Source: Quercus robur (Eukaryota > Streptophyta > Magnoliopsida > Fagales > Fagaceae). From it: 64,000 nucleotides of DNA. Within the stretch, counting starts at the first letter, position 1. The number at the start of each line of letters is the position of its first letter. Shown piece by piece: positions 1 to 64,000 of the stretch. The notes beneath the pieces were generated by a model. That model was not told the DNA's origin and ran no database searches. It worked only from the letters and a program-made list of their open reading frames with translations. Location: the NCBI RefSeq assembly GCF_932294415.1, contig NC_065536.1, positions 55,119,854-55,183,853 of the forward strand, in the 5' to 3' direction. A program made the translations under genes and the position numbers.

Positions 1-355
1 CTTCTTACAATGGAAGAACTTGAACACTATATAGTAGAGATCATTATCATGAAAAAGTATGCACCAACTAATTATAATAGGATATGAAGAAACACAATGA
101 TGGCAAGCCAATGGCGGGAAATTATTCTTCAAAAGTATTAAAAAGAACAAAATGTAAACAAAAAAAAAAAAGCACTGTAGTTGACAACAAGTATAAACAT
201 GGACAGGATATAAGAGTGCATTGTTGGTGAGGATGAAAAATGGATCAACCGAAATTGCACACAAAAAGTTTGACATTAAAAATCAATTCTTTAAACGGCT
301 ACCAAAATGATCATCAACTCAATAGCTTCATTTTACACATCAGAAATGTAAGTAC

Positions 356-2611
356 CTGATCAAGGTTGTCTTGCCGACCCCAGGAGGCCCTATGACTAAG
401 ATGGAACCTCCGCCCTCAACCAAGTCACGTATTATCCCGGCACTTCCGGATACAGCTCGACCAACCCGGCAAGTGAGGCCAATGATTTGCATTTTCCGAT
501 TCCGAATAGCACTTATACGATGTAAAGAATTATTAATACCCGAACGGTTGTCATCCGAAAAATCACCAACCTAATAGAATCAAGTAACTTTACATTAAAC
601 TCTCTAAACATCCACCTCTCTACAAATATCCTAACTAACTAATACACCATACTAATGTAATCCAAATAATATTTTATTATAAGAAGTTATTCATCAATAA
701 TCAGCACAGCCAATCACATAAGGAAAATGCCAAAATTGCTATCAATTTTATTATATAAAAAAACCTATAATCTGACATGTCAAAGGACATAATTAATGTC
801 ACATCAATAAAATAAGGAAAAAGTTGACGGATGCTCTAAAGGTATTAGTTTAAGAAATATTTTTAGAAATTCAATAATTTTTTTTTTTTATATTTTTCAT
901 GAAAACCTTCTTGATCAATTAACAAATGTCTTAATGGCACCTGTTAACAGGACTCATAAAATAAATAAAAAATATTTTAATTACCACTTTTCTAGATTTG
1001 TTTTTAAAAGTTGACACATCACATTAATGTAATGTAATAAAAGTTGTAGGGATTCAAATCTTCTAGATTTTCTAAAGTATTCTACCAATAGATTTTCTTA
1101 AATCCTAACAATTTTTTTATGATTTAAGGGTCTAAATTCTACTATGTTAGCATTCTATTAACAATATTCTTAAAATAATAAAATAATGTTGCAAACAAAA
1201 CAATTAAGATTATTGTTAGTAAAATGTTGACATAGCAAAATCTAGACCATTAAATCATTAAAAAATTGTTAAGATTTAAGAAAATCTAGAAGATCTAAAT
1301 CCATATATAACATAAGTTTCTCCCCCCAAAAAATAATAAATATAACATAAAAAGTGCTCCAAGTATAATATTAGGAGTAATGCTACAATCACAAACTATT
1401 TTACAATATTTTTACAAACTATTGATGTGACAAATTCTTATTAGTTCTAATATGAGTCACTACTAAAATCACATTTATGTTTACCAATAATTATCTGAAA
1501 ATTACTAAAGTCACATCAGCAACAATTTGTAAAAATATTGTAAAATAATTTGTGTATGTAGCATTATGGACAAAGTTTGGCTACAAAATTAGTTGTAATT
1601 TAAGACTACAAACATATTCAATAAAATGATTACTACATATTTTAAAAATATAATCGTTGAATTGCATGTTTTTTACGCTCTTAATACATGTCAAATTTTA
1701 TGTCAATCGGATACTATTTACTATATGATTTATAAGTTTATATTTTATGCATAATTTTAAATTATAAAAACTTACAATTTAAAAAAATTATTCACGATAT
1801 AATTATTAATCTTTAATATTCTTGAAATTTTGCAAGGAGAATATAAGAAAAAGATGTAATCTAATTGTGAATTTATCAAAATTCACCACCATTAAAAAGA
1901 TATTAAGTAAAATAGTAACTTAGAACTAGAACTAATTTTATCCCTAAACTTTCTCCTTAGTCTAATATTAGTAGCTAAGTCACCATCTCTCTAAAAGTCT
2001 AAAACGCAGAAGCACTTAATGAAACACGTTACAAATGAAGCAGTTTTATTGCCATGCAAGAATTCCAGTGAACTCAAATCTCCAATAGCAATGAAACAAT
2101 TTAACAATGGAAATGACCATATGACATTGATCACCTTAGATATCGCGTGCTTTAAATCTTCATGCTTGACAGGTTGCTCCGAGATGACCCAGTCACCCGA
2201 AGGAAACCTCGCAAGAGGCTGCCTTCCCAAATCCATAACAACCTCAATAAGCTCCCCAATCTCCTCGTGCTGAAACAGCTCCCTCCTCATCCTCGGTGGC
2301 AGCAACTCGAGAAACAGCTCGAGCTCCGACGATCGCGACGTCGAGGCCGAATTCGGTGAAATCGACGGTGACCCATTTCCGGGAAAGAAACGATCGGACG
2401 GTCTACGGATCTCCGGGGCCGCCGATCTCGACGACGAAACGATTCCGGGACGCGCGCGACGTGTTCGACGAAATGACGAAGAGAGAGCGGAGATGAAGTT
2501 TGAGGAGTTCTTGAGGTACGTGAGAGTCGAAGTTGAAGTTGGGATTTGGTTCGCTGAGTGCCATGATGTGTGCAGATCAACCAGCACCAAATGTGAATTC
2601 AAAGCTCTCAT
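356..2611 (-). CDS. SPD1: Ycf45/SPD1-type plastid AAA ATPase, 5' part (two exons; gene continues past left edge)
   Basis: Two exons are supported on the minus strand: 2611-2135 (159 codons, phase 0) and 570-356 (215 nt, ending inside an Arg codon). The junction reads AISK|VGDFSDD, with GT at 2134-2133 and AG at 572-571. Exon 1 has a Ser/Arg-rich N-terminus that could be a transit peptide, followed by FLELLPPRMRRE, HEEIGELIEVVMDLG and FPSGDWVISEQPVKHEDL. Exon 2 has MQIIGLTCRVGRAV and the Walker A loop GPPGVGKTT. This order matches the plant Ycf45 / SpoIIIAA-like AAA family. Arabidopsis SPD1 (SEEDLING PLASTID DEVELOPMENT 1) belongs to it and is needed for plastid development in cotyledons. Arabidopsis has a close paralogue, so the symbol gives the family rather than proven orthology. 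The start at 2611 is the Met just ahead of the conserved block. Walker B, any R3H domain and the C-terminus lie outside the window. Confidence 0.85.
1377..1567. repeat. MITE in intron 1 of the Ycf45-like gene
   Basis: About 190 bp that is nearly palindromic at its ends. TAATGCTACAATCACAAAC at the left is mirrored by GTGTATGTAGCATTA at the right, and both arms continue into a TTTACAATATTTTTACAAA-type block. Related copies are seen near 31025-31195 and, truncated, at 40310-40345. The target-site duplication is unclear (TA at most), so I do not assign a superfamily. Confidence 0.6.
1568..1955. repeat. MITE-like element with ~40-bp imperfect terminal inverted repeats
   Basis: The left end ACAAAGTTTGGCTACAAAAT and the reverse complement of the right end (AGAAAGTTTAGGGATAAAAT) match imperfectly over about 36 bases. 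The interior, including CAATCGGATACTATTTAC, reappears in inverted orientation at 57480-57690. That makes this a dispersed family rather than unique intron sequence. No target duplication could be fixed. It abuts the MITE at 1377-1567. Confidence 0.5.
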
Positions 2612-3811
2612 TCCTTTAAAAAAATTTGTGTAATTGTTTTTTTTTTTTTTCCTGGTTAGTTTGGATTGAACTGTTGGGCAATATAATATAATAAAGAGAA
2701 GAAGGAACAGTACAGAGAATTTGGATGAAGAGAAGATTCGAAAGGATCTCCTCTGGTATTGGAGGGAAGGTGGGGGGGCCAATAGAGAGAGGGAAGACAA
2801 GTTAACCAACAGTTTAGTTTGGGCAATAAATGGTTGAGCGTTGAAGTTGAAGTGTTGAAGCAAAGGAGGTTGAACCACGTGGGGCAGGGGCTGCGAACCA
2901 CACATGTTTGAAGAGAAAGAGCCGTGTTAGCTACTTCCCTGTTTTGGCGTGGCGTATAATTTTCTTTAATTTTCTCAGAAACAGAATCGCAATTTCTCTA
3001 AATAATGCTTAGAAGTAGGAACACACAAAAATATATAATTTTGTAACGTGATGAGTTATGAGTAGTTTGGTGTGTCACAACTTATTACATGTTGAATTGT
3101 GACATAAAATTGTGCATTTTTATGTGTTCGAACATTACTCAAATAATCTACCTATTTTTTTTCTCCAATTTTTTTCTCTTTTAATAATTCAATAAAATAA
3201 ATAAACTCCGAAAAACAAATTTTATTGGCTCCCCCAATTCTTTTTTTTTTTTTTTTTGGGTAATGAAACAAGAAGCTTTATTAATTGATACTAATTAATT
3301 ACATAATAAACAAGTACATGTTAGGTTGACTATTGACTGGGCTTAATGGCTTTCCAACCCACTCGAACTATGACAGTAATATAAAGGTTTGGAATTTTTA
3401 AGCTGGGTTTAGAAATGGTTTGGAAAAGATTGGATTTTACATGTAAGCTATGATCAACACTAATGGCTATGTGTTGAAATGGAAAGGATCTCTTCATTTA
3501 TTTTGAAATAAAAATTTTATGGTAAAAATTTACTTTTTCATAAATAGTGTATAATACTCGCATTTAAAGTCTCATTCCATAAATAAATAATTAAATAACA
3601 TAACACCATATTCGATTTAAAATTTCACTATCAAATAGTTCTTGTAGGGGGACGAGGATCCAAGACAATTGATAAAAGGGGTAAGGGCATTTCCGAGGAG
3701 GTAAACCTCGGAAAATATTGGCAAGATGTCCTTGGAAAATGCTCACCTAACTCACGTAGAGGTTGAACAGCCACAGTTGGCGAAGGCACCGAGGACACCT
3801 ATCTAACCTTG
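2612..3811. other. 5' flank of the Ycf45-like gene and intergenic spacer
   Basis: No convincing exon is seen. A T-run lies at 3242-3258. At 3650-3810 there is a GC-richer stretch (CCGAGGAGGTAAACCTCGG, CCGAGGACACC) in the style of the LTR sequences at 32791 and 38696. It is probably a truncated LTR remnant, cut off where the foldback at 3812 begins. Confidence 0.4.
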
Positions 3812-4479
3812 GATTTTTAATGAAATCAATAAGTTGATCGTTGATGCACCCCATGCAGTTGAAGAAGAAGATGAAGCAGTATCTGTAGCACTTCAAGCTC
3901 GTGTTGGTAAGTTTTATAATTTTCTTCTTTTCTCGTTTTTTATATACTAAATTGTTTTTATTTTTAAATTTTTAGCTCAGTGTCCACTAGCAGACAATAC
4001 TGAGCAGATGGAGCAATATCTCCAAGAAATTCGTGAAACAACTGGTAAGTTTCTTTAACATTTTTTTATTTAATTTCTTTTTTTATCAGTTGTTACAAGT
4101 AGTTCACTTAATTAGAGTAGTTAATTTATTTTAAAAATCTTATAAAAAAGATTATAAAATAAATTAACTACTATAATTAAATGAACTACTTGCAACAACT
4201 GATAAAAAAAAGAAATTAAATAAAAAAAATGTTAAAGAAACTTACCAATTGTTTCACGAATTTCCTGGAGATATTGCTCCATCTGCTCAGTATTGTCTCC
4301 CAGTGGATATTGAGCTAAAAATTTAAAAAGAAAAACAATCCAGTAAATAAAAAATGAGAAAAGAAGAAAACTATAAAACTTACCAACACGATCTCAAAGC
4401 GCTATAGGTACTGCTTCATCTTCTTCTTCAATTGTGTGGGGTGCATCAGCGATTGACTTACTGATTTCATTAAGAATCT
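3812..4479. repeat. ~330-bp-arm foldback made of a duplicated intron-containing segment
   Basis: The left arm 3812-4141 and right arm 4148-4479 are inverted copies separated by about 6 bp. Each arm looks genic. In the left arm, read on plus, an open stretch (VEEEDEAVSVALQARV) ends at a good donor TTG|GTAAG. An AT-rich intron of about 75 bp follows, ending TTTTTAG. A second short exon then contains NTEQMEQYLQEIRETT and ends at another GTAAG donor. The right arm carries the same structure on minus, but its first exon has an in-frame TGA (CTTTGAGAT where the left arm has CTTCAAGCT). Arm differences are scattered substitutions and small indels, so the duplication is not recent. A transcript across it would form a very long hairpin. 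I do not recognise the parent protein. Confidence 0.75.
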
Positions 4480-4740
4480 AATGAATGTTCCTTTTCAACA
4501 TTCCCACACTCTTAGGCACCATTTTTTTGAGTTGTTTGGCTATGGATTTTGCTTTTGTGTGTGGGTAGTGGCCACTACTCATATTTATAGGACATGAGCT
4601 ATTTGATCATACTATATGTGTTTACAAATTTGAAAATTGCATGATATTGTGATTGATATTGGTAAGCAAGTTTTATGCCTGCTAGAAAAAATACAAACAT
4701 CATTTTGATAAATAAAAATAAAAATAAAAATAAAAATATC
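4480..4740 (+). repeat. 3' part of the foldback element, shared with 40380-40560
   Basis: It continues directly from the foldback. On minus it holds an ATG and a short reading frame (MVPKSVGMLKRNIH, then a stop). On plus, TGTGTTTACAAATTTGAAAA, TTGCATGATATTGTGA and CATCATTTTGATAAATAAAA recur almost unchanged on the minus strand of 40380-40560. The shared order places this block at the 3' side of a dispersed element. It ends in an (AAAAT)n tract. Confidence 0.6.
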
Positions 4741-4828
4741 CCTCAATAATTGTTTTTAAAAGTATGTTTTAATAGAGAGTAGCCTTTTTTTCTCCATTTA
4801 TATAGACTAATAAACATGGTATCACCCA

Positions 4829-5555
4829 TAGGGGTGTCAATGTTGGACCCAACCTGTGAACACGACACGAACCCGATACGGGTTTTTGCAAGTTAAGGTT
4901 GGGTCTTAGTGGGTTTGGGTCATAAACGGATTGACCCAAAAGCAACACAATAAGAAATGGGTCATAAGAGGGTCAACTCGCATGACTCGCAATAGACACG
5001 CCAATTTATTTGAATCAACCTAAAATGATCCATTTAACACAACCTGTTTAACTTGTATAATAAACAAATATTCATTTTATTTTAAATTTGTCAAATACTT
5101 TTTATATCCAACTTATATTTTAAACTTAAAATGAAAAGTGATTAATAACAAAAAACTTACAAGTATAATTGAAAATTGAAACTTTACAAATTTTACGTAC
5201 CCTAATATATAAAATTGAAAATTGAACTATATTATTTTGAATGTGAATTAAAGACTTGAAGTGTATGCACTACTTTTGGAATGCAAAAAATATTTATTTC
5301 TAGATGGATATTATATTTAATACTAAGCAAGTTGAAATGGGTTGTGTCACATTCTTGTCAACCCAACATGACCTGTTTATTAAGCGTGTCAAATGGGTTG
5401 GTTCAGGTCAACCTGCCTCATTAACAGGTCGGGTTAAGGTTGAAGGATCATGACATGATTATTAAATGAGTTGGGTTAAGGTTGAGCCATTTAGTTGAAT
5501 ATCCCTACCTTGATACGACACGAACCCGACACGCTAACTCAAATTGACACCCCTA
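4829..5555. mobile_element. hAT-type non-autonomous element (727 bp, 8-bp TSD)
   Basis: Perfect 12-bp terminal inverted repeats TAGGGGTGTCAA / TTGACACCCCTA are flanked by an exact 8-bp duplication ATCACCCA (4821-4828 and 5556-5563). An 8-bp TSD with a TAGGG-type end is diagnostic of the hAT superfamily. There is no transposase reading frame. The subterminal regions are rich in repeats of the ACACGACACGAACCCG kind. A diverged relative lies at 16068-16681. Confidence 0.9.
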
Positions 5556-5620
5556 ATCACCCATTGCCATCAGGTCAATGAATCCACGCTAAAAACCTAT
5601 ATATATATATATATATATAT

Positions 5621-5772
5621 GCTATGTCAATAACATTTTTACAATAAATCTCAAGTGATAAATTGTTATTGCCTGTCATAGATGGGCAAAAAAAGTAAAA
5701 TTTAAGCTGTGAATTTAAATTAGAATTAATAACAACTTACCACGTATAATTTGTTGTGAAAGTGTTATGAAA
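5621..5772. repeat. Small MITE, same family as 14448-14615
   Basis: The left end GCTATGTCAATAACATTTTT and right end TTGTGAAAGTGTTATGAAAA are an imperfect inverted pair. Interior words (ACAATAAATC, TTGTTATTG, AACAACTTACCAC) match the copy at 14448-14615. A (TA)n microsatellite sits immediately to the left at 5600-5620. Confidence 0.55.
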
Positions 5773-5793
5773 ATTGAACTTATCTTTTTTTGG

Positions 5794-7433
5794 TGTAAAT
5801 GCACTTTCAGTCCCTATATTTTGCATCATTTTCATTTTAGTCCCTATATTTTCATTTCACCACTTTTAGTTCCTAAATCAATTAACGTGTTCTATTTTGG
5901 TCCTTACCGTTACTCACTTAACAGAAATTACTGATGTGGCAAACGAAGTCCACTGTTGTCACATTAAATGCTGACATGGCCAATAAAATAATATTAAAAA
6001 TTACCACGTCATCATAAAATAATAATTAAAAAAAGAGATTAGCATCCACATCAACCTTTGTTTTTTAAAATTAATTTATCAATTTTAACAAAATGAAAAA
6101 TGAAAAAAAAAAAAACAAAACAAAATTAGAACCTAAAATACATATGAATTCAGATCTAGTTTCATCTTAAACATGAACAATAAAAAACTCAAACCCAGAA
6201 AATTCAATCATAATAACACAAACCCAGAAAAAAAAATTATCGACAAGAGCATGATACTAACATAAACTTTTCTTGCACTTAGAACCAAACACAAATTACC
6301 ATCAAAAACATCCAACCAAACACCACCAAAACTAGCAAAAACATCCCCAATAACTCCACTAAAAAAAGGAAAAAAAAAAAAAAAAAAATTCTCAGTCCTT
6401 AAGATTTCCCCTCTCACATCTCTACCTCTCCATAGAAAAACACTTAAATTTCCAACCAAAAATACTCATGAAAAATCTATAGAAAAGCCACAAAAAAACC
6501 CATTGAAAAAACCAGAAAAAAATCCTAGACGAATCTCCAAAAATATCTTTGTAAACTCATCAAATAACCCAAAAAAACAAACCCAAAACCTCAACAAAAT
6601 ATTCCCAAAATTTCTCTACAAATCCAGCAACAATAGAACAGCAAGCACTACCTAAATGAACGAGGGGTTGCTCACCATGGTTGATCTTCCACCACAATGT
6701 CCGAAGACATCGCTAGGAAGAGCGAAAGGGCCGGGTTCCCCGTCGATTTGCTTCAAATCACCGCCGATCTCAGCCCCTTTCTCTTTAAACCCAAATCCAA
6801 ACCACTGTCGACCTTAGGCCCTCTCTCTCAACCCAAATCCAAACCACCACATCTCAGCCTCTCTTTCTCTAAACCCGGATCAAAGCCATATCCCAAAAAC
6901 TACAACCTGAACTTAAAGAGAAAAAGAAATAAGAGAAAGCAAAGAGGGAGAGAGCGGAGTTTGAGTGTTTGACCCAAGAGAGAGATAGGAAAATGAAAAT
7001 GAGATTGAGTTTTGTGTTTATTAATGATGTTGTGTTTGGTTGACAAGAAAATTTAAGAAAAATTGAGATAGTTACTGCAAGTTTTTTTTTTCTTAATCTT
7101 TAAAATTGAAAAGAAAAAAAGGTTCATTTAAAAAAAAATTAAATTAGAATTGCAAAATTAAAATTTATTTTTTTAAAAATTTTAAATTAAAATGCTGAAG
7201 TGGCATATTTTAAATACTAAATAATTTTTTAATATTATTTTATTAGTCACGTCAGAATTTAATGTGCTAACAGTGGACTTCGTTTGCCACATCAGTAATT
7301 TCTGTTAAGTAAGTAACGGTAAGAACCAAAATAGAATGCGTTAATTGATTTAGAGACTAAAAGTGATAAAATAAAAATATAAAGACCAAAATGAAAAAAA
7401 AATATAAAATATAAGGTCTTAAAATGTATTTAC
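5794..7433. mobile_element. Long-TIR DNA transposon (~1.6 kb), possible gene-fragment carrier
   Basis: The left end (5794 to about 6030) and right end (about 7200-7433) are inverted copies of roughly 230 bp. Both contain ACAGAAATTACTGATGTGGC, AACGAAGTCCACTGTTG and CGTTAATTGATTTAG-type words, and both start GTAAATGCA/GTAAATACA. TIRs this long with no transposase suggest a Mutator-like non-autonomous element. The right end abuts a long T-run, so the TSD cannot be read. The interior has a GC-richer stretch at 6655-6970 with a 91-codon frame starting MSEDIARKSERAGFPVDL. It turns into low-complexity KPKSKP repeats and looks like captured or decayed coding sequence, not a gene. 6110-6640 is A-rich with no recognisable content. 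Confidence 0.65.
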
Positions 7434-7734
7434 TTTTTTTTTTTTTTTTTTTTTTTCGTAAAAAAATATAGACTAAAATGGAAACAATAATTGGCGCGCA
7501 AATGTAATGCTGAAAACGGGCTGGACCAGGCCACTCTCCATTGCCAGTAATTAGTCTATGACTTGAGGGAGGTTAAATCAGTAAATTAACATATTTTATA
7601 AATATCTCTCGGACCTGTAACTGTAAACCATTCCCAAAATTCAAAATTTCGTAGTCCAAACAGTTTCCACAAGTAGAACAACAAAGCAAAGAGCAAGAGA
7701 GAGAGTCAGAGAGAGTTAGGATCTCCCTCTAACA

Positions 7735-10648
7735 ATGGCAATGATCCCTATACCGAGCGAACAAGTAGAGATCCCCATTAGAGAAAGGTCTGAGCAGTGG
7801 CAATGGGAGATTCAGTTCTCTCGCTTCTTCAACTACCCTCCTCTCTCCTCCACCTCTCCCGATCTCATTCCTCTCCCTCCCAAACTCCGTAACCGTCGTC
7901 CTCAAGGCACTTGGATCTCTTCCTCCTCCTCTTCCTCTTCCTCCTCCGCCTTCCTCCGCCTCCTCAACGATCCTTCCAACTCCGACTTTATCCTCACCGT
8001 CTCTTTCAGAGCCAAGATCCTTGTAACTCCTCCCTTCTCTTCTTCTACAACTTTCTTCTGCTCCAACTTTCAAAATTAAACCTATTTTATTTTGAATCCT
8101 CACGTTTTAGTTTAATCTCTATTGATTTGCATTTGCACGCTAATAATCACACTCAATCAGCGGATTGTGAATTCAATTCATTTTTTAATTAGCTCCTATA
8201 ACTTCTGCTCCATTTTTTCAATTAATTCTGATTTGACTTTTTCAGGAATTTCCCGCGCTTTTTTGGATGATCTACCTCTAACTTCTGCTCCATTTTTTTT
8301 TCAATTAATTAAGAAATTCAAATAATTATTTAATTAGATCATGCAAACTTCGTTTAAATCTAGGGGATTATGCTGTGTTTGTTTATGCGATTTAACATTT
8401 CACGAATTTCCTGCGTTATTTGAAGCACTACCTATAAGAACTTATACGATTGCGGTTTTTGTTTAGGCTTCTGTTTTTTTAATATAATATATGGATATTC
8501 AATTCTTGGTTTATGAATTCCTTTCCGATTTAATTCACAAGAATTCGAGATGCCTTCCCTTCAATTCTAATCTAATATCTTTCAAATTCAGGTGTCTAAG
8601 AATAGTAGCATTCTGTGTTTTAAGCATTATTTCTTTATTTACATTGCAACTTTTTCAAGATTCTTTAGGGCATGTACTGATTAGTTGATTACCGCAAAGT
8701 AATGATATGGATTATATCGCAACAGCCAAACAGATTTTTATTTTTTTGTAATTGTAAATTCCATTTTGTTCATATTTGTAGAAAGCACAAATGATATGTT
8801 TGAACAGAACTTGAGTTTTGTGGTTAAAACATGTTGCAGGAACAGCACTATGTGTCCAAGCTGCACTTCTCGTGGCCTCAGGTCTCGTGCGTTGCTGGAT
8901 TTCCTGCCAGGGGTATAAGGGCAGTTTTTGTGAGCTATAGGGATCAAGTAGGCGAGGCAAGTTGCTTAATTACTCTATTTGTGTACCATAGTCACTCAAT
9001 TTTGAATATGTTAGATTTTGTGGGTGCTAAGTTGTAAAGGCGTGATAGACTGACTGTATATGATGGATTTATGATTGATTCTTTATGACTTCAATAAGAA
9101 ATGTTTTGACTGACATAGCTTCATAGCTGTTACTGGTAATATGTATAATTCTCTTTCCTCTGGCTTTACTACTTATAATAAAGTGGTTGTGCCGATGTAA
9201 CTAGTTTATTAGAAAACATTGTATTTTAGAGTAGTTCTTCATTTCTCCAAAGCCCATTTAATTATTTTCTGCGTCTTTGCAGATCCAGAAGTTTGCTTTG
9301 CGATTTTCAACAATTTATGAAGCAGATGGATTCATAAATGCTTTGAAGGTGAAACCAATGGGTCTTTATAATATAGATAATCATCATAACTTCTTGAAGC
9401 CAATGGCCACACTAGGTTTACAATACTTTTCCGCTTTCTCATGCACTGATGGTGTCATGCTTTTTTTCCTCTTTCAGGAGATCTTGAAGGATATGAGGGA
9501 TATTCCACCTCTGAATAGTGACTATGGCTCTGAAATTGTATCGCAATCTGAGTTTATGTCTTCAAATACACACCCGGATAGGTAAAATAGAAGACTGCTG
9601 TCGATTAATTAGGTCATTTCTATATATATATATGAGTGTATGTCAATATATAAATGTGAGAGAATACTGAGCAAGGTTTGCTGTGTATGCAGAGCTTTTG
9701 AGAACTTGAATCTTATGACTTCTCCTGAAACTTATACTCCTCAAATGTCACCAAGCTTGAAAAATGAAGTTGAGCAACACTCATCTAACCAGGAAAAGGA
9801 AACTACATTCACTCACGAGTTTGAAGGAATTCAAGCATCATTGCCGCCCAGCTTCACAGCATTACTGACCAACTGTTGCGCTGAGGTCTACCAAGGTAGA
9901 TATGTTGCTCCAGTTAAACAGGAGAAACTTCTGATTCTGCATGATGACTCAATTTCCTTGATTGAAATCTGTAGGTTCAGGTTCAGCCCAATCAAATCTC
10001 TGTGAGGAAGTTGATCTCAAATCCCAAATTGTGGTATCCTTCTGAATTTTTGGTTTGATATTATTGACATATGTATTTGTTTGATAACCAGCAAAATAAG
10101 CAGTAACATGTTGCCTATTATTACATGGGTGGCTTGGAAATTAAAGACCACTTTCGAGATTGCACTTTTCTTACCATGCAAGATTTATGATCAATTGTAC
10201 TTGTGATTTATTGACGTATTTTGATGTTTGTTGCAGAGATACATGGAAGATTCTTCCTTCCAAGGTAAGTCTATTTTAAACTTAATCCTTAATTAATCAC
10301 AAACTTTTTAGCCTGATGTACTGAAGGGAGCTTGATCTGAGCATAACCAGCAAGACTATTCGCTTTGAAGCTAGTGGAGTCATTCATAGAGGATACTGCT
10401 CATTGCTTTATATAAACCCTGTCTTGAACTTAGTTTTTAGTCTTTATATACATGCAATTCAAAAGGAAACACACAAGCCGCTAAAATATGACTATTAAGC
10501 ACTGCTGTCAATGGAAAATTTTGTTTCATCAACTTTGTTATTCAAGATGATCATTTGTTAATGGTTTTTATTTTTCCTGTTTTTGCCAGACATGTTGATT
10601 AAAGTGGAGAAAGTTATCAGCGAAATTGGCGGTGATTTGACACTGTAG
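7735..10648 (+). CDS. PHS1: POOR HOMOLOGOUS SYNAPSIS 1-like protein (eight exons, 307 aa)
   Basis: Exons 7735-8022, 8840-8956, 9283-9348, 9478-9581, 9693-9895, 9975-10033, 10237-10264 and 10590-10648 join in frame to 307 codons plus TAG. The N-terminal part (WEIQFSRFFNYPPL, a Ser run, VSKLHFSWPQVSCVAGFPARG, AVFVSYRDQVGEIQKFALRF, YEADGFINALKEIL) resembles the PH-like domain of plant PHS1. The tail ends DMLIKVEKVISEIGGDLTL. In maize and Arabidopsis PHS1 is required for homologous pairing and synapsis in meiosis and affects RAD50 nuclear entry. Intron 2 uses a GC donor (GAG|GCAAGT at 8957). No GT nearby keeps the frame. The start at 7735 has a second ATG two codons on, at 7741. The protein is shorter than Arabidopsis PHS1, as I recall it. 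The name rests on remembered family motifs; the exon model is stronger than the name. Confidence 0.75.
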
Positions 10649-11109
10649 TTGTGCATGGCTTTGCAAATGAAGTCTGGAGCAGAATGCATTTTCATTCATT
10701 CCCCTGCAATGGAAGTTGTATATGGCATTTGATACATACAAGCTAAACCATGTTCATATTCTCCCCTACACTCCCCCCCACACTCCCCTCCGGGTGTTAA
10801 AATTTCTCAAAGATATTTGTAGATAATGAAGTTGCTTGTTGAAAGTGGGTTTCACAAATAATTGAAAATCTTGGTAACTAGGGTATTTTTGCTTTCTGAA
10901 AGTTTGTTTGCATATTTTTTCTTTGACTGCAAATATCTTCCATATCATTTCTCTTTGTTCTACACTCACAACGTTCAGCCTATTATCATTTCAATGTAGT
11001 AATAAAATCCAACCAGAAAAGGGGAAAAAAAAAAAAAAAACACTGTAAAATCAACTACAGAACCTGTCCAGGCCAGAACCCATATGAAAAATCCAAAACT
11101 ATATTAATA
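10649..11109. other. Convergent intergenic region between PHS1-like and peroxidase
   Basis: This 461-bp stretch must hold the 3' UTRs of both convergent genes. It has a C-rich patch (10768-10793) and an A-run (11024-11040). No further gene is seen. Confidence 0.5.
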
Positions 11110-22958: not shown

Positions 22959-25900
22959 TCAAGCTAGAAGACCAATTGAAGCTGCGCACAGCTTCAACTT
23001 CTCAATAGTGACACCCTTAGTCAACATGTCTGCCGGGTTCTTAGATCCACAAATTTTCTCAAGCATTACCAGCTTATCTTCAACAAGATAACGGATAAAG
23101 TGGTATTTTGTCTGTATGTGCTTCGACTTTGAATGAAAAGCCGAATTTTTGGCAAGAAAGATTGCACTCTGACTGTCACTGTGTAGAATGCCCATCTTTT
23201 GCTTCTTACCCAATTCATCTAAGAAACCATGTAGCCAAATCATCTCTTTTCCAGCTTCAGTTGCTGCAACATACTCAGCTTCTGTAGTAGACAAAGTAAC
23301 AATCTTCTGTAGATTTGAAGCCCATGATATAGCTGTACCACCCAGAGTAAAAACAAACCCAGTAGTACTCTTTCTACTATCAATATCACCAGCAAAATCA
23401 GCATCTACATAACCCTGCAGTTTCAAACTTGCACCTGTGAAGCAAAGACATGTATCTGATGAACCCTTCAGATATCTCAGAATCCACTTGACTGCCTCCC
23501 AATGCTGCTTTCCAGGCCTACTCATGAATCTGCTCACAACTCCCACTGCATGTGCAATGTCTGGCCTTGTACACACCATAGCATACATCAAGCTGCCAAT
23601 AGCTGAGGCATAGGGCACCTTGCTCATGTGGTCCCTTTCTTCTTCTGTCTTCGGTGATTGTTCTTTGCTTAGTTTGAAATGACTACCCAAGGGTGTGCTC
23701 ACTGGTTTAGCTTCATTCATGTTGAACCTGCTGAGAACTTTCTTCACATACTCTGACTGTGAAAGTTTCAATGTACCATTAGCCTTGTCTCTAATGATTC
23801 TCATATCAAGGATTTGCTTTGCAGCTCCCAAATCCTTCATTGCAAATTGTTTGGACAATTGCTTCTTCAAATTATTAATCTCCTCAATGCTAGACCCTGC
23901 AATAAGCATATCATCCACATATAACAGTAATATGATGTAAGAATTGTCAAAAGATTTAACATAGCAACAGTGATCAGCTTCACATCTCTTGAACCCAATT
24001 CTATGCATAAAACTGTCAAATTTCTTGTACCACTGTCTAGGAGCTTGTTTTAGGCCATACAAGCTCTTTCTCAGTTTGCAAACTAAATTCTCTTGTCCTT
24101 GAGCAATGAACCCTTCTGGCTGAATCATGTAAAGGTCTTCCTCCAAGTCACCATGAAGGAATGCTGTCTTCACATCTAACTGCTCAAGATGTAAGTTTTC
24201 TGCAGCCACCATTCCCAGTACTAGTCTGATTGTTGACATCTTCACAACTGGAGAAAATATCTCTGTGTAGTCAATGCCTTCCTTCTGCTGGAACCCTTTA
24301 ACAACTAATCTGGCCTTGTAACGTTTGCTACCATCATGCTCATTCTTTATTCTGTATACCCACTTGTTGTGCAAAGCCTTCTTTCCTACTGGCAATTCAG
24401 TCAGTTCCCATGTTTGATTCCCCAACAAGGAATCCATCTCATCCTTCATGGCTATCTCCCACTTGCTTGAATTCTCATCTTGCAAGGCTTCATCATAACA
24501 TTCTGGCTCACCACCATCAGTCAACAGGAGATAATTTAAAGTGGGTGAATAACGTTGTGGAGGTCTAATGTTTCTGGAAGATCTGCGGACTTCAGCTACA
24601 GGTGTACTCAGATCTACCTGTGAATTTACATTCTCCTTATCTTCTTCACCCCTTTTCTGGACAGTACCTTCAGTCAATTCATCTAAGTTGACAAACTCAG
24701 ATTTCTTTTGATCTATCTCTGTAACATCTGACACTACAGTTGACCTGTCCTTGTACATAACCTGTTCATTAAATATCACATTTCTACTTCTGATGATTTT
24801 CCTGTTTTGTTCATCCCAAAACCTATAGCCAAATTTCTCATCACCATAGCCAATGAAAAAACATATTTTAGACTTTGCATCAAGTTTACTACGAGCATCA
24901 GAATCAATATGAACATAGGAAACACAACCAAAAACTTTTAAGTGTGAAAACTTTACCTCTTTACCGCTCCAAACCTCCTCAGGAAGTCTGAACTCCATGG
25001 GAACTGAAGGTCCTCGGTTTATCAGGTAAGCTGCAGTGCTAACAGCATCAGCCCAAAAAGTTTTTGGTAGTCCAGCATGCAACCTCATACTCCTAGCACG
25101 CTCATTGAAAGTTCTATTCATGCGCTCAGCCACACCATTCTGCTATGGTGTCCCAGGAATGGTCTTCTCCATCCTAATTCCCTGTGCAACACAATACTCA
25201 CTGAACCCTCCATCTATGTACTCTCCTCCATTATCTGACCTCAAACATTTTACTTTTAAACCTGTTTCTGTCTCAACCATGGCCTTCCACTTCTTAAAGG
25301 TTTCAAATACATCTGATTTATTTTTCAGAAAATAAACCCATACCTTTCTACTTGAGTCATCAATGAAAGTGATGTAGTACCTTGAACCTCCAAGGGATGC
25401 AACCGGAGAAGGCCCCCACAAATCAGTGTGTACTAACTCCAATTTTTCAGCCTTCGGTGTCCTGCCAGTTTTCAAGAAGCTCACCTTTTTCTGCTTTCCT
25501 AAGATGCAACTTTCACACATGTCAAAATCAATGGACTTTAATTCTGGTAATTTTCCTTTTGACAGCAGCATCTTCATCCCTTTCTCACTCATGTGACCAA
25601 GTCTTTGGTGCCATAGGCTTGTATTAGTACTTGCATCAGCAACTGCAATTGTGTCTCTTGGACTTGAGGTCATGTACAGAGTACCAGTTTTCTTTCCACG
25701 AGCCAATACCCTAGCTCCCTTTGTAACCTTCCAAGTACCACCAACAAATAGTATTGCATGTCCTTCATCATCAAGTTGTTCAACAGAAATCAGATTCCTC
25801 CTCAGGTCAGGAATATGTCGAATCTTCTCCAGTAACCAAACAGACCCATTGGGCAACAATATTCGAACATCTCCCATACCCACAACATCCAAGGCTGAAC

Positions 25901-26855
25901 CATCAGCCAAATACACCTTACCAAAATCACCTGCAACATAATTCTGTATGATTTCTCGGTGTGGAGTGGTATGAAACGAAGCTCCTGAATCCAAAACCCA
26001 ATCATCAAGTGGACTGTCTACTGCAAGAAGTAATGCATCCTGTACCTCTTCTGTTACAGCATTAGCAGAATCATCTTCATTCTTCTTCTTAGGACTTTTG
26101 CATTGATTCCTAAAGTGACCTGTTTTCCCACAATTCCAGCATTGTACCTGTTGGCCTGATCTAGATTTACTTCTGTTCTGATTAGAATTTCTGGATTTTG
26201 ATCTGCCCCGATTTGAATTTCTGTTATTACCTCTGCCTCTTGTCTCAAGGTTTAGGGCAGAACCAGATCCTGAGGTTTCACCTGCATCTCTTCTGCGAAT
26301 CTCCTCAGCCAGAATTAAATCTCGTATATCATTGTACTTGAGTTTTTCCTTTCCTGTAGAATTGCTTACTGTCATCCTCATTGCCTCCCAACTGTTTGGC
26401 AAAGAAGCCAAGATGATCAGAGCACGAATCTCATCATCAAAATCAATTTCTACAGACGACAATTGATTTGTGATAGTATTAAATTCATTCAGATGTTGTG
26501 CTACTGATGCATTCTCTGCCATCTTCAGATTGAACAGTTTCTTCATCAAGTGCACCTTATTGTTTGCTGACGGCTTTTCATACATACCAGACAAAGCTTT
26601 CATCAGATCTGCTGTGGTCTTCTCCTTTACAACATTGTGTGCAACAGACCTAGACAGAGTTAACCTGATAACTCCTAGTACCTGTCTGTCAAGAAGAGCC
26701 CATTCCTCAGCCTTCATAGCCTCAGGTTTTTCCCCTAGAAGCGGTTGATGCAATTTCCTCCCATAAAGGTAATCCTCAATCTGCATCCTCCAATACGCGA
26801 AGTCTATGCCATCAAACTTTTCTATTCCAGACGTCTTTCCTGCTTCCTCTGCCAT
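22959..26855 (-). pseudogene. Copia gag-pol polyprotein with one in-frame stop
   Basis: From the ATG at 26855 the frame runs through gag (zinc knuckle CWNCGKTGHFRNQC), protease (WVLDSGASFHTT), integrase (WHQRLGHMSEKG, HTDLWGP, FIDDSSRKVWVYFL), reverse transcriptase (YVDDMLIAGSS) and RNase H (YVDADFAGDIDSRKSTTG, LSTTEAEY). It ends at the TGA at 22959-22961. The domain order (integrase before reverse transcriptase) is Copia, of the TNT1-94-like kind. A single TAG at 25142-25140 falls within integrase, just before NGVAERMNRT, where the family usually has Gln. The rest is open for about 1,300 codons, so the copy is only minimally damaged and may be mobilised in trans. Confidence 0.95.
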
Positions 26856-26894
26856 TGCTCCCACTCAAACCTAACCCTAGGCTCTGATACCAGT

Positions 26895-27379
26895 TGTAGG
26901 GAATTTAACCAAAAATCCCAACCTGTGAGAAACAAAATAAATAGAGAAAACACACGCCAAAGAAAAATAATCACACGCACAAGACAATATTTACGTGGTT
27001 CGGCAATTTGCCTACGTCCACGGAGTTGCAGGGATTTCACTATTATCAGGGAGAATACAATAGTGCACAAGAACACTCTCAAGAAACCCAAATCCCAATT
27101 ACACCCTAGCACTCTCTCACATAAAAAAATAAGAATAGAAGCTGACTGCCTCTCTTTTCTCTATTTTCTCTCATGCGGCTTGCTCACTAGGTTAATTAGG
27201 ATTTCTCTCTTTTAATCTCACGGCTGCACCTACTTGCACTTAATACAATATATATATATGTATATGTTAAAGTCGGTAGAGACAAAAAGAAAAAAAAGGT
27301 TTCCTATTACAAATAGGATTTGGCAACTAAGGACCGACGTGGGCTTGTGGCAATTCAAGCCACACGGCCCACTTCAACA
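26895..27379 (-). repeat. 5' LTR of the Copia element
   Basis: 485 bp and almost identical to the other LTR. Its right edge (27379) lies just 15 bp upstream of exon 5 of the LysM-RLK, whose acceptor AG is at 27393-27394. Confidence 0.95.
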
Positions 27380-28662
27380 AAATCTTTGGTATAGGTGGAG
27401 CTCCTGGGGTATGCCGGTGGAGAGGATGACCTCTACTTGGTCTATGAGTATTTTCAGAATGGATCACTGAATGCTCATCTGCATGATCCAATACTAAAAG
27501 GTATTCATGTCATCAGGACACAAGTCATAACTCTTAGTTTGCCAAGAACAGTTCTGGTGTGGTTCAATTAGACGAAACATATAAGATATGAAAGGTATCA
27601 TATATGCAGTGATAGACCGTCCTTGTAGGCTTCACACATCCAAAAACAGCATCTTTATGTCGGGCTGACATAGGTCATTATGCCCTCTCAAGTAGGTACA
27701 AGATCATAACGCTCTTTGTTGTTCTAATTAAAAAATCCCTGTGCATTCATTGTAACTGGTGACCATAGCAAATTACTTGAAGAGCGTAAATGAGTTCAAG
27801 TCCTAGTAAAAGCGTTAGGATGTAACCATGTGTCTAAGTGATACCGTGATGTAAATTATGAATTTGTATAGGGAAAGGTCAACTAGTACTCTAGTCCAGT
27901 ATGGAAGATTTCAATACTTAAAAAGAGTTCAGAACTTCAGATTATACTTCAGTTAAGGGATCGATTGAATTTACTTTCTTCTGTTTATTTAAAGAAAAAG
28001 TCAAATGAATCTAAACTAAAAAATTTATGAAATCCTCTACCCCATTTTCTTGGAATCAGCTGCAGCAGAAAACTATATCCCTTATTCAATCACCACAGGC
28101 TGTTTGGAATATGCAAGTTTATCCAAAGAAACTCTATGGGCCTCCCACTCGTACAGTGTCATAGGGCAACAATGAATTAGTTGTTGAGCTTAAATGCCTT
28201 AAATGTATGCTAGCAATCTTGGTTTACAGAGGATGAGCAAGATTTACAACAATGAGTATTGAATCAGGTCATCAGCCTCTCTCTTGGACTGCAAGAACAC
28301 AGATTGCACTGGATGCTGCAAAGGGTATTGAATACATTCATGACCACACAATATCAAGGTATGTGCACCGAGATATAAAGACAAGTAACATTCTCCTTGA
28401 TGAGGGACTCGGAGCAAAGGTACTTCCAATCTCTTTAATATAGCCATGTTTGTATGAATAAATTCTTCTAGCCATGCTTGATTTTACAATATCTCTCTTT
28501 AGAAATCATGTCTGTCACATTTTGGGATCTGCCACTGCCCAGTACCATAGAACTTCAATACAAATTTCCAAGCATAACTCTGTTCCTGAATGAAAAATAA
28601 AGATATTTTTCTAACAGTTTACTGAACTCCAGTAAAATTTCTCCAAAAAAATGAATATGCAG

Positions 28663-28778
28663 CGGGGTTCAGGTGATAGTCCAGTGGAAATGTTGTCATA
28701 TCATTTATGTTGCCTTGTGTCTTTGATTCAAACCCTACCTCCCCCTCCCCCATATCTAGCTACCTAACCCAAAAAAAA
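28663..28778 (+). repeat. SINE-like insertion in intron 6 of the LysM-RLK
   Basis: A box-A-like GTGATAGTCCAGTGG, a box-B-like GATTCAAACCC, a C-rich body and an A-tract (28768-28785) suggest a tRNA-derived SINE. A diverged relative with GTGATAGCCCAATG lies at 44078-44160 in the AP-1 mu gene. Confidence 0.4.
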
Positions 28779-30386
28779 GAAAAAGAATATGCAGTGTCTC
28801 TATAAAAGAAATATAAGTAGTTTTTATCTCAAATTAAGCTCATTTAGCATATGTTATAGGTAGCAGATTTTGGATTGGAAAAACTTGTTGGAAGAACAAA
28901 TGAAGAAGATTTCCTAGCAACACGTCTAGTTGGAACACCAGGCTACCTTCCTCCTGAGTAAGTTCTAAGCTGTTATTTTAGTAGTACAACCATAAGTAGA
29001 TTATAGGGGAATTAGGTTAATTCTCTCTTCATTGTCAGTATAATCTTTTCTTATTTACACTCAAATAAAGTAATTTTTTCTGACATTCTTAACTTAATTG
29101 AAGAGCTGTGAAGGAGCTCCAGGTGACCCCCAAAACTGATGTATTCGCATTTGGAGTTGTTCTAGCAGAACTGATAACGGGGCAACGTGCACTTATTTGT
29201 GACAGCAAGGAGACTAACAAGATGAAATCACTAATTACAGTTGTAAGTGAACAATTTCTTTACTCAAAGGATTCAATGTTTCAAAAAGTCATTGCCACAG
29301 ATAGAACTTAAAATTGAAGCAAGTGACTAGGTCTAGGTTGGAGTGGAACCCAAATAAGAGACTAAATTTGACTCACTGAACCAATAAATTCCTGGCAAAA
29401 TTAATTCTACCTACTGAATGTTTTCTAAACACATGCTCAACTTTACATATTCTCAAATCCATTTAATTCAAATATAATTGTTAAATTACATGTTTATGCA
29501 AGTGCTTTCACTGCTATCAATCAAACATAAATCTTGAATGTCAGATTCATGCGGAAATATACATATAATCATATTATATTCTCCATCGCTTCTTGGTCTT
29601 GCATACATAACTAGATTAGTACTTATGTCATCACAGCCAGACAAGCCACTTCAACAATGATGCACAAGCTAAGTTTTGTTTCCACCACATGACCGGATTA
29701 ATAACGTTTTCCAAGATGAACACCCAGAGAATGCTTTGGAAGCTGTCATAGATGGAAATCTTCGTGGCATCTACCCTTTTGAGCACATATACAAGGTATG
29801 CAAGATTTTAGATACAACTATCAACATTGATACTGGTACAAATAAAAATAAATAACTAAAAAAACTTTCAATAAAGACCTCCATACATGGATTTTGTTAG
29901 TACTTAATATGGTACAAATAGCAAAAATAAAAAATCATGGGGTGAGATTATTGAATCAGCTCTTGATGTATTGGTAGAGAAATTAATAAGGCTCCAGGGA
30001 AGTTGAGTTTGGAACTTAAGTTTATGAACTTCTTTAACTTATTTTCCTTCTCTTGCTTAGCCAAAGGAGTAAGAAAAATGTGCTAAATAGATGGAGGATA
30101 AAGGCATATATTTTTATTGTCACATAATTAAATTTGTTTTATGACAATCTGTGAAGGAAGTTGCCTAAATTTGTATTGTGACTGTTGCCCTCATGATCAT
30201 CATATAATTGTGTTCTCACAGATGGCAGAAATCGCTCAGTGTTGCTTGAGTGAAGATGCTGTTGACAGACCAGAGATGAGGGAAATAGTTGTGTCATTTT
30301 CTAATCTGGTGACTTACTCCATAGAGTGGGAGGCATCCCTGGGAGGGAACAGCCAAGTTTTCAGTGGGCTGTTTAATGGAAGATGA

Positions 30387-31237
30387 AATAAGTCAAATAA
30401 CTATTATATGTATGGTGTGATTAACCTTAAAATGTACTAAAACTTTTTTCTTTTTCTTTTTTTCGATAATTTGAAAGTTGAGGGAGAAGAATCTAAACCC
30501 TGAATGTCTCTCTTGGAAACATTAGGGGATTAATACTCTTTTGATATTTGATAACATGATAGAGTAGTGTGTATTTAGTTATTTACCAAATTTTCAAGTT
30601 AGAATTCTCCAAATCCTAAAGATGGAAATATGTAATTGCTCTTTGTGGTCCTGATAGAGTTTAACACTTAAAAACTGAGTTCAACTTAGTTGTATTTGGT
30701 ATTATCATAACTTGAGAGGACTTGGCAAATGAAATGTTGTACTTGTATTAAAATATAAAGTCAGATATGCCAGAAAAAATAGAAAGAAACTTGTTGAGGT
30801 GTGATATGAATTTTTAAAGTAACTTTGTCTAGACCTCTGGTAAGGCCATTTTTATATAATTTTGTATTAGTTCCACAAGTCGTAAAATCTTTGGCAAAGG
30901 AAAAAAATAATTATAGGATTTTTTTTTGGGGGGAATTTATAGGAACTTTTTTGTGCTGTATATGAAAAGTAGTGCAACAATGGAGTATTTGAGCTACCTT
31001 TGGTGAAAAATGCAATTCTGTGCTTAACAAAAAGAATAATGGTAAAGATACAAAAAAAATTTCAAACTGTTGATAGGGTGAGTGATTATTAGTAAATAAA
31101 AAAGTGATATTAATGATGGTTTAGATAAAAACCAATAAGAGGTTAGTCACATCAACGTTTGTAAAATAATTTGTGTCTATAACATTACTCTAAAAAAAAA
31201 AGCTTAATTGAGCGGAAAAACATTTTTCGAAATATTA
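30387..31237. other. 3' flank of the LysM-RLK pseudogene
   Basis: No gene. A diverged copy of the MITE family seen at 1377-1567 occupies about 31025-31195 (ends TAATGGTAAAGATACA and TTGTGTCTATAACATTA; interior TTTGTAAAATAATTTGTG). Confidence 0.4.
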
Positions 31238-31820
31238 GGGGGTGTTTGGTTTAGCAATTTCTATAACTCATATCTCAGTTTCCATAACTCATAACTCAAA
31301 AATGGTGGGGCCCATAGCAAAAAGGTTGTTTGGGAAGTCCATAACTTTGTTTCCATCACTCAATTATCTGATTTTTGAGTTATGAGTTATGGAAACTGAA
31401 AATATATTTTGGCTGTTTTCAGTTTCCATAACTCATAACTCAATGACAATATTGTAATTAAACACACATAAAAGACCCATAAACAGTACCCAGCCGCAAC
31501 TTTTGACCTTTGACTTTTTTTTTTCCTTTCTTCTTTGGGTTGGTTGTTCGTTTTTTTTTTTTTTTTTTTTTTTTTTTCTCCTAGGTTGGCTGTTCGGTCT
31601 ATTCTGGATTTTTTTTTTTTTTTTTTTTTTTTTCACTAGGTTCGGTGAGTTTGGGTACTGAAAGAAAAAAAAAAACTGCACCGATGACAGGTATGGGACC
31701 CACAAATAGTGTGAAAAATATTGAGTGATGGGAAGTGTGTGATGGTGCCAAACAAACATAGTATTTTAGAGTGATGAGTGACGAAAATTGAGTGACAAAA
31801 AAAAAAAACCAAACAAGGCC
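31238..31820. mobile_element. PIF/Harbinger (Tourist)-type element, 583 bp
   Basis: The ends GGGGGTGTTTGGTTT and (reverse complement of right end) GGCCTTGTTTGGTTT are inverted repeats, flanked by TTA on both sides (31235-31237 and 31821-31823). Internal inverted words of the type TTTCCATAACTCATAACTCA repeat several times (31278-31441). Two long T-runs (31550-31577 and 31610-31633) lie inside. No transposase. Confidence 0.75.
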
Positions 31821-31925
31821 TTAGATACTCAACAAACCGATTCAAATAAATTCCACATAAAAAAAAAAAAAAAAACCAAACAAGGCCTTAGATACTCAAC
31901 AAACCGATTCAAATAAATTCCACAT
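31798..31925 (+). repeat. 67-bp tandem duplication spanning the Tourist 3' end and its flank
   Basis: An A-run plus CCAAACAAGGCCTTAGATAC and AACCGATTCAAATAAATTCC occurs twice, 67 bp apart. The copied unit joins the transposon terminus to host flank, so the duplication happened after insertion. Confidence 0.85.
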
Positions 31926-32790
31926 CAAAAAAATGTTTCTCAATAGTAACTTCTCTTTCATTCTCTCTCTTCTCCTCACTTTCTCTCATTCAAAAGACAA
32001 ATTGTTATAGTTGTCGACCAGAGTTGACTAACTATTATTTTTTTTGACATAGTTTAGCTCCAAAATTACTTGTAGCATAATTTCACTTTCTCACTTAATT
32101 TTTCACTTAAATTCCAAATTTGGAGTTTAAAATTTCCTATTTGAGACGGCCAAATGGCCTTAAAAATAGAATACATTTTTCGATTTTGGATATGTTTCTT
32201 CAATCACTTTAGAGTTATAAAAAATAAGAATGATTTTTCATGCGAGCCAAACAACATAGTATAATTTTTTATTGACTCATTTTTTTGATTTGCAAGCATA
32301 TACAAGAAAACAAGTTTTTTAGAAAATATTTGTATTTTCCAAAAACTGAATCATTTTCTAAATAAGATTTATTCAAAATAAGATTGTTGTAAGACCAAGT
32401 GTCTTTTATGGTTTTAAATGTTAGGCTATTGAAAAAAACATATCAATAAAATGAGCATAGTTGAAATGAGAATTTTAAGATGGATAAATGAAAATACATA
32501 AAAATATAATATTCAAAATAATAAAATTTGCTTAAAAATATAGATGGTCCTTAATCAATTCAATATATATACAAGCAGAGACCTCATGCAAAAGAGCATG
32601 AGGTTCTACCATTTGACGCATTCTTTGAGATTTTTTATATTAAGCTTACATAGTTACACCTCAATAGAGTTTGCATTTACATTATACTATAAATTAGTTC
32701 ATTGAATTACCTAATGGAGTGAATGTATGTATTAATTATATATAGTTTTTCTATAAAAAAATTTATATATAATTATACATCAATTATTTA
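31926..32790. other. AT-rich spacer
   Basis: No gene or structured element recognised. The last five bases (ATTTA, 32786-32790) are the target duplication of the LTR element that follows. Confidence 0.4.
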
Positions 32791-33463
32791 TGTGGGGCCA
32801 AAGAATTCACGGCCCAAGCCCACTCTACGTTAGGGCCCAAGGCCTAAGCTGAGAAGAGCTATTGCCGAGGACACATAATGAAATCCCAAAAGGAGCATAA
32901 GGATATTGCCGAGGGCGACCTCATGCTCAGCACCTCACAAAATGCCTAAAGAAATGGGCAAACTCAGTACAGGGACAGGACAGGGGAAAAAACTGCCAAC
33001 ATTGTAATACAGAACCCTGTATCTGACAAGCCCATACTCTAAACCATGCCCTTTAACTTTTCCAACGACCCCTAACCACTCTAGGTATGGGTTGACAGGA
33101 CAGGTTTGCACCCCAGAAAAGTAAAACTTACACGTGGACCCTAAAAGGGGAAACGAACACTAGTATAAAAGGAGAAAGAGGCCCAGGAAAAAAGGGATCC
33201 CCCTGCAAAAGGGAGAAAAGGAAGGATACAAGGCTCCTCGGACGCTGTCCGAGGACTTAAGTCCTACAACCCGTACTAATGGAGGGCTTAGCTAGTCAAG
33301 CCAAGTCCGTATATACATAAGCTCCCATAGAAACTACGACTAAACTGCTCACCTGTGCCCAAGGTCATGCCTTTCAAGCCCACTCTCTATAAATCATATT
33401 GTTAGGGCCCTTTACATACGAGCCCAACGTCATTCTTGGGCCGTAAAAAATCGTGTCCCTACA
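32791..33463 (+). repeat. 5' LTR of the non-autonomous element
   Basis: Starts TGTGGGGCCAAAGAATTC and ends ATCGTGTCCCTACA. Same length as the right LTR, with scattered substitutions. Confidence 0.92.
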
Positions 33464-33721
33464 ATTGGCGCCGTTTGTGGGAAGGCTTGCGCGTTGGCAC
33501 AGGTGGTGGTGGAGTTGAGCCTCTGTCGAGCAAAGGTCTGTGAAGGTTCCTACATTTCCAGCGACGTGCTGTTGTTTCTCCGACATAAATTTCCGTTAGG
33601 GGCTACGCCTCGCAGTGCCAATGGCACGGGCAATCCTAGGGGCTTCTAACATCAAGCTAACTCCCCCCACCTTGGTCGAGGGGCTAACCTTCGGAAAATA
33701 AATAAATAAATGAACGAATAC

Positions 33722-34540
33722 AAGTTTTGGACAGAACCAAGGCCTTGTATGGTTCTCAGATCAAGCCTCTGGGGAAACCAACTACTTAGAAGAAAAACTA
33801 TAAGTTTTGGACAGAACCAAGGCCTTGTATGGTCCTCGGACTCAAGCCTCTGGGGAAACCAACTACTTAGAAGAAAAACTACAAGTTTTGGACAGAACCA
33901 AGGCCTTGTATGGTCCTTGAACTCAAGCCTCTGGGGAAACCAACTACTTAGAAGAAAAACTACAAGTTTTGGACAGAACCAAGGCCTTGTATGGTCCTCA
34001 GACTCAAGTCTCTGGGGAAACCAACTACTTAGAAGAAAAATTACAAGTTTTGGACAGAACCAAGGCCTTGTATGGTCCTCGGACTCAAGCCTCTGGGGAA
34101 ACCAACTACTTAGAAGAAAAACTACAAGTTTTGGACAGAACCAAGACCTTGTATGGTCCTCGGACTCAAGCCTCTGGGGAAACCAACTACTTAGAAGAAA
34201 AACTACAAGTTTTGAACAGAACCAAGGCCTTGTATGGTCCTCGGACTCAAGCCTTTGGGGAAACCAACTACTTAGAAGAAAAACTATAAGTTTTGGACAG
34301 AACCAAGGCCTTGTATGGTCCTCGGACTCAAACCTCTGGGGAAACCAACTACTTAGAAGAAAAACTACAAGTTTTGGACAGAACCAAGGCCTTGTATGGT
34401 CCTCGGACTCAAGCCTCTGGGGAAACCAACTACTTAGAAGAAAAACTACAAGTTTTGGACAGAACCAAGGCCTTGTATGGTCCTCGGACTCAAGCCTCTG
34501 GGAAAACCAACTACTTAGAAAAGACAATACGGGGTTTGGA
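33722..34540 (+). repeat. 81-bp tandem array (about 10 units) inside the LTR element
   Basis: Units begin AAGTTTTGGACAGAACCAAG at 33722, 33802, 33883, 33964, 34045, 34126, 34207, 34288, 34369 and 34450, with a degenerate eleventh near 34531. The spacing is 81 bp (80 for the first). Units differ by only a few bases. Because 81 is a multiple of three and no frame within a unit is forced to stop, long frames stay open on both strands (33710-34669 plus, 34545-33652 minus). These are by-products of the array, not supported proteins. Confidence 0.95.
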
Positions 34541-36034
34541 CACAACCTGGACGTTATATGGCCCCTAAAATCTACCCCGAAGAAGAGTTCCCCATTGATA
34601 GTTGGGTTAATCCCCAGACTGAATGGAATCCCCAGTCTACCCTCGGATCCTCAATACCAAGGGAACTGATGCGACAGTTATAGGGTCAGATGTTGTCAAA
34701 AACACGGTCAAAGTCCCTCACTGCTCGGCTTCCCCTTCGGATGAATTACTTAGAGTTTAACGTTCTCGGACGGTCGCCTCACATGCATTACGAAGCACAC
34801 AGCCGTTATCTCAGTTAGTTTCATGAGTTTAATCTACTGGGAATTATCATTATTATACTTGATAATGTCGATAAGTTCAAATTAGTGGGATTCTGCTTCA
34901 AAGTTTTTCCTGCTCTAAGCATCATTAAAGGAAACTGCACATGTAATATCCCATTCACAAAGTAGTTGTTGCAGAAAAGAAAAGTATATAAGAGGAAGCA
35001 AATTCATTTCTTATTAAGACAAATAAACAGTACAGCGTACAATGAAAGAGCTTAAATAAGCTCATACTGAAACTAACTACATAAGCGAAAAGAAAAGATA
35101 CAAGGGAGTGAAGAAAAAGCCGAAGAAGAGGTGCAGAGAAGAGGGGTGCTGCCATTCCAAAATGTCGTCTAAGGAAACCATTCCTCAATACTTTTACATG
35201 CCTATAACTCATGCAGCAAAAGAGCCTAACTTTGGGCTAGCACCATTGAAGAAAAGGTGCAGGGAGCCCAACTTGAGGCTAGCACCGTTGAAGAAAAGGT
35301 GCAGGGAGCCGGAAGTTGATGAGCCTCCACGTAACCACGCCTGCGATAGAGCAGACGGCGCTGATGGCGAAAAACCTTACTTCTGACGCATCAAGAATCT
35401 GATGCGACCAGTACCTGCTTCGGATTTTGATTGAAAGAGGGAGAAATACCATTTCTCCCTTGTCAAAACGGAAGATTATCTTGAGTCTGTGCCTCCCCTG
35501 TCCAGACCACGCCACTTTGAGTCTCGGAAGGACACGGCGCCTCTGTGGCGGATGTAGTTCCTTTACCCCTGCCTGTGTCTCAAACATATTACACTACACT
35601 AAGGGTGGATATCACTGGATATGGAGACTGTGATTATAGCTGAAGGATTATAATTTTGAAGAGAGTCGAAGGGTTTGTATGTAAGGAGAATAACCTCCTA
35701 TCCTACTTATATAAAGGGTAAGGTGGTGGCATTCAATTTGTGCAACTTTCCAAGGAATGCTAAGGACAAGGTAGATTTGGCTCAATTTCCAACACCATCC
35801 GCAATCGTAGGATCTGAAGATCCTCGTGAAGGCGCGCCTCGAGTGCTGAAACGTCAAAGGACTCCACGTGAGTGGATAAAGGAATGGCTCTTAATTTGGC
35901 ACGTCTCTCATGTAAATAGAAAAACACAAATATTAGTAGAGTACAGAATTTTAGCGAGCCATGATGTGGGCCCAACATCACCAAAACCCTCCTCCCCGAC
36001 TAAAAAGTCGGGCAGCAGGATTTTGAGAGGCTAT

Positions 36035-36707
36035 TGTGGGGCCAGAAAATTCACGGCCCAAGCCCACTCTACGTTAGGGCCCAAGGCCTAAGCCGATGAG
36101 AGCTATTGCCGAGGACGCATAATGAAATCCCAAAAGGAGCATAAGGATATTGCCGAGGGCGACCTCATGCTCAGCACCTCACAAAATGCCTGAAGAAAGG
36201 GGCAAACTCAGTACAAGGATAGGACAAGGGAAAAAACTGTCAACATCGTAATACAGAACCTTGTATCTGACAAGCCCATACTCTAAACCATGCCCTTTAA
36301 CTTTTCCAATGACCCCTAACCACTCTAGGTATGAGTTGACAGGACAGGTCTGCATCCCAGAAAAGTAAAACTTACACGTGGACCCTAAAAGGGGAAACGA
36401 ACACTAGTATAAAAGGAGAAAGAGGCCTAGGAAAAAAGGGATCCCCCTGCAAAAAGGAGAAAAGGAAGGATACAAGGCTCTTCAGACGCTGTCCGAGGAC
36501 TTAAGTCCTACAACCCGTACTAATTGAGGGCTTAGCTAGTCAAGCCAAGTCCGTATATACATAAGCTCCCATAGAAACTACGACTAAACCGCTCACCTGT
36601 GCCCAAGGTCATGCCTTTCAAGCCCACTCTCTATAAATCATATTGTTAGGGCCCTTTACATACGAGCCCAACGTCATTCTTGGGCCGTTAAAAATCGTGT
36701 CCCTACA
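36035..36707 (+). repeat. 3' LTR of the non-autonomous element
   Basis: Starts TGTGGGGCCAGAAAATTC and ends ATCGTGTCCCTACA, followed by the ATTTA duplication. Confidence 0.92.
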
Positions 36708-37081
36708 ATTTATATTATAGAATTTTAATGATTATTTTTATAATATTATATAAGGAAATATTTTTATTTATAGTCATAACAATTTATTTAAAATGTGACA
36801 TTCTTCTTTATATGAGAGAATATTTTTATTTATAATTTTACTACTATTTAAGGGGCTTCCCCTGTTTGGACCGGATTTTTTTGGTTCTAAAATACCCCTA
36901 CATCCCTAGATTTAAGTAGAAACAAAACTAAATGATAGTCTGGTAAAAATACATGTCTAACTTGCATTAAGCATTGCCTATAAAATAAGAATACTCTTCC
37001 GCTAACCTACTTCTTCAAAGTAACTATATGTTTATTGTTTTTTTTTTAAATAGAAAAATAAGTTTTTTTTTTAATAAGAAA

Positions 37082-38456
37082 CTAGCATCTAAGCACGCGA
37101 CAGCGCGTGCTAAAAGACTCTTCTATTTTTTATGTAAATGTTAATAATTTGAATTCATTATAATTTGAGATTATTACTGTAGGGACGCGATACGCAACGA
37201 GCCACAACAGTGTTGGGTTAGCACGTAAAAAGACCCAGACAATATCATTTGTAGAGAGTGGATTTGAAAGGCTAGGCCCTGGTTACCCAGCGGTGGGTTT
37301 TTTGTGGTGTTCATATGTGTTTAAGGTGTTTTCACCCCCGGAGTCTTTTTCCTGGAGGTGGACTGGGAGGCCTTCCTTCTTGGCCATTTTTCCCCGTCCC
37401 CTCATCCAGATTACTTACTTTTTCTTTTATACTAGTTTGCGTTCGCTTTCCTTCGTCCACGTGTAGGGTCGACCTTTCCAAGACTGATACTTGTCCCGTC
37501 AGTCCCAAACCAAAGTCGTTGGGAGTGGTTGATAAAGCTGAAGAATACAGCTCTGTTAGGTGCAGAGCCGTGTATGGGAAGGGTAGTAAGGGCAGCCTTT
37601 CCTAGATATTTTAGATTTTCTTTCAAGTTTGTCCCTATACCGTTTTTGCCCCTTTTCTCGGTGGAACTTTGGGTTAGCCGAGGACTGGACTGTCCTCGGC
37701 TGCTTCTTCGGGCCATTTCGTGCTTCACATTATTGAGTTTGAACTATAGCCTTCTTTGGCTTGGGCCTTAGGACTCCCCATGAATAAGTGGGCCTGGCCC
37801 ATAAATTATTGGGCCCCACAATTACATTTTCCAATCACAAAAATACAAAGGGGTGATAATGGGGAGATTTAAATTTATTGGGTAGAAGGTTGAAGTTGTT
37901 TGTGTGTGACTAAAACGTGGGTGTACAACTGGGGTTTTTTTTATATTTTATTTTAATTTTATTTTAATCAATACGGCAAATGTGTTTTTATAAAGAAACG
38001 TGTGTTTTTTTTTTTTAATTTTAATTTTTTTTTATAAATGGATAAAAAAATTTGAAAATCTTTAGGAAAGTAGTCTTGTTTTGTAGGCAACGTTTTAGTG
38101 GGAGTTAAAAATACATCTACTTATAAAAAATAAAAAGTGTATATATCTATATAGTATATATTTTTTTAATAACTATTTAGTTTTTTTTTTTAGATTTGTT
38201 TTTGGATAAAAGTGGGGTGTTTAAATTATTTTTCTATTAAAAAAAAAAACAATAAACGTATATTTGCTTTGAATAAGTGAGTTAGTAAAAGAGTGTTCCT
38301 ATTTTGTAGGCAATGTAGTTTTAGTGCAAGTTAGACATGTATTTTTATCAGATTATCATTTAGTTTTGTCTTTACTTAAACTTATGGATGTAGGGGTATT
38401 TTGGAATAAAAAAAATCCAGTCCAAACAAGAGAAGTCTCTTAAATAGTAGTATAGA
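37082..38456 (-). mobile_element. Inner Helitron-like element of the same family, inverted
   Basis: On minus it begins A|TCTATACTACTATTTAAG at 38456. It ends with the hairpin GCACGCG-CTGT-CGCGTGC, then TTAGATG and CTAG|T at 37085-37082. The TC start, CTRR end, pre-terminal hairpin and A/T flanks are the Helitron rules. It contains the solo LTR 37178-37820; without that it is about 730 bp. It appears to have inserted into another copy of its own family. Confidence 0.7.
37178..37820 (-). mobile_element. Solo LTR inside the inner Helitron
   Basis: 643 bp, TGTAGGGACGCG...GGGCCCCACA in plus coordinates, so it is oriented minus (TGTGGGG...CCCTACA). It is flanked by the exact 5-bp duplication ATTAC (37173-37177, 37821-37825). 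One LTR with a TSD and no interior indicates LTR-LTR recombination. Its ends resemble the LTRs at 32791, but the body differs. Short open frames here (for example 37315-37605) are not genes. Confidence 0.85.
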
Positions 38457-38544
38457 TATATATAAAAAAAAAAAAAGAAAAAAAAGTTAAACAACCCACG
38501 TTGCTATTGTTTTTTTCCTAAAAAAAAACACCTCATGTTTATAC

Positions 38545-38589
<45 letters not shown>

Positions 38590-38695
38590 TAAATAGATAT
38601 ATACACTTTTTTTTTTTTTTTTTTAATATATAAGTAGATATATCTTTAACTCCCACTAAAACGTTGCCTACAAAACAGGACTACTCTTTTGATGG

Positions 38696-39397
38696 TGTGG
38701 GGTCAGGGAACTTATGATCCGACCCACGCTCTACTAGGGCCTGGGGCCCGTGCCGAGGAGGATATTTGTCGAGGACGAATAGAGAAAGGCCAAAGTGTCG
38801 AGGGGAACAGCCGAGGATGACCCTGTCCTCGGCATTCCAAGATTTCAAAGGGGAGAGCAACATCCCGTTAAAGGCTACCCCCAAAAAGCCCCCTGAAGAA
38901 GAGGCGAGTAAAATGGGACCCACGTGGGGGTACGGTGCAAAACTGGTTCGAGGTAAATACGTCACCTCCGCATTAAATGCACCCGCCAACGTCCTAACCA
39001 CATTAATGAGAAAAGACGCCTGGACATGGTGACTTCGATCATCGCAACTAACAAAAAGTAAGGGGGGACAGCTGATGAGACGGGTACTGAAGTAGGCACC
39101 TGCCTGATCAACAAGTGGAGGGCTAAGATCAACCAAGAAGGGCTATATAACGTGAAGGTTGATGCGCCTAAAAGGGGGCTGGGAAAAAAGGCCAAAAACC
39201 AGAGCCTCCCAGTCCGCCTCCAGGAGAAAGACTCCTCGAGCGAACACAATTTAATTCTGTATGAACACCACGACTAACCACCGTCCGGTGACCAAAGCCT
39301 AGCCTTCGAAACCCACGCTCTACAAATGATATTGTTTGGGCCTTTTTTACGTGCGAACCCAATATCATTTTAGGTCGTTACAAATTGAGTCCTTACA
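38696..39397 (+). mobile_element. Second solo LTR, inside the outer Helitron
   Basis: 702 bp, TGTGGGGTCAGGG...GTCCTTACA, flanked by the exact 5-bp duplication GATGG (38691-38695, 39398-39402). It carries GCCGAGG-rich words like the other LTRs of this group. The open frames at 38681-39249 are LTR sequence. Confidence 0.85.
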
Positions 39398-39677
39398 GAT
39401 GGTTTTCAAATTGCTCTTTTATTTTTATTTTTTTGTAAAGATTAATAATTTGCATCCATTCTATTTTGGGATTACTATATTTTCCAATCACAAAAATACC
39501 TAAGGGTGTGATGAAAAATTATTTTACTTGCAAATGCATATTTCCAACCACACTTCTAGGTATTTTGTGATTGAAAAATGTAATAATTTCAAATTATAAA
39601 TTATGTAAATTATTAAATTTTACTCGAAAAATAGAAGAGCCTCTAAGCACGTGCTCACGCACGTGCTTAGAGGCTAG

Positions 39678-40379
39678 TAATAATAATATCCTTTTTTTTT
39701 TTTTTTTTTGATAGACGCTAGTAATAATAATTGATTTAGAATGTTTAGTTGTTTTGACAACAATTAACACAAAAACAAAAACAAATTAAATATTTGTGAA
39801 TTCACTAAAATTAGTCATAACCAATTAGATTTCTTAACTTCTTTTAGTGATATTATATATATAACCAAAATTATAGTACTTATTCTATTTAATTAAAAAA
39901 GATTATTAATATAATAAATAAATATTTTTTATATTAATTATTTTAAGTGATTCACTAATTATTTAAGTATAATGAAATTTTGATGTCAATTTTCTAAGAT
40001 ATATATATATATATATATATATACAAACACACATATATGAGTTTAAGTTAGTAAAGTTACACTTGGTGTAATTTTACAAAAGTTACACATTTTGTTCACC
40101 ATAGATCTCTAAGCAATCAAACGGTTTAAAAAACACTATCTTACTTAATTAATATGACATGTTTTAGTGTTCTCTCTTATGTATTACAATAAATTATGAA
40201 ATTCTATTCTATTTTATTATTTTCTCACCCTTGTTGAACTACTATAAAAAATAAAAATAAAAATAAATCTCAAGTTTTCTCCATATTTAAAAGAAGAATA
40301 ATATTACATACACAAATAATTTTGCAAAATTTTTACAAAGTGTTGATGAAGCATGGTCCACATTAGCTTTGAAAAACAA
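39678..40379. other. AT-rich spacer with microsatellite
   Basis: A T-run (39691-39708), then a repeat of the words GCTAGTAATAATAAT seen at the Helitron end (39673 and 39710). A (TA)n tract lies at 40003-40022. A truncated copy of the 1377-type MITE lies near 40303-40345. No gene. Confidence 0.4.
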
Positions 40380-41155
40380 TTATTGAAAGATATATCTTTA
40401 TTTTTATTTATCAAAATGATATTTGCATGGTTCTAAAAAAAATGATATTTGTATTTATTTTTTGTTTAGTAGGCATGAAATTGGCTTATTTATATCTGTC
40501 ACAATATCATGCAATTTTTAAATTTGTAAACACATATATTATGATCAAATTATTATACCACTCTTATTGTCTTTCTAATTTGTTATAAAATAAAACACGA
40601 ATTATTACAATTTTTTAGAAGTAAAATTATACTCAGAAAGAGAAGAAACTATTACAAAAACATTAGCAATTTCTTAATGAACCTCGTCGAAATACTGCTC
40701 CATCCGTTGTACACCATATTCTTGATAAACCCCATCCAAATATTGCTCCATTTGTTCTGTGGGTTTCCATAGCACAAGAAAAAATATATTTCATATAAAT
40801 AAAAACAAAAAAATCATAACTTAATTATACTTGGTTCCTTACCAACTCCTTCAAGTCCTCCATGCAGATTTGAGATTTGGATCCTGTGGACAATCCAATC
40901 AACATTATTCATGATGATTGGAACAATTCTACGCATTATCTTGGCTTGGTTTCTTTGGGTTTGGCTTGAAAGTTTCTCTAAGTTTGTGTTGTATTTGCGT
41001 GGGTTTGAAGATTTGTGTGGGTACTGAGAGCCTTTACAGGCTGAGAAGGATGGAGAGAAGATTTTTAGGCGGGATAGAAAAGAAAAATAAAATATAACAA
41101 TTGTCTTGTTATTGATGAAAAGATGAGAAAGATTAGTTTGAATTGATTTGTTCAT
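40380..41155 (-). other. Unrecognised two-exon coding-like locus sharing its 3' part with the 3812-4740 element
   Basis: On minus an ATG-led stretch (MRRIVPIIMNNVDWIVHRIQ, then NLHGGLEGV) ends at GTTG|GTAAGG. An AT-rich intron ends at CCCACAG, and a second exon (40763-40682) reads EQMEQYLDGVYQEYG, then RMEQYFDEVH and a stop. The duplicated EQ/RMEQY motif and the splice phase match the exon pair in the foldback at 3812-4479 (NTEQMEQYLQEI). Downstream, 40560-40380 on minus is clearly homologous to 4590-4740 on plus. So this is a dispersed, possibly mobile, coding-like unit. I know no family with this motif; the start and 5' extent are uncertain. Confidence 0.5.
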
Positions 41156-41160
41156 TGTTA

Positions 41161-42429
41161 AGAGGGAAATGATTAATGTTGAGGGAATGAAAAAAGATAG
41201 AGGTAATCAAAAAGTAATAGTAGTAAAAATGACATATTAATTAGAAAATTAACATAAAGTTTAGATAGAATAATATATTGAGTTATGTTAAGGGAATAAA
41301 AAAGAAAGAAAGAAATAATCAAAAAGTAATATTAGTAGTCAAATTGACATATTAATTAGAAAATTAACAAATAACTAAACTTTGGATAGAATAGAATGAA
41401 GAAAAATAATAGATGTAACCGATCTAACTATTTGTTGAGGAGTTACGTGGAGTTTAAAAACAACAAGGCACTTGCAAGTATAATAGAAATAGTACCACAT
41501 TTTAGTTAATCAAGCTCAAAATTCACCTACATCAAATTATGTAAAATTGTGTAAAAATACATGGTTGCTATAATAATCATATGAATTTACACTGACATTA
41601 TTCATTTGAGAACGAAGAAAGAGATTAGATGGTGGTTATTATGTGTAAAAAAAGAAAAACAATTAAAAAAAATTAAAAATTGATATTTTAATAAAATATA
41701 GTGTAAATTTTTTTTAAAAGAGAATTTAACTTATAGTATTCACTTCTAATGATAACTTTTTATCATCAGACCAATACACCAATTGACGTCCACGCCTGAT
41801 GATAGCTCTTTATCATCAAATCAAGACACTAATCAATTTTTTATGTAAGCGAAGATTAAACTTCAGACCTCTTTATCATCATCTATACAGGGTGTTTTGA
41901 AAAATGAGTATTTTAAAATAATTTTTTTTTTTTTTAAATTGTTAATGTTCTAAAGTAGCTAGCTAGAGCTAAAAACGACGCCGTGTAAAAAGTAGAGTTC
42001 TCTTCTAAACGATGTCGTACGGATAGGAAACTCACATGTCGCTTGCATTGGAAGCGAAACTTAACCAGTTGACACTTTAGACACCAAAAATCGAGCTCCA
42101 TTTACATTTCTACACAGATTTACACGATGAGAGAAAGAGAGAAAAAGATGAGTAATAGCAACACACACCTTTCTTCAATTAAATTCTGACAGATCGTTCA
42201 AAAAAAAAGAAAAACCGCGTCCAAACATGGTTCAACATCGCAGAGCAACAAGTAGATTGTGCTTCAACCACACCATTTAGATCTACCTCTCTTCTCCTTC
42301 TCAACTAGCTCTGGTAATTAAGCTCCAGATCTCACCTTATATAGCTGTTCGATTTTCTCCAAATCCAAGCACTAATCTCTCATCAATTTTGATCGGATCC
42401 AATCCGATCTGATCCTCGAAAGCCTAAAA
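41161..42429. other. Spacer and 5' region of the AP-1 mu gene
   Basis: 41161-41700 is AT-rich with a locally repeated segment (ATTAGAAAATTAACA words near 41240 and 41355). 41711-41880 holds a SINE. From about 41960 the sequence becomes GC-richer, with CT-rich tracts before the ATG at 42430 that fit a promoter and 5' UTR. No TATA box stands out. Confidence 0.45.
41711..41880 (-). repeat. SINE fragment, same family as 54860-55018
   Basis: On minus it contains TGATTAGTGTCTTG, GATGATAAAGAGCTATCATC and a second GATGATAAAAAGTTATCATT. These match the diagnostic body of the SINE at 54860 (GATTGGTATCTTGGTCCGAT, GATAAAAAGCTATCATC). The central hairpin word is duplicated in this copy. Confidence 0.55.
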
Positions 42430-45400
42430 ATGGCAGGGGCAGTGTCGGCACTGTTTCTCTTAGATATCAAAGGCCGCGTTCTCATTTGGCGTGACTATCG
42501 CGGCGATGTCTCCTCCGTTCAGGCCGAGAAATTCTTCGCCAAGCTCATCGAGAAAGAGGTAATTTTGCTCATTCTCTTCTTTTCTGTGATTTCAACTTAG
42601 CAAAAGTGTTAAACTTAGTTAAATTTGGACTAAGGTTTAGTTGTTGTCTAATTGAGTATTTTGATATGGTATCAGGGTGATCCGGAGACGCAAGATCCGG
42701 TTGTGTATGATAATGGTGTAACCTACATGTTTATACAGCACAACAATGTGTTCCTGATGGCGGCGTCGAGGCAGAATTGCAATGCTGCCAGCCTTCTTTT
42801 CTTTCTACACCGCTTAGTTGATGTAAGCTTCGATTGGTAATTAGGCACTAATGCATTCGTGTCGCTTGTAACGGATCGAGATTGTTCGTTATGGTTGATT
42901 TCTATTTGGCAGGTCTTCAAGCATTATTTCGAAGAGTTAGAAGAGGAATCGCTTCGAGACAACTTTGTTGTAGTGGTAGGAGAATTTGTTAACTTTGATT
43001 GAATTTGATTGCGCCTTGTGCTTAACTAGATGTGCCTTTATGCTAATTACCTTGTGTTCTTGGCAGTACGAGTTGCTTGATGAGATTATGGACTTTGGTT
43101 ACCCTCAGTATACAGAGGCGAAGATTCTTAGTGAATTCATCAAGACCGATGCTTATAGGATGGAGGTTACGCAGAGGCCTCCCATGGCTGTAACAAACGC
43201 AGTTTCTTGGCGTAGTGAAGGGATACAATACAAGAAGAATGAGGTACTACTAGTTTTACTACAAAATGCTTACAAACTGAAATGCCAATGATTGTAATCG
43301 GAGACAAATCAACCACAATTTAAATAAATTTCTTGATTACTTTTCTGTCATGCAAATTAAATTTGACACATTAGCTTGTAATGATAATGTAGTAAAATTA
43401 GTAGTAGTGCTAACATCACTCTTGATATTATAGGTCGTCAAGTGATATTCCTTTCTTCTTGTTCATTAGGTTTTCTTGGATGTGGTGGAGAGTGTTAATA
43501 TACTTGTCAACAGCAATGGACAAATAATTAGGTCTGACGTTGTTGGGGCATTGAAGATGAGAACTTATTTGAGGTGTGTTATCAGTTAAAGTTTTGAGAT
43601 TTGAGTTTCGACATGACATTGTAGCTTTTGATAGTTTTATTCAACTTCATTCATGTTTTAATGGTTTATCTCATAATTTCCTCACCAAATTTGTACCTGA
43701 GGATTGGCATGCGGAGTGAGTGAATGCAAATATCGCTATATTGGAGTGTCAGTTTAGGATGCCTTTGCAATAGACAACTCCATTTGTAATGAAAAATTTG
43801 TTCTCAAGGTTAATAGTGTAAGACCTAGTAAATTCTGTTGTTTCTTAAATTTGCATCTAAGTGACATTTACACTCTCTTTGTTTATGGTGTTTCATAGAG
43901 TAGAAAACACTAGTCAACAGAAAGCATAATTTGTGGTTGATGGAAAACAATCCCAATAGATTGGAAAACGTTATCTGTGAATGTTTCCCACTTTTTAAAA
44001 GTGGTTTTGGGACATTAAATACTCAACAAACTACCACAAATAAAATTTATACCATAAAAAACTTTCTCAATGATAGGATTCAAGTGATAGCCCAATGCCA
44101 GCAGTTATGACATCCTTTATGGTGTCTCATGTCTAAGTTTTCACCTGCAAACCTTTCTCTTTTCCAACTTAATTATATGTGTAGATTTTGAATTTGGGGT
44201 TTATTCTTCCATTTGTGGCTTCCAAATGACCTAAAAATAGTAAATATTTTTCTATTTGGGATCTATTTTTGTGAATGAAAATTTATGTTCTAATAATTAT
44301 TTGGAATCACAAAAGATAGTAATGATTTTCTGTGCTAGCAAAATGATAATGTTTTGTTGGCTCATTTTTAGGTTTGCAACCAAAAACAGGTAAATGAGTC
44401 AAATTTATTATAAAAAAAAAAAAAGAAAAGAAAAAAAAAAGTCATTTTCTAGAAATCCGTCATAACAAATGGGTAAAGATTGTTGTAAAATGCCCCAAAT
44501 TTTTGGGTTAACATGCAAACAAATGGTGCTGATTGGTATTGTAGAATTACTTCATTGGACGTCTAGTCATGGATTCCACATGTTCATTTCCCTGTCTGAA
44601 TTGTTAGCTTTTAGGACATGTTTTTTTTTTTTTTTTTAAAACGAGTGTGGACTACCTTGTGATCAGATTGACTTATCAGAAAGTCCGACAAAAATGTTTG
44701 TACATTCAAGTGATCCACACGCTTGCTTAATGCTTCATCCCTTCTATGGTTCTGTGGGCTTTACTTCTAAAGCTTATGCTAATTGTGATATTTTTTATAT
44801 ATACATCTCCTTTCTCCTTCCTATCCTATAATGTAGGCAATTTAATCCAAGCTTTAAACACTTGGACTAGCACATGATAGTTTGGTGTAATATTGCTTGC
44901 AGCAATATATTTCTTATCTCGCTTTCTCTACATCTGAGCTTGTTACTCATCCTTATGTTCTGGTCAGTTTTAGCAGGATACTATAAATATTCATCAATTT
45001 GTCTGTTGCAGTGGCATGCCCGAGTGTAAGCTTGGCCTAAATGATAGAGTATTATTGGAGGCACAAGGTCGAGCAACCAAGGGAAAGGCTATTGATTTGG
45101 AAGACATCAAATTTCATCAGTATGTAGCTTAAGTCTTTGGTTAGTATTAAGTGCAAAATTGCTATCATTGCTGCAAGTTCTAAAGTAAATGCCAATTTTG
45201 GTCTAGGTGTGTGCGTTTGGCCCGGTTTGAAAATGATCGGACCATATCCTTCATACCGCCTGATGGAGCTTTCGATCTCATGACATATAGACTCAGCACT
45301 CAGGTTTACCTTTTACTTTACAAATGCTGTCCTTTTCTGTTTTTAGTTGCTTATTCCATGGCATTTGATCAGTTAAATGATTCTGTTAGCAGGTAAAGCC

Positions 45401-48281
45401 TTTGATTTGGGTGGAAGCTCAAGTTGAAAGGCATTCTAAAAGTCGTATGGAGATTATGGTAAAGGCTCGGAGCCAGTTCAAGGAGCGCAGGTAAGGCTAT
45501 TGCTTAACATGTCTCTATTTAAGGCTATTGCTCTGAGTGCTTCACAGCCTGATGTTTTTCTTTAATACTAATGAAAATTTAATTGTGCAGCACTGCCACA
45601 AATGTTGAGATTGAGTTGCCTGTGCCATCAGACGCTACAAATCCAGATGTTCGTACATCAATGGGGTCTGCATCGTATGCACCTGAAAAGGATGCAATGG
45701 TCTGGAAAATAAAATCTTTTCCAGGTGGCAAGGTATGAGTCCACTTTAAAATATCTTTTTCAGCCCAATTTGTGTCACTGATAGCCATGACATGAAGGGG
45801 TGATTATGTTGCCCATGATTATTAAAAAAGTTTTTTTGTTAATACTATTTTCAAATATAAATTGTTTAGGAGTATATGTTGAGAGCAGAGTTTCGTCTTC
45901 CAAGTATAACAGCAGAAGAGGCAGCTCCTGAGAGAAAAGCTCCTATACGTGTGAAGTTTGAGATACCATATTTTACTGTTTCAGGGATACAGGTATGTGT
46001 TTACATGGAACATTATTGCATGCTATATATATTCTTTTTAGTAACAAAATTTTTTATTAGAAATAGAACAAGGGTCCTGTTAAAGGATGCCCTTAGGGCA
46101 TTTGTTAATGAGCCATTTTAGGAAAATTTTAATATCACTTTTATGGGAAATATAAAAGGCTGTCAAAAAAGTCAATTGCTTTTTTCTTTTCCTATAAAAA
46201 GTTTCTAAAAGTATTCCCTAGACCTATGCCCTTAGGGCATCCTTTAACTTTTCCCATAAAACAAACCTAGTACACCAATGGTGTACTAAGAGAGAAGTAC
46301 AATCAATTCAAAATAAAACGATCAAACAAATGTAAAGAGAAAAACAAGGTGGAGAGAGAAAAGCAGCACTCCAATCCAACAAAGTACGGAGGAAGAAGGC
46401 TTTAATGTCTAGGATATTCTGTTCACGTTCCTCAAAACTTCTAGAATTTCATTCTTGCCAAAGACACCACATAATGCAATGTGGCACAACCTACCAAAAA
46501 GCAATATTTCTATGTTTGTCGAAATATCTTTGCCAAGATGCAAACATATCAATGACTCTCATTGGCATAACCCAATGGAAGCCAAATAAACAAAAGAGAT
46601 AAAGCACCAGTCTCCAAAGCTATAGGACAATGAAGGAGTAGGTGATCCACAATCTCCCCACATTAGTTGAGGATAGTGAATAGTAATAACCATGCACCTC
46701 AAACCGCCGACTCTTGGCAGGTTTCCAGCAAAGTCTATCCATTCCCTCACCCTTAACAAACCTGGAATAAACAAGATCTATAAATGATACTAGTGACTCC
46801 AACTCCCAATCTTGGACCGGTCTAGAGAAGCGAACATCCCAATGGCGCACCCTAGTAGAGAATTGTAAAACATTAGCAATTAAGGACTCTTTAACGTTAC
46901 TGAAGCTAAATAACTCCAGAAAAGTATTCTTGAGTGGACATTAACCACACAATACGCCATGCCAAAATTTCACTCTAGTGCCATTACCCACCTCAAACTA
47001 AAGGTTTTTGGAAAAAGGTCTCCCATTCCTGTCTAATCGATCTCCAAAGACTCACACCTTAGGGATCCGAAACAGCTTTGGTGCAACATTCTCTCCATTC
47101 GTTCCCTTATTTCGTCTCTATAACCTTTTTCCATAGGGACTCCCTTTCCGTCCCACATCTCCAAAGCCATTTCCCTAACAAAGCTTGATTAAATCTTCTC
47201 ATGTTCCTTATACCTAACCCTCCATAACGAACCAGTTCACAAACCATAGCCCATTTAACCAGTTTGTGTGCTATATTGTATGGGACAGCTTGATGATGTT
47301 CTCTTGTTTATCTTCAGTTATTCATGCTTTTGGTAAATGACATCCCCCCCTCCTTTCCCCCAATTTCTCCTTTCTCAGATTGAGAAGCATACTCTTAACA
47401 ATGCAATGGTTAAAATCAATCACAGTACTGGTACTTTTTCTTTTAGTGGGTACCACTTGATGGCCATCCGGTATTTGTTTGATCAACTATATAAACAATT
47501 TTTTGTTGGTAGAATTGCACATGCGACTTCATTAGCTTAACCTGTTTGTTTTGTAATTAAATTCACATATAGTAAGTTTCAAAGAATCTAGACTCATAGG
47601 ACTGATGTGATAGTCAAGAAATTGACTGGAAAAGGAAGAGTAAGAAAGGAAAAGAAATAACAAGGGGAAAAGAAACTAGTTACACACCCATTTGGCTAAA
47701 GCTTTTTGCATTTTGACTCAGTTTTTTATTATTTAAAAATGAACAAAAATAGCTTTTAAAAAAAAAAAAAGCTAACTTTTATTTTTTTGTTACACATTTT
47801 AGTATAAAAGTTACCAAACACTATATATCTTTTGTCTTATATTTAGCAAAAAGCAAAAGGCTTTTTGTTCTGTTGACAAACGGATATTTATGGATCAGAC
47901 TGAAAGGAGAGTTTTTATTATTATTATTATTGCTAAATTCCATTATCCACAATAACGAACTCGACCACTGTGTTCTTTCTTCATTTCCCTTTTTTGAGTA
48001 TTGTGTGAATCGGAAATTATATATGTAGTAAGACTCAATATGCCATAGGGACCACCAAAGAGATGAACATTTTTTGGGTTTACTATATATTAAGACTGTT
48101 TTTAAATTAACATGAATCATGACAGATCGAAGCAAGATGAGATTAGTATAAATTACATTACATAAATCTGGTGATTTTGTAGGTTCGATACTTGAAGATT
48201 ATTGAGAAAAGTGGATACCAAGCTCTTCCATGGGTGCGGTACATAACAATGGCTGGCGAATATGAACTAAGGCTTATATGA
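42430..48281 (+). CDS. AP1M2: AP-1 complex subunit mu (clathrin adaptor), 11 exons, 428 aa
   Basis: Exons 42430-42558, 42676-42822, 42913-42975, 43067-43243, 43470-43573, 45012-45119, 45207-45303, 45393-45490, 45591-45732, 45870-45992 and 48183-48281 join in frame to 428 codons plus TGA, the normal family length. All introns are GT-AG. The N-terminal longin-like sigma domain starts [20 protein letters not shown]. The mu homology domain follows ([71 protein letters not shown]). In plants AP1M2/HAP13 sorts cargo at the trans-Golgi/early endosome and is needed for vacuolar and cell-plate traffic. AP1M1 is a close paralogue, so the number is tentative. Intron 10 (2.2 kb) carries a MITE and an antisense LINE piece. 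The last 70 bp are duplicated downstream. Confidence 0.97.
46078..46253. repeat. MITE in intron 10 of the AP-1 mu gene
   Basis: TTAAAGGATGCCCTTAGGGC near 46080 and its inverted partner GCCCTTAGGGCATCCTTTAA near 46232 bound about 175 bp. The element body has no coding content. Confidence 0.6.
46590..47270 (-). mobile_element. LINE (L1-type) ORF2 3' fragment, antisense in intron 10
   Basis: On minus a broken frame reads [20 protein letters not shown], then [12 protein letters not shown] and ESLWKKVIE. This is the conserved region after the reverse transcriptase of plant L1 elements. Further on, [14 protein letters not shown] is reminiscent of the zf-RVT region. Stops and frameshifts show it is dead. 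The 3' limit is not resolved. Confidence 0.65.
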
Positions 48282-48387
48282 TGGTTGCTTCACATGTTGT
48301 TTCTATCCACCATGTGTAATGGCTGGCGAATATGAACTAAGGCTTATATGATGGTTGCTTCACATGTTGTTTCTATCCACCATGTGT
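48248..48387 (+). repeat. 70-bp tandem duplication at the AP-1 mu stop codon
   Basis: ATGGCTGGCGAATATGAACT to CCATGTGTA occurs twice, with period 70 (48251 and 48321 mark the same base). The first copy encodes the last residues and TGA; the second lies in the 3' UTR. The copies look identical, so the event is recent. Confidence 0.95.
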
Positions 48388-50055
48388 ATTTCTCCGCGAT
48401 TTAGTACTCAAATTGGATATATATCAAGGAGCCTTTTGAAAGTCCGTTGTCATGTATTGATGATTATTGAGAATAATCATTTTTGGTTCTCTGGCATTAT
48501 TTTGGTTGGTTTGTGCATCAGGAATTATTTTAACAGGATTTTTAGTTGGTGGTTGTCCAGAAAGTACATTTTGTTTTCCTTTTCTTCTGTTCGGAATAAC
48601 ATAGCATATCTTGTAATTTCAATATTTTCCTGTGATCTTTGTATTCAAATTAGTATTCCTTGAGAAATTTCCTGATCTATTCTATCTGGCTTGTAAATCG
48701 TAATCTCATTTTCCCAGATGGCTTTTAATGCCCAATTTAAGTGTCACAAAAAAGCCTGCAGCTTGGCCTGGTCCAGAACTATCGAGGCCTGTGGGTTAGA
48801 TTGTAGGCTAGTTTTTTTCCCAAAGGGCCGGCCGACTAGTGCAGCCCAAGTGGTTGTGTTAAATTATGAAAGCGTATGAAGAGAGGTCCCAGTGGATACC
48901 AAACAGTCCACCACCTAAAAATTACAATTAGTTGAAAAGTTTATGTAATAAGTGATATTTCATTTTTTTTGTTATATAAAGTTATATGATATTTACAAAT
49001 GGATTTAGAATAATTGACACGTGTGTAATGATATGCAAACACGTCTCAAAGAATACTCAAGTTGTGTAATTTTTGTTTTAAGAATATACTAGAACTCAAA
49101 GGATTGTAGTTTTCTTTAGATTGTAGCCAAGAGCATAACTCAGCATAAGCCATGTATTCTTATTTTTTATCTTTAAAAAAAATAAAAAAATTCTTTAAGA
49201 TAATGTAATCTTATTCATGAATAAAGATGTATTTTTTTCATTATTTTTTAGTTTTCTTGATTTTATCCTTAAATAATCAAGTGGCATCTCCAAATTCTAG
49301 AAGCCTCAATCTCGGGGGCTGATACGGCTGTACTCACCAAATGTTTTCTGTGAGCTTTGGGTTCGTGGGTAGCCATGGGCTATGTGGGCTGAGCCGAACG
49401 GGCTGTTGACCAATTAATGGGCCGAGCAGAGAGAAAAACTTTAGCTCTGGTCATGGCCTAGCTCATGGATAATTCTTACTGGGGCCTTTAGTGCGATAGG
49501 TGGGCCGTGGGCTACTCATGAGCTTTTAATGTGTCTTTATTAGGATTTTAATGTACCGTATTGAGATTATAAAATTTAATATCCTCCCGTCCTTCCTCCA
49601 TATCAAAAAATAATTTAATAAAAATTATAATTATGTTAAACATCACAAAACACAAATTGTCAAATTGAACAATTTAGAGGTTTAAATAAGTGTATTGTCA
49701 AGAGTCTTGTAACTCAATTGGTTGACATCTTCTAATGTTTTCAACAGAAACATCTAAGATTTATATCTCTCTTCCCTTATTGTAACTATCGAATTATAAT
49801 ATAAAAAAATAATAATAAATAAGTATATTGATATTTTTATTATTCTTATCAAGATAAGAGTAGTTACATTACTGCAAAATGTGTAGATCTCAACTAGATT
49901 GGTTACTATGCACATATCTTTCATTAGTAATTCAATAGACAATGACATGTAACACAGAGTTAGAGCTTAGAGGTTCTTATTATTTATGAAACTCTCTTTT
50001 AAGAATTTTACAAATTTCATCTCAAACTCCCAGGACTCCAAGATATAAATTAATG
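48388..50055. other. Intergenic region between AP-1 mu and the TAR gene (convergent)
   Basis: No gene. 48770-48860 and 49310-49510 have GGGCTGAGCC/GGGCCG-type words of repeat origin. 49684-49770 resembles a SINE head (GAGTCTTGTAACTCAATTGG). Both flanking genes end here, so it holds their terminators. Confidence 0.4.
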
Positions 50056-56726
<6,671 letters not shown>

Positions 56727-57397
56727 TTTCTCGTTTGTAAGAGTTAATGTGTATATACTCTAGGTTTATCTAAGTGTGTAGAGGTAATGTGTGTGCTCCG
56801 AGCGTGTAGGGGCTGTTGGATTTATATAGATGAGGATGAGGACCTTATAGTTTTTTTTTTTTTTTTTTGGTCTGAGAAAAAACCTGTTATTAATTTTTAG
56901 GGGGAAAAAAACCAAAAAATCATATTTAGGGATGTGAGTATTGCTTTATCTAAGTTTACTAAGTGTCTGTTTGAAAACAGCTTATTTAGCTGAAATTGAA
57001 ATTTTTTTGCTAAAAGTGTAGAAAATAGGTTAAAAAATAAGCTGAATAATACAGTGGGACCCATGAATAATAACAAAAATAAGCTAAAAGTGTAAATAAG
57101 CTGAATTTTTCAGCTTATCCCAAATGGATGCTAAATGTGGAGGATAAAGTTTTTTATTTTAATTTATTATCCCCTCTTAATACACCTTATCCACATTTTG
57201 TGTCCTACCTTAAATTCTACTGAGATCATAAATATGTAATAAATTGTGATTAATGAAGCATAAAATAGGATAAATGTCTTCCTATAAAAAATAAAAATAA
57301 AAATTTTAAAAGTAAGATAAATGATAGAAAGCCAGAGATAGATACCAAAATCATACTGTTTTAAAGTTAACCATGGCTGCTTTGAAGTTCAGTAAAT
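56727..57397. other. 5' flank of the TAR gene
   Basis: It holds the presumptive promoter; minus-strand TATATAAATCC lies near 56819-56829, about 95 bp upstream of the ATG. A T-run lies at 56850-56869. A MITE-like palindromic segment (CTGTTTGAAAACAGCTTATT and CAGCTTATCCCAAATGGATG) covers about 56967-57132. Confidence 0.45.
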
Positions 57398-57691
57398 ACA
57401 AAGTTTAGCTACAAAATTGATTGTAACCTTAAATTACAACCTTACTCAATATTTTTTTTTATTAGAGGTGAATTTTGACAAATTCACCATTAAATTACAT
57501 CTTCTTCTTATATCCTTCATGCTTGTGAAATTTATAGAAAATTAAAGATCAATAATTATGTCATCGATAAATTGTTTAAATTACAAGTTTTTGTAGTTTA
57601 AAATTATGCATAATATATAAACTTATAGATCATATAGTAAATAATATCCGATTGACACAAAATTTGGAATGTGTATTAAGAGCATAAAGAT
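57398..57691. repeat. Copy of the 1568-1955 element, cut by a Copia LTR
   Basis: It starts ACAAAGTTTAGCTACAAAAT, as the 1568 copy does. Its interior matches that copy in inverted orientation (TATGCATAATATATAAACTT, AATATCCGATTGACA). The homology stops at 57691, where TGTTAAGAATATAAAG begins the LTR. Confidence 0.6.
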
Positions 57692-58012
57692 TGTTAAGAA
57701 TATAAAGTGAGAAAGAGAAAAACTGAATAGTTTGTATATTGATGTATATTCTGTATAAATAACACTATACAATAGAGAGTCTCAAAAAGATATTTTTAGA
57801 ATTTCTAATTTAAAAAAAAAACCAGTTCACTAAAACTTCTCTCTCTCTCTCTCTCGGCTCAGTGTAGTCGTGGACTGTAGAAGATAAAAACTCACTACCT
57901 TTGGTGAGATACAACTTCTCCAAAATGTGTATCCAGATTCTCGTAGAAGGCTTTGGTTCTCTTCACAATTAATTTTTCTTCTTTTGGTAGTTTATTCATC
58001 ATAGATGCATTG

Positions 58013-59574
58013 ATGGAAGAACTTTGGAAAAACTTCAAACTTTCAGAAGAGGAAAAATGAGTTACAACAGTGCAAGCTTCTGAAGTTGCAGGCTCCAAAC
58101 AGCAGGCACAGTATAGTTTTTTGTTCAAGCTACAGACCAACAAAGAGTTTAATAAGGAAGCGTTTAAAGCTACTTGTGGTGATCTTTGGCGTCTTAATCA
58201 AGGTGTAACCATCAGAGAGGTGGGACGAAATCTCTTTATCACTGTTTTTGGTTTGAAAGATCATTTGATGACAGTAATCGATAAAAGCCCATGGTCCTTT
58301 GATAAGAAACTGATTTTGATGAAGTGTTTCCTTAATGATTCCAGCCCAGCCAACGTCACATTCAGCCATTCTCCTTTCTAGATTCGTATTTTCAATATCC
58401 CCATAAAAACTATGAACAAGGCTGTTGGAACCCGTATTGGTAATGAAATGGGGGAGCTTAGAATAGTGGATGCACCTAAAAGTGGGCTTGCTTGGGGTCC
58501 TTTCCTTCAAATCAAAGTGAACATTGATATTACTAAGCCTCTAATGCGAGGGAAGATGATTTAGATTGATGATCTTGAGGCTAGTTTGGTTGCTTTTAAA
58601 TATGAAAGGCTTCTTATATTCTGTTATAGGTGCGGTATTCTCGGTCATCAAGATAGAGAATTTCCTCAGTTGAAGAAGGGATGTTTTTTTCAGATGAGGA
58701 TGGGTTTTAATTTAGGCCATGGCTCCGCTCTTTGGTCCCGAAAGGGAATAGGAAAAAAGATCCAAGGAATTCTTCTTCAGATATTCAGGATGATGAGGAA
58801 GATGATACGTAGTCACTTGCAAAGGATGACAAGGTTCTTGTTCAACGACAACATCTTCAAATGGATCTTCTTTTGTCAGTCTTGGTGGAGAACCCAGGGA
58901 AACTTGTGCCGTTTGGTACATCCTTAGGAGGAGACAGAGGAGAATTAGTGCGGGAAAAAGATTTGGTTCCTAGTTCCATGGGAGGTTTGAAATCTCAAAT
59001 GGATCGAGCAGCTAAGAATATAGAAGTTTCATCCAATTCAAACTTTGATAAGGGTAACTGTCCTATCCTATCAAATTTGGTTGATCTCAATTCAGATTCA
59101 AATTTGAAGTTGAGGGATAATTTGTATAATTATGGTGAGTCCAAACATTGTGATAAGGCCGAAAATCATGTTATTGAGATAGCTGAGTTATCCTCAACCA
59201 ATAAGCCCCAACATATTAGTTGTTCGGGTTTGGAGAAAAAAGCTAGGAATTTCGAAATTCCTCTTGAGAAACTGCCCGATATTTATGAGGATATAGAGAT
59301 GGAATCGTCATCTGATGTTGTTGCTGAGATTCCAGAACCGAAAACTACATATTTACGTAGTTGGAAGCGGATTATCAGGGATAAGTCAAATTTGAATCAT
59401 AAGGATTCATCCACCTTTATGCCAGTACCTGCAAAACGGCTTGTTGGAGCATCTGATCTTGTCACAGACCTTGATATCAGTCACAAACAGAAAAAGTTAT
59501 CGGTTGAGAAAGGCACTTTTCAATTGTCTGCTCCCACCACTAGGGTTAGTACTCAGCCCCTTTTCAACCCATGA
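58013..59574 (+). pseudogene. LINE ORF1 (DUF4283 and zinc-knuckle protein), broken
   Basis: The ATG at 58013 begins MEELWKNFKLSEEEK, then TGA (58058). Further in-frame stops fall at 58379 and 58562, and a frameshift lies before 58861. The DUF4283-like part contains FNKEAFKATCGDLWRL, FLITVFGLKDH-like text and SPWSFDKKLILMKCF. The zinc knuckle CYRCGILGHQDREF has Phe where the last Cys is expected. The C-terminal stretch (58861-59574) is hydrophilic and variable, as in other plant ORF1 proteins. It overlaps the ORF2 start by 4 bp (ATGA at 59571), a common LINE arrangement. Confidence 0.8.
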
Positions 59575-62500
59575 AAGTTCTAAGCCTGAACTGCCGTGGG
59601 CTTGGGATCCCAGATGCGGTAGTTGAACTTCATTTTTTAGCACCAGAAGAAGCTCCCCAAATTTTATTTCTATGTGAAACTAATCTTGATAAGCAAGGCT
59701 TTGTTGAGCTGAAGGAAAAGTTAAAAATGACACAGGGTTTGGATGTCCCACGCATTGGCTTAGGTGGTGGATTAGCACTCCTGTGGCATGAAAATATTGA
59801 TCTTGCAGTTAAAACTTATTCACCTCATCACATTGACGCTCTAGTAACCTTTGAAGGAGTTGAGTGGCGCTTTACTGGCGTTTATGGTCATCTAGTGACA
59901 GTAAGAAGGGGTGAATCTTGGGAATTGTTACACCAATTACATTCCAAGATGTCTTATCCTTGGTTATTAATGGGTGATTTCATTGAAATTCTTCATCCTG
60001 ATGAGTATTGGGGTAGTGGTTCTCATCCTTATACTCAAATAGCTGAATTCCAGTGCACTATAGATAACTGTTCACTACTGGATTTGGGTTTTGAAGGCGC
60101 TAGATTTACTTGGTGCAACAACAAATTTCAAGGAAAGCTAGTATATGAGAGATTGGACCAGGGATTATGTAATCAAGAATGGTCGAATTTTTTTCCTCAC
60201 TCCAAACTATTTCACATTCCCTTTGGCTTTTCGGATCACTTAGCCTTGCTGGCTAAAATTAAAGCTACACGATCTGCTCCACCAAGGGGACCGAAGCACA
60301 GATTTTTCCAGTTTGAGGCTTTATGGACTAGGAATCCAGATTGTGAGGATGTAATTAAATCTAGTTGGGACACTCCACAATGGGGCACTCCAATGTATCG
60401 TTTGACACAGAGGATCAAGGCTATTCGGGTTGCTTTGCTTCAATAGGGTGGAGGGAATGTCAGAGGACTTGTGAAATCTATTGCAGCTAAAAGGAAATTG
60501 CTGTCCAGTTTAGAAATGGAGTGCCACTTTAATCCATTTCATCCTCAAAGAATTCAGCTTAGGAATGCAATGAGAGTGGAATTGAATGAACTTATTTGCC
60601 ATGAAGAGATGTATTGGCACCAACGATCTCATGTTTCTTGGATGCAACATGGGGATCACAATTCAAAATATTTCCATGCTGTGGCCTCTCAAAGAAAAAG
60701 AAGTAACAAGATTTTGAAGTTAAAAGTTTCTAATGGGAGCTGGATAACACAACAATCAGAATTGGAATCTGCTACTTCACAATACTTCCAAGACATTTTC
60801 ACTTCAACCTCATCTAACTCTTTTCATCAGATAATTCAGCATGTGGACATAGTTGGTACTCTAGATATGAATAGTATTCTACTTGAAGAATTCACAGAGG
60901 ATGAAGTCAAGATAGCAATCTTCCAGATGTATCCTACTAAAGCCCCGGGCCCTAACGGTATGAATCCTTTATTTTTTCAACACTTTTGGCATATAGTAGG
61001 TCATGATGTTTCTAGTGCTATCATTGATTGCCTTAACTCAGGGAAGATCTTAAGCAGTATCAATCTTACTCACATCACCCTTATTCCTAAGAGGAAAAAT
61101 TCGGAATCTATGTCTCACTTTCGACCTATTAGTCTATGTAATAAATTTTCAAGATTGTTTCAAAGGTCTTAGCTAACAGACTGAAGAAGATCTTGGGGAT
61201 GATTATCTCTAACTGTCAAAGTGTGTTTGTGCCAGAAAGAGTAATCACTGATAATATCTTGATCTCTTTTGAAATTTTGCATTACATGAAAACCAAAAGA
61301 TGGGGTACATCTACTCACATGGCTATGAGCAAGGCATACGATAAAGTTGAATGGGATTATCTTAAAGCTTTGATGTTGAGAACGGCTTTCATCCTTGGTG
61401 GGTTAATCTGGTTATGGCTGGAATTTCTTTAGTTTTTTACTCTGTAATTGTGAATGGTGAGGCATCTGGATTTATCAAACCATCTAGAGGGATTAGACTG
61501 GGTGATCCTTTGTTGCCTTATTTATTTTTACTCTACTCTGAGGGGTTTTCAACACTTATCAGAAACTCGGTTCAAATAAATAGACTTCATGGTGTCAGTA
61601 TCTCCAGGGGTGCTCCTATGATTACTCATTTACTATTTGCTGATGACAGTCTATTATTTTGCAAGGCATCCGTTGCAGAATGTCAAACCATCAATGAAAT
61701 CCTTAGTTCATATGAGTTGGCTTCAGGACAGAAGGTTAACTATGATAAGACTGCTATCTTTTTCAGCAAGAATACTCCTATGGACCTGAGGGAGGAGATT
61801 AGACTTTACTTAAATGCCACATTTGATGAACCTTTTGAGAAATACCTTGGGCTTCCTTCTATCATTGGAAGAGGTAAGAAGCAAGCTTTTGCTGAAATTA
61901 AATTGAGGATTCAGTCTATACTCAGTGGTTGGAAAGGTAATTTTTGATCTCAAGCTGGGAAGGAAGTGTTGATTAAATCACTAGCTCAAGTAATTCCTAC
62001 GTATGCCATGAACTATTTTCTGTTTCCTAATAGGCTTTGTAATGAACTTAATTCTATGATGGGACAATTTTGGTGGGGACAAAAGGAAGAGGAGAAGAAG
62101 ATGCATTGGCTTAGCTGGAATCATCTTTGTTTCGCCAAGAAGGATGGCGACATGGGATTTCAAGACTTGAAATGTTTTAATCTTGCCCTTCTTGCTAAAC
62201 AAGGGTGGAGATTATTATATTGTCAGGATTCTCTATTTTTCAGAGTCTTCAAATCTAAATATTTTCCCAATGGATCCTTTTTAGAGACGCAGCCATACCA
62301 TCCCATGCATCTTATGCATGGCGTAGTATTGCCCAGAGTCGAAACCTTTTGATCCAAGGTAGCCACTGGAGAGTTGGAACTGGATCTTCAATTAATATTT
62401 GGCAAGATAAGTGGTTGCCCATGTCATCAAACCAGAAAGTTTTATCACCACGGATTATTCTTCCTTTTGAGGCTTGGGTTTTTTATCTAATAGATGGGTC

Positions 62501-63690
62501 TAATTTTCAACCAAGGTGGAAAGGAACTCTAATAGACTATTTTCTTCCCTTTTGAAGCTGATATCATTAAATCCATTCCGCTAAGTGTCAGAAGGCCTAT
62601 TGATTCTTTGATTTGGACCAAAAATCGAAGAGGTGTTTTCTCTGTTTGGAGTGCATATTTCCTTCAAAGAGAAATTGAGGAAGCTGCTAATGGGAATATG
62701 GCTTCAACATCTGATGCTGGTAGGCGACATTCTTTTTGGAAACATGTTTGGTCTACGGTGATCCCACCTAAGATTAAAAATTTTATTTGGAGAGCTTGCA
62801 CAGATAGTCTCCCTCTTCAAACAAAACTTTTTGATAGGAAGATCTCGAACTCATTCTCTTTTGTACTATGTTTGGAGGCGACTGAATCATGTACTCATCT
62901 CCTATGGGAATGCTCCTTTGCTCAAGCCGTTTGGCTCCAAGCACCTTTCTGGAATTCCTTTAGGCTACCTCTGCGTATTCAGTTCATGGAAGTCATAGAT
63001 ATGGCTATCCATAAACTTCAAACCCCTAAATTGGAAATATTTTTTATGGCTTTATGGATGATATGGAACTGTCGGAGCAAACTTATTTTTAAGAATAAGG
63101 AGCCCAGTCATGCAGGTATTTGGAATAGAGTAGCTACTTACACGTTGGAATTCATGGAGATCAATAAGATGCACACAGTACCTGTTGGAACCTTGGTTAC
63201 TAGATGGTCACCTCCCCCTCTAGAATCGTCCTTCAAATTGAACGTTGCAATTTCTCAGTCCAAAGCGTCTTTATCTGTTGGGCTGGGTTTGCTTATCAGG
63301 AACTCAAAGGGAGAAGTCATGGCAGCATCATGTGAACATGTTAGAAAGGAACTTCATGCTCTATGGACAGCAGCATTAGTGGTTCGTGTTGGCTTACTTT
63401 TCTGTCAGAGAACGAGCTTTTCAAACATTATTGTGGAGTGCAATTTTGCTGAGTTTGTGGACCTTTTAAATTCATATAGAGTATGTTCATTAGAAGTGGC
63501 TTGGATTTTGGAGGATATTAAGTTTATCTATGAACAATTTGTTAGTATATCCTTTGTTTCTGTTCCTATGAAATGTAATTGTGCTATCCTAGCTCTTACT
63601 AATGCTACAAAAGAGAATAAGGAGGTCATTGTTTGGATAGAAGAATGCCCCTCTTTTCTCTTTCCAATTGTACAACATGATATTCAATAA
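59571..63690 (+). pseudogene. LINE ORF2 (endonuclease, reverse transcriptase, zf-RVT, RNase H), broken
   Basis: The frame starts MKVLSLNCRGLG with an APE-type endonuclease (FLCETNLDK, LLMGDFIEI, RFTWCNN, FSDHLALL). A TAG interrupts at 60444. The reverse transcriptase follows (KAPGPNGMNPLFFQ, ITLIPKRKN, FRPISLCN). A frameshift near 61140 and another near 61385 separate it from the palm (FADDSLLF). Further breaks occur at 61945 and 62350-62560. The zf-RVT region (FWKHVWSTVIPPKIKNFIWR) and a plant-type RNase H (62608-63690) end the protein. RNase H acidic positions look eroded (KLNVA where Asp is usual). Confidence 0.88.
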
Positions 63691-64000
63691 ATAAGATCTA
63701 CTATCATTTCACTTCACACACACACACCAAAAAAAAAGAGCCTTAAATAGGCTAAGTATGTGTGACGTACACGTGATATGAGTATACTACAAGTACAGTA
63801 TAATAGGTTAAGCCCGATGGGCTAGGCTAGACTAAGCTATATACTAACATCCCCCCTCAAACTTGAGGTGGCAAGGAGGAAGCCAACTGAAGTTTGGATA
63901 TATGATCTCGAAGATAACCATGCGGGTGAGTTTTGGTGAAAATATCAGTAGGTTGGTTGGCAAAGGAGATGGAGAACAACTAGAAATTGTCTTTCTTGAG

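Follow-up and report, generated by a model that had tools for sequence, protein, structure and literature searches.

A 673-bp palindrome in Quercus robur, probably formed by inverted duplication of part of a small plant gene

We analysed a foldback in a 64,000-nucleotide stretch of Quercus robur DNA (NC_065536.1, positions 55,119,854 to 55,183,853; hereafter the window) and found that both of its arms carry the same gene-like exon–intron segment in opposite orientation. We consider it probable, with respect to origin and class, that the locus arose when part of a small plant gene was duplicated in inverted orientation and is now an endogenous inverted repeat of the pseudogene type. Five observed features carry this reading: the palindrome, the exon–intron arms, the reading frame that they share, a relative elsewhere in the window, and flanks that differ between the two sides.

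A BLASTN comparison of positions 3701–4600 with the window returned a self-inverted match at 3809–4481 (676 columns, 89.3% identity), corresponding to one palindrome with two arms of about 335 nt and a 6-nt apical loop; a repeat finder picked up the same foldback as two pieces. The first-pass annotation had described arms of about 330 bp facing each other across 6 bp at 3812–4479, a layout that was confirmed both by this match and by alignment of arm A with arm B, in which 302 of 339 columns were identical and 5 were gap columns (90.4% identity without gaps). Folding, which the same annotation had suggested as a check, gave one long stem on either strand, with a minimum free energy of −439.8 kcal/mol for the minus-strand RNA (shuffle mean −125.6) and −439.3 kcal/mol for the plus-strand RNA (shuffle mean −121.9). 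Since none of 20 shuffles reached the value of either strand, chance was excluded as the source of the palindrome. Its arms are long, near-perfect and closely spaced, as is characteristic of endogenous inverted-repeat loci. A read fold-back or assembly artefact was judged unlikely, because it should leave near-identical arms, while the arms observed here diverge by about 10%.

The internal order of both arms is that of a gene. Each comprises a 94-nt part of exon 1 followed by the donor GTAAGT, a 69-nt intron ending in TTTTAG, and then a 69-nt exon 2 with another GTAAGT behind it (Table 1). The GTAAGT donors and TTTTAG acceptors are intact in arm A as well as in arm B, and in both arms exons 1 and 2 are joined in one frame across a phase-1 GT-AG intron. 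The earlier description of two exon-like stretches with GT-AG boundaries per arm was thus borne out, and arm layout and frame together support the proposal that an intron-containing genic unit was duplicated in inverted orientation. A higher G+C content in exons than in introns is the usual contrast in plant genes. The exons of arm A have G+C contents of 0.383 and 0.435 and those of arm B of 0.403 and 0.42 (exon 1 of arm B being counted from the ATG at 4522), compared with 0.145 (arm A) and 0.188 (arm B) for the introns. One arm had been reported to be open and the other to carry a single stop. Indeed, the frame of arm A is open over 54 codons with zero in-frame stops; arm B, however, contains two in-frame stops, a TAG and a TGA.

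When three exon peptides were compared with Pfam, two had no match at E values up to 10, and the third had a single match, CdaS_N, that fell below the cut-off (E 0.044; 14.4/27.2 bits). A PDB search with the arm A peptide returned one match that was not convincing (E 0.71). The Pfam and PDB comparisons therefore provide no family name for the putative encoded gene. An exact 23-mer of exon 2 had zero matches in viral and prokaryote contig collections, which says little on plant genes.

Table 1. Coordinates of the palindrome, its flanks and the relative within the window
Feature	Position	Strand	Remarks
Arm A of palindrome	3809..4145	+	Sense on +; no recognisable promoter at outer end
Arm A exon-1 part	3813..3906	+	Open frame up to donor GTAAGT
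Arm A intron 1	3907..3975	+	69 nt, GT-AG, 14.5% G+C
Arm A exon 2	3976..4044	+	Same frame as exon 1 across phase-1 intron; GTAAGT after
Arm B of palindrome	4146..4481	-	Sense on -; hairpin with 6-nt loop
Arm B exon 2	4246..4314	-	Splice-frame analysis
Arm B intron 1	4315..4383	-	69 nt, GT-AG
Arm B exon 1 from candidate start codon at 4522 (outside arm)	4384..4522	-	TAG 4480-4478 and TGA 4396-4394 in frame
Arm B candidate 5' UTR/core promoter	4482..4600	-	Resembles 5' end of 40-kb relative
TATAAAT box, candidate promoter	4583..4589	-	About 60 nt upstream of ATG 4522, pointing into hairpin
Segment matching 3' flank of relative	4601..4762	+	75% over 184 columns
3' flank of relative	40367..40550	-	Matches 4601-4762
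Relative, exon 2 with stop	40674..40756	-	58-codon frame across phase-1 intron
Relative, exon 1 with ATG	40843..40936	-	Frame and alignment

A gene of the same design is present at about 40 kb, where the minus strand (40936–40674) holds a complete 58-codon frame from ATG to stop, with a 94-nt exon 1, a GT-AG phase-1 intron of 86 nt (40842–40757) and an exon 2 of 83 nt including the stop. In sense orientation, arm A aligned to this gene with a local score of 69 (shuffle maximum 51) and arm B together with its 5' region with a score of 56 (shuffle maximum 52); in neither case did any of 300 dinucleotide shuffles reach the score. The reversed arms behaved like shuffled sequence, their scores being reached by 88 (arm A) and 204 (arm B) of 300 shuffles. 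As one shuffle in the reversed arm A control scored 62, the margin of arm B's 56 is modest. Since the sense arms beat the shuffles and the reversed arms do not, the locus at 40380–41155, which the first-pass annotation had named as a relative, proved right in kind and codes on the minus strand, but is distant. The arms and the relative's exon 2 region have the peptide TEQMEQYL in common, its T being intronic under the splice site chosen. Given a relative with the same design and a complete frame, the arms resemble a piece of a gene rather than a bare MITE. The parent gene of the arms was not found within the 64-kb window. The relative's exon 2 region (40677–40760, minus strand) carries a MEQY[LF]D-like motif twice, which may reflect an internal duplication.

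The two outer ends of the palindrome are not alike. Arm B runs outward on the minus strand into an in-frame ATG at 4522 and then into TATAAAT at 4589–4583, so that a candidate promoter faces the hairpin. Counting both strands, the window contains 323 instances of the motif TATAWAW (2.5 per kb per strand); at this frequency, a TATA-like box is weak evidence alone and could be due to chance. The resemblance of 4482–4600 to the 5' end of the relative was borderline, its score being reached by 10 of 500 single-base shuffles. Outside arm A, no sequence like the ATG/TATA region of arm B aligned, and for the left flank (3561–3815) matches within the window were confined to 16–26 bp, with no relative among them. 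By eye, this flank has a GC-richer part at about 3643–3808.

Beyond the candidate promoter, positions 4601–4762 matched the 3' flank of the relative (40550–40367) with 75% identity over 184 columns. At the relative, the gene and then its 3' flank follow each other on one strand, and at the foldback the flank segment lies in the orientation of arm A. This suggests that the reversed copy now lies between the body of a gene and the 3' flank that belongs to it. Alternatively, the match could represent an unrelated dispersed repeat present at both loci. We also considered 4601–4762 as a shared promoter and rejected this assignment, as the plus strand after 40550 is unlike 4600–4482 (414 of 500 single-base shuffles reached the score). 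Among the matches listed, no second copy of the tail was present upstream of the 40-kb gene up to 41700; the window scan otherwise returned matches of 14–46 bp.

From these features we infer an order of formation, promoter activity, dicing and any target. The unit repeated tail-to-tail, with the 6-nt loop as the only spacer, would run from the 3' part of exon 1 through intron 1 and exon 2 to about 100 nt further on. Most likely, the event started with a fold-back template switch inside the gene, during replication or break repair, which would have copied the gene backwards from the centre of the palindrome past its own promoter and would then have rejoined the 3' flank (4601 onward). The 5' end of arm A itself would later have been lost or replaced at 3809. 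If the locus is transcribed, the minus strand would most likely be read from the candidate promoter near 4583–4600, and the folded transcript would have a stem of about 335 bp that could be cut by DCL2, DCL3 and DCL4 into 21–24-nt siRNAs. Predicted fold and arm structure support the earlier claim that transcription would yield long double-stranded RNA, and transcribed endogenous inverted repeats are described as generic substrates of the siRNA-making DCL2, DCL3 and DCL4 (PMC12825306). Such siRNAs would act mainly on their own locus, with methylation in cis as the first expectation, and on close copies of the parent gene. Judged by its sequence, a silencing role of the foldback is possible.

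The parent gene is the likely target of any siRNAs. The first-pass annotation had proposed that the 40-kb locus could be silenced in trans, a claim that turned out to be weak. We compared 21-mers with less than 86% A+T across the window outside the foldback. The best match at the 40-kb locus (40740–40760) had 3 mismatches and was one of 9 rows with that number for arm A and one of 10 for arm B.

The substitutions between the arms consist of 25 transitions out of 32 changes. Eleven of the 25 transitions fall at CG/CHG sites, to which 52 of the 192 cytosines belong (Fisher P 0.053); this excess is suggestive of what cytosine methylation would leave, though it is not significant. A G–U wobble would remain at 12 of the 25 transitions in the minus-strand RNA and at 13 in the plus-strand RNA (P 1.0; hand count from the alignment). 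We thus rejected selection for preserved pairing, as the mismatches are not biased towards wobble. The pN/pS ratio between the exons of the arms was 0.57, based on 6.5 synonymous and 13.5 other changes, which are too few to decide. Among the longer parts of the arms, divergence is highest in exon 1, where 14 of 93 sites differ; for the part beyond exon 2 the figure is 4 of 91 (P 0.023).

These patterns bear on a reading in which the same inverted duplication is neither transcribed nor a source of small RNAs and drifts neutrally. It overlaps with our preferred explanation, from which it differs only in activity, and we regard it as a serious possibility, somewhat short of an even chance. The broken frame of arm B, the lack of wobble bias among the transitions and the divergence of exon 1 are all consistent with a silent relic, as is the outcome of a search with Rfam 15, which gave zero matches at gathering cut-offs in the 64 kb. 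What speaks for activity is the report that inverted-repeat transcripts are generic DCL substrates (PMC12825306), so that read-through from any side would activate the foldback. We consider it unlikely that the locus is instead a foldback transposon or MITE that has acquired a piece of a gene and is mobile as a whole. Its size and full-length inverted arms would fit such an element, and at least four further self-complementary stretches with 71–84% identity, possibly ordinary MITEs, are present in the window (1089–1288, 1378–1566, 39423–39636 and 31375–31443). However, arm B continues into gene-like 5' sequence, and exact repeats of at least 5 nt that could represent a target-site duplication do not abut both arm ends (3770–3830, 4460–4525), repeats of 2–3 nt being possible. 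Short motifs do recur near the ends: AGGCACC lies 18 and 32 bp outside; TAATGAA, which extends to 9 nt if one mismatch is allowed, falls within arm A on the left and straddles the outer end of arm B; and ATCTAA is found 2 bp outside arm A and 6 bp inside arm B, out of register. The sole other match to the foldback in the window by BLASTN covered 68 bp at 73.5% identity (18256–18189, E 9e-5). In Pack-MULEs, a captured gene fragment is situated between long terminal inverted repeats and flanked by a 9-bp target-site duplication. This assignment was rejected, as the gene fragment itself forms the repeat arms here, with a 6-nt loop between them, and a flanking 9-bp repeat was absent, the only 9-nt match having one mismatch and lying inside arm A on the left.

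A further explanation, which we rate as quite improbable, is a young microRNA gene that was formed by inverted duplication of its target and yields one or a few defined 21–22-nt RNAs regulating a small-protein family that includes the 40-kb locus. Processed MIRNA stems are generally far shorter and less perfect than the stem of the foldback, which argues against this reading. Under this model the arms should be homologous to a target gene beyond the small-RNA site; to the 40-kb locus they are related distantly. In favour of a microRNA gene, a 21-mer of exon 2 is mismatched with 40740–40760 only at small-RNA positions 13, 16 and 19 (by eye); the other rows with three mismatches in either arm, as given above, detract from this match. 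A lax Rfam scan of the foldback produced MIR821 (91.6 bits, E 7.8e-17) and eight further matches to MIR models, all below threshold. The MIR821 match would favour a microRNA origin, but it stays far under the 249-bit cut-off and has a composition bias of 43.4. Moreover, two smaller palindromes of the window used as controls (1087–1290 and 1389–1555) drew sub-threshold MIR matches too, which were weaker (best 42.6 bits, E 2.9e-6); MIR5380 was the one family common to the matches of the foldback and the control palindromes. Because other palindromes also draw MIR matches, we read those of the foldback as reflecting hairpin shape, not descent. Membership in a known MIR family was thus rejected, although the MIR821 match is stronger than that of any control palindrome. 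The anatomy of the locus does match the inverted duplication model of MIRNA birth (PMC3237417, PMC5223194), and MIR161 and MIR163 have been named as inverted-duplication MIRNA genes (PMC5223194).

With an inverted partial duplication as the preferred reading, the foldback appears to fit, in anatomy, the known class of endogenous inverted-repeat pseudogenes. It had been put forward as a candidate for an undescribed regulatory system; this was not supported, since gene-fragment inverted repeats that make siRNAs form a class already described (PMC12825306, PMC7048303, PMC9636151, PMC3804491). According to these accounts, the closest parallels differ from the foldback in scale or in what is known of their action. 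For instance, the transcript of the single locus IR71 in Arabidopsis likewise folds on itself into long double-stranded RNA, the substrate type of DCL2, DCL3 and DCL4, but its duplex of about 3 kb has measured 21-, 22- and 24-nt small RNAs (PMC12825306), whereas the duplex predicted for the foldback would measure about 335 bp. Tail-to-tail copies of part of a gene are also described for MIR1444, which derives from PPO (PMC5223194). MIR1444 is similar to a 78-nt stretch of PPO, and in the published model its foldback shortens and gains bulges, in contrast to the present locus, in which the whole exon–intron segment is still 90% paired. In persimmon, OGI is an inverted repeat in a pseudogene copy whose small RNA is said to repress the paralogue MeGI; unlike the foldback, it has a named target and a phenotype (PMC7048303). 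The inverted partial duplicates of ARR17 in poplar resemble the foldback in that they contain exons and form a hairpin, and they carry 24-nt siRNAs (PMC9636151); their target is known, while the parent gene of the foldback was not located in the window. Finally, the I locus of soybean is an inverted repeat of chalcone synthase gene copies with siRNAs against family members, but it is a 27-kb gene cluster (PMC3804491), compared with a fragment of 673 bp here.

A more specific scenario would have the gene copied backwards past its promoter, resulting in a promoter-carrying hairpin locus that controls a family of two-exon proteins of about 60 residues via siRNAs and stands midway on the path from simple inverted duplicate to MIRNA gene; we regard this as rather a long shot. 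If the foldback is transcribed, it would represent an early-stage case, its exon–intron structure still readable, in which an inverted duplication brings its own promoter and becomes a hairpin RNA gene in a single step. If it is not transcribed, it would be an ordinary pseudogene palindrome. In the proposed layout, the gene body is followed by the reversed gene with its promoter and then by the 3' flank, an order of junctions by which the template-switch origin could be tested across relatives.

The window contains several other elements, and its genes and transposons point to plant nuclear DNA. A Copia-type retrotransposon occupies 22324–27381, with RVT_2 in the ORF at 22959–25142; a single in-frame stop, located between the two ORFs listed for this element, breaks its long frame. 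The terminal repeats of this element (22324–22812 and 26895–27381) are 99.6% identical, indicating a recent insertion. Direct repeats at 32791–33466 and 36035–36710 (96.3% identity) enclose an array of units spaced about 81 bp apart (33693–34564), in which a frame is open on both strands; the region 32791–36710 resembles a non-autonomous LTR element that harbours a minisatellite. Ordinary plant-type genes surrounding the foldback were recognised on the minus strand: an ORF with a peroxidase domain (PF00141) at 11110–11961, and an Alliinase_C domain (PF04864) in two pieces at 53540–53896 and 55920–56384.
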